A DNA stretch of 52,795 bases from Fibrobacteraceae bacterium (GTDB lineage: Bacteria > Fibrobacterota > Fibrobacteria > Fibrobacterales > Fibrobacteraceae): positions 1 through 52,795 of the forward strand of contig JAGBSH010000018.1 in assembly GCA_017631885.1 (NCBI GenBank), written 5' to 3'. Under the pieces are notes generated by a model that searched no databases, had not been told where the DNA came from, and saw only the letters and a list, made by a program, of their open reading frames with translations. The stretch's first letter is position 1. Each line of letters opens with the position of its first letter. Position numbers and translations under genes: made by a program. Below are positions 1-52,795 of this stretch, in pieces.

Positions 1-2
1 AG

Positions 3-3000
3 ACAACAGAATTTCGTGTAGATAGAACTGCCCCGGAATTTTCATTTGAAAATGTTGTAGGGCTTGCATTAGATTCCTTTTCGAGTGAAAAATATGCGAG
101 CTTTAAAAGACCTTCTCGAAATGAAGGCTTTATGTATGTTTCAGAAGATAGCTTGTTAGATATAAATTATTCTGTGAAAGAATTATTAGGCGGCCGAGAT
201 TCTACGGTGGTGACTGTGTCTTGGCAATTTATTCATGCTAGTGATACATCAAAAATAGACAGGGCAGGCGATTCAGTTGTTGTAAAAGAATCTTTCAATA
301 AAGCTATTGACAAATGGACAGAAATGTCTAATATGCGATTGCAAGATGGTGACTATATATTGCGTGCTGTTGCTAAAGATGAAGCGAAAAATTTAAAGAA
401 ATATCAGTATGAAAAACAAATACGTATAGATAGAACTCCACCAAAAATTTTGAGTTTAGTAAGTAATCGCCTTATATATCCAGATTCAGTAACTGATTTT
501 AGTGCAACTTTTGTTGTTTCAGAAAAAGACGATTTAAGCTCTAATAGAACAGGTATGTATTGTTATTATCGTGTTCTTGGCGGTGATGCAAATGAAACTT
601 GGTATAGTGTTACTGAAAATATTTTAAAGAATGATACCATAGGATTTAATATTTTGGCCAATGCTGTTGGCAAGAAAAATGGTAAACGTTATTTAGAAAC
701 AGTTTGTCTTGATGCGGCTGGAAACGAAAGTGTTAGAACTGATTTATTTTATCTTGGTAAGCGTTATCCCATAATTTCTTCACCACAGGAAGAAGATTAT
801 CTGACCAAAGAATATATTCCTATTGTAGGAATTGCGCCGCCAGTTTCAATAACTTCAGAGAATACAACGGTTTATAGGCTTCGTTATCGTTTAGAAAATA
901 CAAATGAATGGCTTACGGATAATATCGAAGTAGTAAAATCAAATCAATCTAAAGATAGTGCACACATTTCAAAAATATCACAAAGTACTGAAGGGATTTT
1001 GGGTTATTTCCATAATGTTGGTTTATCTGAATCAAGGGTTATAGTAGAACTTTCAACGCGTTCTTGTTCAACATGTGAATGGTTGGCAGATACAACATCA
1101 ATTGTTGTGGATAATGTAAGTTCAAGTGATTCATTGCGTTCAGTTGTTTTTGAAATTTCTTCTCCAAGAATAGAGGTTGGTAAGGATTCATTGGAAGTAT
1201 CAATACGCCTTGGTGATAATGTTTCTGGTGAATATTATTTGCGCGTTTATGCAGAAGATTCAAAAGGAACAGGGTTATTTGAAAAGTCAGCAGAATATGT
1301 TACTGCTAACCCATTTATGGGAGAACCTCAAAATACGGACTTAGATAAAGGAGTTTGGTTTTATGAAAAAGATGGCTTGTATCATTTAGAATGGAATGGT
1401 TTTGAATCTTTAGATTCAGTTAATATTTATTTCGATTCAAATACATTTGGGGAGACTTGTTTGTCGGCGAATGGAAATAGTAATCTTGAAAATGGTTGTA
1501 AAGTTTCAGAATCTAGCATAGATGTGTCTTCTTTTCAGAAAGCTATAGAGAATTATATGCTTGGTTTTTTGGTTTGGCAGTTTCCAACATATACAGATAA
1601 AGTAATGACACTTTATGGCACAAAAGGCCATGTTGTTATGAGTTCGAAAGGAGCTTTTTATGTGGGTAAGGGGAATTTTACCAAAGATTTTGATATCCCT
1701 GTTTATTTTGGTTCTAGTTCTGTAAGTGGTTTTAATTTTATGGGGACTGAATATGCTTCTATAAATCCTTGGAGTACAGGTTGGACAATTCACCCGAATC
1801 ATTATGGCTTACGTTTTGTGTGGGATGGCCTTTATTCAGGTAATTTATACCCGGCAAGTGGTAATATAACTTTACATGCAGAAGTGATAGAAAATACATT
1901 GAATAATCCGCAAGTCATTTTAATGGATACTGTTATCTCATTAACATTGCCCGAGATGGAAGTGGCGTTAACAGACTTGCCTGATTTTTATATGATGAAA
2001 AATGCGAGCGATTCGTTTGTAAATGATTCAAGTGAAAAGAAAGTTTTTGAAATGGATTCAGTAAATATTTCTTATGGGATTTTGTATAAAGATGCTATTG
2101 TTTCTGTTGATATTTTAGATGCCAATGAAAAATTAGTGAAACGTTTACAAGATAATGTTTTGGTAAAAGCAAGTACAAATCAAAATGCTAATTCGTGTCG
2201 TTGGGGGTTAACAGATTCTTTGGGAATTCCTGTAGAACCTGGTCGATTTAGTGTGGTTGTTTCAGCGCATGAAATCGGGAAAGAAGATTCAACAAAGTTT
2301 AAAACATCAAGTTTTGCATTGTCTTTAAAGACAATGCTTCCGGATCCTTCAAAAAGTGTGAATTTGTTAGTTGCTGAAGCATTTGATGATAATGGAAAAA
2401 ATCGATATATTCCTATTGCAGATTATCTTGTTCGAGCTGATTTAACTGCAAAATATTTGCCAAAAGAAAATCGAGAAGAAGTAAATATAAATATGGATGT
2501 TTCTGGGGAACAAGAAATATATGGATACGCCCCAGAACGGTTTAGTTTAGCAATAAAACGACACCGGCAACAGTTGGATTTGGTTGTTGTACGGAGGTTG
2601 CACACGAATATTGAATATGTTGATTGTGGTTGGTTATGGGGAGCATTTGGTTGCTCTGAAGAAGGACAGAGAACGCAGGGAAAAATATATATTGACACAC
2701 TAACTTTTTCTTCTGATGTTCGGACAGGGGTGTTGAATGTTCGTAAAGTCGCCAATGACAATGATGAAGATTTTGGGTATGATGATGATAAATATTCAGA
2801 AAATTACTTGGATATGGTTGTATTTACCATGGCGGGATGGAAACAATTCTTAGATGGTGAGCAAATAGATGATGTAAAAAATGAAAAACAATTTGAGAAT
2901 GCTGTTAATAGTCAATATAATGTTTGGAACCTTTCCAAAATAACTTCTAACAGTCGGGGGTTTGTCTTACCGCCACCTGAATCAGGAAAACAAAATTATA

Positions 3001-6000
3001 CTTATCCGGTTGATAAGTTAAATGAAAATTGTAGTGTTGTTTTTGAAGATTCTATCCCGACAAAATTCTGTACATATGGTGATTCGGGAACGACTGCTGG
3101 TTACGATCCAAATGCGAATTTGTTTGTCGTAAGAATGTCGGGAATCGAAAATGGAGATTTTTATGCGCTAAAAGAAAAGATTAATTCAAGTTCTGATAGG
3201 GAACGCTATCGATTTGCGTATTTCAATATTGAATTGACAATTCCCAAAGAATATTGGGATGCTCCATTTGGTATGGATAATTTAGTTAACCGCACAATTA
3301 GATTTGACCATACCAATAAAACCATCTTTGGAACAGAAATTGATGGTTATTGGAATGCTTTAAGTGGTTTATGTGGAACTTCCATATTAGGTAATTATTT
3401 CGATGGCACTAATTGGGAATGCGATAATTCTTATGGGTTGTTAACTCCTTATGAAATGCAATACCTTCCATTTTTACCGGGAAATCAACTTGATGGAGGA
3501 AAGAATATTTTCCTTTTTGCTGATGAAAATAAAGATTTTATGTATCCATCTTATTTTGATTTGAAATTCTATAATCCTAAAAATCAACATAATTATTTCC
3601 AAGTATTGGCATTAGGAACAGATTTAGATAATAGTCCCTTGTGTGATTATGATGAGGCAAGCAATATAGACGCGGCTTATGGTCATAATCCACGTTGCCA
3701 AATTTCTATGACGAGTTTGGAGGATTCTTTGAGAACGCCTTTATTTGCTCATGGAAATGTAAGTTTTTATGTCGGGAAAAATATGAAATGGAATAACGGG
3801 AATTTGGTTAAAATACCATTTCCAATAGATCCAAATTGGTTGTCAAAATTAGAACGGTCTGATAAGCCTTGTGATGTCGTGGATTCATTAACAGAAGGGG
3901 CTGCAAATTGTTATAAATACTATGATGGCGGTTCAAAAATACACCATTCTTTAGGGGATTTCAGTGAAAAACAATGGCTTGATGATTTTACCTTAGAAAA
4001 TGGTTTTATAAAAAATGAAGTTAATTCTCCCGCACAATCTCCTAGACCAAATGCAATTTATTCAAAGCCAGAAAATGAATTGTCTGAAATAGCTTTTTCA
4101 AATTTAAGATTCAAACCGGAAAGTGAAAATTATGAAAATGAATATTTCTTTATCCCATTGGATGTCATTACAAAAATAAAGAATAATCCTTTATTTGAAG
4201 GTATAACTCTTACAAAATATGATTTGAATTTAAATACAACCAATTGGAAACTTAATGAAGATTCAACAAAGCTTATTTCTTTTGCTAAAGATACACTTTA
4301 TAAGAATAGAATTTATCGAGAAGGTTCTGATAGCATTCAGCGAATTCCTACCTCAATGAAATCAACAAGTCTTCCGATAAAATATTTTTATAAAGGGTTA
4401 AATTCATGGACAAAAGAGCCAAAATTTGAAACAGTAGAAGTTTTACATCTTGATTCTAGCGCACATTCTCATTTTAATATTTCATCAGAAAAAAATGCAT
4501 TAGATAGGATAATAAGTTATAAACCGTTTGATTCGATTCACGTTCAACGACCAAAGGAATTGGTAGAATTAAAAGCGAATTTGACAAAGGGGAATGCTTA
4601 TAAACTTTCTTATTTAAAACAAGGAGTCTATTATTTTATTAAAGAATTTGTTGCAGAAAAATCAGGCAATCAAAGGATTGTATGGTTTGATATGAATCGT
4701 CTTCAAGGTAATACTCAGTTTATGCTGACTTGGGGAGCATCAGATGTTGAAAATTTATTTTATAGTACATACAATCTGTATGTTGGAACGCTAGTAAAAG
4801 TAAATGAAATAGGCGTTGTGGAATCACTGTTTGGGGAGTTATCTGTAACATTCCCTGTAGGTTCTGTAGAAGAAAATGAAGGTATTACAGTAAGAACTAT
4901 AGAAAAAGATGATTATCCGTTTGAAGTGTTTAATGACATGCCTTTAACAGGCCCTGTTATGGAAGTTTTACCATCAATGGAATTTAAAGATTCTAGTAAT
5001 CTTCCACGGATTCAAATGCGAATTTCTAAAAATGAAATGGAATCTAAAGGTGTTACTCCACAGACTTTAAAACTTTATAAAATAGATTTTGAAAATAAAA
5101 AAATTGTTCCTCTTGAAAATGCTTTGTATGGCTACTTAAAAGCAGATGGAAGTGCAGCGGTTTCAAATAGTTCATCAGAAAATGCTACTTGTAGTACTTG
5201 GGATTCAGAACTTTGTTACCCAGGAGATGATAATAAATGGGAATATATTTTAATTTCTGCAGAAACAAAAACATTTTCTGTATTTGCTGCTATGTCTTCT
5301 AAATTAGCAGATGTTTCAAAATTCAATATTGAAATAATGCCAGAAATAGCGACGGATTCAGAGAGAATTTTAAATGTGAGAGGTTTAGGTGATTTTGTTT
5401 TGTATGTAGATGATGATTCATTGAAAAATGATAGTGGAGATAAAACACCAGCGACAATTTTACCATATACTTCTGATTCAAATGGGTTGCTTCATGTATC
5501 ACTTCCTGATAGAAACTCAGAAATAGATACAAATTATATATTCGTTATAGCTCTTGGTGAAGTTGATTCAGAAGGCAAAAAACAAGAATTTCCGATAGTT
5601 TCCGCTAAGGCAAAAGCATTTACTGTTCCTTCTGAATTTACTTGTTCTCTCCCATCTGATTCATTGTGGCTAGGTCTTGATAATGGTTATATGGCTTATA
5701 GTGTAAGTTGTAATCATCCAGGCTATGGTTTTATGAGCCTTTATCAAGGAAATCATGCTGTTGCAGAAATTCGAACTGAAATTCCAGATACCATAATTTA
5801 TAATGGAATACAAACAATTGGAAATTCTTTCTTAGGAAAGATTCCATCAGGTATCTATGAATCACGTTATATAGGAGTTTCCTATTTAGGAAATAATATA
5901 CAAATGGCAGGTCCTTTAATTTATACGGATTCTGTGCGCCCTGTTATTAAGGATTTTTCTGTACAAGATTCTAGCGAAATTCTTGATAGAATTTTTGCAA

Positions 6001-8537
6001 TAAGTGCAAATGTTTCTGATTTAGAATCAGGAATAGCTAATGTTATAATAGCGCCAGTATTTGGTTTAGATTCTTTGCCTGTGATAAAAGTGTTACCTGA
6101 TTCTACTGGTCAAATTTTTGCGAATGTAAAACTTTCTCGTAAACAACTTTCAGAATGTATTGGTTGCTTACTTTCAATAAAAATGAGAGTTGAGGATTAT
6201 GGTCATAATTATTCTGAGAAATTTTTTGTTACAGAAGAAAAATTGTATCCTTATCCAACGGAACTTTCATTATGGTATCCAGCTAGAGAAAATAGTGGTA
6301 AGATAGTTCACGAATTTCTTGGAACAGGCCACAATCTTAATTTAATCAATATGACAACTCCTTGGTTGAGTGATGCTGGTTTGTATTTTGGTAATGCAGC
6401 AGATTATACAAAGGGGGAAGGAGTGGTTTATTTCGGTAGTAGTTCTTCATATTCCTTTGAAGCTAGAATTAAGAGAGGTTCAGTGTATAATTCATGGCGT
6501 AGAATTCTTGGCTTTTCTGGACAAAATGGTTTAAATATTGAACTTATGCAACGCGGAAATACTTTAAAATTGGTAGAAAGTTCTCATTCATTTGAAACAG
6601 AATCGCTTGACATCAATGAAAAATCTTGGTCGCATATAGTTGTAACGGTTGATTCAGCTTATGTAAAATTCTATGTAGATGGAGAATTAAAACAAGAATA
6701 TGTTAGCACTATTTTAAAGGAACGTGAGTTAGAAGGAGTTTTCTCTTTAGGTAAAAATGATAGCGAAGAGTCATATCTTGGGAACGTTGCTGATATTCGC
6801 ATGTATTCACGTGCATTGACAGCTGCTGAAGTAGAGGAACTTTCGAAACCTGTAACTGATAGCGGTGAAATTTCTGATGTCATTGTTGTAGCTGTGAATG
6901 ATATGGATGTTGAGAGTGGTTTCTCTAATGAGTTCTCTTGCTCTGTGGCGGGCAATAAGTACCTTGTATCGGGTGATTCTGCAACACTCGCGATGACTGT
7001 AATAGTTGAGAATTCGGCCGACTACAATGTTGTGCTATATGCAAGGTCTGCTACTGTTGGCAATAAGCCGGTTTATGTCGGCGAATCAAGTTTGCTCGCT
7101 GGGATGGCGAACTTTTCCAATACCTGGCGTGCGGTGACTGTTTCAGGCGCGTCCGTCCATCTCGTGGCAGGTACGCATACATTGGTATTGAAGGTCCCTG
7201 CTGGTATCCAGATTGGCAGTGTGGCTCTCACTACTGCGAATGTTCCTTCGTCAATGATTGCTTGGGGAGTAAGCACCTCTGACAAGGTTATGGGAGTTGT
7301 GCCTACTGATACGGCTCGCAAGATAAAGTCGTATTTGCGCTACGAGGGATACCCGGAAACGTCTACGCTCCGTCCGCGCATTCGCCTGCGCAACGTATCC
7401 AATGAACCTGTGAATGGATTTTCCGTCCGCTACTATTTCCGTGGTGAAGACGTTTCAACAGCGGGCGTTGAGCGCTACTGGCCGAATAATGTGGAGACTT
7501 TCCCAGCGGTTCATTCCGAAAGTGCAAATACTGGATTTGTGGAATGGAAATTTGCGGATGAGCAGATTCCTGCTAATGGAACGGTGTTTGGTGGCGAAGG
7601 ACCGCATTTTGGACTTTATAATGCAGATTATTCTCCATGGAACGCTTCTGATGACCCGTCTTTTGTAGATCCGAATTCTGGATTGGTTGCGAATATCGAT
7701 GGTTTCTATGAAGATGTTGGCATTATAGTTCTTGATAATGACAACAACTTGATTGGTGGTTCTTGCGCTGAAATGGAAGATCCTGTATCGCTCGAGACCA
7801 AAGTTCGTGTGCTTGCATCTGATATTCGTAATGACAATCAATCAAGTGAAATTCATATTAAAGTTGAAAATACGGGTAATGTTGCCTTGAAAAATTTTGA
7901 TGTACGTTACTATTTCTTTGTAGAAGAAGGCCTTGCGCCAGTTTATGAAGTTTACGACAAGTCGGAATGTGCGTCTGCCTCGATGGAAAGTCTTGGTTCC
8001 GGTCGCTGGCAGGTGACTGTTCATTGTGATAGGCCTCTCGTTGCTGGCAAGGCATGGCAAAATCCAGTGAAAATCGCGCTGCATTTGCCAAGTTGGGTAG
8101 AAATCTGGAATGTAAGTGATGACCCGAGTCACGACAGTCTGGATTTGACATTGCACGAAGCTCATGGCATTTGTGTGTTTGATTCTACGGGGTATATGCT
8201 TTATGGCAATGAGCCTATATGGACCTTGCCTACCCCAGATGAGGATAATTCGGATTTTGCCTATGATGTGGATTTCGGTTATCATTCGCCAGACAATTTT
8301 ATACCTGTGATTCGTACGCCCGATGGACTTGTGCTTACACTTGACAATTGGACATACGTGGAACTGAGTCTAGTGACGGCTTTGGGGACGCCAGTGAAAT
8401 CTATTTTTAATGGAACTCTTGCTTCAGGAGAACAATTTGTACATGTAGATTGGACAGGCATTGATATAAATAAAACTTATTTGATGCTTAAAGTAAATGG
8501 AACCATTAAATCAACAAAGAAACTTTCTTTGCTGTAA
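3..8537 (+). CDS. Giant multi-module secreted/surface protein, 5' end outside window
   Basis: The reading frame is open from base 3 to the stop at 8535-8537, so the real start and any signal peptide lie upstream. The first ATG at 132 is internal: the codons before it encode an R-V-D-R-T-A-P segment that matches a second R-I-D-R-T-P-P segment near 424-450, a repeated Ig-like/bacterial surface module boundary. Visible modules are a LamG/concanavalin-A-like domain (about 6265-6840, with W-S-H-I-V-V-T-V-D and the ending A-D-I-R-M-Y-S-R-A-L), a CBM6/35-like beta-sandwich (about 6870-7245), and two related beta-sandwich modules containing F-S/D-V-R-Y-Y-F (about 7320-7760 and 7790-8210), like the non-catalytic modules of secreted polysaccharide-binding proteins. 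The last 80 residues resemble a T9SS-type sorting tail. No catalytic domain was recognised. Binding to plant polysaccharide is an inference. Base composition changes sharply near 6850. Confidence 0.85.
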   Translation, partial: TTEFRVDRTAPEFSFENVVGLALDSFSSEKYASFKRPSRNEGFMYVSEDSLLDINYSVKELLGGRDSTVVTVSWQFIHASDTSKIDRAGDSVVVKESFNKAIDKWTEMSNMRLQDGDYILRAVAKDEAKNLKKYQYEKQIRIDRTPPKILSLVSNRLIYPDSVTDFSATFVVSEKDDLSSNRTGMYCYYRVLGGDANETWYSVTENILKNDTIGFNILANAVGKKNGKRYLETVCLDAAGNESVRTDLFYLGKRYPIISSPQEEDYLTKEYIPIVGIAPPVSITSENTTVYRLRYRLENTNEWLTDNIEVVKSNQSKDSAHISKISQSTEGILGYFHNVGLSESRVIVELSTRSCSTCEWLADTTSIVVDNVSSSDSLRSVVFEISSPRIEVGKDSLEVSIRLGDNVSGEYYLRVYAEDSKGTGLFEKSAEYVTANPFMGEPQNTDLDKGVWFYEKDGLYHLEWNGFESLDSVNIYFDSNTFGETCLSANGNSNLENGCKVSESSIDVSSFQKAIENYMLGFLVWQFPTYTDKVMTLYGTKGHVVMSSKGAFYVGKGNFTKDFDIPVYFGSSSVSGFNFMGTEYASINPWSTGWTIHPNHYGLRFVWDGLYSGNLYPASGNITLHAEVIENTLNNPQVILMDTVISLTLPEMEVALTDLPDFYMMKNASDSFVNDSSEKKVFEMDSVNISYGILYKDAIVSVDILDANEKLVKRLQDNVLVKASTNQNANSCRWGLTDSLGIPVEPGRFSVVVSAHEIGKEDSTKFKTSSFALSLKTMLPDPSKSVNLLVAEAFDDNGKNRYIPIADYLVRADLTAKYLPKENREEVNINMDVSGEQEIYGYAPERFSLAIKRHRQQLDLVVVRRLHTNIEYVDCGWLWGAFGCSEEGQRTQGKIYIDTLTFSSDVRTGVLNVRKVANDNDEDFGYDDDKYSENYLDMVVFTMAGWKQFLDGEQIDDVKNEKQFENAVNSQYNVWNLSKITSNSRGFVLPPPESGKQNYTYPVDKLNENCSVVFEDSIPTKFCTYGDSGTTAGYDPNANLFVVRMSGIENGDFYALKEKINSSSDRERYRFAYFNIELTIPKEYWDAPFGMDNLVNRTIRFDHTNKTIFGTEIDGYWNALSGLCGTSILGNYFDGTNWECDNSYGLLTPYEMQYLPFLPGNQLDGGKNIFLFADENKDFMYPSYFDLKFYNPKNQHNYFQVLALGTDLDNSPLCDYDEASNIDAAYGHNPRCQISMTSLEDSLRTPLFAHGNVSFYVGKNMKWNNGNLVKIPFPIDPNWLSKLERSDKPCDVVDSLTEGAANCYKYYDGGSKIHHSLGDFSEKQWLDDFTLENGFIKNEVNSPAQSPRPNAIYSKPENELSEIAFSNLRFKPESENYENEYFFIPLDVITKIKNNPLFEGITLTKYDLNLNTTNWKLNEDSTKLISFAKDTLYKNRIYREGSDSIQRIPTSMKSTSLPIKYFYKGLNSWTKEPKFETVEVLHLDSSAHSHFNISSEKNALDRIISYKPFDSIHVQRPKELVELKANLTKGNAYKLSYLKQGVYYFIKEFVAEKSGNQRIVWFDMNRLQGNTQFMLTWGASDVENLFYSTYNLYVGTLVKVNEIGVVESLFGELSVTFPVGSVEENEGITVRTIEKDDYPFEVFNDMPLTGPVMEVLPSMEFKDSSNLPRIQMRISKNEMESKGVTPQTLKLYKIDFENKKIVPLENALYGYLKADGSAAVSNSSSENATCSTWDSELCYPGDDNKWEYILISAETKTFSVFAAMSSKLADVSKFNIEIMPEIATDSERILNVRGLGDFVLYVDDDSLKNDSGDKTPATILPYTSDSNGLLHVSLPDRNSEIDTNYIFVIALGEVDSEGKKQEFPIVSAKAKAFTVPSEFTCSLPSDSLWLGLDNGYMAYSVSCNHPGYGFMSLYQGNHAVAEIRTEIPDTIIYNGIQTIGNSFLGKIPSGIYESRYIGVSYLGNNIQMAGPLIYTDSVRPVIKDFSVQDSSEILDRIFAISANVSDLESGIANVIIAPVFGLDSLPVIKVLPDSTGQIFANVKLSRKQLSECIGCLLSIKMRVEDYGHNYSEKFFVTEEKLYPYPTELSLWYPARENSGKIVHEFLGTGHNLNLINMTTPWLSDAGLYFGNAADYTKGEGVVYFGSSSSYSFEARIKRGSVYNSWRRILGFSGQNGLNIELMQRGNTLKLVESSHSFETESLDINEKSWSHIVVTVDSAYVKFYVDGELKQEYVSTILKERELEGVFSLGKNDSEESYLGNVADIRMYSRALTAAEVEELSKPVTDSGEISDVIVVAVNDMDVESGFSNEFSCSVAGNKYLVSGDSATLAMTVIVENSADYNVVLYARSATVGNKPVYVGESSLLAGMANFSNTWRAVTVSGASVHLVAGTHTLVLKVPAGIQIGSVALTTANVPSSMIAWGVSTSDKVMGVVPTDTARKIKSYLRYEGYPETSTLRPRIRLRNVSNEPVNGFSVRYYFRGEDVSTAGVERYWPNNVETFPAVHSESANTGFVEWKFADEQIPANGTVFGGEGPHFGLYNADYSPWNASDDPSFVDPNSGLVANIDGFYEDVGIIVLDNDNNLIGGSCAEMEDPVSLETKVRVLASDIRNDNQSSEIHIKVENTGNVALKNFDVRYYFFVEEGLAPVYEVYDKSECASASMESLGSGRWQVTVHCDRPLVAGKAWQNPVKIALHLPSWVEIWNVSDDPSHDSLDLTLHEAHGICVFDSTGYMLYGNEPIWTLPTPDEDNSDFAYDVDFGYHSPDNFIPVIRTPDGLVLTLDNWTYVELSLVTALGTPVKSIFNGTLASGEQFVHVDWTGIDINKTYLMLKVNGTIKSTKKLSLL

Positions 8538-8548
8538 GGAGGTAAAAT

Positions 8549-9214
8549 ATGAATAAAGTAATAAGAACTTTTGTCTTTGTTTCTTTTGTTGCATTTCAGT
8601 CACATGCACTTAGTTTGCAGACTGTATTTGAAAATCAAAAAAAATCCACTTTCCCGGACACTTGTGAAATGCAGATGCGTACCACAGTGACGCTTCCCAA
8701 TATGGCTCCTCAGGTGGTGAATATGACTTTGCTTACTGCGGGCGAGTCGAAGTCTGTAACAACAATTAAGTCAAGTGTGATGCAGATAAAAATGGTGCAG
8801 AACAATGGCCGCATGAAGATGACGGACTTAAAGACAGGTAATGTTCTACCAGCGCAAAATATGCCAACACAAAATCCGGCTGAGGTAAATAAACAGATGG
8901 GCTCTCCAGAGGATTACAATTCTCCAGTTGCTGAAGGTTCTCTTTGGAAAATTTTGCCTAAAGATTCCTCCAAACCCACGCTTTATTATTCCCCAAAAAA
9001 GAAACGTGTTGTAAAAATGTCTGTGGAGATAAATGGAACAAATTCGGTAAGTGAATTTGAATATTGCGACAATTCTTGTGCCTTACCAGGAACTCTTAAA
9101 AAAGCAACTATCAAAACAAATACACTTCAAGGAGACGAAAGTCATGTTGTTGTAGAAGTTTTAAACGCAAAACAGAGGCATGTTCTTCCAAAGAAAATAT
9201 TTAGTGTAGAATAG
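8549..9214 (+). CDS. Small secreted protein, possibly LolA-like
   Basis: This is a 221-residue protein with a clear signal peptide: K3, R6, a hydrophobic stretch to about residue 18, and a likely cleavage after S-H-A near residue 20. It is therefore exported. The mature part is rich in beta-strand-like alternation and carries the pattern L-Q-T-V-F-E-N, then a methionine-rich stretch and an acidic C-terminal part with two cysteines close together (E-Y-C-D-N-S-C). The overall layout recalls LolA/LolB-like periplasmic lipoprotein-carrier folds, but I see no diagnostic motif. It starts 11 bases after the giant gene, with a strong AAGGAGG just upstream (about 8535-8541), so it is probably co-transcribed and perhaps functionally linked to that protein. 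Confidence 0.75.
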   Translation: MNKVIRTFVFVSFVAFQSHALSLQTVFENQKKSTFPDTCEMQMRTTVTLPNMAPQVVNMTLLTAGESKSVTTIKSSVMQIKMVQNNGRMKMTDLKTGNVLPAQNMPTQNPAEVNKQMGSPEDYNSPVAEGSLWKILPKDSSKPTLYYSPKKKRVVKMSVEINGTNSVSEFEYCDNSCALPGTLKKATIKTNTLQGDESHVVVEVLNAKQRHVLPKKIFSVE

Positions 9215-9428
9215 TAAAATTCTTTTTTTCTAAAGCGACATCTTTTGGAGTTCATTTAGTATGGCTCAGCTGTGTGAAATCAATAAATTGCTTTGATGTC
9301 TATGACATTTGTGACTACTACTCGAAAATGCAAAAACAAGTTTTTGCGCTTTTTCGTTTTGCCTACTTTTATCGCGGTTCTCGCCTTTTTCTAAATTTAC
9401 TTGCGTAAAATTTTTAGAGGTATTTATA

Positions 9429-12400
9429 ATGGCTTTGTTTCGTGAAGTAAAGAAAGAAGAAACCTTCCCACAAATAGAAGAGCGCGTGCTCGGCTTGTGG
9501 GACAAGGACGAAAGTTTTAAAAAGTCACTGGATTCTCGCCCAGAAAGTGAACCATATACTTTTTACGATGGCCCTCCGTTTGCGACTGGGCTTCCGCATT
9601 ATGGTCACTTGCTTGCCGGTACCATCAAGGATATTGTGCCGCGTTACTGGACCATGAAGGGCAAGAAGGTTCCGCGCGGTTTTGGTTGGGACTGTCATGG
9701 GCTTCCGATTGAATCTTTGATTCAAAATGAATTAAAATTATCTGGCGTTGCTGAAATTAAGGCTTTCGGCGAAGACAAGTTTAATGAAGCTTGTCGCGGT
9801 TCTGTTCAGAAGTATGTAAGTGAATGGAAAAAAACAGTTCGCCGCATGGGCCGCTGGGTGGATTTTGATAATGGTTATAAAACCATGGACACGAACTTCA
9901 TGGAATCTGTGTGGTGGGTGTTCAAGCAATGCTTTGATAAGGGTCTAATTTATCAGGGCTATCGCATTCAACCGTACAGCCCGGCGCTTGCCACTCCGCT
10001 TTCGAACTTTGAAACGAACCAGGGCTATAAGGACCGTCAGGACCCGTCTTTAACTTTGATTTTCCCGCTTATTACGGATAATGCAAAATTCAAAGACACA
10101 AATATTTTAGTGTGGACAACAACTCCATGGACGCTTCCTTCTAACTTTGCTATTGCTGTTGGCGAAGATATGGATTACAATCTTGTGGAGCAAGATGGCA
10201 AAAAATTCTGGTGTGCCGCTACACGTACGGCGGCTTACTTCAAAGAAGCAAATGTGGTCGATACCTGCAAAGGCTCTGAACTTGTGGGTTTGAGCTATGA
10301 ACCGCTTTTCCGTTTAAGCGATGCTTATGCTACAAGTGAAGAACTTGAAAAGCGCTATAAAATTTACGCTGCTGATTTTGTAAGCACAGAAGATGGTGCT
10401 GGTGCTGTGCATATTGCTCCAAGTTTCGGTGAAGAAGACTTCCAGTTAGGTGCATCCATTGGTCTTGGTCTCTTTGATCCGCTCGACACTGAAGGAAAGT
10501 TCACGGATAAAGTTCCAATGTGGAAAGGCCTTGGTGCAAAAGAAGCCGACAAGAGTATTATCGCACACCTTAAAGAACAAGGTCGCGTGTTTAAGCATGA
10601 AACTTTTGTTCATAGTTACCCACACTGCTGGCGCACAGGCGTTCCTCTTTTGTATCGCGCTCTTAAAACGTGGTTCTTGAAAGTAGATGCTCCTGTGACA
10701 AGTAAAGATGGCGTTACCAAAACTTTGAAAGAATGGATGGTTGAAAATAACCAGACAGTGAACTGGGTGCCAAGTCATATTCGCGATGGCCGTTTTGGTA
10801 AGTGGCTTGAAAATGCTCGTGATTGGAACCTTAGCCGCAACCGTTTCTGGGGAACTCCGATTCCAGTTTGGCTTTCTGATGACGGCGACATGATTGCTGT
10901 TGGTTCTATTGAAGAATTGAAAGACCTTACAGGTGTAGAACTCAACGACTTGCACAAGCATTTTGTGGATAAACTCACCATTGAAAAAGATGGCAAGGTT
11001 TACCATCGCACACCTGAAGTGTTTGACTGCTGGTTTGAGTCCGGCTCTATGCCGTATGCGAGCCGCCATTACCCATTTGAAAACAAGGAACTTGTGGAAA
11101 AGAGTTTCCCGGCAGATTTTATTGCTGAAGGGCTTGACCAGACTCGTGGTTGGTTCTATACATTGACTGTGCTTTCAAATGCTCTGTTCCAGAAGCCAGC
11201 ATTTAAGAATGTGATTGTGAACGGCATCATTTTGGCTGAAGACGGCACTAAGATGAGTAAATCCAAACGCAATTACCCGGACCCGAACGATTTGATTGAA
11301 CGCACTGGTTCTGATGCCATTCGTTTGTTTATGATTAATTCTGCGGCGCTGAAAGCGGAAGATTTACGCTTTAGTGAAGAAGGCGTGAAGGGAATTGTTA
11401 AGCAAGTGATGCTTCCGCTTTGGAATGCTGTAGCTTTCTTTGTAAGTAACCATAACGCTGATGCTGCTAAAGGTCAACTGAATTGGGCTCCTGGTCAAGA
11501 AGTAAAATCAGACAATGAACTTGACCGCTGGATGCTTGCTACTTTGCAGGATTTGGCGGCCAAGGTCGAAGTGGAAATGAAGGCTTACCGTTTGTACAAT
11601 GTGGTGCCAGCCGTGATTGCTGCAGTGGATGACTTAACGAACTGGTATGTGCGTAGAAGTCGCCGCCGTTTCTGGAAAAGCGAAAACGATGGAGACAAGA
11701 ACGCTGCTTACGGAACGATGTACAAAGTGCTTGTGGATTTCTCCAAAATTCTTGCTCCGTTCTTACCTCTTCTTGCCGAAGAAATTTACCAGATTCTTGT
11801 GCGTGAAGTAGATGATAAGGCTCCGGTGAGCGTGCACCTTTGTGAATTCCCGAGTGCAGACAAGTCCTTGATGGATGAAGCTCTCGTGGAACGTATTGCG
11901 ATGGTTCGTGGTATGGTCGAAATGGGACGCGTAATTCGTGCGACAAATAATGTCAAGAACCGAATGCCGATTGCTAACATGACAGTGGTTGCTCATGGTG
12001 AAACCGAAAAGACTGTCGCTGAAACTATGCAAGACTTGATTCTTGAAGAACTTAACGTTCGCGAAATGAAGTTCCTTGAAGACGAAACCAAACTTGTTAA
12101 GTTGTCTGCAAAGCCGAACTTCTTAGCTATCAAGGCAAAAGGCCCAGAATACGCAAAGAATATGAAAGTGATTTCTTCTAAACTAGCAAGCCTTTCAGTT
12201 GAAGAAATTAAAGCATTGCAAGCAGGCGAAACGATTAAGTTTGAATTTGGCGAAGTCGGTGCCGATTGTTTAATGCTAAACCGTATTGTGCCAGAAGGCC
12301 TTGCCGTAGAAGCAGACAATCATTTTACAGTGGCTCTTGATTTGAAAATCACTGACGATTTGCGCCGTGCTTGCGTTGCTCGCGAACTTGTGAACCGCAT

Positions 12401-12620
12401 CCAGAACCGCCGTAAAGATCAGGATTATGCGATTACTGATCGTATCAGCATTGAACTTTATTCTGAAAGTGAAGTCTTCAAGCAGGCTGTCGCTGAGAAC
12501 GAAGCTTACATCAAGGGCGAAACACAGGCTAACGCTATTGTGTGGGCTGCCGCCGTCGATGGCCTCGAAGCCAACGACGCCGACGGCGAAGCATTCAGCT
12601 TCACGACGGTGAAAGCTTAA
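9429..12620 (+). CDS. ileS: Isoleucyl-tRNA synthetase, IleRS2-like (eukaryote-like) type
   Basis: IleRS charges tRNA-Ile in the cytoplasm. The 1063-residue protein has the class Ia catalytic signatures: P-P-F-A-T-G-L-P-H-Y-G-H (HxGH at residues 57-60) and K-M-S-K-S at residues 608-612. Between them lies the CP1 editing domain, with T-T-T-P-W-T-L-P and G-A-G-A-V-H-I-A-P. The anticodon-binding domain begins near residue 690. The phrase P-P-F-A-T-G-L-P-H-Y-G-H is the form typical of the IleRS2/eukaryote-like clade, in contrast to the P-P-Y-A-N-G-x-x-H-I-G-H form of IleRS1. IleRS2 enzymes are known for low sensitivity to mupirocin. No C-terminal zinc cysteines are seen, which agrees. A GAGG lies 8 bases before the ATG. 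The last 36 bases of this gene are duplicated 6.1 kb downstream. Confidence 0.97.
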   Translation: MALFREVKKEETFPQIEERVLGLWDKDESFKKSLDSRPESEPYTFYDGPPFATGLPHYGHLLAGTIKDIVPRYWTMKGKKVPRGFGWDCHGLPIESLIQNELKLSGVAEIKAFGEDKFNEACRGSVQKYVSEWKKTVRRMGRWVDFDNGYKTMDTNFMESVWWVFKQCFDKGLIYQGYRIQPYSPALATPLSNFETNQGYKDRQDPSLTLIFPLITDNAKFKDTNILVWTTTPWTLPSNFAIAVGEDMDYNLVEQDGKKFWCAATRTAAYFKEANVVDTCKGSELVGLSYEPLFRLSDAYATSEELEKRYKIYAADFVSTEDGAGAVHIAPSFGEEDFQLGASIGLGLFDPLDTEGKFTDKVPMWKGLGAKEADKSIIAHLKEQGRVFKHETFVHSYPHCWRTGVPLLYRALKTWFLKVDAPVTSKDGVTKTLKEWMVENNQTVNWVPSHIRDGRFGKWLENARDWNLSRNRFWGTPIPVWLSDDGDMIAVGSIEELKDLTGVELNDLHKHFVDKLTIEKDGKVYHRTPEVFDCWFESGSMPYASRHYPFENKELVEKSFPADFIAEGLDQTRGWFYTLTVLSNALFQKPAFKNVIVNGIILAEDGTKMSKSKRNYPDPNDLIERTGSDAIRLFMINSAALKAEDLRFSEEGVKGIVKQVMLPLWNAVAFFVSNHNADAAKGQLNWAPGQEVKSDNELDRWMLATLQDLAAKVEVEMKAYRLYNVVPAVIAAVDDLTNWYVRRSRRRFWKSENDGDKNAAYGTMYKVLVDFSKILAPFLPLLAEEIYQILVREVDDKAPVSVHLCEFPSADKSLMDEALVERIAMVRGMVEMGRVIRATNNVKNRMPIANMTVVAHGETEKTVAETMQDLILEELNVREMKFLEDETKLVKLSAKPNFLAIKAKGPEYAKNMKVISSKLASLSVEEIKALQAGETIKFEFGEVGADCLMLNRIVPEGLAVEADNHFTVALDLKITDDLRRACVARELVNRIQNRRKDQDYAITDRISIELYSESEVFKQAVAENEAYIKGETQANAIVWAAAVDGLEANDADGEAFSFTTVKA

Positions 12621-12690
12621 TACTTCTGAGTCATGATTGATTCATAACCTAGCGTGTCATTTTCGCGGCTCCATATAAGGAGCCGCGAAA
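12585..12690 (+). repeat. Left copy of 106-bp direct repeat (ileS 3' end plus hairpin)
   Basis: This stretch covers the last 36 bases of ileS, the stop codon, the spacer and the following inverted repeat. It recurs at 18746-18851 in the same orientation. By eye the two copies differ at one base only (C at 12626, T in the second copy) and diverge after 12690 and 18851. Confidence 0.93.
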
Positions 12691-12691
12691 A
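12660..12691 (+). terminator. Perfect inverted repeat after ileS
   Basis: A 13-base perfect inverted repeat with arms 12660-12672 and 12679-12691 has a 6-base loop. It is G+C-rich in the stem with T at the base of the left arm and A at the base of the right arm, and lies 40 bases after the ileS stop. It has only a weak T tail, so it may be a processing or attenuating hairpin as well as a terminator. It is part of the duplicated 106-bp unit. Confidence 0.6.
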
Positions 12692-12706
12692 TCTCAAAAA
12701 GACTCT

Positions 12707-12743
12707 AAAAAACGCTCTTTTCTTGTGAAAGGGCGTTTTTTCT
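12707..12743 (+). terminator. Rho-independent terminator at island left end
   Basis: The left arm runs from 12707 (AAAAAACGCTCTTT) and pairs with 12728-12741 (AAAGGGCGTTTTTT) with one G-T pair, then T-rich sequence. It lies immediately inside the left repeat, so it would stop ileS transcripts before the toxin-antitoxin pair. Confidence 0.75.
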
Positions 12744-12793
12744 CATTTAGTCTTTTGCTTAGAAAAGTGTATATTTATAGGTGAGGTATGAAT

Positions 12794-13063
12794 ATGCAAA
12801 CCGCTATAATTGAAATAACGCCCGCGATGGAACCTTATGTAAATAAGCGTGATATGTGGCTAAAGCAGCGTGCGATGCTCCTGTACCCCTATATTCAAAA
12901 TGGGACGATTTCGCATGGCCGTGCAGCCGAGATTCTTGAACTGGACAAGTGGTCTCTTATCCAGTTGTATGGTTCTATGGGCATTCCGTATATTGACATG
13001 GACGAAGTGGAACTTGAACGCGATATTGCAAACGCTTTAGCTGCTTGCGGAGAGTCTAAGTGA
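12794..13063 (+). CDS. UPF0175-family helix-turn-helix antitoxin
   Basis: This is an 89-residue protein with the UPF0175 pattern: an N-terminal strand, a helical centre with G-R-A-A-E-I-L-E-L-D-K-W-S (helix-turn-helix), and an acidic tail with G-I-P-Y-I-D-M-D. In this family the protein is the DNA-binding antitoxin partner of a DUF3368/PIN-like toxin. An ATG exists at 12788, but GAGGT at 12783-12787 directly abuts it. The ATG at 12794 has correct spacing and is preferred. The stop overlaps the start of the next gene by three bases, so the pair is translationally coupled. It should repress its own promoter just upstream. Confidence 0.85.
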   Translation: MQTAIIEITPAMEPYVNKRDMWLKQRAMLLYPYIQNGTISHGRAAEILELDKWSLIQLYGSMGIPYIDMDEVELERDIANALAACGESK

Positions 13064-13560
13064 TAGTTGTCTCTGACACGACTCCATTATTGACTTTGTT
13101 CAAAATCGGGCGGATTGATGTTTTGAACAAACTATATAATTCTGTCCATATTCCTTTGGCCGTTTTTGAAGAACTGACTCGTAATACTGAATACCCTGAA
13201 GAAGCGGAGTATTTTAGGAATTGTCCATTTTTGGAAGTCCATTCAGATCTTTCTGCAGATAGAGTTTCCCTATTGCAGCGGGCAACGGGGTTGGATCTGG
13301 GTGAAAGCGAAGCGATTATCTTGGCAGATGAAAAACAACCGAGTCTTTTGCTGATTGACGAAAGCAAGGGCCGTGTTGTTGCCGAAAGCATGAAACTGAC
13401 GATTACCGGAAGCATAGGTATCCTCTTTGCCGCATATCAGAAGAAGTTGCTTACTGTAGATGAAATTGATCAAAGCGTTACTATGCTTAGGGGCATGAAC
13501 CGCTTTATCGGTGAAAAGCTTTTTAATCTGTTGTTGTCGTTGGTTCACAATAAGAAATAG
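13060..13560 (+). CDS. DUF3368 PIN-like toxin
   Basis: The protein has 166 residues and starts with GTG at 13060, overlapping the antitoxin stop. The N-terminal V-S-D-T-T-P-L-L-T-L and the downstream L-D-L-G-E-S-E-A-I-I-L-A and L-L-L-I-D-E-S-K-G-R are the acidic motif regions of the PIN-like nuclease fold as found in DUF3368: D6 near the start, the E of G-E-S-E, and D of I-D-E. Proteins of this type are predicted RNases of type II toxin-antitoxin systems. Adjacent position, overlap and order (UPF0175 first) match the usual pair. On an island it can act as a stabilising module. Confidence 0.87.
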   Translation: MIVVSDTTPLLTLFKIGRIDVLNKLYNSVHIPLAVFEELTRNTEYPEEAEYFRNCPFLEVHSDLSADRVSLLQRATGLDLGESEAIILADEKQPSLLLIDESKGRVVAESMKLTITGSIGILFAAYQKKLLTVDEIDQSVTMLRGMNRFIGEKLFNLLLSLVHNKK

Positions 13561-13636
13561 GACTCTCGCATTCCTTTTTCTCCCTAAAAACACTCTTTCC
13601 TCTTTACAAATTAGCCCGAAATCACCGTTTTTATAG

Positions 13637-13665
13637 CAAAAACGCTCGTTTTTGTAATTTTTTTT
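13637..13665 (+). terminator. Rho-independent terminator after toxin gene
   Basis: A 7-base stem CAAAAAC (13637-13643) pairs with GTTTTTG (13648-13654) across a GCTC loop, followed by TAATTTTTTTT. It lies 76 bases after the toxin stop and separates the pair from the next unit. Confidence 0.65.
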
Positions 13666-13744
13666 GATCGTTTGGTCCATTTTTATCTTATTTTCAAAGA
13701 GTAAAAGAGTTTTTGCTCTTGTTCTCTAAGCGAAATCTAGACAA

Positions 13745-14003
13745 TTTCTAAATGCGAGGACAAGGTGAACGCTCACGCAAGTATGTTTTTTCGGCATACT
13801 TCAGATTGTCTTATCAGCAACTTGGCTGGTTTTTGGTTGTATAGACCATAGGCAACAGCCCTTTTGGGGCGTGGGTCGTTTGCGTTTATCGCATTGAGGC
13901 TAGTCTAGAGCCCCGCTTAGGTAAATGCAACGATCTGCGCCTTTTTTGTATCCATACAAAATTTGGCACGATTCCTTGCTGAGCAGGGGTGGACTCTAGA
14001 GTT
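13745..14003 (+). ncRNA. Candidate structured RNA or long structured leader
   Basis: About 260 bases without a convincing gene between the toxin terminator and the zinc-ribbon gene are clearly less AT-rich than their surroundings and hold several nested inverted repeats. These are a 7-base stem 13779-13785/13795-13801; a GCCC/GGGC hairpin near 13857-13870; a short TGCG/CGCA hairpin near 13880-13893; and a long compound stem whose left arm is 13904-13917 (TCTAGAG, CCCC, GCT) and right arm 13982-14000 (AGC, GGGG, CTCTAGA) with small bulges, enclosing a TTTTGTAT/ATACAAAA hairpin. The right arm ends 12 bases before the ribosome-binding site of the next gene, so it could be a cis-acting leader or an independent RNA. 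I do not recognise it as tmRNA, RNase P RNA, SRP RNA or a known riboswitch. Strand is inferred from the neighbours. Confidence 0.4.
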
Positions 14004-14023
14004 TAAAAATGAAGGAGACTGAT

Positions 14024-15646
14024 ATGAGTCGTTGCGGCATTTGCGGTCGGCCCGGTAATTGGCTTCAAGGCATCTGTGATACATGCCGACAGACTGAAGC
14101 GTTGAAGGAGAGAAATCGAATAGATAAAGATCGTTTACGAAGCGAAGAAGAGCAGCGTAAGCGAGATAAAGAACGTTATGAACGTGAACAAAGAAATCGT
14201 GATGAGCAATTACGGCAGGAGCGTGAACGCGACGAGCGAAATCAAAGACTTCGCGAAGAACAATTAAGACTGGACAAAGAACGCGATGAGCAAGATCGAA
14301 TATTTCGTGAGGAACAACTTCGACTTGAACAAGAACGGAATGAACAGGAACGCGAAGATCGTGTACGTGCAATCAAAGCGCAAGAAGAAGCCAATCGAAT
14401 AGAGCAACAGCGTTATGAAGATGAACAAAGAGCTAAGAATGCAAGGGAGTGGGCTGAACGCAAAGATTATTTAAATCATTTGTCTAATGAGGAAATAAAA
14501 AAGATATTTGAAAACAGCGAATTTCTTTTTACCGGGGAACGTGATTATCTTGAATCACGCTACCGTTGTAGTTTGTTAAAAGAAGAAGAATTAGAATTTA
14601 TAAAAGATAAAGAAAAATTCTTAGCGAAAAAGAACATAAAAAATGGTATTGAATCGTTTTCCTTTGATGAGTCCTTGATCTATTCCTTTATTTCTACGAT
14701 AGATGTTCGATGGTTTGAAGAAATTATTGAGCGAGAGAATTATTTGAAGGAATTTCCTCAATTTAATTTCAAAATAGTACCAGAATTAGAAGAAGAATAT
14801 CGATCAGCAGCAAATTCCAGACAACGTCAAGAAATTATAGGAACAAACGGATTTATAATTAGATTTAAAAATAAATCAACAATAGATAGACAAATCTATT
14901 TTAGAGAATTCATTCAAAACGAATGTAAAAATGTGTTTGATGAAGAATATGCTTTTGACAATGCTCTTGGCCTATTTTGGGGCATTGGTCCTGTTTTAAA
15001 AGATGAAAGTGATGATGCAATTCGATTATTTTGGAATTCAGACAGGTCTAAATTTTACAGGGCTAAACATGCATATTTGTTTTTTTCAAAGATTGAACCG
15101 CTATACATTGAAGCGTTAAATCAAGATGAAAGAAAGGAATATTTGAAAAAGAAAGAGTCGGCCGAAAGTGAAGGAGAACGGTTCCTAGAAAGTATAAAGC
15201 AAAAAGATAAAGATGATAAAGCCGCGCGACAAAAGCAACAAGAAGAATATCAACTTGAATTTAATGAAAAGATACAAGAAAATGATAAACTTGTTTTGGA
15301 ATGTAATGAAATAAATAAGCGAAGAGATGAACGATTGCTATTATACGAAAAGAGAAAAAAAAGTCGTAAAAATACTATTAGAATTGGATGCGCTTCGCCA
15401 TTTATAATTCTTTTTATTATAGGAACGTTTATCCTCCCATCGAATAATCAAGTGATGCTTTTATCCGCAGCTGCTATAGTGTTGTTGCCGTTTATTGCTC
15501 TGATAAGGACCATTCTCCTGTCTGTCAAAATGAAAAAGTTATTAAAAGAAGATGCGAAAGACGATGTGACGCAAAACGGAATCGTTGAGAAAAGTAAGCA
15601 ATTGGTTGCAAGACTTAATGAATTACAAAAGCTTCTTTCAAAATAA
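14024..15646 (+). CDS. Zinc-ribbon, coiled-coil, two-transmembrane protein of unknown function
   Basis: This 540-residue protein has an N-terminal zinc ribbon with C4-x2-C7 and C18-x2-C21, then a highly charged coiled coil (about residues 25-150) made of repeated E/R-rich units such as R-E-E-Q-L-R-L. A globular middle follows (about 155-390), then a second coiled stretch, and two hydrophobic membrane segments near 452-473 and 480-502, with a charged tail of about 38 residues. The ATG at 14009 is in frame, but AAGGAG at 14012-14017 sits just before the ATG at 14024, which I take as the start. No enzyme motif was recognised. The layout (metal-binding tip, long rod, membrane anchor) fits a membrane-tethered sensor or scaffold. 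It is followed 14 bases later by a nuclease-fold gene, so the two probably form an operon under the structured leader. Confidence 0.8.
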   Translation: MSRCGICGRPGNWLQGICDTCRQTEALKERNRIDKDRLRSEEEQRKRDKERYEREQRNRDEQLRQERERDERNQRLREEQLRLDKERDEQDRIFREEQLRLEQERNEQEREDRVRAIKAQEEANRIEQQRYEDEQRAKNAREWAERKDYLNHLSNEEIKKIFENSEFLFTGERDYLESRYRCSLLKEEELEFIKDKEKFLAKKNIKNGIESFSFDESLIYSFISTIDVRWFEEIIERENYLKEFPQFNFKIVPELEEEYRSAANSRQRQEIIGTNGFIIRFKNKSTIDRQIYFREFIQNECKNVFDEEYAFDNALGLFWGIGPVLKDESDDAIRLFWNSDRSKFYRAKHAYLFFSKIEPLYIEALNQDERKEYLKKKESAESEGERFLESIKQKDKDDKAARQKQQEEYQLEFNEKIQENDKLVLECNEINKRRDERLLLYEKRKKSRKNTIRIGCASPFIILFIIGTFILPSNNQVMLLSAAAIVLLPFIALIRTILLSVKMKKLLKEDAKDDVTQNGIVEKSKQLVARLNELQKLLSK

Positions 15647-15660
15647 TAAGGAGAGATTTT

Positions 15661-16254
15661 ATGAATATCAAAAAACATATTGAAATGTTCGCAAGAACAA
15701 AAATTAACAATGATAATATCTACAATGAATTTTCTTTGCAACATGAACTAGGATTTTATTTGAGAGAAGAATTAAAAAGTTCTAAAGTAGAATTCGAACG
15801 AAATGTAAAGTTTTTTTCTGACAATCAAGACGAAAATTTTTTAAAGAAGTTCGTAAAAAAAGAAATGGACATTGTTGCATATAAAGGAAACTCTAAAAAT
15901 TTAGAGAAATATGCAATAGAATTAAAATATCCGACGAATGGAGATTATCCACGAAGAATGTTTCAATTTGTTGAAGATATCAAATTTATGGAGCAAGTAA
16001 AAGATGAACTTGGATTCACAAAAACATATTGTTTGACTTTGATATCTGATTCGCAAAAGGGAATTCCTTTTAGATATTGCAGTCGAAAAAATGAGGGCGA
16101 AATATATCATTATTTTAGAAATAATAAAGAAATCCATGGGAAAATTACAAACCCACTTAATATTAGCGAAGTTCATGATATTAAGCGCAAATTTTCAATT
16201 GAGTGGCAACGAATAAACCATACTAATTTCTGGTATTATCTTTTAGAGATTTGA
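15661..16254 (+). CDS. Predicted PD-(D/E)XK-fold nuclease-like protein
   Basis: The protein has 197 residues. The segment with D70 (K-E-M-D-I-V-A-Y) followed by A-I-E-L-K-Y-P (E87-x-K89) is the classic D...ExK arrangement of restriction-endonuclease-like folds, with the strand-loop-strand spacing expected (17 residues). Acidic residues E23 and E29 in an N-terminal helix could supply the fourth ligand. I cannot assign a named family. AAGGAGAG lies about 9 bases before the ATG, and the gene follows the membrane coiled-coil gene by 14 bases, which argues for joint expression. Role as a DNA-cutting effector is an inference from the fold motif only. Confidence 0.65.
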   Translation: MNIKKHIEMFARTKINNDNIYNEFSLQHELGFYLREELKSSKVEFERNVKFFSDNQDENFLKKFVKKEMDIVAYKGNSKNLEKYAIELKYPTNGDYPRRMFQFVEDIKFMEQVKDELGFTKTYCLTLISDSQKGIPFRYCSRKNEGEIYHYFRNNKEIHGKITNPLNISEVHDIKRKFSIEWQRINHTNFWYYLLEI

Positions 16255-16291
16255 CCAAAAATCATTTTCTCAACTAAATCAAGGAGTCAAT

Positions 16292-16519
16292 ATGAAAAAG
16301 AAAAGTCAATCAGTAGCCATAATCCTTTCATTTTGCTTTGGCGGGTTCGGTTTAGACCGCTTTTATTTAGGATATAAAGGAATAGGTTATTTTAAGCTGT
16401 TCACAATCGGTGGCTTGGGCCTTTTGTGGTTGTATGATTTCAAGCGAATCTGCAAAGGTGATTTACAACCAAAAGATGGTGAATATGATGAGACTAGGTA
16501 TTATCATGTGGATATATAG
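16292..16519 (+). CDS. TM2-domain membrane protein
   Basis: This 75-residue protein shows the TM2 domain signature: a positively charged start, a first hydrophobic segment ending in G-G-F-G-L-D-R-F-Y-L-G, then K-G-I-G-Y-F-K-L-F-T-I-G-G-L-G-L-L-W-L-Y-D, the DRF-like turn between two membrane helices. A short hydrophilic tail follows. TM2 proteins are small membrane proteins found in many contexts, including near accessory and defence genes. No specific reaction is known. AAGGAG lies upstream of the ATG. The final 51 bases of its coding region recur just after the stop (16519-16569) as a decayed copy. Confidence 0.85.
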   Translation: MKKKSQSVAIILSFCFGGFGLDRFYLGYKGIGYFKLFTIGGLGLLWLYDFKRICKGDLQPKDGEYDETRYYHVDI

Positions 16520-16569
16520 ATTTCAAGTGAATCTTCTCGAGAGATTTACAACCAAAAGATGGTGAATAT
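16436..16569 (+). repeat. Imperfect tandem duplication of TM2 gene 3' end
   Basis: Bases 16436-16486, encoding the end of the second membrane helix and the start of the tail, reappear at 16519-16569. The last 25 bases of each unit (from ATTTACAACC on) are identical, and the middle of the unit is scrambled. The second unit is not in an obvious gene and looks like a remnant of a duplicated TM2 gene. Confidence 0.75.
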
Positions 16570-16632
16570 TTTGAATGATTTCCGAAAAGGTTGTTTGCAT
16601 GTAACCAACTATCTTTTTCTCCATGTTTCACA

Positions 16633-17304
16633 ATGACTAAGATTTTATCATTCGCACCGCAGTGGGATATCCTCAAGGCGTTCTACAGCGACTTTGATAG
16701 TGGCCGCAAGTACGGTTGTGTCGAAAAATGGCAAAGGAAAAAGTTTAGTAGCTCGCTCGAAATAAAACTATTCAGAACCAAAATCCATACCGAATTCTTG
16801 AATGATCGCCAAGAAAAATTGAATGCCGAATTTCGTTGGACTAAAGCAAACAAAGAAAAACTTGTTGCACTAGACAGGCATTTCAGGAAACTACACCGGA
16901 ATATAGACCGCACCTTCGAGGCTGCCAAGAAGGATCTGGCTGTGCTCATCGCGCAAAAACATAAATGGTGTAAGGAATACGCTCTTGATGCGAAAATTTG
17001 CCTCGCCAACGATTGGGATATCCCTGGAGAACACCAATACATCAGCGATTTGCTTTTCTGGTATACGGACTGGGATACCATCAATATCGGTGCAAGAACC
17101 AACGAGCATTGTTCGGAACATCATAAAGTCAATACTATGCCTGCATGGAAAGAAATGTTGCATATTAGCGAGTTCACACAAGGCGGTGTAACATGGGAAC
17201 TAGATTGCCTACTTTATAATAGTCATGCAAGTCTTTACGCTTTCCGTGACATCATTCGTATGAAACCAGATCAGTTTGAAGTGGGGTATACATTAACCCT
17301 TTAA
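16633..17304 (+). CDS. Hypothetical protein, helix-rich, unknown family
   Basis: From the ATG at 16633 the product has 223 residues. An upstream TTG at 16591 would add 14, but its extra residues look non-coding and it overlaps the decayed TM2 repeat region. The sequence is basic in the first half (W-Q-R-K-K-F, R-H-F-R-K-L-H-R-N) and acidic and aromatic in the second half, with D-W-D repeated three times in different contexts (N-D-W-D, Y-T-D-W-D-T) and H-C-S-E-H-H, a possible metal site. No known domain was recognised. No strong ribosome-binding site is seen before the ATG. It could be translated after the TM2 gene in one transcript. Confidence 0.6.
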   Translation: MTKILSFAPQWDILKAFYSDFDSGRKYGCVEKWQRKKFSSSLEIKLFRTKIHTEFLNDRQEKLNAEFRWTKANKEKLVALDRHFRKLHRNIDRTFEAAKKDLAVLIAQKHKWCKEYALDAKICLANDWDIPGEHQYISDLLFWYTDWDTINIGARTNEHCSEHHKVNTMPAWKEMLHISEFTQGGVTWELDCLLYNSHASLYAFRDIIRMKPDQFEVGYTLTL

Positions 17305-17353
17305 AAAAACTTGTATATGCTGTTCTACACAACCCAACAACAAGGAGACTCCT

Positions 17354-17656
17354 ATGTCACAGAATCCAAGCAATGATACATCCAATACCCATTTTTGGGC
17401 AGACGAATTGTCAGAAGAAGAGTGGATCAAGTTCTGCCACCTTATGCATAGTCTCGAAGAGAAAGTTTCGTCCGGAGAAAAGCTTTCCGAAGAGGAAACT
17501 GAATTTTTTGAAAAATACTATAAGACTTACAGATTTCACATGGAACTGGGAAAGCGTTATCCAAAGATTACGGCACTAGTAGAAAAACTAGAAGGCCTTA
17601 CGGAAAAGGCTTCCCAAGAAATTGAGAAACTCAACAAAACACTAGAAAAGCGGTAG
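17354..17656 (+). CDS. Small acidic helical protein, unknown
   Basis: The protein has 100 residues with AAGGAG 8 bases before the ATG. It is acidic and almost wholly helical: an N-terminal polar tail, then E-L-S-E-E-E-W-I-K-F, S-E-E-E-T-E-F-F-E-K-Y-Y and a C-terminal heptad-like stretch ending K-L-N-K-T-L-E-K-R. No known family was recognised. Its stop TAG lies 5 bases before the ATG of the PD-(D/E)XK gene, so the two are almost certainly one unit and the small protein may be a partner, inhibitor or antitoxin-like companion of the nuclease. That role is an inference from the arrangement. Confidence 0.7.
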   Translation: MSQNPSNDTSNTHFWADELSEEEWIKFCHLMHSLEEKVSSGEKLSEEETEFFEKYYKTYRFHMELGKRYPKITALVEKLEGLTEKASQEIEKLNKTLEKR

Positions 17657-17661
17657 TGCAC

Positions 17662-18684
17662 ATGAACATCTTTAGAATTCTTTCCTCTAAAGACGGACGT
17701 CTCTATGAACCGTCCATTACATCGTTCTTGGCATATCTTCTTAATCCACAGGGAGACCATGGAATGGGTCAAGAATTATTGAGAAGCCTAATTCTTGACT
17801 TCCAGGATAATGGAGATAAGTGCTTTGAAGAACTTGAAAAGAAATTTCTTGCTTACGATATTAGCGTTGAGTCTGAATATTCGGTTTATACTCAAAATAA
17901 CGAAAAGAAAGATGTTGACATCGTTGTGAAATTTGCCCAAGACGATAAGGTCAAATATATCTTGTGTATTGAAAATAAAATCAAGGATTCGTCTCTTAGC
18001 AAAGATCAGTTATTAATGGAGTTGGAAGGGATTCAACGTGAGTATGCTGAAGAAGATGAACTTCCGAAAATTCTCTTTTGTTTTCTAACATTAAAGCCTT
18101 CCCGTATTTCTGCAGAATGTTTTGCTACAATCTCAAGCTGCAATAAATCTGCAATTCACTTATTTTGGGTTCCCAGTAATCATAGGTATAGTTCAATTTA
18201 TGAAAAAATACAGAATATTATAGCAAAAAGCGATAACGAAGAAATTGACCCTATTTCTAGCGATGTAAGGTTTATTATAACATCGTTTCTTGTCTTTATG
18301 AAGCGTGGTTTTAAGAGCGAAGAAATGTTGAAAAAACACATTGAAGAAGAACGAGAACGGCAGAGTTATAAAAAATCTGTTATGCAATATATAAGGGAAT
18401 ATGCAGAAACATTGGAACCAAATAAAGAGATTTCATTTGAGGTGGCCAAAGAATCTATAAGTAAAATGATTGAGGACTTTTGCGGCTTTACTCCAAACAA
18501 GAAGACCATATATGGTCAGTTAACAACGGCAATCGTAAATAACAGAACAAGGATACATCATGGAGTGACGCAGGAAAACCAGCGTGATTTCAACTTGTTC
18601 TATTACCCAAACGAGAAAGACCATTCAGTAATACAACGATATGTAGAAGGAAAATCAAAAGTTGACTACGTTTACCTAAAATAG
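17662..18684 (+). CDS. PD-(D/E)XK nuclease-superfamily protein (PDDEXK_4-like)
   Basis: The protein has 340 residues. The beginning N-I-F-R-I-L-S-S-K-D-G-R-L-Y-E and S-F-L-A-Y-L-L-N-P is the typical opening of the PDDEXK_4 family (PF14281), whose members are often encoded in accessory and defence regions. The catalytic set is visible: acidic residues E70/E72, D86 in D-V-D-I-V-V, and C-I-E-N-K-I-K (E104-x-K106). The C-terminal third is a charged helical region with K/E-rich stretches. A GTG at 17656 overlaps the preceding stop, while the ATG at 17662 is the likelier start. DNA cleavage in response to foreign DNA is a family-based guess, not shown here. Confidence 0.82.
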   Translation: MNIFRILSSKDGRLYEPSITSFLAYLLNPQGDHGMGQELLRSLILDFQDNGDKCFEELEKKFLAYDISVESEYSVYTQNNEKKDVDIVVKFAQDDKVKYILCIENKIKDSSLSKDQLLMELEGIQREYAEEDELPKILFCFLTLKPSRISAECFATISSCNKSAIHLFWVPSNHRYSSIYEKIQNIIAKSDNEEIDPISSDVRFIITSFLVFMKRGFKSEEMLKKHIEEERERQSYKKSVMQYIREYAETLEPNKEISFEVAKESISKMIEDFCGFTPNKKTIYGQLTTAIVNNRTRIHHGVTQENQRDFNLFYYPNEKDHSVIQRYVEGKSKVDYVYLK

Positions 18685-18745
18685 TGTAATCAACACTAAT
18701 TGAAATTTTTCGGGTACGAAGAGCTAAAAAGAGACAACTGCAAAT

Positions 18746-18851
18746 GGCGAAGCATTCAGCTTCACGACGGTGAAAGCTTAATACTTTTGAGTCATGATTG
18801 ATTCATAACCTAGCGTGTCATTTTCGCGGCTCCATATAAGGAGCCGCGAAA
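18746..18851 (+). repeat. Right copy of 106-bp direct repeat (orphan ileS end)
   Basis: This is the second copy of the ileS-end unit. It begins with 36 bases matching the ileS C-terminal codons and stop but is not joined to any synthetase reading frame. It includes the same 13-base inverted repeat. It marks the right boundary of the island. Confidence 0.93.
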
Positions 18852-18857
18852 TTCTCG

Positions 18858-18888
18858 AAAATACCGCAGCTCCGCTGCGGTATTTTCT
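18858..18888 (+). terminator. Rho-independent terminator right of island
   Basis: The perfect stem ATACCGCAGC (18861-18870)/GCTGCGGTAT (18874-18883) has a TCC loop, with A before and T after. It follows the right repeat directly and may be the original ileS terminator before island entry. Confidence 0.8.
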
Positions 18889-19131
18889 GTATAAAAATCA
18901 CACAAATTAAAGATTGTGAAGCTTTTTATGCTAGGGAACAGAAACCCTTGTGTTGGGAATTAAAAATTTTGATTTCTCTTCTTTTGTCAATTGCGAAATC
19001 TGAATGCATTTCTTTTTTTGATAGAGATAAATTGCGACAAGTGTGAAAAAATATTATTGCACGAACTTTTTTGCTTGATAAAGAAGTATATTAACTTCAA
19101 ACTTTAAACATTAACCCCAAAAAGAATTATT
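18889..19131. other. Intergenic AT-rich region
   Basis: No gene is supported here. The sequence is AT-rich and presumably holds the promoter of the next gene. Nothing else stands out. Confidence 0.5.
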
Positions 19132-19470
19132 ATGGCAGAAGTTGAAACACCTAAAGCGTCTTTTTTTGATGATGAATTTAAAGCAAGAGTAAGGTCTATT
19201 TTTAAGAATAATGCAGAAGAAGTGATTGAAAGCATTCAATATTATGCTGAAGTTATTGATAAACATGAACGCTTGTTGTTGCTTTATCTTCAGCTTCCTT
19301 TGGGGCCAGTTCTTTTGTATGAATGGGTTAAGCGCGTAGATAATGAAACTTTGCGTAATGAGTGGATTCAAAAGGATTTTGGCGAAAAAGATACGGTTCT
19401 TAGTAAATTGTATTCTGAAATTACTAAGGCTGTTTATCAGAGTAATAGAAATGATCCAAAAGTTTCTTAA
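19132..19470 (+). CDS. Hypothetical cytoplasmic protein, 112 aa
   Basis: This is a small, mostly helical protein without signal peptide or membrane segment. It contains F-F-D-D-E-F-K-A-R-V-R, then A-E-E-V-I-E-S-I-Q-Y-Y-A and a leucine-rich stretch L-L-L-L-Y-L-Q-L-P-L-G-P-V. I do not recognise the family. No clear ribosome-binding site is seen upstream (ACCCCAAAAAGAATTATTATG). Coding is supported by reading-frame length, codon use like its neighbours, and its position between the terminator and galE. It may be a Fibrobacterota-specific protein. Confidence 0.65.
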   Translation: MAEVETPKASFFDDEFKARVRSIFKNNAEEVIESIQYYAEVIDKHERLLLLYLQLPLGPVLLYEWVKRVDNETLRNEWIQKDFGEKDTVLSKLYSEITKAVYQSNRNDPKVS

Positions 19471-19634
19471 AAAGGTTTTGAAAAAAGTTTTTGGGTAAAT
19501 GCGCGTGTTAGTTGAAATCAGTAAGTGCTTGCTGATTTGAGTGGGGAATGCGTAAGGAAAATGTATGAGTTGGATTTTTAGAAGTAATAAAAATTCTATC
19601 TTCAGTTGTGAAGGAAATTTTTGTTGAGGTTTTT

Positions 19635-20609
19635 ATGAAAATCGCCGTTATTGGTGGCGCAGGTTATATTGGCTCACATACTGTTCGAGAACTTTTGGAT
19701 CGAGGGCATACTGTTAAAGTTTTTGATAATTTGAGTAGTGGGTTAAGGCAAAACCTTTTTGCAGAAGCTGAATTTGTTGAAGGCGATATTTTATCAGAAA
19801 AAGCGATTAGTGATTTTTTGAATGATTTTTCTCCAGAAGGGGTTGTGCATTTGGCTGCTTTTAAAGCGGCTGGTGAATCAATGCTTTTGCCAGAAAAGTA
19901 TAGCGTTAATAATATTACAGGTTCTTTGAATATCCTGAATGCTGCGGTTTCTGCTGGGGTTAAATATTTTGTTTTTTCTAGTTCTGCTGCAACTTATGGC
20001 GCTCCAAAGTATATGCCTGTAGACGAAAATCACCCGACTGAACCTGAGAATTATTATGGTTATACGAAGCTTTCTATAGAAGGTTTTCTTGGTTGGTATT
20101 CTAAGTTGAAGAATTTGCGTTTTGCCGCACTTCGCTATTTTAATGCGGCTGGCTACGATGTGAATGGGCGTATTACTGGCCTAGAAAAGAATCCGGCAAA
20201 CTTGATTCCTGTTGTGATGGAAGCTTTGACTGGCAAGCGAAAAGAACTTCTTGTTTTTGGTGATGATTATGATACCCACGATGGAACGGGCGTTCGTGAT
20301 TATATTCATGTGAATGATTTGGCTAGAGGCCATGCTGAAGCGTTTGAATATCTTGAACGAGAAAATAAAGATTTGATTGTGAATTTGGGTGTAAGTCAAG
20401 GGACAAGTGTTTTGGATATTATTCGGGCTGCTGAAAAAGCTTCTGGGAAAAAGGTGCCTTATCGCATTGTGGAACGCCGCCCGGGAGACCCGGCTTCTCT
20501 TGTGGCAAACCCTAATAAAGCATTTGAACTTCTTGGTTGGAAAGCTAAATATAGCGATATTGATACTATTATTGAAACGACTTGGAGAGCTTACCAAGCA
20601 AATCTTTGA
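19635..20609 (+). CDS. galE: UDP-glucose 4-epimerase
   Basis: GalE interconverts UDP-glucose and UDP-galactose (NAD-dependent, cytoplasmic) for sugar use and for envelope polysaccharide. The 324-residue protein has the extended-SDR features: G-G-A-G-Y-I-G-S-H at residues 7-15 (nucleotide binding), V-H-L-A-A, S-S-S-A-A-T-Y-G, the active Y-Y-G-Y-T-K (YxxxK), and D-Y-I-H-V-N-D-L-A in the C-terminal half. An in-frame GTG at 19608 lies upstream, but the ATG at 19635 has TGAGG at the right distance and starts exactly at the nucleotide-binding strand. A membrane acyltransferase gene follows 30 bases later, consistent with a surface-polysaccharide role. Confidence 0.95.
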   Translation: MKIAVIGGAGYIGSHTVRELLDRGHTVKVFDNLSSGLRQNLFAEAEFVEGDILSEKAISDFLNDFSPEGVVHLAAFKAAGESMLLPEKYSVNNITGSLNILNAAVSAGVKYFVFSSSAATYGAPKYMPVDENHPTEPENYYGYTKLSIEGFLGWYSKLKNLRFAALRYFNAAGYDVNGRITGLEKNPANLIPVVMEALTGKRKELLVFGDDYDTHDGTGVRDYIHVNDLARGHAEAFEYLERENKDLIVNLGVSQGTSVLDIIRAAEKASGKKVPYRIVERRPGDPASLVANPNKAFELLGWKAKYSDIDTIIETTWRAYQANL

Positions 20610-20639
20610 TGAAATTTTTCGTTTCTATATTTGCAGAGA

Positions 20640-21767
20640 ATGAAAAAAAAGAAAAATTATTTTCCGGCGATTGATGGATTGCGCTTAATGGCGTCAATCA
20701 ATATTGTGCTTTTGCATTTGGCGTCATCAAGTGCTTTTGATTATGCGGCGAAATGGACATGGTTAAAGCCGATTGTGTCTGGGCCAGCATTTTCTGCTGG
20801 GTTATTTTTTGTTTTAGCTGGTTTTTTATTTGCTTCTAAATTCAGTGACCCAGACAGGCGTATTGCTGTTCTTCCATTTGTATTTTCGCGAATTTCAAAA
20901 CTCTACCGTTTGCATTTTATTTGCACGATACTGATGTTTGCAGCTATAGCGGTGAAAATTGGCGGCATTGATAAAATGGAACACCCGATTCGTAGTTTGC
21001 TTTTACATTTGTCGCTCCTTTGGTCTTTGGTTCCTGATTTAGGGATGAAGTTAAATGAGCCTTCATGGGCTTTGACCGGGTTCTTTATTTGTTATGCTTT
21101 GACGCCTTGGACTACAAAGAAATTGTTTAAAATAGAAAGCGTTAAAGTTTTGTGGTTTTTGTTTTTTCTTGTTTTTGTTCCTGGTGTTATTCAAGGGTGG
21201 ATTTTTGGTTCCCATGAGTTTTTAAATGATGCAGATTATGCAAGGCGCTTTCGCTTTTTCCACATGTTTCCAGTGATTCATATTTGTGAATATTTTTTTG
21301 GGATGATTATTTTTAGGCTTTATCAGAAAAAGCAGTTTGTGTTTTTAGAAAAAAATTATGTGGCCGGTTTTTGCCAGTTCTTTTTGTTTGTGGCTCTTTA
21401 TATCGTTTGTTATTTGAGCCAGAATTCTGTTTCTGACCCGAGGTTGTATTTTATTGTTCGCCATTCTCCAACGATTCTTATTAGCGGACTTTTTATAATG
21501 AGTTTAATTCCGGGGAAAGGTTTTTTGGCAAGGTTTTTCTGTATCCCTATTGTGCGGACTATCGGTAGAGCTTCTTTTTACCCGTATTTGTTGCATTTGC
21601 CATTTATAACGATTGGTTGGGGAATTTGTAATATGAATACACCTTATGCGACAATGGGTTTGTTGCTTATTCTTTATACGATTAGTCCTCTTTATTTAGG
21701 ATTTAAAACAAAGCGACGTAAAAGAAAATTGGATTTGCCCGAGAAAATAAACGCAATAGAGGCCTAA
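20640..21767 (+). CDS. Acyltransferase 3 family membrane protein
   Basis: The protein has 375 residues and about ten hydrophobic membrane segments. The beginning F-P-A-I-D-G-L-R-L-M-A-S-I-N-I-V-L-L-H is the acyltransferase-3 (OafA/YrhL-like) signature with the conserved D-G-L-R and a histidine in the first helix. Members move acyl groups such as acetyl across the membrane onto exported sugars, lipopolysaccharide or peptidoglycan. The track-like TTG at 20631 is unlikely; the ATG at 20640 is preferred, with AGAG just before it. The C-terminus is basic. Its nearness to galE suggests modification of a galactose-containing surface glycan, which is an inference. Confidence 0.87.
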   Translation: MKKKKNYFPAIDGLRLMASINIVLLHLASSSAFDYAAKWTWLKPIVSGPAFSAGLFFVLAGFLFASKFSDPDRRIAVLPFVFSRISKLYRLHFICTILMFAAIAVKIGGIDKMEHPIRSLLLHLSLLWSLVPDLGMKLNEPSWALTGFFICYALTPWTTKKLFKIESVKVLWFLFFLVFVPGVIQGWIFGSHEFLNDADYARRFRFFHMFPVIHICEYFFGMIIFRLYQKKQFVFLEKNYVAGFCQFFLFVALYIVCYLSQNSVSDPRLYFIVRHSPTILISGLFIMSLIPGKGFLARFFCIPIVRTIGRASFYPYLLHLPFITIGWGICNMNTPYATMGLLLILYTISPLYLGFKTKRRKRKLDLPEKINAIEA

Positions 21768-21783
21768 ATTTAAGTAAGACCCC

Positions 21784-21812
21784 TTGAAAAAGAAGCATAA
21801 ATAATCTAAAAT
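21784..21812 (+). promoter_or_regulatory. Promoter of tRNA-Ser
   Basis: TTGAAA at 21784-21789 and TAAAAT at 21807-21812 are spaced by exactly 17 bases, a sigma-70-type promoter. The start would be near 21819, a few bases before the tRNA. Confidence 0.7.
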
Positions 21813-21825
21813 TAGGACTCCGAAT

Positions 21826-21914
21826 GGGAAGGTGGCCGAGCTGGCCGAAGGCGCTCCCCTGCTAAGGGAGTATAGGACATAATCCTATCGCGGGTTCGAA
21901 TCCCGCCCTTCCCG
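21826..21914 (+). tRNA. tRNA-Ser (anticodon GCU)
   Basis: The acceptor arms GGGAAGG (21826-21832) and CCTTCCC (21907-21913) pair perfectly, with discriminator G. The D-arm is GCCGAGCTGGCC. The anticodon stem CTCCC/GGGAG encloses the loop CTGCTAA, giving anticodon GCT. A long variable arm (TATAGGACATAATCCTA) is typical of serine tRNAs. The T-arm is CGGGTTCGAATCCCG. CCA is not encoded. A terminator follows directly. Confidence 0.97.
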
Positions 21915-21918
21915 CTCA

Positions 21919-21947
21919 AAAGCCCCGGCTGCGCCGGGGCTTTTTTG
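21919..21947 (+). terminator. Rho-independent terminator of tRNA-Ser
   Basis: The stem AAGCCCCGGC/GCCGGGGCTT with a TGC loop is followed by a run of T. It starts five bases after the tRNA. Confidence 0.92.
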
Positions 21948-21979
21948 TTAAAAGTTTAAAAGCTTACAAGGGCAACAAA

Positions 21980-23359
21980 ATGGATTTTGAAAAATTACCC
22001 TTAAAACAACCATTATTAAGAGCCATTCGTGAAGTAGGGTATGCGAAAGCCACTCCAATACAAGAACAAGCCATACCTGTTTTGTTAGAAAAGCGAGATT
22101 TGTGCGGAATAGCTCAAACAGGTACAGGTAAAACGGCTGCTTTTGCTTTGCCAATACTTCAATTACTTTTAGCTTCTGGTAAAATTCGATCTTCAAAATG
22201 TTGCCGGGCATTAGTTCTTTTGCCAACGCGAGAACTAGCTATTCAGGTTAGTGATTGTTTTGAAAAATATGCCAAGTTTACTGCCATAAAAACGGCGTGT
22301 ATTTTTGGTGGCGTTTCTGATATTCCGCAAAAAAGAGCTGTGTTGCATGGAGTAGATGTTCTTGTGGCAACTCCTGGCCGTTTATTGGATTTAATAGCTC
22401 AGAAATCAGTTTCGCTTAAGCAAATAGAATTTTTTGTTTTAGATGAAGCCGATCGCATGTTGGATATGGGATTTATAAATGATATCCGGAAAATTTTATC
22501 AATGCTTCCACCAGTAAGGCAAAATTTATTCTTTTCGGCGACAATGCCTTCTGATATAGTGGCTTTAGCTAAAAGTATACTTTCCAAAGATTATGAAACT
22601 ATAGAAGTGGCTCCTACTTTTACGCCTGTAGAGCGTATTTCTCAAAAGGTTTATCATGTAGATAAAAGGCAAAAAGGTTTGCTTTTAAAAGAGCTTCTGA
22701 ATACCAATCCAGAAATGAAAAAAGTGCTTGTTTTTAGCAGAACAAAACATGGCGCCAACCGTGTCGCAGAAACCCTTGTTAAAGCAGGGATAACGGCTTC
22801 AGCAATTCATGGAAACAAAAGCCAGACGCGCAGGCAAGAAGCTCTTGGAAATTTTAAATGCGAACAAATTCGAGTGCTTGTCGCAACAGATATTGCGGCA
22901 CGTGGGATAGATGTAGATAATGTAACGCATGTATTCAATTTTGATTTACCAGACCAACCAGAAACCTACATGCATCGTATTGGTCGAACTGGTAGAGCTG
23001 GTAAAGAAGGTGAAGCCATTTCTTTTTGTGCAAAAGATGAGCGCCATGAATTAAAAGCTATAGAAAAAGCTTTGCGCTTAAAAATTCCTGAAGGGGATGT
23101 TTCTGTTTTAGAAAAATTACCGCCTTTGCCTTCTTCGCCTAAAAACAATCCAAAGCCTAAAAAGCCAAATCCTAACAAAAATAAAGCTAAGGCGAGCAAG
23201 GCAAAAGAGGCTTTTGCACCTCAAGAAGCTAAAACTTTTCCACAAGATTCTTTTGTTGAAAAGCAAGCAGAAAATGGGCTCGGCGGCCGCGTTCCTTTCA
23301 AAAAACGCCGTAATCGCCCAGGGAGCAGAGCACGCCGTCGCCTTCGCGGAGAAATCTGA
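21980..23359 (+). CDS. DEAD-box ATP-dependent RNA helicase (RhlE-like)
   Basis: This is a cytoplasmic RNA helicase acting in ribosome assembly or mRNA decay. The 459-residue protein has the ordered motifs: Q motif with P-I-Q-E-Q-A-I-P (26-33), A-Q-T-G-T-G-K-T (motif I, 45-52), P-T-R-E-L-A (Ia), T-P-G-R (Ib), D-E-A-D (II, about 155-158), S-A-T (III), A-T-D-I-A-A-R-G-I-D (V) and H-R-I-G-R-T-G-R-A-G (VI). The tail beyond residue 385 is lysine-, proline- and arginine-rich and likely binds RNA. It differs from DbpA, which has its own RNA-binding domain. A weak AAGGG precedes the ATG. Confidence 0.95.
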   Translation: MDFEKLPLKQPLLRAIREVGYAKATPIQEQAIPVLLEKRDLCGIAQTGTGKTAAFALPILQLLLASGKIRSSKCCRALVLLPTRELAIQVSDCFEKYAKFTAIKTACIFGGVSDIPQKRAVLHGVDVLVATPGRLLDLIAQKSVSLKQIEFFVLDEADRMLDMGFINDIRKILSMLPPVRQNLFFSATMPSDIVALAKSILSKDYETIEVAPTFTPVERISQKVYHVDKRQKGLLLKELLNTNPEMKKVLVFSRTKHGANRVAETLVKAGITASAIHGNKSQTRRQEALGNFKCEQIRVLVATDIAARGIDVDNVTHVFNFDLPDQPETYMHRIGRTGRAGKEGEAISFCAKDERHELKAIEKALRLKIPEGDVSVLEKLPPLPSSPKNNPKPKKPNPNKNKAKASKAKEAFAPQEAKTFPQDSFVEKQAENGLGGRVPFKKRRNRPGSRARRRLRGEI

Positions 23360-23538
23360 CAAATAAAGTTATTAACATCTATTAACACATTGTTAACTTG
23401 TTGATGACTTCTTTTATCTTTGAAAAAGGCATTTTGTAGCTTTGAATGTGTTTGCAGATACTCCTAACCCCTTGATAAATCAAGACTTTTTACTAATTTT
23501 GGGTCTCAAGTCTAAAGTTTTTTTTAAAGGTTAACATT
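23360..23538. promoter_or_regulatory. Upstream region of rpmH, AT-rich
   Basis: 179 bases, AT-rich, contain several short TTAAC-type repeats (TATTAACA, ATTAACACA, GTTAAC). In many bacteria the origin lies beside rpmH, but no clear TTATCCACA box and no dnaA are seen here, so only a promoter role for rpmH-rnpA-yidD-yidC is supported. Confidence 0.4.
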
Positions 23539-23694
23539 ATGAAAAGAACATTTCAACCTCACAATCGCAAGCGTGCAAACAAGCATGGTTTCCGTCAGCG
23601 CATGCAGGACCGCTGGGGACGTGCCGTATTGAGCCGTCGTCGCGCTAAAGGTCGTAAACGTCTTACAGTCAGCGATACAATTTATAAGAAATAA
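23539..23694 (+). CDS. rpmH: 50S ribosomal protein L34
   Basis: This is a 51-residue, strongly basic protein. It opens [12 protein letters not shown] and continues K-H-G-F-R-Q-R-M and [11 protein letters not shown], the almost invariant L34 pattern. L34 sits in the large subunit near the 23S rRNA core. The ATG follows TTAAAGGTTAACATT with AAAGG as ribosome-binding site. It is the first gene of the conserved rpmH-rnpA-yidD-yidC cluster, so it supplies the transcript for the protein part of RNase P and the membrane-insertion machinery. The tail S-D-T-I-Y-K-K extends a few residues beyond the short L34 forms. Confidence 0.97.
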
Positions 23695-23703
23695 GGTAAG
23701 CTC

Positions 23704-24045
23704 ATAGCTGCTTTACGTTCCTATAGGTTAAGTTCGCAGGCACAATTTCGGCAAATAACCACAAAAGGAAAGTATATTCGGGCATCTGTGTTATCGATGC
23801 GTTGGATAGAAAGCCCTGATGGTGTTTGCCGTTTTTGCTTTATAGCGAAAAAAAAGAACGGAAATGCTGTTTACCGCAACCGTTGTCGCCGTGTTTTGCG
23901 CCCATTGTTTTTTAAACAGGCGTTGTCTTTAGAAAAACCAGTATGGGCAATGATTTCGGTAAATGTCAAGTCTTCAGAAATGAACGCCGATTTGCTTCGT
24001 GAATCCGGAACTCGCTTGATAGAAAAATTGCAAGGGAGACTATAG
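23704..24045 (+). CDS. rnpA: Ribonuclease P protein component, no canonical start codon
   Basis: RnpA assists the RNase P RNA in cutting the 5' leader from tRNA precursors. The frame contains the family core: [13 protein letters not shown] (the RNR motif) and, before it, a region alignable to the usual N-terminus ([12 protein letters not shown]). The first ATG in frame (23788 or later) would delete that region. Between the rpmH stop (23692-23694, same frame) and this region there is no ATG, GTG or TTG: codons are GGT AAG CTC ATA GCT GCT TTA. I place the start at ATA 23704, seven bases after an AAGG, which is a hypothesis. The predicted length of 113 residues fits the family. The stop overlaps the GTG of yidD by one base. 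Confidence 0.8.
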
Positions 24046-24311
24046 TGAAAGCAATAGAGTGCGTTTTTTTTGTAAAACGGATTTTGAAGCAAGTGGTTTT
24101 GTTTCCTATTCGTTTGTATCGGTTGATTCATCCGTATTTTTTTTCTGGAGTCTGTCGGTTTACACCAACCTGTTCGGCTTACGCTATAGAAGCGATAGAA
24201 ACTCATGGAATTATCAAAGGCGTTGCGCTTAGCTTTTATCGAGTACTTCGCTGTAACCCATTTTGTAAAGGCGGTTATGATCCAGTGCCGCCACGTAAGG
24301 ATTCCTTATGA
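24045..24311 (+). CDS. yidD: Membrane protein insertion efficiency factor YidD
   Basis: The protein has 88 residues and starts with GTG at 24045, overlapping the rnpA stop by one base. The family pattern is clear: an N-terminal hydrophobic/amphipathic helix, [23 protein letters not shown], and [14 protein letters not shown]. YidD is a small, inner-membrane-associated protein that helps YidC-dependent insertion. Its place between rnpA and yidC is the conserved arrangement. Its end overlaps the yidC start (ATGA), which couples their translation. Confidence 0.96.
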
Positions 24312-26122
24312 AAAAAAATAATGTTATTGGAATGGTTCTCATTTTTATCATTATGGTATGGTGGATGTTCTCCATGCCAGCTCCAGAACCAGTAAAGCAA
24401 GAACCTGCGACTAAAAACCAAGCCGTAGAAACTCAAGCACAATCTACACTTGAAATTCCTCAGAAAGATTCTTCTAGCGAACTCTTTTTGGGCAAAGCTC
24501 CATCACTTGAACCAGTGCAAGCAAAAGTAGTTGAAGATTCTACAAAGGATTCTTTAGCAGAAGCTCCTTTTGTTGTTGTGCCTCATGAACTAGAAGTAGA
24601 AACTGAACGTTTTATTGTAACGCTTTCTAATCAAGGTGCTAAAATAAAAAGTATTATCGTAAAAGATTTAGCTGATAGTACGGGTAAATTCCCAGAGATT
24701 ATTCAAGATAGCACACAAGGAGCATTGTCACTTTCTTTTGATGGCGTAAATCTTGATAAGGCTTTGTTTAGTTTTAAAGATTCTTTGGCAAATAAAATAA
24801 CTGTAGAAGATTCTTTAACAGTTGCTTTTACTTTTACAGACCCATCAGGTAAAAAAATCCATCGCCTTTATTCTTTTACAAAAGATGGGGCTGCAATTTC
24901 ACAAAAGAATATTGTAGAAGGTTTTAGAGCTTCTTCTTATAGACTTTCTTTAAATGGTGGTATGCGTGAAACAGAAGCATTCCCAGAAGGTAAGTCTTTT
25001 GGCGCGAATTATTTCTTTAGTGAAGTAATTTTCAATAATACTTTTGGTGTGGAACGCGAAATGATTACGGCGAAAGAAACTTTCAATCAGGAAAGTGGCA
25101 AAATTCTTTGGGCTGGTCTTCGTCGTAAATACATTGCAATGACTGTTCAGTTTGCAAACCCGACTTCTGCTGTTGTAGAAGCTGAACCATTGAAAGAAAA
25201 AGTGGCAGAATCTGACCCGGGCACATTTAAACTTTCGCTTTCTGATGATATGCACTCAGATACATTGGCATTTGATTTTATGGTATTGCCTCTTGAATGG
25301 GCAGCTATTAAGCAATACGATGTAGGTTATGAAAAGATTATTGTAAGTGGCTGGCAATGGTGTGGTGCTGATACTTGGTTTGTCGCTATTTGCGGATTTT
25401 TACTTTGGTTGTTAAAGGCATTTTATTCTATTATCCCAAACTATGGTGTAGCGATTATTTTGCTTACTATTTTGGTTCGCTTGCTTACAACACCACTTAC
25501 TTTAAAACAGCTCCGTTCTTCTAAAGATATGGCAAAGCTTAAGCCAGAACTTGATGCGATTAACGTCAAGTATCGTTCTGACCCACAAAAGCGTCAGGCT
25601 GCCATTATGGAACTTTATGCAAAGAATAAAATAAATCCACTTGCTTCTTGTACGGGCGGTTGTTTCCCATTGCTTTTACAGATGCCTATATTCTTTGGCT
25701 TGTTTATTATTCTTGGTCGTGCTATAGAACTTCGTGGTCAGCCTTTCATTGGTTGGATTTCTGACCTTTCTCATTCTGATGTTATTTTTAGTGGCATTTC
25801 AATTCCATTTATTATGCCTCACGGTATTGCTATTTTGCCTTTGATTATGGTGGTTACGACTTATTTCCAGACAAAGCAATCTATGAGTGCTATGACTGAT
25901 CCTGCTCAGCAAAAAATGATGACTTGGATGATGCCTGGTATGATGTTCCTCTTTAGTGCTGTTATGCCGTCTGGACTTGTGCTTTATTGGATTATTTCTA
26001 ATATCTGGGGAATTGTCCAATATCGTATTATCAACCCAAGTAAGCCAGCAGAAAAAGACAAGAAAAAATCAAATGGGAAAAAGATTGTTGATGCTGAAAT
26101 TATTTCAACCAAGAAGAAATAG
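24308..26122 (+). CDS. yidC: Membrane protein insertase YidC
   Basis: YidC inserts and folds inner-membrane proteins, alone or with Sec. The 604-residue protein has an N-terminal membrane helix (about residues 5-21), a large periplasmic beta-rich domain with the P1 type of Gram-negative bacteria (about 90-340), and five C-terminal membrane segments beginning near residue 355. The 60-kDa-type signature [22 protein letters not shown] and the positively charged cytoplasmic loop are present. The tail is lysine-rich (ribosome contact). The long periplasmic domain supports a Gram-negative-type envelope. It starts with an ATGA overlap with yidD, and a terminator follows. Confidence 0.97.
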
Positions 26123-26137
26123 TATTGGCTAAAATGA

Positions 26138-26170
26138 AATCCCCCGAAAGTTACACTTTCGGGGGATTTT
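26138..26170 (+). terminator. Rho-independent terminator after yidC (bidirectional)
   Basis: The stem ATCCCCCGAAAG/CTTTCGGGGGAT with a TTACA loop has A before and T after. It can end yidC transcripts and, on the minus strand, those of ahcY. Confidence 0.92.
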
Positions 26171-26213
26171 ATTATCGCTAGTTTACAAGTAATGAACTAG
26201 CATAGAAAGTGAA

Positions 26214-27674
26214 TTAGTAGCGATAGAAATCCACTTTGTAAGGGCCTTCTACAGGAACGCCGATGTAATCAGCTTGTGCCTGAGTGAGTGTAGTCAAGTG
26301 AACGCCTAACTTTTCAAGATGCAAGCGAGCTACTTTTTCGTCAAGAATTTTTGGAAGCGTATAAACTGCACCTTTTTCGTATTTGATACTAGCAACAGTT
26401 TCTTTACCTTCAGCATTTAACCACAAATCAATTTGCGCAATAGTCTGGTTGGTAAAGCTTGCACTCATTACAAAACTCGGGTGACCAGTTGCACAACCAA
26501 GGTTTAACAAGCGACCTTCAGCAAGGACAAGAATGCTATGACCATCTGGGAAAATCCATTCGTCGTACTGAGGCTTGATTTCGTTACGTACAATTCCTGG
26601 AATTTTCTTTAAGCCAGCCATATCAATTTCATTATCAAAATGGCCAATGTTACCAACAATAGCACGGTGTTTCATTTTCTGCATTTGTGCAGCCGAAATA
26701 ATCATCATGTTGCCAGTAGTTGTTACAAAAATATCGGCTTCAGAAACGACTTCATCAAGCGTTTTAACTTCATAACCTTCCATAGCAGCTTGAAGCGCAC
26801 AAATTGGGTCAATTTCTGTAACAATAACTCGGGCGCCTTGGCCGCGCAAGGACTGGGCACAGCCCTTGCCGACGTCGCCGTAGCCGCAGACTACGGCGAT
26901 TTTCCCAGCCATCATCACGTCTGTTGCGCGGTTAATGCCATCAATCAAAGAATGTCTGCAACCGTAAAGGTTATCAAATTTTGACTTGGTAACAGAATCG
27001 TTCACGTTAATGGCTGGGAACGGAAGGCGCCCATGCTTTGCCATGTCATACAAGCGGTGAACGCCAGTAGTTGTTTCTTCAGAAACACCTTTAATGGTTT
27101 CACGTGCACGAGTCCAACGCTTTGGATCTTCTTCAAAAATCTTTTTGCAAAGAGAAAGGAATACACCCCATTCTTCAGAATCCGTTTCAGGGTTAAATTC
27201 AGGAACTTTCCCTGCATCTTCAAATTCAGCACCGCGAACAACAAGCATAGTTGCATCGCCACCATCGTCAAGAATCAAGTTAGCGCTTTTACCATCTGGC
27301 CAAATCAAAGCTTTTGCTGTGCAATCCCAGTATTCTTCAAGCGTTTCACCTTTCCAAGCAAAAACAGGAGTTCCTTGCGGATTCTCTGGAGTTCCGTTTT
27401 TACCAACAACAACTGCTGCTGCCGCATGATCTTGTGTACTGAAAATATTGCAAGAAACCCAACGCACATCGGCACCGAGTTCTGTTAAAGTTTCAATCAA
27501 AACAGCAGTCTGCACAGTCATGTGAAGACTACCCATAATACGAGCACCAGCAAGAGGTTTTTTACCGGCATATTCTTTGCGAAGAGCTATAAGCCCTGGC
27601 ATTTCGGTTTCTGCTAAATCCAACTCTTTTCTGCCCCAGGCAGCAAGGTTTATATCTTTAACTTTGTATTCCAT
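26214..27674 (-). CDS. ahcY: Adenosylhomocysteinase
   Basis: This cytoplasmic enzyme splits S-adenosylhomocysteine into adenosine and homocysteine, using NAD, and so relieves inhibition of methyltransferases. The 486-residue protein has the substrate motifs [10 protein letters not shown] (residues near 44-53) and H-R-L-Y-D-M, the [12 protein letters not shown] catalytic/NAD region, G-Y-G-D-V-G-K-G (NAD fold), and the C-terminal tail ending K-V-D-F-Y-R-Y, which reaches into the neighbouring subunit. A roughly 40-residue insert in the first domain marks the long form found in many bacteria and eukaryotes. The ATG at 27674 is preceded by a GAG on the minus strand. murD lies 46 bases upstream on the same strand. 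Confidence 0.97.
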
Positions 27675-27720
27675 AATTTTCTCACTTTTATTTTTGCGTA
27701 AATATAGTTATTTCGCCTTT

Positions 27721-29043
27721 TTAAAAATTTTCAATAAGCTGGTTAAAAACTTCTCCTCGATGCTTGTAGTTTTTAAACAATCCAAAAGAAGCACAAGCAG
27801 GCGAAAGTAAAATAGCTCCGCCGTTGCCAATGGCTAAAGAATTGTTAAAAGCCTCTTCTAAAGAATTGAAAATTTCCATTTTTGCTTTTACATTCATTTC
27901 TGTAGCTTGCTTAAACATTCTTTCAGCAGTAGCGCCAATAAAAGCAATTGATTTTAATTTTTCAAGCAAAGCAAGTTCAGAAAATAATTCTGTAAAGTCT
28001 GCATTTTTTTCTGAGCCACCAAGAATCAAAGCGAATGGACGTTTCATGCTTTGCACAGCCGCCAAAGTCGCATCGGGTCTTGTTGCATAAGAATCATTAA
28101 AAAATTCTATTCCATTTTTTTCGCCGCGAAATTCCATTCGTAAAGGTAAAGCTTCGTAGGTTTTTAAAGCTTCAAAAATAACGTGAATATCTACGCCAAT
28201 AGCAAGGGTCGCAAGGGCCGCTGCCGCCATATTCTCTAATTGATAAATGCCGCGGACTTTACATTCAGACAAATGCAGCGAAACAGTCCCAATTTTAAGA
28301 GAATCGCCTTCTATTTTTGCCACCGCATTTTCGCCAGAGCCAAAAGGAAATTTTTGTGCAGCAGAATTTTCTGCAATTTCAGAAGTAGGCAAAGCGTCTT
28401 GCATATAAACGCAACAATCAAAAGGTTTTTGATAGCGCACAAGATTGGCTTTTGCATCTCTGTATTCTTCTACGGTTTTATGCCAATCTAAATGTTCCGA
28501 AGAAACTTTTAAAACAACGCCTACTTTGGGAGAACTCCCTAAAGTCATTAATTGAAAAGAAGAAAGTTCAAGAATATAAGTCGTGTCTTGATTTTTGTTT
28601 GCTAACAAATCAAGCATTGGAATCCCAAAATTTCCTCCGATTTCAGAAGGCTCATTGGCTGCATCTAAAATATGCTTAATCATACTGACCGTGCTGCCTT
28701 TGCCAAGAGTTCCTGTAACGCCAATGATTTTTTCAGCCGGGACTTTTTCAAAGAAAATTTCGACTTGGCTTTTTACAACCCCTCCGTTCATTTGGAACTT
28801 CAAAAGGTCAGAATCTAAAGGATAAAAGCCTGCAGAACGAATAACTTCAAAACATTGTAAGAGCCCGTCTTTATAATGCTCACCAGAAAAAACAGAAATA
28901 TTAATACTCTTGTCTATTTCTGGTAAAGTCACGGGTGATTTATCCATCACTACAATATCTTTAAAACCTTCACGGATTAAATAGCGTAAAGTACTTTTTC
29001 CTTCTACGCCAAACCCTAAAATGCCAATAGATTTTTGTTCCAC
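27721..29043 (-). CDS. murD: UDP-N-acetylmuramoylalanine--D-glutamate ligase
   Basis: MurD adds D-glutamate to UDP-MurNAc-L-alanine in peptidoglycan synthesis, in the cytoplasm and with ATP. The 440-residue protein has an N-terminal nucleotide fold with G-I-L-G-F-G-V-E-G-K-S-T, the ATP loop G-V-T-G-T-L-G-K-G-S-T, the Mur ligase central E-L-S-S-F-Q-L (motif with catalytic glutamate), N-M-A-A-A-A-L-A and F-N-D-S-Y-A-T-R-P-D-A-T in the C-terminal domain. It starts with GTG at 29043, with GAGG six bases before it. It stands apart from a dcw cluster here, and its gene neighbours are metabolic. Confidence 0.94.
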   Translation of the reverse strand: MEQKSIGILGFGVEGKSTLRYLIREGFKDIVVMDKSPVTLPEIDKSINISVFSGEHYKDGLLQCFEVIRSAGFYPLDSDLLKFQMNGGVVKSQVEIFFEKVPAEKIIGVTGTLGKGSTVSMIKHILDAANEPSEIGGNFGIPMLDLLANKNQDTTYILELSSFQLMTLGSSPKVGVVLKVSSEHLDWHKTVEEYRDAKANLVRYQKPFDCCVYMQDALPTSEIAENSAAQKFPFGSGENAVAKIEGDSLKIGTVSLHLSECKVRGIYQLENMAAAALATLAIGVDIHVIFEALKTYEALPLRMEFRGEKNGIEFFNDSYATRPDATLAAVQSMKRPFALILGGSEKNADFTELFSELALLEKLKSIAFIGATAERMFKQATEMNVKAKMEIFNSLEEAFNNSLAIGNGGAILLSPACASFGLFKNYKHRGEVFNQLIENF

Positions 29044-29100
29044 AAAAAGCCTCTAAATAAGTAAAAGCAAAGGTCATTATAGAAAAATTTTAAAGCATAA

Positions 29101-29130
29101 AAAACTGGCAAGTTTTAAGTTGCCAGTTAA
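29101..29130 (-). terminator. Rho-independent terminator (minus strand) between SDR gene and murD
   Basis: The stem AACTGGCAA (29103-29111)/TTGCCAGTT (29120-29128) is followed on the minus strand by a run of T. It should end the short-chain dehydrogenase transcript, so murD has its own promoter in the 100 bases after it. Confidence 0.75.
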
Positions 29131-29152
29131 AAACAAAAATCGTTTTTGAAAG

Positions 29153-29884
29153 TTAAAGAGTTTCTGCTTTTTGCACAGCAAGTGAAAGTTCCATGCCTGC
29201 AAATTCTTGTGCGCTGAACCAGCGGCCACTCTTTTTGTCTTCGGCTAGAACGCCAACTAAAGCGCCAGGGATAACAGTAGTTACATCGTTTGGTGCATTT
29301 GGCCCGCCTAAATCGGTACGTAACCAACCTGGGTCCATTAAGTTCATCATTACGTCAGTACCATTTAATTTGCAAGCAAAATCTCGGACAAATTTATCTA
29401 AAGCTGCTTTGGCGCAAGCATAGCCCATAAGTTCTGGCTGGTCTGCGATACCACTAGAAGTCATTAAAATGCGGCCAAAGCCATTTTTAACCATTTTAGG
29501 CAAAAAGTGGTAAGCAATTTGAACGGGAGCAAGGCAATTAACTGCATAAGCTTCTAAATAATCTTTTCTTTCATTAGAAAAATAATCGCTGCAATAAGGC
29601 ACTTGTAAACCAGCATTATTAAAAACAACGTCAACGATTTTACCAGAATTGTCTATTTCTTGAAGCATTGCTTTTATAGAATCTGGATTTTCTAAAGCAC
29701 ATTCAAGAGCTATCGCTTCAACGCCCATTTCTTGAACCGCTTTTAGTGTTTTTTCAGCATGGGATTTAGAACGACTTTGTAAAAAAAGATTCCCGCCAAG
29801 AGATGCAACGGCTTTAGCAATTTCTGCCCCAACACCGCGAGAAGAACCAGTTACTAAAACCCATTTACCTTTTAAGTCTAACAT
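29153..29884 (-). CDS. Short-chain dehydrogenase/reductase, FabG-like
   Basis: This 243-residue protein is a classical SDR oxidoreductase: T-G-S-S-R-G-V-G at residues 12-19 (TGxxxGxG, NAD(P) binding), N-N-A-G near residue 89, the S of T-S-S-G-I-A and the Y-A-C-A-K (YxxxK, about residue 153). Cofactor preference is suggested to be NADP by the S-S-R in the glycine loop. The substrate cannot be told from sequence: FabG-type ketoacyl-ACP reduction is possible, but no fab neighbours are present. GGAG lies 8 bases before the ATG. It is probably a single-gene unit, with terminators on both sides. Confidence 0.9.
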   Translation of the reverse strand: MLDLKGKWVLVTGSSRGVGAEIAKAVASLGGNLFLQSRSKSHAEKTLKAVQEMGVEAIALECALENPDSIKAMLQEIDNSGKIVDVVFNNAGLQVPYCSDYFSNERKDYLEAYAVNCLAPVQIAYHFLPKMVKNGFGRILMTSSGIADQPELMGYACAKAALDKFVRDFACKLNGTDVMMNLMDPGWLRTDLGGPNAPNDVTTVIPGALVGVLAEDKKSGRWFSAQEFAGMELSLAVQKAETL

Positions 29885-29990
29885 TTGAACTCCATTGTTT
29901 TTTTTGATTTTTTCAAAAAATAGATTTTGAAATAAAAAAAGGGAAAAAAGAAAACAATTTCGTGTTTACAATTGTAAATGATTTCTATAG

Positions 29991-30018
29991 AAAAAAGCCG
30001 ACTTTAGCCGGCTTTTTT
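29991..30018 (-). terminator. Rho-independent terminator after dksA-like gene
   Basis: The stem AAAAAAGCCG/CGGCTTTTTT with an 8-base loop can act on either strand. On the minus strand it ends the hpf-hprK-mlaD-dksA unit. Confidence 0.85.
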
Positions 30019-30025
30019 AAATCAA

Positions 30026-30487
30026 TTATTTTTGTTGCATTCGGTGCTGTTCTGCAAAAGCACGCGCCATTTCTATACGATGGTCTTCGCGTTCTTTTCT
30101 TTTGGTTTCTTCTTTACAGTTAACGCATTTTGTTGCCGTTGGAACCGCTTCAAGCCTTGCTTTTGGAATAAGCTTTTTACAGACTTTGCAGACACCAAAA
30201 GTTTCTTGTTTGATTCTCTGGAGAGCTTCTTCTAAATAAATTAAATATTTGCCTTCGCGTGCTGCTAAATCAAAAGAGGTTTCTAATGAAGTATAATCAG
30301 AAGCGGCGTCAGCTGTTAAGTGGTTACTATAACCAACCATATCCATTTGATGTTTTTGTGTATGAAAAGCACCTGATGAAGAACTGCCTACTTGTGCAGC
30401 AACAATTTCTCGCCGTTTTTCTAGCAAAAGGGATTCAAAATATTCCAAATCTTTTTTGGACATTTTAGGATCTTTTTGTTCTGCCAT
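30026..30487 (-). CDS. DksA/TraR-family zinc-finger protein
   Basis: The protein has 153 residues. It contains the C4 zinc finger C-K-V-C then 17 residues then C-V-N-C (CX2CX17CX2C), typical of DksA/TraR, preceded by a long helical coiled region with Y-F-E-S-L-L-L-E-K-R-R-E-I. Such proteins bind the secondary channel of RNA polymerase, often with ppGpp. The acidic tip has D-A-A-S-D-Y-T-S-L-E-T-S. An upstream in-frame ATG at 30499 contains GGAGGT, which is the ribosome-binding site of the ATG at 30487, so the shorter form is correct. It is likely the last gene of the hpf-hprK-mlaD unit or has its own promoter in the 69-base gap. Confidence 0.9.
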   Translation of the reverse strand: MAEQKDPKMSKKDLEYFESLLLEKRREIVAAQVGSSSSGAFHTQKHQMDMVGYSNHLTADAASDYTSLETSFDLAAREGKYLIYLEEALQRIKQETFGVCKVCKKLIPKARLEAVPTATKCVNCKEETKRKEREDHRIEMARAFAEQHRMQQK

Positions 30488-30556
30488 AGACACCTCCATA
30501 TAAAATCAGATTACCGACATAAAGTATTCTTTTTATTTGTAAAAGCAAATACTTTT

Positions 30557-31453
30557 TTAAAAAATATCAACATTTATTTTTAAACCATTCTTAATCAAAT
30601 CTTTTCTGAAATTTTCAACATCATCAGAAAGTTTTGAGGCCGCATCAAAAAAGGCTTTTTCTTTGATAAGAGGCATTGGAGCGCCCTCTGAAAAATCAGC
30701 TAACTTTTGTTTTAAATTTTTCAAAGCGGCAAGTAAAGAATCTAGTTCTGATTTTGTGGTTTCAATATTTTCTATTAAAGTAGAACCATCGGTTTTTATG
30801 TTGTCTAAAACGCCTTTTGCATTTTGTAAAGCATTTTCAGTTGAAGAAATAAAACCTTCTAAATTTTCTTTACTTGAACTAATTAAAGATGATGTTTGAT
30901 CAATAATGTTATTTCCTTTTGAAGTGATACGAGAAAGCCGTTCTCCATTTTTACCGCCAAGTAATGAATCTAATGAAACTTCAGCTGTAATCATAATAGA
31001 ATCTAATACAGAAAAAGCTTGCTTTAATTTACGTGTAATCCCAGAAGTTCCTTCGTCATACAAACCATTTGCGGTATCGCCCGAAGCTAAAAATTCTTCA
31101 GAATTGCCTAAAAGAATACAAACTTCTCGTTCGCCCATAAGGCCAGAATTAATGAGCCTGAAAGTTGAATTTTTAGGGATAGGAGTATGTGCTAAAACTT
31201 CAATAGTTACAAAAACAGCATCGTCTGTTAACTTGGCTGAAAGAATTTTGCCTCTTGTTAAACCATTTACCTGAACGCGGTTTCCAGGAGAAAGAGTTCC
31301 TATTTGTTCAAAGCGAAGTATGTATTGGTTACGTAAATGATAAGGGCTAGCAGGGTGTTTGAAATACAACAAGGCAAGGCAAGTTAACAAAAAAGTTCCA
31401 GCCACAAGAGAAGCAAGCCAGTTTTGCTTAATGAAACGCTTCCACTTATTCAT
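30557..31453 (-). CDS. MlaD/MCE-domain lipid-transport protein
   Basis: This 298-residue protein has one N-terminal membrane helix (residues about 14-29) and a periplasmic MCE domain directly after it: Y-I-L-R-F-E-Q-I-G-T-L-S-P-G-N-R-V-Q-V-N-G-L-T-R-G-K is the family's opening strand pair. Then follows a long helical part (residues about 150-270) that would form the tube or needle as in PqiB/MlaD-like proteins. These proteins carry phospholipids between the inner and outer membrane. The MlaE permease and MlaF ATPase genes are not adjacent, which is unusual. The start overlaps the end of hprK by 8 bases, so translation is coupled. Confidence 0.87.
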   Translation of the reverse strand: MNKWKRFIKQNWLASLVAGTFLLTCLALLYFKHPASPYHLRNQYILRFEQIGTLSPGNRVQVNGLTRGKILSAKLTDDAVFVTIEVLAHTPIPKNSTFRLINSGLMGEREVCILLGNSEEFLASGDTANGLYDEGTSGITRKLKQAFSVLDSIMITAEVSLDSLLGGKNGERLSRITSKGNNIIDQTSSLISSSKENLEGFISSTENALQNAKGVLDNIKTDGSTLIENIETTKSELDSLLAALKNLKQKLADFSEGAPMPLIKEKAFFDAASKLSDDVENFRKDLIKNGLKINVDIF

Positions 31454-32480
31454 ACGGTGTTAAATCCATATCCAAAAAAGCATCCCAGCTTTCGCCAGAA
31501 GCTTTCTTTTGGATTTTGTCGAGTAAACGTTGGTTAAAGGCTTGTGAAGAATCTTCGCCGGCACTTTTCATTAAAGTATTCATTGCAATTACTTCAGAAA
31601 TAACGGTTAAATTTTTGCCTGGTGTTACTGGAATTATAATGTGAGGAATCTGAACGCCCATAATAGAAATAGTTTCATTTGAAAGTCCGGTGCGATCTGT
31701 TGTGCACCCACAACCTTCAGTCTGGTTCCACATTTGTAATTCAACAACTACTTCAATTCTTTTAATTTTACGAACGGCATGAATCCCGAACATAGAGCGA
31801 ATGTCAATAATACCTATCCCGCGGATTTCCATACAATGTTCAATTAAAGGGTCTGCCATTCCCATTAAGGTATTGCCAACTTGCATAATTTCAACAGCAT
31901 CGTCTGCAACAAGTCGGTGTCCGCGTTCTACAAGGTCTAAAACGCATTCTGATTTCCCTACATTACTATCACCAATATACAACATGCCAATGCCATAAAC
32001 ATCTACAAGGCTTGCATGAATTTTTGTGTAAGGGGCGAAATATTTTTCAAGAATGCTTCTTGTTTTAAAAATGAATTCAAAAGTATATAAAGGCGAAGAA
32101 AACAGAGGGATGTTTTTTTCGCGGCACATATCGGCTAGTTCTTCGTGCGGTTTTTGCCCATGAGTAACAACCCACATTGGAGCACAGAACATAGAAAGTT
32201 TTTCAAAAGCTTCACGCCTTGCTTTTGAACCAATGGATTCCAAGTAATTCCATTCGGTGTGGCCGATAATTTGTATTTGGTGTGAACTATAAACTGATGT
32301 ATAGCCTGTAAGAGCAAGGCCTGGTCTATGAATGCCTACTTCTACAATGTAAGAATCAGTAGAAGAACTACCTTCATGAATAGAAAGACGCAATTCGTTT
32401 TGAAAGCGTTTATAAAATTCCAGAACCGGGAGCTTTTCCCGGTTCTGGATATTCAAGTTATCTAGCGGGCAATAAGCCAC
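31446..32480 (-). CDS. hprK: HPr kinase/phosphorylase
   Basis: HprK phosphorylates HPr (or a Crh/NPr-like protein) on serine with ATP or PPi and also removes the phosphate. The 344-residue protein has the N-terminal regulatory domain (residues about 1-150) and the kinase domain with Walker A G-D-S-N-V-G-K-S-E, preceded by L-V-D-V-Y-G-I-G-M-L, followed by G-H-R-L-V-A-D-D-A-V-E-I. The signature loop R-G-I-G-I-I-D-I-R-S-M-F-G is present near residue 230. It starts with GTG at 32480, directly after the hpf stop. In many Gram-negative bacteria hprK accompanies hpf and PTS genes, but here no ptsH or ptsI is near. Confidence 0.95.
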   Translation of the reverse strand: MAYCPLDNLNIQNREKLPVLEFYKRFQNELRLSIHEGSSSTDSYIVEVGIHRPGLALTGYTSVYSSHQIQIIGHTEWNYLESIGSKARREAFEKLSMFCAPMWVVTHGQKPHEELADMCREKNIPLFSSPLYTFEFIFKTRSILEKYFAPYTKIHASLVDVYGIGMLYIGDSNVGKSECVLDLVERGHRLVADDAVEIMQVGNTLMGMADPLIEHCMEIRGIGIIDIRSMFGIHAVRKIKRIEVVVELQMWNQTEGCGCTTDRTGLSNETISIMGVQIPHIIIPVTPGKNLTVISEVIAMNTLMKSAGEDSSQAFNQRLLDKIQKKASGESWDAFLDMDLTPYE

Positions 32481-32482
32481 TA

Positions 32483-32800
32483 TTATACCACGTCGGAAAC
32501 AGGTTGAGCTTTATGATCTTTTTGCTTTTCATTTTGCTTTTTCAATTGTACTTTGACTCTTTCTAAAGCAACATCAATAGCTTTACCCATGTTTTCTTCG
32601 TCAGCAGAAGCAACCACAACGCTACCAGTAATATTTACGGAAATATCGCAACGGCGTAAATGTTCTACTTCATGATCAAGAACAACGGAGGCTCCGGTGA
32701 TATTCGGGTAAAATTTACCCAATTTTTCGATTTCTTCCTGAACGCGTTCTTGCAAACCGGCAGAAGCATTAAAATGACGAGCAGTAATCGTAATATCCAT
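32483..32800 (-). CDS. hpf: Ribosome hibernation-promoting factor (short HPF)
   Basis: This is a 105-residue protein with the S30AE/HPF fold: D-I-T-I-T-A-R-H-F-N-A-S-A-G-L, then L-Y-like helices and the C-terminal strand pattern L-R-R-C-D-I-S-V-N-I-T-G, A-D-E-E-N-M-G-K-A-I-D-V-A-L-E-R-V-K-V-Q-L-K-K-Q. It binds the 30S decoding centre in stationary phase. It has no C-terminal dimerisation domain, so it is the short form as in E. coli HPF or YfiA. GAGGAT lies before the ATG. First gene of a minus-strand unit with hprK two bases after its stop. Confidence 0.94.
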   Translation of the reverse strand: MDITITARHFNASAGLQERVQEEIEKLGKFYPNITGASVVLDHEVEHLRRCDISVNITGSVVVASADEENMGKAIDVALERVKVQLKKQNEKQKDHKAQPVSDVV

Positions 32801-33194
32801 AGCAGTATCCTCTGTTGAAGTCTATCGGAAAAAGAAGTATTTCCGTTCTCAATGATATACTCTATTATTTCAAAAAAAACAATTTTTTTTTTGATTTTTC
32901 TTTATTTTTCCTTTAAAAATTTTAAAAAATTAAGGGGGATTATGAATCATTAGTTATCGCCTATGACAATTTTGCAAGAAAAAGCCGTTGTTGTTTTTGT
33001 AACGCGATTAAATAGAAACAAATAAAGTAGGGGAGAATAAATGATTTTTAATTCATTTGTTTGAAGGTTAAAATTGTAGGATTTTTCTGTCCTGAAGCAC
33101 TAAAAATTGATTTTTTTAAAGTTTTTATCTGTTGAAAAAGGCTCAAAATGACTATTTTTTTCCAAAAAAGAAAACTTCCTCTAGGAACTCATTT
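32801..33194. promoter_or_regulatory. Divergent intergenic region between hpf and guaA, 394 bases
   Basis: This is an AT-rich region with long A and T runs (around 32873-32930). It must hold the promoters for hpf (minus) and the GMP synthase gene (plus). No inverted repeat, riboswitch fold or small gene is convincing. A TTG at 33132 opens the downstream frame but lacks support as a start. Confidence 0.45.
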
Positions 33195-34175
33195 ATGAAC
33201 GACAATGTTCGCCCGGAATCAATGGTTCGTATCACAACGCCGGCTCTTGCCGAATCGTTTATTCAAGAACAAATTCAAAAAATCCAAGAACAAGTAAAAG
33301 ACAAAAAAGTATTGCTCGCACTTTCTGGTGGAGTAGATTCTTCTGTTGTTGCTGCTTTATTGGTAAAAGCTATCGGTAAACAACTTGTTTGTGTTCATGT
33401 AAACCATGGCCTTATGCGTAAAGGTGAATCTGAACAGGTTATCGAAGTATTCCAAAATCAAATGAACGCCAACTTGATTTATGTCGATGCAACAGACCGC
33501 TTTTTGGATTTGTTGGCAGGCGTTTCTGAACCAGAGAAAAAGCGTAAAATTATTGGTGGTGAATTTATTAAAGTCTTTGATGAAGAAGCATCAAAACTTG
33601 AAGGCATTTCTTTTTTGGCTCAAGGGACTATTTACCCAGATATTCTTGAAAGTGATGGCGTAAAAGCTCACCACAATGTGGGTGGCTTGCCAGAAGACAT
33701 GCAGTTTGAATTGGTGGAACCAGTAAAACTTCTTTATAAAGACGAAGTTCGCGTTGTGGGTAAGGCTCTTGGTCTTCCTGCAGAAATGGTTGACCGCCAG
33801 CCATTCCCAGGCCCAGGTCTTGGTGTACGTTGTCTTGGTGCCATTACTCGCGATCGCTTGCATGCTTTACGCGAAGCCGATGCCATTCTCAGAGAAGAAT
33901 TTGCAAACAGCGGCCTTGCTCAAAAAGTCTGGCAGTACTTTATCGCCATTCCTGATATGAAAAGCGTTGGCGTTAAAAATGACAAACGTTACGAAGGCTG
34001 GCCAGCTATTATCCGTGCTGTAAATACAACAGATGCAATGAGTGCTACGATTGAAGAAATCCCTTATGAAGTTCTTCATAAAATTACTGCACGCATTACA
34101 GCAGAAGTAGAAGGCATCAACCGTGTTCTTTATGATTTGACCCCAAAGCCAATTGGCACTATTGAATGGGAATAA
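33195..34175 (+). CDS. guaA: GMP synthase ATP-pyrophosphatase subunit, without glutaminase domain
   Basis: This enzyme turns XMP into GMP with ATP and ammonia. The 326-residue product has the PP-loop A-L-S-G-G-V-D-S-S (residues 42-50), the substrate region [15 protein letters not shown], and the typical end [10 protein letters not shown] and [14 protein letters not shown]. Bacterial GuaA normally carries a class I glutamine amidotransferase domain of about 200 residues in front. None is encoded upstream here: the ATG at 33195 follows 394 bases of non-coding DNA. So this is the stand-alone synthetase type as in archaea, and ammonia must come from a separate glutaminase or free NH3. TTG 33132 would add 21 residues without a domain. 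Confidence 0.92.
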
Positions 34176-34203
34176 GGAATTAAACTCCAAAAAAGGAATC
34201 CAT

Positions 34204-34887
34204 ATGGAAAAGATCTACACCGGAAAAACAAAAGACGTTTACAAACTTGAAAATGGCAATGTGATGCTCAAGTTTAAAGACGATTGCACTGGCAAAGACG
34301 GCGTTTTTGACCCAGGTGAAAATACTGTTGGTCTTACAATTGATGGTATCGGTAAGGCAAACCTGGAAACTTCCGTTTATTATTTTGAAAAGTTAAAACA
34401 AGCTGGTATTAAAACTCATTATGTAAGTGCTGATATTGAAAATGCAACAATGGAAGTTTTGCCAGCAACCGTTTTTGGTCATGGTCTTGAAGTAATTTGC
34501 CGCCTTGTTGCAACAGGTAGTTTTATCAGAAGATACGGCGAATACATTCAAGATGGTACTGTAATCGAAGGTGGTTATGTAGAATGCACATTCAAGAATG
34601 ACGCAAAAGGCGATCCACTTGTTACAAGTGAAGGTCTTGAAGTTCTTGGTGTTATGAACAAAGCTATGTTCGAAAGCATGAAAGAACAAACGCTTAAAAT
34701 CACAAAGATTGTCGCAGAAGATTTGAAAACTCTTGGCCTTGATCTTTGGGATATTAAGTTTGAATTTGGTTACAACAATGATGAAGTTATTCTCATTGAT
34801 GAAATCGCTTCTGGTAACATGCGCGTTTATAAAGACGGTAAAATTGTTGACCCAGTTGAACTCACAAAGATTATTAACAACCGATAA
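34204..34887 (+). CDS. purC: Phosphoribosylaminoimidazole-succinocarboxamide synthase
   Basis: PurC joins CAIR and aspartate with ATP to form SAICAR in purine synthesis. The 227-residue protein opens with [14 protein letters not shown], has the ATP-binding [24 protein letters not shown], and the acidic L-W-D-I-K-F-E-F-G and [11 protein letters not shown] (the D-E-I-S/A-x-D/G signature). The ATG at 34204 has AAAAGGAA at the right distance; the longer frame from 34153 overlaps guaA and is not needed. It lies 28 bases after guaA, so both purine genes are one operon. Confidence 0.96.
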
Positions 34888-34900
34888 TCAAGTTTCAAAC

Positions 34901-34932
34901 AAAAAAAAGGATGCTTAGGCATCCTTTTTTTT
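34901..34932 (+). terminator. Rho-independent terminator after purC (bidirectional)
   Basis: The stem AAAAAGGATGC/GCATCCTTTTT has a loop TTAG. It lies between convergent purC and the small minus-strand gene and can serve both. Confidence 0.9.
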
Positions 34933-34946
34933 GTTGCATTACTTTT

Positions 34947-35105
34947 TTATTTCATTTTCAGATTTTTAGCCATAGGTTCATTTACAAAAATTTTATCTGG
35001 AAAAACATCTTGATTATCAGTTTTTTGAACTGTATTGGTTGGTATCTGAAAAATGGAAGAAGCAAGCAATGCCGACAACGAAAGCATTTCAATTTTTCTG
35101 TGCAT
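34947..35105 (-). CDS. Small secreted-type peptide, 52 aa
   Basis: On the minus strand an ATG at 35105 has AGGAAAATTT just upstream and opens a 52-residue frame to TAA at 34947. The N-terminus is M-H-R-K-I-E-M followed by L-S-L-S-A-L-L-A-S-S-I-F, a charged head and short hydrophobic core like a signal peptide or membrane anchor, then a polar tail rich in N, K, D and P (N-Q-D-V-F-P-D-K-I). No family is recognised. The terminator at 34901-34932 lies 15 bases after the stop, which supports a real gene. It could also be a noncoding transcript. Confidence 0.5.
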   Translation of the reverse strand: MHRKIEMLSLSALLASSIFQIPTNTVQKTDNQDVFPDKIFVNEPMAKNLKMK

Positions 35106-35190
35106 AAATTTTCCTCATGTTAGCTTAATCTTTATTTATTAAAACTAAAACGAAAAAACTATAGCGATATTGTCATTTTTTTATAAAAAA

Positions 35191-36057
35191 TTAATCATTG
35201 GGTTGTCTATAAAACCGCCCACTTAAATATTTTGTTTTAACGACGTTTATAAAAGCGTTAGCGTCAATTTTTCTAACAGCATGCATAATGATTCTTGCTT
35301 CTGGTGCAGAAACCACAGAATAAATCATAGAGTGTTCTTTGCCAGCATAGCAACCCTTTCCTTTAAAAACAGTTGCATCATGGCCAGAAAGGTTTTGAAT
35401 GCACCAGTAAACATCTTCTGGTTTATCAGTTATAATAAAAAAGGTTACTTGTTGGTATTTTCTGTAAAGGAACGATAGTGTTTGAGAAGAAGTAAATTGA
35501 AAAATGATAGAATAAAGAGCTTTATCCCAACCAAAAAGAATACCAGCAGAAATAAGAATCACAACGTTTAAAGCGAGAATATAATTCCAGGCATCGGCGC
35601 CGCTTTTTTCTGAAATTAGAATGGCAATAAATTCTGTACCTCCGCTAGAAGCTCCAGCGTAAAGGCAAATGGTTATAGATAAAGCCATTAAAAAGCCACC
35701 AAAAACGGCAGCTAGAAGCATGTCATCGGTCAAGTGAAATGTTGGAAAATAATCCACTAAACCAGAAGAAATTAAAAGCATACCACAAGAAAGTAATGTG
35801 AATTTTTTACCGACGGAAAAATAACACACAATGGCTGGAAATACGTTCAACAAAAGAATGATTAAAGAATAAGGTAATTGTATATCAAAATAGCGTAAGA
35901 AAATTTCTTGAAGTAAAAGAGTTAAACCTGTAAAACCGCCAGGAAATAATTCAGTAGAACGAACAAAAATATTTATAGTTAACGCAAATAAAATAGATGC
36001 TATCGCAAGCAAAAATAATCGAAAAAGAATAGGAAGTTTTGATTGATTGTACGGCAT
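35191..36057 (-). CDS. YitT-family membrane protein
   Basis: The protein has 288 residues from the ATG at 36057; a TTG start at 36108 would add 17 and overlaps the terminator. Five or six hydrophobic segments fill the first 200 residues, with the DUF161 pattern S-T-E-L-F-P-G-G-F-T-G-L-T-L-L and A-G-A-S-S-G-G-T-E-F. The last about 80 residues form the soluble DUF2179 domain (Y-Q-Q-V-T-F-F-I-I-T-D, G-H-D-A-T-V-F-K-G-K-G-C-Y, M-I-Y-S-V-V). Members are widespread inner-membrane proteins whose transported substrate is not firmly known. Single-gene unit, read toward the small peptide gene. Confidence 0.9.
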   Translation of the reverse strand: MPYNQSKLPILFRLFLLAIASILFALTINIFVRSTELFPGGFTGLTLLLQEIFLRYFDIQLPYSLIILLLNVFPAIVCYFSVGKKFTLLSCGMLLISSGLVDYFPTFHLTDDMLLAAVFGGFLMALSITICLYAGASSGGTEFIAILISEKSGADAWNYILALNVVILISAGILFGWDKALYSIIFQFTSSQTLSFLYRKYQQVTFFIITDKPEDVYWCIQNLSGHDATVFKGKGCYAGKEHSMIYSVVSAPEARIIMHAVRKIDANAFINVVKTKYLSGRFYRQPND

Positions 36058-36106
36058 AACTTTATGTATATATAATTTTTGAAAAAGATATGAAAACTTT
36101 TCCCAC

Positions 36107-36148
36107 AAAAAAATCCCTCGATAGTTTACCTATCGAGGGATTTTTTTT
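36107..36148 (-). terminator. Rho-independent terminator, copy 1
   Basis: The stem ATCCCTCGATAG (36113-36124)/CTATCGAGGGAT (36130-36141) has A and T runs on both sides, so it works both ways. It ends the minus-strand lipoprotein/remnant unit before yitT. Its sequence matches the terminator at 37391-37430. Confidence 0.88.
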
Positions 36149-36150
36149 GG

Positions 36151-36273
36151 GGACAATACAGAATTTACAGATTCACGTAAGAATGGAACCCAAGTAACTT
36201 TTATGTCTTGGTGAACCAGAATTGTTCCGTTCCATTGAAAATCATTACCAACATAGAAAATTACACTGCCATT
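36151..36273 (-). pseudogene. 3' remnant of small secreted-protein gene (paralog of 36982-37323)
   Basis: On the minus strand this stretch encodes V-I-F-Y-V-G-N-D-F-Q-W-N-G-T-I followed by V-H-Q-D-I-K-V-T-W-V-P-F-L-R-E-S-V-N, closely matching the C-terminal third of the 113-residue protein at 36982-37323. It has no start, no N-terminal part and no ribosome-binding site. It lies directly after the stop of the lipoprotein gene and before terminator copy 1. Confidence 0.8.
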
Positions 36274-36291
36274 TGTTTAAGGATCAGTTTC

Positions 36292-36969
36292 TCAAAAATT
36301 CAAATTTTCTCTACAATCAAACTCGCCACTTAAAGCACATGATCCATGGACACAGTTATCATTTTCCAAATTAACATCTATCACATAGCAATATTTATCT
36401 GAACATAGACTATCCAACATTTTCCCATCAGACTTATTCCATCCAAACATTGGATAGGTTTCGTTTTTTTTAAATATATCTGCATAATATGTTAATGAAC
36501 CAACGAGGGAAGGGGTTGCAAAATTTATTTCATCAAATATTTCTCCTTCCTTTTGAGAAGGATAAATGCGAAGTGAAACATCTACGGAATCAATATTTAT
36601 TCCATGACAAAATTCATCAATTCGACAAGAAGTTATAAAATTTTGTACTATTAATCCCGAATCGCATTGGTTGATACCATTTAGATAATTATATTCTTCT
36701 AAGCAATAATGCCATTTTTCCCCATAATCAGAATAACTATTACTACATTCTATACAAAGAGAATGATTGTAAACGTATCCTAATTTTTCATTTGTAAAGT
36801 CATTGCAAACACGATTCCCATTCACAAAAAATTGTACACTATCAAAAGAATTAGTAGTTCCATAAGTAATCCATAAATCTCGTGCATATTTATAACATTC
36901 ACATTCTTCCCCACATTTACAAGCCACAAAAGAAATAAAAAATAAAGCTAATAAATTCAATTTACGCAT
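36292..36969 (-). CDS. Cysteine-rich lipoprotein, unknown family
   Basis: This 225-residue protein has a lipoprotein signal peptide: basic M-R-K-L-N, a hydrophobic core L-L-A-L-F-F-I-S-F-V, and a lipobox ending in C just before K-C-G-E-E-C-E-C. The mature part has about fifteen cysteines in C-x2-C, C-x-C and wider spacings, acidic and aromatic residues, and no recognised domain. It would be anchored in the outer or inner membrane and held by disulfides. The preferred ATG at 36969 has AAAGGAG upstream; the TTG at 36975 is not needed. It lies 12 bases after the 113-residue secreted protein gene and looks inserted between that gene and a duplicated copy of its 3' end. Confidence 0.78.
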   Translation of the reverse strand: MRKLNLLALFFISFVACKCGEECECYKYARDLWITYGTTNSFDSVQFFVNGNRVCNDFTNEKLGYVYNHSLCIECSNSYSDYGEKWHYCLEEYNYLNGINQCDSGLIVQNFITSCRIDEFCHGINIDSVDVSLRIYPSQKEGEIFDEINFATPSLVGSLTYYADIFKKNETYPMFGWNKSDGKMLDSLCSDKYCYVIDVNLENDNCVHGSCALSGEFDCRENLNF

Positions 36970-36981
36970 ACTCAACTCCTT

Positions 36982-37323
36982 TTAGTTATACACCCCAGCA
37001 ATCACCGCATTTACCGTTTCACGTAAAAATGGCGCCCAAGTAACTTTTGTGTCTTGATGAACCTGAATTGTTCCGTTCCATTGGAAATCATTACCAACAT
37101 AGAAAATTACACTTGAACCAGAATTAAAATCTAAATCCCAATTAAAAGTATTTTCAAAGAAGTTATCGTAAGCTTGTTTTGTAGAATTTTCGTGTGGGGA
37201 ATGTTCTATTATACTACCTAAAATTTTATTTTGTGAAAACTGCTCGTCAAGAGTAGAAATTGTAATAGCATTGGTGACAGAAAATAGTGAGAACAAAAGA
37301 AATAGAAGAAAAACTTTATGCAT
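36982..37323 (-). CDS. Small secreted protein, paralogous family member A (113 aa)
   Basis: The protein has 113 residues with a signal peptide (H2-K3, hydrophobic V-F-L-L-F-L-L-F-S-L-F, cleavage likely after N-A). The mature part reads I-T-I-S-T-L-D-E-Q-F-S-Q-N-K-I-L-G-S-I-I-E, then a short acidic-polar stretch, W-D-L-D-F-N-S-G-S-S and V-I-F-Y-V-G-N-D-F-Q-W-N. The family is unknown to me. A second, shorter copy is at 40013-40291 and a 3' fragment at 36151-36273, so the family is multi-copy around glgP. Function unknown; secretion is inferred from the signal peptide. Confidence 0.75.
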   Translation of the reverse strand: MHKVFLLFLLFSLFSVTNAITISTLDEQFSQNKILGSIIEHSPHENSTKQAYDNFFENTFNWDLDFNSGSSVIFYVGNDFQWNGTIQVHQDTKVTWAPFLRETVNAVIAGVYN

Positions 37324-37390
37324 GGTTTAATCCTATATATTTCTTACAATAAATAGAAATATATAAAATTATGTTTTTTGTTTTTTTCCA

Positions 37391-37430
37391 CAAAAAAATC
37401 CCTCGATAGTTCAACTATCGAGGGTTTCTT
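37391..37430 (-). terminator. Rho-independent terminator, copy 2 (after glgP)
   Basis: The stem CCCTCGATAGT (37400-37410)/ACTATCGAGGG (37414-37424) is followed on the minus strand by a T run. It ends glgP transcripts. About 24 bases, including flanking CCACAAAAAAA, are the same as in copy 1 at 36103-36126. Confidence 0.88.
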
Positions 37431-37449
37431 CGTTTATGAAAGTTTGAAA

Positions 37450-39924
37450 TTAAAGCTTAATTTCGCAAGGCTTTGCATTCCAAATTTCTTCAGCGTATTC
37501 TTTAATGGTTCTGTCAGAGCTGAACTTGCCCATGCGAGCCACGTTGAGAATAGCTTTTTTAGCCCAAGTCTTTGTATCGAGATATTCCTTAGCGACTTTT
37601 TCATGACATTCTACATAGCTACGGAAATCGGCTAAGAGCATGTATGGGTCATTGGAAAGGAGTTTATCTGCAATGTGTTTAAAGAGATCTGGGCGGTCTG
37701 GGCTAAAGAATCCGCTGTGAATAAGGTCAATTACGCGGCGGAGATCGTCATCTTGTTCATAGAAATCGCGTGGGCGATAACCTTTAGCAAGAGTAGCCTG
37801 AACTTCTTCTACAGTTAAGCCGAAAATAAAGATGTTGTCGTCGCCGACTTCTTCTTTCATTTCAACGTTAGCACCATCAAGAGTACCAATAGTCAAAGCG
37901 CCATTCAAAGCAAACTTCATGTTACCAGTTCCAGAGGCTTCTGTACCAGCTGTAGAAATTTGTTCAGAAAGGTCAGCTGCTGGGATAATCTTTTCAGCAA
38001 AAGAAACGCGGTAGTTTTCAAGGAATACAAGAGCGAGTTTGCCTTTACAATCTGGGTCAGAATTAACCACAGCGCCAACAGCATTAGCTAAGCGAATGAT
38101 TTGTTTTGCCATCCAATAACCTGGAGCAGATTTACCACCAATAAAGATTGTACGTGGCAAAATTTCACGACCTTCTTTAATTTGGATGTAAAGATGAATG
38201 GCGTGAAGGACATTCAAAAGCTGGCGTTTGTATTCGTGAATGCGCTTTACTTGAACGTCGAACAAGGTGTTTATATCAATATCTACACCTTGAGTTTCTT
38301 TCAAGTATTTAGCAAGACGTTTCTTGTTCTGGAGTTTAACATCCATAAAGGCTTTCTGGAATTTAGCATCATCAGCGAACTTTTCAAGTTTGCGTAAATC
38401 GTCTAAATCCTTAACCCAAGAATCGCCAATCTTAGAAATTACAAGGTCAGAAAGAGCAGGGTTTGCTTTACGAACCCAACGACGTGGTGTTACACCATTT
38501 GTCTTGTTGTTGAACTTTTCTGGCCAGAGTTCATAGAAATCTTTAAAGAGGAAAGATTTCAAAAGTTCGCTGTGGAGTGCAGCTACACCATTGACAGCGA
38601 AGGAGCCAACAATGGAAAGGAATGCCATGCGAACCATTTTTTCGTTGCCTTCTTCAATAATAGACATACGAGTCAAGCGACGAACATCACCAGGCCATTT
38701 CATAGAAACAAGGCGCAAGAAACGAGCGTTGATTTCATAAATAATTTGGAGGTGACGTGGTAATAAACGTTCAAAGAGAGATACTGGCCACTTTTCAAGA
38801 GCTTCTGGCATCAAGGTGTGGTTTGTATAAGCGAAAGTCTTTGTAACAATATCCCAAGCTTCGTCCCAACCCAAGTCTTCTAAGTCAACAAGAATACGCA
38901 TCATTTCAGCAATAGCAATGGCTGGGTGTGTATCGTTCAACTGAATAGCTACTTTTTCTGGGAGAACTTTCCAATCGTTACCATGTAACTTCTTAAAGCG
39001 GTTGATAATGTCTTGTAAAGAAGCAGAGCAAAGGAAGTATTGTTGTTTCAAGCGAAGTTCTTTACCATTCATAGAAGAATCGTTCGGGTAGAGAACTTTA
39101 GAAATAGCTTCAGATAATTCCATATCTTGAACAGCAGCAATGTAATCGCCGTTGTTAAAGTAAGCGAGTCCGAAATCATCTGTGCTCTTTGCACTCCACA
39201 AGCGCAAGTTGTTTACAGTGTTGTTCTTGTAACCAGGAATTGGGGTGTCATAAGGCAATGCAAGAACGTAATCTTTCGTATCCCAGCGGTTGCGGAGTTT
39301 TCCGTTTTCATCTTGCCAAGAAACGACATAACCATAGAAAGGCACGCGAAGAGCATTAGCTGGGCGAGCGATTTCCCATGGGTTTGGCAAGCGCAACCAG
39401 TTATCTGGGTGTTCTTCTTGTTCGCCATTTACAATTTTTTGGTGGAACATGCCGTATTCATAACGGATACCCATACCAGTAGCAGGGAGTTCAAGTGTTG
39501 CCATGGAATCTAAGAAGCAAGCTGCCAAACGACCAAGACCGCCGTTACCAAGGCCAGCATCTACTTCTTCTTCGCGAAGTTCTTCAAGACTCATGCCGAG
39601 AGCGTCAAGAGCTTCTGCTACAGCGCTTTCAACATCAAGGTTTAAAACGGAGTTGCCGAGGGTACGGCCAATGAGGAATTCCAAAGAAAGATAATAGACG
39701 CGTTTTACGTCTTTTTCATAATAAGTTTCCTGAGTTTTAATCCAGCGATCAATCAAACGATCGCGAACGGCGTAAGCCACAGCAAGGAACTTTTCGTGGT
39801 CAGTAACGGTTACATTGTTACGGGCCAAAGTATGATGAATGTGATCTGTAAAAGCCTGTTTAAAAGCATCTACAGAATTTTCAAGTATTGGTGCTTCAAC
39901 GGCTTTTGCACTTTTCTTTGCCAT
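37450..39924 (-). CDS. glgP: Glycogen/starch/alpha-glucan phosphorylase
   Basis: This enzyme releases glucose-1-phosphate from glycogen using phosphate and pyridoxal phosphate. The 824-residue length is standard. Signatures include Y-Y-L-S-L-E-F-L-I-G-R-T-L, G-L-G-N-G-G-L-G-R-L-A-A-C-F-L-D-S in the N-terminal half, and the PLP-lysine segment E-A-S-G-T-G-N-M-K-F-A-L-N-G near residue 670, followed by T-I-G-T-L-D-G-A-N-V-E. The ATG at 39924 has GAGGAT upstream; the longer frame from 39939 is not supported. Glycogen storage is prominent in Fibrobacter, so the gene suits that lifestyle. No other glg gene is near, and it is flanked by members of the small secreted family. Confidence 0.96.
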   Translation of the reverse strand: MAKKSAKAVEAPILENSVDAFKQAFTDHIHHTLARNNVTVTDHEKFLAVAYAVRDRLIDRWIKTQETYYEKDVKRVYYLSLEFLIGRTLGNSVLNLDVESAVAEALDALGMSLEELREEEVDAGLGNGGLGRLAACFLDSMATLELPATGMGIRYEYGMFHQKIVNGEQEEHPDNWLRLPNPWEIARPANALRVPFYGYVVSWQDENGKLRNRWDTKDYVLALPYDTPIPGYKNNTVNNLRLWSAKSTDDFGLAYFNNGDYIAAVQDMELSEAISKVLYPNDSSMNGKELRLKQQYFLCSASLQDIINRFKKLHGNDWKVLPEKVAIQLNDTHPAIAIAEMMRILVDLEDLGWDEAWDIVTKTFAYTNHTLMPEALEKWPVSLFERLLPRHLQIIYEINARFLRLVSMKWPGDVRRLTRMSIIEEGNEKMVRMAFLSIVGSFAVNGVAALHSELLKSFLFKDFYELWPEKFNNKTNGVTPRRWVRKANPALSDLVISKIGDSWVKDLDDLRKLEKFADDAKFQKAFMDVKLQNKKRLAKYLKETQGVDIDINTLFDVQVKRIHEYKRQLLNVLHAIHLYIQIKEGREILPRTIFIGGKSAPGYWMAKQIIRLANAVGAVVNSDPDCKGKLALVFLENYRVSFAEKIIPAADLSEQISTAGTEASGTGNMKFALNGALTIGTLDGANVEMKEEVGDDNIFIFGLTVEEVQATLAKGYRPRDFYEQDDDLRRVIDLIHSGFFSPDRPDLFKHIADKLLSNDPYMLLADFRSYVECHEKVAKEYLDTKTWAKKAILNVARMGKFSSDRTIKEYAEEIWNAKPCEIKL

Positions 39925-40012
39925 ATCCTCAATCCTCAAATAAAAAGTTTTTTACAAAGATAGTAATTCTCCATGAAATTGCCATCTTATAAATGTTTAT
40001 TTTAGTGCGTTT

Positions 40013-40291
40013 CTAAGCCACAATCACAGTAACGATAGTTCCATTTCTTTGGAAATCATTACCAACATAGAAAATCACACTTGAACCAGAATTAAAATCT
40101 AAATCCCAATCAAAAGTATTTTCAAAGAAATTATCGTAAGCTTGTTTTGTAGAATTTTCGTGTGTGGAATGTTCTATTATACGACTTAAAATTTTATTTT
40201 GGGAAAATTGTTCGTCGAGAATGGAAATCGTAATGGCGTTGGAGAAAATCGTTGATGCAAACAAAATACACAACAAAATGAATTTTTTCAT
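40013..40291 (-). CDS. Small secreted protein, family member B (shortened C-terminus)
   Basis: A 92-residue protein with a signal peptide (K2-K3, F-I-L-L-C-I-L-F-A-S-T-I-F-S, cleavage after N-A). From I-T-I-S on it is about 90 percent like member A, including D-E-Q-F-S-Q-N-K-I-L and V-I-F-Y-V-G-N-D-F-Q, but the end R-N-G-T-I-V-T-V-I-V-A replaces the last 25-30 residues of member A, so it is truncated or rearranged at its 3' end. GGAG precedes the ATG at 40291. It may be in decay. It reads toward glgP's upstream side on the minus strand, not overlapping it. Confidence 0.6.
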   Translation of the reverse strand: MKKFILLCILFASTIFSNAITISILDEQFSQNKILSRIIEHSTHENSTKQAYDNFFENTFDWDLDFNSGSSVIFYVGNDFQRNGTIVTVIVA

Positions 40292-40329
40292 GGTTTTCTC
40301 CAAGGGGGCGTGGTGGAAGCAATCTCAAT

Positions 40330-40540
40330 GCAAGTAACACTTGTTTTTGGATTACTTCGCTACGCTCGTAATGACAAAAAACAAGATCGCCACACTACGT
40401 TCGCGACGACAATTCACACTACGTTCGCGATGACTAGCCGCAACTTGCTCGCAGTTTTTACATGAGGTTCTTGTCATTTGCAAACAGATGGCCTGCGTCG
40501 TCTTTAAAAAGTCTCCTCGCCATGATAATTCTCATTTGCA
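40330..40540. repeat. Dispersed intergenic repeat, copy A
   Basis: No gene is seen here. The stretch holds short motifs that recur elsewhere in the window: GGATTACTTCGCTACGCTCG with TAATGACAAAAAACAAGA (about 40351-40389; inverted at 52741-52780), CACACTACGTTCGCGA (twice here; similar at 49020), and a core with CAGATGGCC and ACTCCTCGCC-like ends (40484-40525; also 49053-49092 and inverted at 52711-52748). The repeats are imperfect, as expected for a small non-coding family. Confidence 0.7.
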
Positions 40541-40580
40541 ATCAGACATGACCGAGCGCAGAGAGTTTTCAAAAAAAATC

Positions 40581-40606
40581 AAATGCGCCGGCAAGCCGGC
40601 GCATTT
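40581..40606 (-). terminator. Terminator after rplT
   Basis: The stem AAATGCGCCGGC/GCCGGCGCATTT with a two-base loop AA lies downstream of rplT on the minus strand, with T-rich sequence after it on that strand. Confidence 0.75.
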
Positions 40607-40685
40607 AAAAGAACATCCAAGGAGCGGATTACAAATAAAGTAATAAAATTAATTTATTTGTAATCATCCAAGTGCTTAAATAAAA

Positions 40686-41036
40686 TTAAGCAGTCTTCAC
40701 CTTGTTCACAACAGCAGCAAAAGCAGCTGGGTCAGAAACAGCCATATCAGCGAGAACTTTACGGTTCATCTTGATGTCGGCCTTATTCAAAAGGTGAATG
40801 AATTGACTATAGCTAATGCCAAATTCACGAACAGCTGCGTTCAAACGGGTAATCCACAATGTGCGGAAATCACCCTTCTTATCGCGGCGGTGGGCATAAG
40901 CATATTGACCAGCATGGGCTACAGCATCAATAGCAAGACGAATATTGGACTTGCGGCGGCCATAGTAACCCTTAGCTGCCTTAAGGATGTTTTTACGACG
41001 TTCACGAGACGGAACTCTAGACTTAGCGCGTGGCAT
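40686..41036 (-). CDS. rplT: 50S ribosomal protein L20
   Basis: A 116-residue, strongly basic protein. Family pattern: [29 protein letters not shown], then Y-A-H-R-D-K-K and [18 protein letters not shown]. It is an early 23S rRNA binder in 50S assembly and in several bacteria represses its own operon. It is the last gene of infC-rpmI-rplT, with GGAGG upstream and 15 bases after rpmI. Confidence 0.97.
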
Positions 41037-41051
41037 TCTTCACCTCCTTGA

Positions 41052-41249
41052 TTAAGCCAAAACAAGCAAGCGCTTGACGTGGTACATATCGCATTTTTTG
41101 ATGGCACCAGCTTTACGCAAATTACGTTTACGCTTGGTGGACATCTTGGTGAGAATGTGGCGCATTCCAGCGCGTTTGAACTTCACATGACCAGAACCGG
41201 TCACGCGAAAGCGCTTCTTAGAGCCGCTGTGTGTTTTCATCTTTGGCAT
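41052..41249 (-). CDS. rpmI: 50S ribosomal protein L35
   Basis: A 65-residue basic protein with P-K-M-K-T-H-S-G-S-K-K-R-F-R-V-T-G-S-G, H-V-K-F-K-R-A and H-I-L-T-K-M-S-T-K-R-K-R-N-L-R, the L35 signature. It is the middle gene of the infC-rpmI-rplT operon, 18 bases after infC. The GAGG of its ribosome-binding site lies before the ATG on the minus strand. It is part of the 50S subunit near the peptidyl transferase region. Confidence 0.96.
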   Translation of the reverse strand: MPKMKTHSGSKKRFRVTGSGHVKFKRAGMRHILTKMSTKRKRNLRKAGAIKKCDMYHVKRLLVLA

Positions 41250-41267
41250 TTTTACCTCTTCGGTTAA

Positions 41268-41900
41268 TTATGTGGAAGCCTCACCTGCTGCCATGGGCTC
41301 GGTTACGGGCTTTGGTTCCTTCTTTTCTTTTGGAGAAGTGGAACCACGTTTAGGACTATAAATAGAAAGCATTGTATTGCCTTCCATCCGGGAGTCCATA
41401 TCTAGGTCTCCATAATTGGCCAAGTCAATTTTAGCTTGGTCCATTAAGCGGCGACCATAATCGGTGTGGGCGATTTCACGACCACGGAACTGCATAATAA
41501 GGCGAACCTTCATGCCGTCTTTTAAGAACTCTTTCGCTTGTTCAATACGATAATTGTAATCGTTTTGAGCTGTTTTAGGGCGAAGTTTAATTTCTTTCAT
41601 TTTTACGATATGTTGCTTGGCTTTTGCCTGCTTTGCACGTTTTGCCTGTTCAAAACGATACTTGCCATAATCCATTATGCGACATACAGGTGGCTTGGCT
41701 TTAGGAGAAACTTCTACTAAGTCAAGACCTTCTTCTTTTGCCAATTGCAACGCTTGTGCTGTTTCAATAACAACGGATTCTCCGTTAGTTTTTACCAAAC
41801 GAATCGGAGAAATGCGAATTTCTTCGTTAATGCGCGTTCCGTCGCTTTGACGGTTGGTCTGCATATTGGGGCGAACACGATAGTTGTTCTGTTGTAGCAA
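41268..41900 (-). CDS. infC: Translation initiation factor IF-3
   Basis: IF-3 keeps the 30S subunit free and checks the start codon. The conserved frame has I-N-E-E-I-R-I-S-P-I-R-L-V, L-D-L-V-E-V-S-P-K-A-K-P-P-V-C-R-I-M-D-Y-G-K-Y-R-F-E, and the C-terminal K-E-I-K-L-R-P-K, F-R-G-R-E-I-A-H. The start is uncertain: the frame is open to a GTG at 42020, which reaches the tRNA-Gly gene. A TTG at 41900 has GAGGT seven bases before it and gives 210 residues; the first ATG is at 41864 without a Shine-Dalgarno sequence. Rare starts are common for infC, which regulates itself through them. The tail (about 25 residues after S-I-Y-S-P-K-R-G) is a lysine/proline-rich extension. Confidence 0.95.
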   Translation of the reverse strand: MLQQNNYRVRPNMQTNRQSDGTRINEEIRISPIRLVKTNGESVVIETAQALQLAKEEGLDLVEVSPKAKPPVCRIMDYGKYRFEQAKRAKQAKAKQHIVKMKEIKLRPKTAQNDYNYRIEQAKEFLKDGMKVRLIMQFRGREIAHTDYGRRLMDQAKIDLANYGDLDMDSRMEGNTMLSIYSPKRGSTSPKEKKEPKPVTEPMAAGEAST

Positions 41901-42007
41901 GTACGATACCTCGTAAAAAAATGATTTGATTGGGTCTAAATTTAGTAAGAGTTTGAAAAATCTACAATATCTTTCTGTAAAACCCTTTATAAAATCCAAA
42001 TTTTTTG

Positions 42008-42013
42008 TATAAT
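42008..42013 (+). promoter_or_regulatory. Putative -10 element of tRNA-Gly
   Basis: TATAAT lies 12 bases before the tRNA. The -35 region at about 41985-41990 (CTTTAT) is weak, so the promoter call rests on the -10 alone. It overlaps the leader of the divergent infC operon. Confidence 0.45.
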
Positions 42014-42024
42014 TGTTCACGGTT

Positions 42025-42096
42025 GCGGCGGTAGCTCAATGGTAGAGCTTTAGCCTTCCAAGCTAATGGTTGCCGGTTCGATCCCGGTCCGCCGCT
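42025..42096 (+). tRNA. tRNA-Gly (anticodon UCC)
   Basis: Acceptor arms GCGGCGG (42025-42031) and CCGCCGC (42089-42095), discriminator T. D-arm GCTC/GAGC, anticodon stem TTAGC/GCTAA around the loop CTTCCAA (anticodon TCC), and T-arm GCCGG/CCGGT with the TTCGATC loop. CCA is not encoded. It is divergent from infC. Confidence 0.97.
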
Positions 42097-42102
42097 CTAG
42101 GA

Positions 42103-42138
42103 GCCCCGTCTTTTTTTAAAGACGGGGTTGTTTTTTTT
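42103..42138 (+). terminator. Rho-independent terminator of tRNA-Gly
   Basis: The stem CCCCGTCTTT/AAAGACGGGG with a T loop is followed by GTTGTTTTTTTT. The methyltransferase gene begins just after it. Confidence 0.92.
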
Positions 42139-42157
42139 ACAAAAATGCAGGTTTCTT

Positions 42158-43300
42158 GTGTTATTTCAGGACGCTCTTCAACATTTTTTCTCATTTGATG
42201 CAGTGGAACAAGAACCACTGGCCCAACTCCCTTATGCAGAAGAAGTTGAAATTAAAAACAAGGCATTTGCATTATTCTGTAAAGAAAATCATTTCGGAGT
42301 AAAACCGGAATCACTTATAAAAAGTCCAAAAGAACGCCATTATCGAACAACTTCAAAACGTCGGGTTAGTGTTCTTTCCGGGCAAGTTCAAATTTTTCCT
42401 CAAGAATCCGAACTAGAACCAGAGGAACATTTAATTTGTTATCAATGGATTTTGAATAAATTAAACACTCCGCCATTTCGTTACTTAGCAAAGTCTCTTA
42501 ATTGGATTATTATTCGCGGTTCTTACCTTTATCGCACCGTAATTTTTAATGTGGATCACTTAGACGCTAATGTGGTTCGAAAATTAAAGCAAATGGCTAA
42601 AGCTTTGCAGGAATCTTCTTTAAAAGTAACAGCCGCACATGTTTATGTAGACCCAAGTCGTTCAGACTATTACTTAGAATCGAATCGCCCTAAGGATATT
42701 CTTGCATTTAAACAACTGTACGGACCAAGAGAATTAACGTTAAAACTTTCTGATTTTTCTTTGCGTTATCCTGTAACAGGTTTTAGTCAGATCAATGAAT
42801 CTCAAATTCAAAATTTATTGAATCATGCCAAACGTCTTTTAAAACCAAGTAAAGAATATCGTTTATTAGATCTTTATTGTGGTTATGGTCTTTTTGCTTT
42901 TGGAATAGGCAAAGATTGTAGAGAAGTAATAGGTGCTGAATGGGAAGGTCCTTCTGTTGAATCTGCAAAAGCAAGTGCTAAATATTTAAAGCGATTCCAT
43001 TACAAGTTTATTTCTGGAAAAATCGATGAAATGTTTGTTGAAAGAGCTTTACCTAAGCCAGTAGAAAAAGAAATTATTCTTTTAGACCCGCCACGAAAAG
43101 GTTGTTTACCAGGCGTTATAGAAAAACTGGCAAAAAGAAATCCTGAACGTATTCTTCATGTTTTTTGTGGAACAGACGAAATACCATTAGCGCTTAAAGA
43201 ATGGCAACTGGCAGGGTATTCTCCAAAAGAAATTTTGCCGTTGGATTTGTTCCCGGGAACGGCTCATATTGAAACAATGATTTTGTTAGAAAAAAGATAA
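42158..43300 (+). CDS. RNA m5U methyltransferase-like protein (TrmA/RlmCD family)
   Basis: Class I SAM-dependent methyltransferase of the TrmA/RlmC/RlmD fold, which methylates uridine C5 in tRNA or rRNA. The SAM site is L-L-D-L-Y-C-G-Y-G-L-F-A-F (near residue 250), followed by L-D-P-P-R-K-G-C, then H-V-F-C-G-T-D-E, where the cysteine is the expected catalytic nucleophile, and the family end L-F-P-G-T-A-H-I-E-T. The N-terminal part has no TRAM domain or iron-sulfur cysteines, as in RlmC-like short forms. The GTG at 42158 has AGG at the right distance. An upstream TTG at 42128 lies inside the tRNA terminator and is unlikely. The target base cannot be told from sequence. Confidence 0.85.
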   Translation: MLFQDALQHFFSFDAVEQEPLAQLPYAEEVEIKNKAFALFCKENHFGVKPESLIKSPKERHYRTTSKRRVSVLSGQVQIFPQESELEPEEHLICYQWILNKLNTPPFRYLAKSLNWIIIRGSYLYRTVIFNVDHLDANVVRKLKQMAKALQESSLKVTAAHVYVDPSRSDYYLESNRPKDILAFKQLYGPRELTLKLSDFSLRYPVTGFSQINESQIQNLLNHAKRLLKPSKEYRLLDLYCGYGLFAFGIGKDCREVIGAEWEGPSVESAKASAKYLKRFHYKFISGKIDEMFVERALPKPVEKEIILLDPPRKGCLPGVIEKLAKRNPERILHVFCGTDEIPLALKEWQLAGYSPKEILPLDLFPGTAHIETMILLEKR

Positions 43301-43387
43301 CGCAAAAGACCAATTTAAACAAAGATTTATAGCGGTTTTTTGAATAGATTTTTGCTTTTCTTTCTTTTTTTACTTATTTTCTGTGGA

Positions 43388-44407
43388 ATGGAAAGTAAAA
43401 AAGAAATTATTTTGCCTTTGCCAGACGATTTTCATTCTCATGTGCGTCAGGGCGAAGTGTTGGCAGGGTTTGTTCAAGATTTGGCAAGTCAGTTCGGGCG
43501 GGCTTTGATTATGCCTAATACTACACCTCCGATGGTTTGTGCATCACAGATTGAACAGTATAAAAAAGAAATACTTGATGCAGCAAAAGAGGTTAATCCA
43601 AATTTTGAAGCTTTGATGACTTTTAAGTTAAAACCAGGTATCACAGAAGAAGAATTACTTTTGATGAAATCTTGTGGTGTTATTGCTGGCAAATATTATC
43701 CTGCTGGCGTAACAACAAATAGTGAAGACGGCGTTTCTGATTTTGAATCTGTTTTCCCTGTAATTGCCTTGATGGAAAAATTGGGGATTGTGCTTTGTGT
43801 TCATGGTGAAGAACCAGGTGTTTTTTGTCTGGACCGAGAATCTGTTTTTGCAGAAAAAGTTGAAATTTTAGCCAAGCAATTTCCAAAACTTAAGATTGTT
43901 TTTGAACATTTGTCTACAGCAAAAGCAGTTGATTTGGTAAAGCGTTTACCAAGTAATGTGGCGGCAACAATAACTGTACATCACTTGTTGATGAGTTTAG
44001 ATGGTGTAATCGGAGATGCTTTACGACCGCACCATTTCTGTAAACCATTGCCTAAACGTCCGGAAGACCTTCTTGCTTTGAGAGAAGCTGCATTTTCTGG
44101 AAATCCTAAATTTTTCTTAGGGACAGATAGCGCTCCGCATTTAAAAGAGAAAAAAGAATCTTGTTGTGGTGCCGCTGGAGTTTATTCTGCCAAAGTGGCT
44201 ATTCCAATTCTTGTCAGAGAATTTTTAGCAGCAAATGTTTTAGATAAATTGCCCGATTTTATCGGAGGCTTTGGGGCTGATTTTTATAATTTGCCGAGAA
44301 CACAAAAAACGATAAAACTTGTTTATGAACCTTGGGTTGTTCCTGCAGAAATTAATGGTGTTGTGCCTTTAGCAGCGAACGAATCTTTAGAATGGAAACT
44401 TGTATGA
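43388..44407 (+). CDS. pyrC: Dihydroorotase, class II (PyrC)
   Basis: Zinc enzyme of pyrimidine synthesis that closes carbamoyl aspartate to dihydroorotate. The 339-residue protein has D-D-F-H-S-H-V-R-Q (HxH metal ligands), the carboxylated-lysine region G-K-Y-Y-P-A-G-V-T-T-N-S, V-H-G-E, F-E-H-L-S-T-A, T-V-H-H-L and G-T-D-S-A-P-H (catalytic aspartate), all class II marks. The TTG start at 43340 would add a hydrophobic leader that does not suit a cytosolic enzyme; the ATG at 43388 is preferred although its ribosome-binding site is weak. The end overlaps plsC (ATGA), so the two are translationally coupled. Confidence 0.95.
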   Translation: MESKKEIILPLPDDFHSHVRQGEVLAGFVQDLASQFGRALIMPNTTPPMVCASQIEQYKKEILDAAKEVNPNFEALMTFKLKPGITEEELLLMKSCGVIAGKYYPAGVTTNSEDGVSDFESVFPVIALMEKLGIVLCVHGEEPGVFCLDRESVFAEKVEILAKQFPKLKIVFEHLSTAKAVDLVKRLPSNVAATITVHHLLMSLDGVIGDALRPHHFCKPLPKRPEDLLALREAAFSGNPKFFLGTDSAPHLKEKKESCCGAAGVYSAKVAIPILVREFLAANVLDKLPDFIGGFGADFYNLPRTQKTIKLVYEPWVVPAEINGVVPLAANESLEWKLV

Positions 44408-45144
44408 ATGCGTTGAAAGCCATCCTTTATTATTTCTCAATTGTTATAGCCATTATTTTTCTTGGTTTGCCATACGCTTATTTTCATTGCTATCGGAAAC
44501 GAGACTGGTCTGATTATACAAGAATTTGTTGTTATTTCTTTCCTTGGCTTTTTCCAAAATTTGGGATTGATGTGGAAGTGGAAGGTAAAGAAAATATTCC
44601 TGATAAAGATGGCTTTGTGATAGTTTCTAATCACCAGAGTTTTTTGGATATTAACGTTATTTTTGCTTCAGTTTCTCATACAGCATTTGTCGCTAAATCA
44701 ACGCTTTGGAAAGTGCCTTATTTTGGCTGGGTTTTAGACAGAACAGGTTCTATTCCTGTTTATCGAAGTGACCCCAAAAAGAATGCCGGCATGGGTAAAA
44801 AGATTGCAGAACGCACCGCAAAAGGTTATAATTTTTGTGTGTTTCCAGAAGGTAAACGAGCTGGTGATGGCGTAATGTTCCGGTTTCAAAATGGCATTTT
44901 TAGAATAGCGAAAACCAATCCTGTTAATATTTTGCCAATCACTTTGATTGATACAGGAAAACGTTTGCCTAAAACCAAACTTGGTCTTTTCCCTGGAAAA
45001 GTAAAAGTGGTTATTCACCCAGTATTAAAACCATCGGATTATGAAAATATGAGTATGGAAGAATTGCGAGATGGCGTTCATGATATTGTTGAATCGGCAT
45101 TGCCCTATGCTTCTGGTGAATTGTTGAATCAGGTTAAAGGATAG
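44404..45144 (+). CDS. plsC: 1-acyl-sn-glycerol-3-phosphate acyltransferase
   Basis: PlsC adds the second acyl chain to make phosphatidic acid at the inner membrane. The 246-residue protein has an N-terminal membrane segment (residues about 5-25), the acceptor/catalytic N-H-Q-S-F-L-D (HX4D), and F-P-E-G-K-R-A-G-D-G, where the usual T-R of the F-P-E-G-T-R motif is K-R. I-L-P-I-T-L-I-D-T-G matches the block IV region. The ATG at 44404 overlaps the pyrC stop (ATGA); the in-frame ATG at 44392 would overlap more. A short gap leads to rnr. Confidence 0.93.
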   Translation: MNALKAILYYFSIVIAIIFLGLPYAYFHCYRKRDWSDYTRICCYFFPWLFPKFGIDVEVEGKENIPDKDGFVIVSNHQSFLDINVIFASVSHTAFVAKSTLWKVPYFGWVLDRTGSIPVYRSDPKKNAGMGKKIAERTAKGYNFCVFPEGKRAGDGVMFRFQNGIFRIAKTNPVNILPITLIDTGKRLPKTKLGLFPGKVKVVIHPVLKPSDYENMSMEELRDGVHDIVESALPYASGELLNQVKG

Positions 45145-45162
45145 TTTTTAAAGGAGATTTTT

Positions 45163-47235
45163 ATGGCACAATTACCTACAAAAGCTCAGATTCTTGCTCT
45201 TTTGCGCGATGAACCTATGACGGGCAGTCGCTTGCGTGGGGCACTTGGTCTCCCTAAAAAATTGAAACTTTCTTTTAAGCAATTGCTTGCTGAAATGGTT
45301 GAAGATGGTACTTTGAACAGAACTTGCCATAAAGAATATCGTTTAAGTGAAAAGGAGCCAGGGACAGAAAATTTAAAAGTAAAAGATAATCGCCGTCCAG
45401 GGGCTAGGAGTCGCAGGCAAGAAACGCTTGTTGAAAAAACGAATCGTAGCATGCGAGGTGTTTTACACCAGATAGATGAAGAGCGTTTCTTTGTGACTGA
45501 TTTAGAAACAGGGCGAGAATACCCGATGGCTCACAGAAAAACTCCTCCTGGAAAAGATGGCGAAAAAATTTCTTTTGTACTTTACCCGCACCCCAAAATG
45601 AAACATTCATTTTTGGCTAAAGTGGATACAAATGCAATGCTTCAAGAAATTTCTTGGAACGATGTAAAAAAGGCTTTTATCAAAGACTCCAATCTTCCTT
45701 TGAATTTTTCAAAAGAAATTCAGGAGTTTGTTGAAAAACAGAATGCGCCATCGGCAAAAGATATTAAAGGCCGTGTAGATTATCGTTCTTTGCCTATTCT
45801 TTGCATTGACCCAAAAGGAGCTGAAGACCATGACGATGCGGTTTCAGTAGAAATTCTTCCGGATGGTTTTAAATTAGGTGTGCATATTGCAGATGTAAGC
45901 CATTATGTTCCAGAAGGTTCAGCGTTAGATTCTGAAGCTTTGTCAAGAAGCTACACGCAGTATTTACCATGGACTGCTGTTCCAATGCTTCCTGAAAAAC
46001 TTTCAGGAGACCTTTGTTCGTTACATGAAGGTGTAGATAGATTAGCATTTACATGTATGATGCGTTTAAATAAAAAAGGTGAAGTTTTAGAATATGAATT
46101 TCAAAAAAGCGTTGTTCATGTAAAATCAGCCATTAGTTATGAATATGCAATGGAACTTTTAGAAAATAAAGATCCGGATATTTTAGCGCTTGCTACAGTT
46201 GCACGGCTTTTACGTGCGAATCGGGAAAAAAATGGCATTCTTGAATTGATAAGTACAGAATATGGTTGTGAATTTGATGAAGCGGGCGAACCGGTAAAAC
46301 TTGTGCCGCGTTCTAACGTAGAATCAAATTCTTGGATAGAAGAATGTATGTTGATAGCCAATAATTGTTGCGCTAAAGAACTTACTAAAAGAAAACTCCA
46401 AGGTATTTTCCGCATACACGAAGCTCCAGACACAAAAGATATTATGGAACTTTATTATTTGCTTCCAGATCTTTTCAAAGATGCTCCTATTCATATTCGT
46501 GAACTTGGAAAACCGCGCCGAGGTGATTCTAATTTGAATCCAGATGTTTTTGCTTTATATAAACATTTAGTGAAACGAGCTGGTACTGATGATGCACTAA
46601 TGATGCGTATTTTGCGTAGCATGCAAAAAGCTCATTATGATAGTAATAGTTTTGGACACTTTGCTTTGAATTGGCAGGATTATTCGCATTTTACTTCTCC
46701 AATTCGTCGTTATGCGGATTTATGGTGTCATCGAGAACTTTCAAGGAGTGGTAAAAATATTAAAGCAGAAAGAGTTAACAGTGTTATCGAAGTTTGTGAT
46801 TTGATTTCAGGAAACGAAATTAAAAACCAAAAAATTGAAAGGCTTTCTTTAAAAGTTTGTTCAGCCTGGCTTTTACAAAAGCATATTGGAGAATCTTTTG
46901 AAGGAACTGTCAGTGGTATTGAACAGTGGGGCATTTTTGTTTCCATTAAAGAGCCAATGGCAGAAGGACTTGTGCGATTCCGTGATATTGCTGGTGACGA
47001 TTATTACATTTTTAATCCAGACCAAGGGATTGTTTTTGGCAAACGCAGTGGTAAGACATTCCGTCGTGGCGATAAAGTTTTAGTTCGTTTGCTTCGTGTA
47101 AATCCTTTGCGAGGTGAAGCTGATTTCTCTATTGAAAGAAAATTATCTTCAGAAAAGTCTTCTAAAGTAGTTTCAAAAAATCCAGAGAAAGATGCAAAAC
47201 GAACGGCTTCAAGAAGTTCTCGCAGGAAACGTTAA
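45163..47235 (+). CDS. rnr: Ribonuclease R
   Basis: RNase R is a 3'-5' exoribonuclease that degrades structured RNA. The 690-residue protein has an N-terminal winged-helix region (about 1-65), cold-shock-like OB folds (about 85-200), the RNB catalytic domain with I-D-P-K-G-A-E-D-H-D-D-A near residue 215-228 (metal-binding aspartates), Y-T-S-P-I-R-R-Y-A-D-L-type H-F-T-S-P-I-R-R-Y-A-D-L, an S1 domain (F-E-G-T-V-S-G-I-E-Q-W-G-I-F-V) and a lysine/serine/arginine-rich tail. AAGGAG lies 9 bases before the ATG. The stop overlaps the next ATG (TAATG), so the next gene is coupled. Confidence 0.95.
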   Translation: MAQLPTKAQILALLRDEPMTGSRLRGALGLPKKLKLSFKQLLAEMVEDGTLNRTCHKEYRLSEKEPGTENLKVKDNRRPGARSRRQETLVEKTNRSMRGVLHQIDEERFFVTDLETGREYPMAHRKTPPGKDGEKISFVLYPHPKMKHSFLAKVDTNAMLQEISWNDVKKAFIKDSNLPLNFSKEIQEFVEKQNAPSAKDIKGRVDYRSLPILCIDPKGAEDHDDAVSVEILPDGFKLGVHIADVSHYVPEGSALDSEALSRSYTQYLPWTAVPMLPEKLSGDLCSLHEGVDRLAFTCMMRLNKKGEVLEYEFQKSVVHVKSAISYEYAMELLENKDPDILALATVARLLRANREKNGILELISTEYGCEFDEAGEPVKLVPRSNVESNSWIEECMLIANNCCAKELTKRKLQGIFRIHEAPDTKDIMELYYLLPDLFKDAPIHIRELGKPRRGDSNLNPDVFALYKHLVKRAGTDDALMMRILRSMQKAHYDSNSFGHFALNWQDYSHFTSPIRRYADLWCHRELSRSGKNIKAERVNSVIEVCDLISGNEIKNQKIERLSLKVCSAWLLQKHIGESFEGTVSGIEQWGIFVSIKEPMAEGLVRFRDIAGDDYYIFNPDQGIVFGKRSGKTFRRGDKVLVRLLRVNPLRGEADFSIERKLSSEKSSKVVSKNPEKDAKRTASRSSRRKR

Positions 47236-48095
47236 TGCGTCCTTTGATTCTTTATTCTTCGTTTCAAACAGGAGAATTTTTGCCTGAATATATCAGGTAT
47301 GCACTTTTACAACTTGCTTCTCTTGGAAATGTAATTCTTTTAACAAACCGTCGCCGCTTAGCGGCGACGGAAGAAGCATTTTTAAAAGAACAAGGCATAG
47401 AACTATTCTTAACAGAAAACAGCGGATTTGATTTTGGAATGTGGAAACGCTATCTTGAAAAAAATCCATGTAAAACACAAAGGTTGTTACTATTAAATGA
47501 TTCAATAGTTTATTACCGCAAATGTATCAGCGAATTTTTAGAAAAAGCCGAACAAGTTTCTGCTGAAGCCGTAGGGCTTTTAGAAAATAAAACAGACAAA
47601 TCTCATTTACAATCGTTTTTTCTTTATTTAAAAAATGATGCAATAACACTTTTTGAAAAGCACCTTCAAGAAACTTCTTTAACAGAAGATTTTGAAAAAA
47701 CAATAAAAACATTTGAAATTGCAATTTCTCAGAAATGGAAAAATGCAGGATTAAAAATTTACGCATTATTCTCCACAAGAGATGACCCGATTTTTTCTTA
47801 TCCGGAACTCATTTTAAAAAAAGCAGGATTTGTAAAAAAGCGTTTATTAGAAAGGCGATTTTCATTTGAAACGCAAAAGCATTTTTGGCTAAATGGCAAA
47901 TCCAATGTTTTATATAAAGATTACAAAAAATTAATTTGTATGTACGGAGATAAAGATCAAGAGTTTAAAAAAGAATTTTTCCCAGGTTATACCAAATCAT
48001 TTGTTTCAAGAAATATAGAACGGCTAAATGGAATTATTTATCGTTTTTTGGCATACTTTTATTTTCGATTTTTCAAAAAGCAAAAAACAAGTTGA
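47235..48095 (+). CDS. RgpF-like (rhamnan synthesis protein F) glycan protein
   Basis: A 286-residue protein of the RgpF family. The key pattern N-S-G-F-D-F-G-M-W-K-R-Y-L and R-L-L-L-L-N-D-S-I-V-Y is present in the N-terminal half, after R-P-L-I-L-Y-S-S-F-Q-T-G. Members act in rhamnose-glucose or O-antigen-like polysaccharide synthesis, probably as glycosyltransferases. The tail is basic and aromatic with a short hydrophobic stretch (Y-R-F-L-A-Y-F-Y-F-R-F-F-K-K), which suggests membrane association. The ATG overlaps the rnr stop by one base. The next gene begins 9 bases after its stop, so a three-gene run is likely. Confidence 0.8.
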   Translation: MRPLILYSSFQTGEFLPEYIRYALLQLASLGNVILLTNRRRLAATEEAFLKEQGIELFLTENSGFDFGMWKRYLEKNPCKTQRLLLLNDSIVYYRKCISEFLEKAEQVSAEAVGLLENKTDKSHLQSFFLYLKNDAITLFEKHLQETSLTEDFEKTIKTFEIAISQKWKNAGLKIYALFSTRDDPIFSYPELILKKAGFVKKRLLERRFSFETQKHFWLNGKSNVLYKDYKKLICMYGDKDQEFKKEFFPGYTKSFVSRNIERLNGIIYRFLAYFYFRFFKKQKTS

Positions 48096-48104
48096 GAAAG
48101 TTTT

Positions 48105-48743
48105 ATGTTGAAATGCACATTATTAGGCTCTTCAGGACTAGTTGGCGCTGCTTGTTTACGAGAACTTTCAGCTCGTGAAGAAATCGCAGAAATAATTTGC
48201 CCTGTTCGAAATCCAGAAAACACAGAAACTCTTCCCAAAGCAAAAATTATTCCGATAAATTTTCAAAATTTAAAAGCTCATCGTGAATGTTTTGAAACCG
48301 ATGCCGTAATTTGTTGTTTAGGTTCTACCAGAAAAAAAGCAGGAAACGCAAAAGAACGCGATTTAGTTGATTTGCATTTACCCTTAACGGCAGCGGCAAT
48401 TGCAAAAGACTGTGGCGTAAAACATTTCCTTGTCGTTTCTGCGCAAGGTGCCAATTCAAAATCTTGGATCCCTTACAACAGAGCAAAAGGCCTCCTTGAA
48501 GAAGGGCTAGAAATACTGCAATTCCCCTCTCTCACCATAGCACGCCCTTCACTCCTTTTAGGCAAGCGAAAAGAAAAACGCTTTTTCGAAGACTTGGCTG
48601 CTAAAATGTTTACTAAAGTCCCGCCACCAGTTTTTTGGCGACCTGTTGCAGCTGACGCTGTCGCAAGAGCGCTTGTCGAATCGGTATTACAGCCGCCAGG
48701 CAAAAAACGAATTCTATTCAACAGGCTTTTGGGGTTATTTTAA
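48105..48743 (+). CDS. NAD(P)-binding atypical SDR (NmrA/HTATIP2-like)
   Basis: A 212-residue protein with the Rossmann glycine motif L-L-G-S-S-G-L-V-G-A-A (residues about 5-15), V-R-N-P after the second strand (NADP preference), V-I-C-C-L-G-S-T, and the Y-N-R-A-K-G (YxxxK) near residue 125. The end V-F-W-R-P-V-A-A-D-A-V-A-R-A-L-V is typical of the HTATIP2/YlbE-like branch. Substrate unknown. Starts 9 bases after the RgpF-like gene; no terminator is seen directly after it, and the next 500 bases are non-coding. Confidence 0.85.
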   Translation: MLKCTLLGSSGLVGAACLRELSAREEIAEIICPVRNPENTETLPKAKIIPINFQNLKAHRECFETDAVICCLGSTRKKAGNAKERDLVDLHLPLTAAAIAKDCGVKHFLVVSAQGANSKSWIPYNRAKGLLEEGLEILQFPSLTIARPSLLLGKRKEKRFFEDLAAKMFTKVPPPVFWRPVAADAVARALVESVLQPPGKKRILFNRLLGLF

Positions 48744-48945
48744 CAACAGGGAGTTCCCCGTGCGGGTCGGGCTCTTGCGTTATCTCGTGCCGCCTTATTT
48801 TTAACTATCAAATCCTTATGCGGCACTCGTCCGTTCAGCCTCGCCACCCAAGAACTGAGGAAAAAATCTGCGAGTCCGAACCCTGACGGGCTTCCATCCC
48901 TAACTCACTTGTTTGTACACTTGCCTCGCCCTTCTTGCCACAAGC
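48744..48945. other. G+C-rich structured intergenic segment, no gene
   Basis: G+C-richer than its neighbours, with paired segments: GTGCCGC (48787-48793)/GCGGCAC (48820-48826) with a 26-base AT-rich loop, CCTC/GAGG around 48839-48860, and an outer pair between GGGTCGGGCTC and GAGTCCGAACCC allowing G-U pairs. No reading frame is convincing. It could be a dispersed RNA-like element. I do not recognise a named family. Confidence 0.45.
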
Positions 48946-48949
48946 CTCT

Positions 48950-49200
48950 TGTCATTGCAAGCACACCTTTGTCATTGCGATGGAACGTAGTGACAGACGC
49001 AATCTCCTTGCCAGTAGATAGCCACACTGCGTTCGCGATGACAACTTGCCAACAGATGGCCGCGTCGTCTTAAAAGACTCCTCGCCATGACTAGCCTTTT
49101 TATACTTGCCCGCACTTCTTGTCACTCGTGAATTCACTTTTTTTTTTTGCAATGCCTAAATGTGAGCCTGCCACGAGCCACACTACATTTGCCATAAAAA
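48950..49200. repeat. Dispersed intergenic repeat, copy B
   Basis: Contains GTCATTGC motifs (twice), CACACTGCGTTCGCGATGAC (49022-49041), and the core CAGATGGCC...ACTCCTCGCCATGAC (49053-49098), shared with 40484-40525 and inverted at 52711-52748. No gene is seen. Confidence 0.7.
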
Positions 49201-49224
49201 GCCTTTTTTATGCCTATAAAAGAA

Positions 49225-49249
49225 AATCCGCCGGCTTTGCCGGCGGATT
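49225..49249 (-). terminator. Terminator after alkD-like gene
   Basis: The stem AATCCGCCGGC/GCCGGCGGATT with a TTT loop lies 16 bases after the stop of the minus-strand gene. On that strand T-rich sequence follows. Confidence 0.8.
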
Positions 49250-49264
49250 AAATAAAAAGTTTCA

Positions 49265-49927
49265 TTAAAGATTTTTAAGAATTTCTTGAGTCGTTTGTGA
49301 TGAAAAAGGAGTACTCAACACAAATTTTCGAACTTCTTGAGGATTTATACGAGCGTATTCGCTTAAAGCTTTACTAATACTACTCTTGATATAAGTTTCT
49401 TCATCTTTAGCGCAATGAGCGCAAAAAGAACGAAGCATATCCCAATCAGTATATTCTCTAAATTGCAATTGGAAAAGTATAGCACTTCGACGAATCCAAA
49501 TGTTAGGATCACGAATCCAAACGGCAATTTTAGGGCGTAATGCAGGCAAACGACTTACTAAACGACCAAGAATACAAGCAGAAAGAACATCGACAGTATC
49601 ACGATGAGATTTTGTTTTGATAAGCTTTTTCAAGAAAAGCAAATGTTGCCCGCCTAACAAATCTTTATGTCTAAATAAGTAGTCGCAAGCAGCATACTGC
49701 AATTCTCTGTAGGGAATTCCCCACATATCATCAACTCTTTTTACAAGTTCGTCACCGTCTTTTGGCGGATTCTTGTCAAAAATAGGATAAGTCACTTCAC
49801 GGCGTGAAACAACTTTAATTCCTAGAAAATCAAATTGTTCTCTAACGCTTTTAGACATATTACGAGCTTCTTCTTCGTTCGCAATAGCCTTAAGCGAGTG
49901 GAGTATTTCTTGTGTAAATTTAAGCAT
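49265..49927 (-). CDS. DNA alkylation repair protein, AlkD-like
   Basis: A 220-residue all-helical protein of the AlkD/HEAT-repeat glycosylase family, which removes alkylated bases without base flipping. Visible marks are G-I-K-V-V-S-R-R-E-V, W-G-I-P-Y-R-E-L-Q-Y-A-A-C-D-Y-L, V-D-V-L-S-A-C-I-L-G-R-L, and W-I-R-D-P-N-I-W-I-R-R-S-A-I-L-F-Q-L, the last being the strongest family signature. The ATG at 49927 is preferred over an upstream start that adds a hydrophobic M-W-F-I-F-T-A. It reads away from the AT-hook gene on the other strand. Confidence 0.87.
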   Translation of the reverse strand: MLKFTQEILHSLKAIANEEEARNMSKSVREQFDFLGIKVVSRREVTYPIFDKNPPKDGDELVKRVDDMWGIPYRELQYAACDYLFRHKDLLGGQHLLFLKKLIKTKSHRDTVDVLSACILGRLVSRLPALRPKIAVWIRDPNIWIRRSAILFQLQFREYTDWDMLRSFCAHCAKDEETYIKSSISKALSEYARINPQEVRKFVLSTPFSSQTTQEILKNL

Positions 49928-50044
49928 CGCAGTAAAGATAAACCACAATTAAATGTTTTTCTAGGTCTTGACAAGCAGATTTTTCATTTTTTTTTCAATA
50001 TTTTTTATCTTTTTCCTAAAAATGTTCAAAATTTTACAAAAAAA

Positions 50045-50713
50045 ATGATTGACAACGCCAATTTAAACGATTTACCTCTAGTAGAAGTCCCACTTGAATT
50101 GCGTGGGCTTTCTGATGAAGAAATTCTTGTTTTGTCGGAATCTCGAGTAAAAGAAGGTTTTATTCGAGGTTTTCGCCCTTCTAAAAAAGAGCGAGCTAAA
50201 CGCAGAAACGAAGCTTCGCGTAAACGTCTTCTTGAAGTGGAAGCAAAAATGCAAAGAGAATCTAAAGGGCGAGATATAAATTATATGGCTCATAAGCCGA
50301 TGCCAAAAATGAGCGATTACGAAATTAAACCAAAAGAAAGTTCTCGTTTTTCAGATGTAGAATCTTTTTACGATTTATCAAAGAAAAAATCGCTCGCTGA
50401 TTTATTTAATACAAAACAAACAGAAACAAAAGAAACAACAAAAGAAAAGCCTGAAATTGTAGTTCGTTCTTCTATATCTTCTGCACCAAAGCCAACTTCT
50501 GGTCGGGTTTTGCAGACAAAATTTTGTTTCCCAGGAATGAAAAAAGCAGAAACAACCATTGTTAATGCTAAAGATTTAGAAGAAAAAAGAGCAAAAGAGC
50601 GCGAAAGTAAAATAAAAAAAGCAACAATAGCTCCTAAAATATCGCAAACGATAGATGGGGTTACGCCCAAACGTCCAAGAGGTCGTCCAAGAAAAGTTCA
50701 AATACCAGAATAA
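50045..50713 (+). CDS. Basic AT-hook protein, unknown
   Basis: A 222-residue, lysine/arginine-rich, probably disordered protein. The C-terminus carries a strict AT-hook, R-P-R-G-R-P-R-K (GRP core), preceded by P-K. The N-terminal part is acidic (E-V-P-L-E-L-R-G-L-S-D-E-E) and then becomes basic (K-K-E-R-A-K-R-R-N-E). AT-hook proteins bind the minor groove of AT-rich DNA; they are not common as whole genes in bacteria. The real start is ATG 50045; longer frames overlap the alkD-like promoter. No good ribosome-binding site is seen in the A-rich leader. The OLD-family gene follows 68 bases later on the same strand. Confidence 0.75.
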   Translation: MIDNANLNDLPLVEVPLELRGLSDEEILVLSESRVKEGFIRGFRPSKKERAKRRNEASRKRLLEVEAKMQRESKGRDINYMAHKPMPKMSDYEIKPKESSRFSDVESFYDLSKKKSLADLFNTKQTETKETTKEKPEIVVRSSISSAPKPTSGRVLQTKFCFPGMKKAETTIVNAKDLEEKRAKERESKIKKATIAPKISQTIDGVTPKRPRGRPRKVQIPE

Positions 50714-50781
50714 AACAAGGGTTTTTTATTCACAAGCGTTTTTTATTGGATTTCTCTTATTTTTTTATTTAATTTCGGAGT

Positions 50782-52548
50782 ATGCAGAAACAGGGACTCC
50801 GTTTAAGTGAAATTACTATAGTCAATTTAAGATCTATCCGCCGGGAATCTTTTCCTCTCGGTGCGTTTACTCCTTTAATTGGGTATAACAATGCAGGAAA
50901 AACCAATATTCTTATGGGAATACATTGGTTGCTTTCTAGAATTTCTCTTGATATATCTTATTTTGATGATCCTTCTTTACCAGTTGAAGTAATAGGAACT
51001 TTTAGCGGATTAAATGAAAATATTATATCTAGATTAAATCCAGAACGAGCCTCTATTCTTAGGTGTTTTGTGAGTAATGGTTCTTTTCGAGTTCGCAAAC
51101 TACAGCGAGTCCCTAGTGAAAGCCCTGAATCTATGCGTCTTTTTGTTCAAGAGGCAAATGCATTTGGCGAAAATGGTTGGCACCCAATGCCATCAATATT
51201 CCAAGAAGCTTTTGAACGTTTGTTCCCAGAACCAATTCGTATTTTAGACTTTAATAGCACAAAAACAAACGCTCATTTGCTCCATGAAATTTTTAAACCT
51301 CTTGAGCGTAAATTAGAATCTGATTTTGCAGAACTTCAACAAAAGTTCAGAGAAACTTTGTCATTTGATGGAGATTCACGAGCAAAAGAATTGCAGAATT
51401 TTGATAGAGATGTCAATTCTATGTTGCTCCCGCTTTTTCCAAATGTTCGTCTGAAATTAGAAATACCGCCTCCATCATTAGAAATCTTTTTAAAATCGGC
51501 TGCATTAATGGTCCTTGATGAAGAAGACGGATTTAGCAGAAATATTTCAGAAACAGGAGCTGGTTCACAGCGAGCGATTCAAATGGCTTTAGTTCGTTAT
51601 CTTGCAGAATTAAAAAAGAAAACGCGAACAAATTATTTAAGTAATCGTTTGTTATTAATTGATTCACCAGAACTTTTTTTACACCCGCAAGCAGTAGAAC
51701 TTGTGCGAGTTGCTTTGAAAAAACTTTCACAAGAAGGTTATCAAGTAATATTTGCAACTCATTCGGCACAGATGGTAACAAGTGAAGACGTAAGCACTTC
51801 TCTTTTGATTCGTAAAAATAAAGAACGCGGGACGTTTATGCGTAAACGTATGGAAGATGCTGTTCGTCAAGTATTGCGCGATGCCCCAAGTCAATTACAA
51901 ACATTATTTTCATTAAGTAATAGTAATGAACTTCTTTTTGCTGATTATGTTTTATTGACCGAAGGAAAAACAGAATGGCGAGTGTTGCCGACTTTGTTTG
52001 AACGTTTAACAGGAAAATCATTTGCTCTGATTAAATGTGCTCTTGTTCGTCAAGGTGGCGTGAGCAATACAAAAAAAAGTATGCGAGTCCTTTCGGCAAT
52101 GGATGTTCCTGTGCGTGCAATAGTTGATTTAGATTATGCTTTTACTTCAGCGGTTCACGATGGTTTCCTTGATAAAAATGATCCTGATTTAGAAGCTTGT
52201 CGGAAAATCTTTTTTAAACTTTCTCGATTTGGAAAAATGCGATTAGTCAATGGAATTCCTGTCAATAAACGTTCTCGAATGAGTGCTGCACAAGGTTTTG
52301 CCTTAATGGCGCAAGACCCAGAAGCAGAACTTCCATTACGTTCGATTCATTTAAAACTTCGAAAACGAGGTATTTGGGTATGGCGTTATGGCGCAATAGA
52401 AGAACACCTTGGCTTAGAAGGGAAAACTGAAAAAATTTGGAGCGCTTTTATAGATAAAATTCGCTACAAAGAACCGCGGAAATTTATTCCTCATTACGAA
52501 GATTTAGAAGCTCTTTGCGCTTGGATTTTAGAAGGGATGAATGATTGA
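50782..52548 (+). CDS. OLD-family ATPase/TOPRIM nuclease
   Basis: A 588-residue protein of the OLD (overcoming lysogenization defect) type. The N-terminal ABC-like ATPase has Walker A G-Y-N-N-A-G-K-T-N (residues 33-41), the S-E-T-G-A-G-S-Q-R-A-I-Q signature helix, Walker B L-L-L-I-D-S-P-E-L-F-L-H-P, where the usual D-E-P is D-S-P, and the switch F-A-T-H-S-A. The C-terminal TOPRIM domain has L-L-T-E-G-K-T-E and a later V-D-L-D-Y-A. OLD proteins cut DNA and are used in phage defence, alone or with a helicase partner (Gabija, GajB). No UvrD-like helicase is adjacent here. GGAG lies almost on the ATG, so the ribosome-binding site is unusual. The preceding AT-hook gene may be a partner. Confidence 0.85.
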   Translation: MQKQGLRLSEITIVNLRSIRRESFPLGAFTPLIGYNNAGKTNILMGIHWLLSRISLDISYFDDPSLPVEVIGTFSGLNENIISRLNPERASILRCFVSNGSFRVRKLQRVPSESPESMRLFVQEANAFGENGWHPMPSIFQEAFERLFPEPIRILDFNSTKTNAHLLHEIFKPLERKLESDFAELQQKFRETLSFDGDSRAKELQNFDRDVNSMLLPLFPNVRLKLEIPPPSLEIFLKSAALMVLDEEDGFSRNISETGAGSQRAIQMALVRYLAELKKKTRTNYLSNRLLLIDSPELFLHPQAVELVRVALKKLSQEGYQVIFATHSAQMVTSEDVSTSLLIRKNKERGTFMRKRMEDAVRQVLRDAPSQLQTLFSLSNSNELLFADYVLLTEGKTEWRVLPTLFERLTGKSFALIKCALVRQGGVSNTKKSMRVLSAMDVPVRAIVDLDYAFTSAVHDGFLDKNDPDLEACRKIFFKLSRFGKMRLVNGIPVNKRSRMSAAQGFALMAQDPEAELPLRSIHLKLRKRGIWVWRYGAIEEHLGLEGKTEKIWSAFIDKIRYKEPRKFIPHYEDLEALCAWILEGMND

Positions 52549-52599
52549 AAAAGAATTTTTAATAGGTAAAATCAAAAAGGATTGCCAAGAAGAATAAAA

Positions 52600-52795
52600 T
52601 TGTGAAAAGTATGGACGGCTTTATGTTTGGGCCGCTGCCATGTGTAAGCAGGCTGCCAACATTTCCTCTGCCAGGGCAGTACGGATTGTCGTAGCGAAAC
52701 AGTACGGCTTGTCATGGCGAGGAGTCTTTTAAGACGCGCGGCCATCTTGTTTTTTGTCATTACGAGCGTAGCGAAGTAATCCAAAACAAGTTTTG
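52600..52795. repeat. Dispersed intergenic repeat, copy C (inverted)
   Basis: Holds, in opposite orientation to copy A, GTCATGGCGAGGAGTC with AAGACGCGCGGCCATC (52711-52745) and TCATTACGAGCGTAGCGAAG with TAATCCAAAACAAG (52757-52790). Also GTACGGATTGTCGTAGCGAA. No gene is seen to the window end. Confidence 0.7.

What the first reader, a model, noticed from the sequence alone, without database searches (positions are those of the whole stretch)
36107..37430. Small-scale repeat of the island architecture: a gene end duplicated around an inserted lipoprotein gene
Seen: the 3' third of the 113-aa secreted gene (36982-37323) is present again at 36151-36273, on the other side of the lipoprotein gene 36292-36969, and near-identical terminators (36107-36148, 37391-37430) flank the whole. 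This is the same layout as at ileS: cargo bracketed by a duplicated 3' gene end. It hints at a recurring insertion process in this genome that uses gene ends.
Basis: partly seen in the sequence, partly recalled or inferred. Interest (0 to 1): 0.58.

Follow-up and report, generated by a model that had tools for sequence, protein, structure and literature searches.

The report
Shuffling lipoprotein cassettes between gene-end repeats
The repeated gene end is real, but it is a small decayed offshoot of a family-wide arrangement in Fibrobacter relatives, in which copies of the end of a secreted-protease gene separate a changing series of small surface-protein genes, much like the toxin-and-immunity arrays of other bacteria.

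Summary
The layout is confirmed: 36158-36267 repeats 37004-37113 at 90%, far above chance, around a lipoprotein gene, with terminator-like hairpins outside. The reading changes. The 113-aa gene is an internally deleted, mosaic copy of a large secreted protein (CBM3-like, papain-like peptidase, TSP3, DUF7305). The orphan end was not copied from it: the orphan extends into full-length sequence that the mini-gene lacks. Elsewhere in this genome a full-length gene heads an array: lipoprotein, orphan end, lipoprotein, orphan end (four lipoproteins, four orphan ends). In a same-genus genome the window's site (yitT on one side, glgP on the other) instead holds the full-length gene and different cassettes, pointing the other way. 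Arrays with 755-1309 bp spacing occur in 10 Fibrobacteraceae genomes of 6 genera, one a single-contig genome (7 ends, 6 genes). Between cassettes the upstream 90 bp and signal peptide are conserved; the rest can be unrelated. Best explanation: tandem duplication plus homologous recombination between copies of the gene end, building and reshuffling a series of partner genes, as in CDI/Rhs orphan arrays. Partner function (protection from the protease?) is inferred only. The ileS repeat is real but unrelated. New variant of a known kind.

The parts
36982..37323 (-). mini-gene (113 aa): signal peptide plus fragments of a large anchor protein, an internally deleted mosaic copy
   Evidence: N segment 68-75% to relatives, middle 98% to full-length genes, last part 97% to array orphan ends
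36292..36969 (-). lipoprotein gene (lipoW), partner cassette
   Evidence: 55-57% to lipoB and lipoD of the C24 array; partner family found in 32 of 111 Fibrobacteraceae genomes
36151..36291 (-). orphan 3' end of the anchor gene, short (fused) form
   Evidence: 90-93% to orphans 2, 3 and 4 of the C24 array; 92% to the orphan beside glgP in G002
36107..36148 (.). terminator-like hairpin T2 on the yitT side
37391..37430 (.). terminator-like hairpin T1 on the glgP side
40013..40303 (-). second mini-gene copy, upstream of glgP, last third missing
   Evidence: its counterpart in G002 is further deleted between two 12-bp repeats
37450..39939 (-). flanking gene glgP (name recalled from its sequence), landmark for synteny
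35191..36108 (-). flanking gene, YitT-like (name recalled from its sequence), landmark for synteny

Best explanation
The locus is a decayed satellite of a lipoprotein-cassette array. In this family a large secreted protein gene (the anchor: signal peptide, CBM3-like domain, papain-like peptidase domain, TSP3 repeats, DUF7305 end) is followed directly by a small secreted or lipoprotein partner gene. The unit 'anchor 3' end + partner' was tandemly duplicated. Homologous recombination between the 3'-end copies, and between the conserved upstream and signal-peptide sequences, then added, lost, reordered and moved partner cassettes, while internal deletions at short repeats shrank spare anchor copies to mini-genes. 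Shown: the arrays, the conserved flanks with unrelated cores, different cassette content and orientation at one site in two genomes, mosaic copies. Inferred: that RecA-type recombination does it, and that partners are kept because variety pays. Most likely role, inferred only (about 0.35): the partner protects the cell surface from the anchor's protease or from relatives' proteases, as an inhibitor or immunity protein.
For: Array in the same genome (C24): anchor, lipoA, orphan1, lipoB, orphan2, lipoC, orphan3, lipoD, orphan4. lipoA against lipoW: 89% in the 90 bp upstream, 73% in the first 60 bp, 31% in the rest, below a shuffled pair at 40%. G002: YitT-like gene beside a full-length anchor followed by lipoB, and glgP followed by converging orphan, lipoC, orphan, lipoA; the lipoA-lipoC junction has the head of orphan1 and the tail of orphan2. 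Single-contig genome G105: 7 ends, 6 partners of 250-264 aa, 214-bp spacers 89-98% identical, windowed partner identity 29-69% over most of the first 200 alignment columns and 91-99% at the end, mosaic partners. 28 of 34 full-length ends and 39 of 50 orphan segments are followed by a 100-320 aa ORF with a hydrophobic start, against 25 of 351 other ORFs.
Against: G002 is a 71%-complete MAG whose contigs end inside the array, so joining C22 and C17 into one array is inference from synteny. Seven partner genes in G022 lie in tandem with no anchor ends, so the end is not needed for amplification. Only 20 of 40 orphan ends have their nearest relative in the same genome; the rest are inherited or old. 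No recombination was observed directly. The protease assignment is weak (best Pfam E 0.00018; model pLDDT 44, with no useful fold match). The 509-aa anchor lacks the protease yet still has a partner, which counts against a simple inhibitor role.
Confidence: 0.72

Rival explanations
1. One reading: a general insertion process in this genome duplicates the 3' ends of genes around cargo, at ileS and here alike.
For: Both places have a duplicated gene end around other genes.
Against: At ileS a housekeeping-gene end at 97% brackets unrelated genes; here the end belongs to the family of the array itself, and orphan ends sit beside their own partner type in many genomes. The two repeats were reported as separate families.
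Confidence: 0.07
2. Plain tandem duplication and decay: the partner and the gene end were duplicated by unequal crossing over, paralogues drifted, and nothing is shuffled or selected.
For: Mini-genes show deletions between short repeats (12 bp in G002); orphan4 and others are truncated; the glgP-upstream copies have no partner.
Against: Unrelated cores behind near-identical flanks, mosaic partners in G105 and different cassettes and orientation at the same site in G000 and G002 need exchange, not drift alone.
Confidence: 0.17
3. The retained gene end works as a translated leader: mini-genes keep a signal peptide and an open frame into the partner's ribosome-binding site, so selection keeps them for partner expression.
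For: Mini-genes joining the 5' and 3' ends occur in G000, in G105 spacers and in F. intestinalis; many partners start within a few bases of the end.
Against: Several orphan ends have no evident start codon or carry stops in the matched stretch; partner arrays without any end exist; the low omega between the two window mini-genes (0.11) comes mostly from their diverged first 96 nt.
Confidence: 0.12

Closest known systems
Orphan cdiA-CT/cdiI and rhs-CT/rhsI arrays (PMC4927057, passages read)
   Same: A large secreted protein gene is trailed by a tandem series of displaced 3' ends, each with a small gene, keeping homology to the upstream gene that would allow recombination.
   Different: Here the repeated end is the conserved part and the variable part is the partner; no toxin tip, and I saw no transposase or integrase among the array ORFs listed (judged by eye, not by a family search).
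Papain-like protease with an adjacent inhibitor: SpeB-Spi, staphopain-staphostatin, Bacteroides Bfp-Bfi (PMC2873492, passages read)
   Same: Secreted clan-CA-like protease gene followed closely by a small gene whose product may protect the producer.
   Different: Partners here are about 200-290 aa, variable and in arrays; no inhibitor similarity was found.
Variable surface-lipoprotein arrays of Borrelia and Mycoplasma (recalled)
   Same: Conserved 5' and signal region, variable body, gene series open to recombination.
   Different: Spacer repeats come from another gene's end; no expression-site switching shown.

Membership tests
CDI/Rhs orphan toxin-immunity arrays | Tandem displaced 3' ends downstream of a full-length secreted-protein gene, each with a small downstream gene | tested here: met
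   (in G105 the leading anchor copy is itself truncated)
CDI/Rhs orphan toxin-immunity arrays | Variable C-terminal toxin domain in each displaced end | tested here: not met
   ends are the conserved DUF7305-type tail
CDI/Rhs orphan toxin-immunity arrays | Small gene is a cognate immunity gene | not testable with these tools
   no assay; family libraries give no assignment
Integrative element at a gene 3' end (as suggested for ileS) | Near-identical direct repeats of the target gene end on both sides | tested here: not met
   the repeat is a family copy at 90% with 5' sequence that the 113-aa gene lacks
Integrative element at a gene 3' end (as suggested for ileS) | Integrase or transposase in the cargo | tested here: not met
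   only one lipoprotein gene lies between the copies
Protease-inhibitor pair (SpeB-Spi type) | Papain-like catalytic domain with Cys and His | tested here: inconclusive
   invariant C33, H144 and N168 in 4 of 4 aligned sequences; weak C39_2, C70 and C10 matches
Protease-inhibitor pair (SpeB-Spi type) | Partner inhibits the protease | not testable with these tools
   needs protein assays

The most novel reading that the evidence does not exclude
Fibrobacteraceae carry a family-wide recombinational cassette system in which the end of a cellulose-binding protease gene is portable homology: it lets partner (immunity-like) lipoprotein genes be stacked, reordered and moved between chromosomal sites, giving each lineage its own partner repertoire.
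Probability: 0.35. Interest if true: 0.72.

Novelty: new variant of a known kind. Interest (0 to 1): 0.5.

Why it matters
It would show how a group of fibre-degrading gut bacteria diversifies surface proteins without mobile-element enzymes, and would extend the CDI/Rhs orphan-array idea to a case where the repeated end is constant and the neighbour varies. It also points to a CBM3-like secreted protein in a lineage whose model species has cellulases without CBM1, CBM2 or CBM3 (PMC3079729, abstract and passages). A cultured relative (F. intestinalis ATCC 43854, L088) holds a mini-gene, so parts are testable.

Tried and rejected
Pfam, NCBIfam and PADLOC gave no convincing assignment for the partners. 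AlphaFold of lipoW (pLDDT 63, all beta) and of the peptidase domain (pLDDT 44) gave no useful fold match. The low omega between the two window mini-genes was first taken as selection on the mini-gene, then dropped: most differences lie in a separately diverged first segment. A clean empty site for the C24 array was sought in G002: its dnaQ-like gene lies beside another gene with no anchor, but identity there is only 73%, so this is weak. The 94-bp direct repeat around the C24 array may be insertion repeats or just the anchor's upstream region, since a copy also precedes another anchor-like gene in G002; left open. Searches for papers on such arrays in Fibrobacter showed none in the listings; subscription papers are not held.

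Full report
Observation. The repeat is real: 110 nt at 90% (36158-36267 / 37004-37113), 99 matches against a best of 52 in 200 shuffles. The lipoprotein gene (36292-36969) and the 113-aa gene (36982-37323) are where stated. The two hairpin regions are 90% alike over 48 nt and found nowhere else in the genome.

What the 113-aa gene is. A search of this genome with it gives 17 matches on three contigs: a 1184-aa protein on C24, a 509-aa one on C29, and many short ends. The 113-aa gene joins the signal peptide to pieces of the middle and end of the large protein. It is a mosaic: first 96 nt 68-75% to its relatives, middle 98% to the C24 and G002 full-length genes, last 87 nt 97% to array orphan ends 2 and 3 but 87% to the C24 full-length gene. 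A second copy lies at 40013-40303; its counterpart in G002 lost more between two 12-bp repeats.

What the orphan end is. It shares with C24 orphans 2, 3 and 4 a fusion (GGAACAATT joined to CTGGTTCA; CAGGTTCA in the 113-aa gene) absent from the full-length genes and carries 5' sequence that the 113-aa gene lacks. So it was not copied from its neighbour.

The parent array. On C24 the 1184-aa gene is followed by four lipoprotein genes and four orphan ends in alternation. lipoB and lipoD are 87% alike, lipoW is 55-57% to both, and lipoA and lipoC have other bodies. Upstream 90 bp of A, B, D and W average 93%, the first 60 bp 81%; A against W falls to 31% in the rest. With lipoC and lipoE added the upstream mean is 73% (minimum 39%), since lipoC has another leader. 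A 94-bp direct repeat (95%) brackets the C24 array and is otherwise only partly present.

Comparison with a relative. G002 is of the same genus; its contig C22 has the length of JAGAKE010000018.1, an MAG named Fibrobacteraceae bacterium RGIG8517. The window's flanks are 96% identical there. On the YitT-like side G002 has a full-length anchor, 93.5% to the C24 gene over 3615 bp, then lipoB. On the glgP side it has orphan, lipoC and orphan, then the end of lipoA, converging on glgP. The same site thus holds different cassettes in the opposite orientation. Each contig shows its own part; that they form one array is inferred.

Other genomes. In 68 loci chosen from search hits (not a random sample), a profile of the end found 82 ends: 34 in ORFs with the N-terminal domain, 48 without (matches above E 0.01 were dropped and pieces within 250 bp merged). 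Of the 34, 28 are followed closely by a 100-320 aa ORF, one more runs off its contig, two have another kind of ORF and three none; of the 48, 40 are followed so, three have another kind and five none. With a hydrophobic start required, and counted by ORF segment: 28 of 34 and 39 of 50, against 25 of 351 control ORFs. Twelve locus-strand groups in 10 genomes (G000, G002, G010, G021, G040, G079, G100, G105, G107, G110) have two or more ends 755-1309 bp apart. In the single-contig genome G105, seven ends separate six partners; spacers of 214 bp are 89-98% identical, partner bodies vary and are mosaic, and the last 50 or so residues are 91-99% identical. Against a necessary role of the end: in ten loci fetched by partner matches no end was found, and one (G022) has seven partner genes in tandem. 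The partner family is in 32 of 111 Fibrobacteraceae genomes. Nearest relatives of orphan ends lie in the same genome for 20 of 40.

Domains. The profile of nine anchors (A1) matches CBM3 chains in the PDB (2l8a, E 6e-6; 3zqx, 8e-5; that these are family 3 modules is recalled) and a region of Bap proteins; DUF7305 in 8 of 9, TSP3 in 7 of 9, Peptidase_C39_2 in 3 of 9. The middle domain keeps Cys, His and Asn in 4 of 4 rows and weakly matches C39_2, C70 and C10 families. Both structure models are too uncertain to name a fold.

Mechanism. Shown: repeated ends, conserved flanks with variable cores, changed content at one site, mosaic copies. Inferred: duplication followed by homologous recombination, and a benefit from partner variety. 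CDI/Rhs orphan arrays are the nearest known case; protease-inhibitor pairs are the nearest functional analogy. The 509-aa anchor, which lacks the protease yet has a partner, speaks against a pure inhibitor role.

Verdict. Layout confirmed, explanation changed: an offshoot of a cassette array, not a general gene-end insertion process. The ileS repeat is real but separate.

Noticed in passing
window 12585-12703 and 18746-18864: End of ileS repeated at 97% over 119 bp around about 6 kb with a PIN-like ORF and other defence-like ORFs (names judged by eye); looks like an integrated island.
   Followed up: partly
L018 12637-12543 and 5671-5578 (G000 C24): 94-bp direct repeat (95%) around the anchor array; a copy also precedes another anchor-like gene at the start of G002 contig C10 (L101), whose signal peptide is alike but whose mature part differs.
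   Followed up: partly
L148 6065-10518 (G022): Seven tandem lipoprotein genes with a near-constant signal peptide, similar ends and variable middles, and no anchor ends.
   Followed up: partly
L146/L147 (G105): Partner proteins end in a near-identical 50-residue C-terminus that resembles a type IX secretion sorting domain (recalled resemblance, not tested).
   Followed up: no
window about 40330-40370 and 52740-52786: Short dispersed repeat (CATTACGAGCGTAGCGAAGTAATCC) next to the second mini-gene and near the end of the contig.
   Followed up: no
anchor N-terminal domain (L018 8935-12489, L019 4742-6271): CBM3-like domain in a lineage whose model species has no CBM3 in its cellulases.
   Followed up: partly
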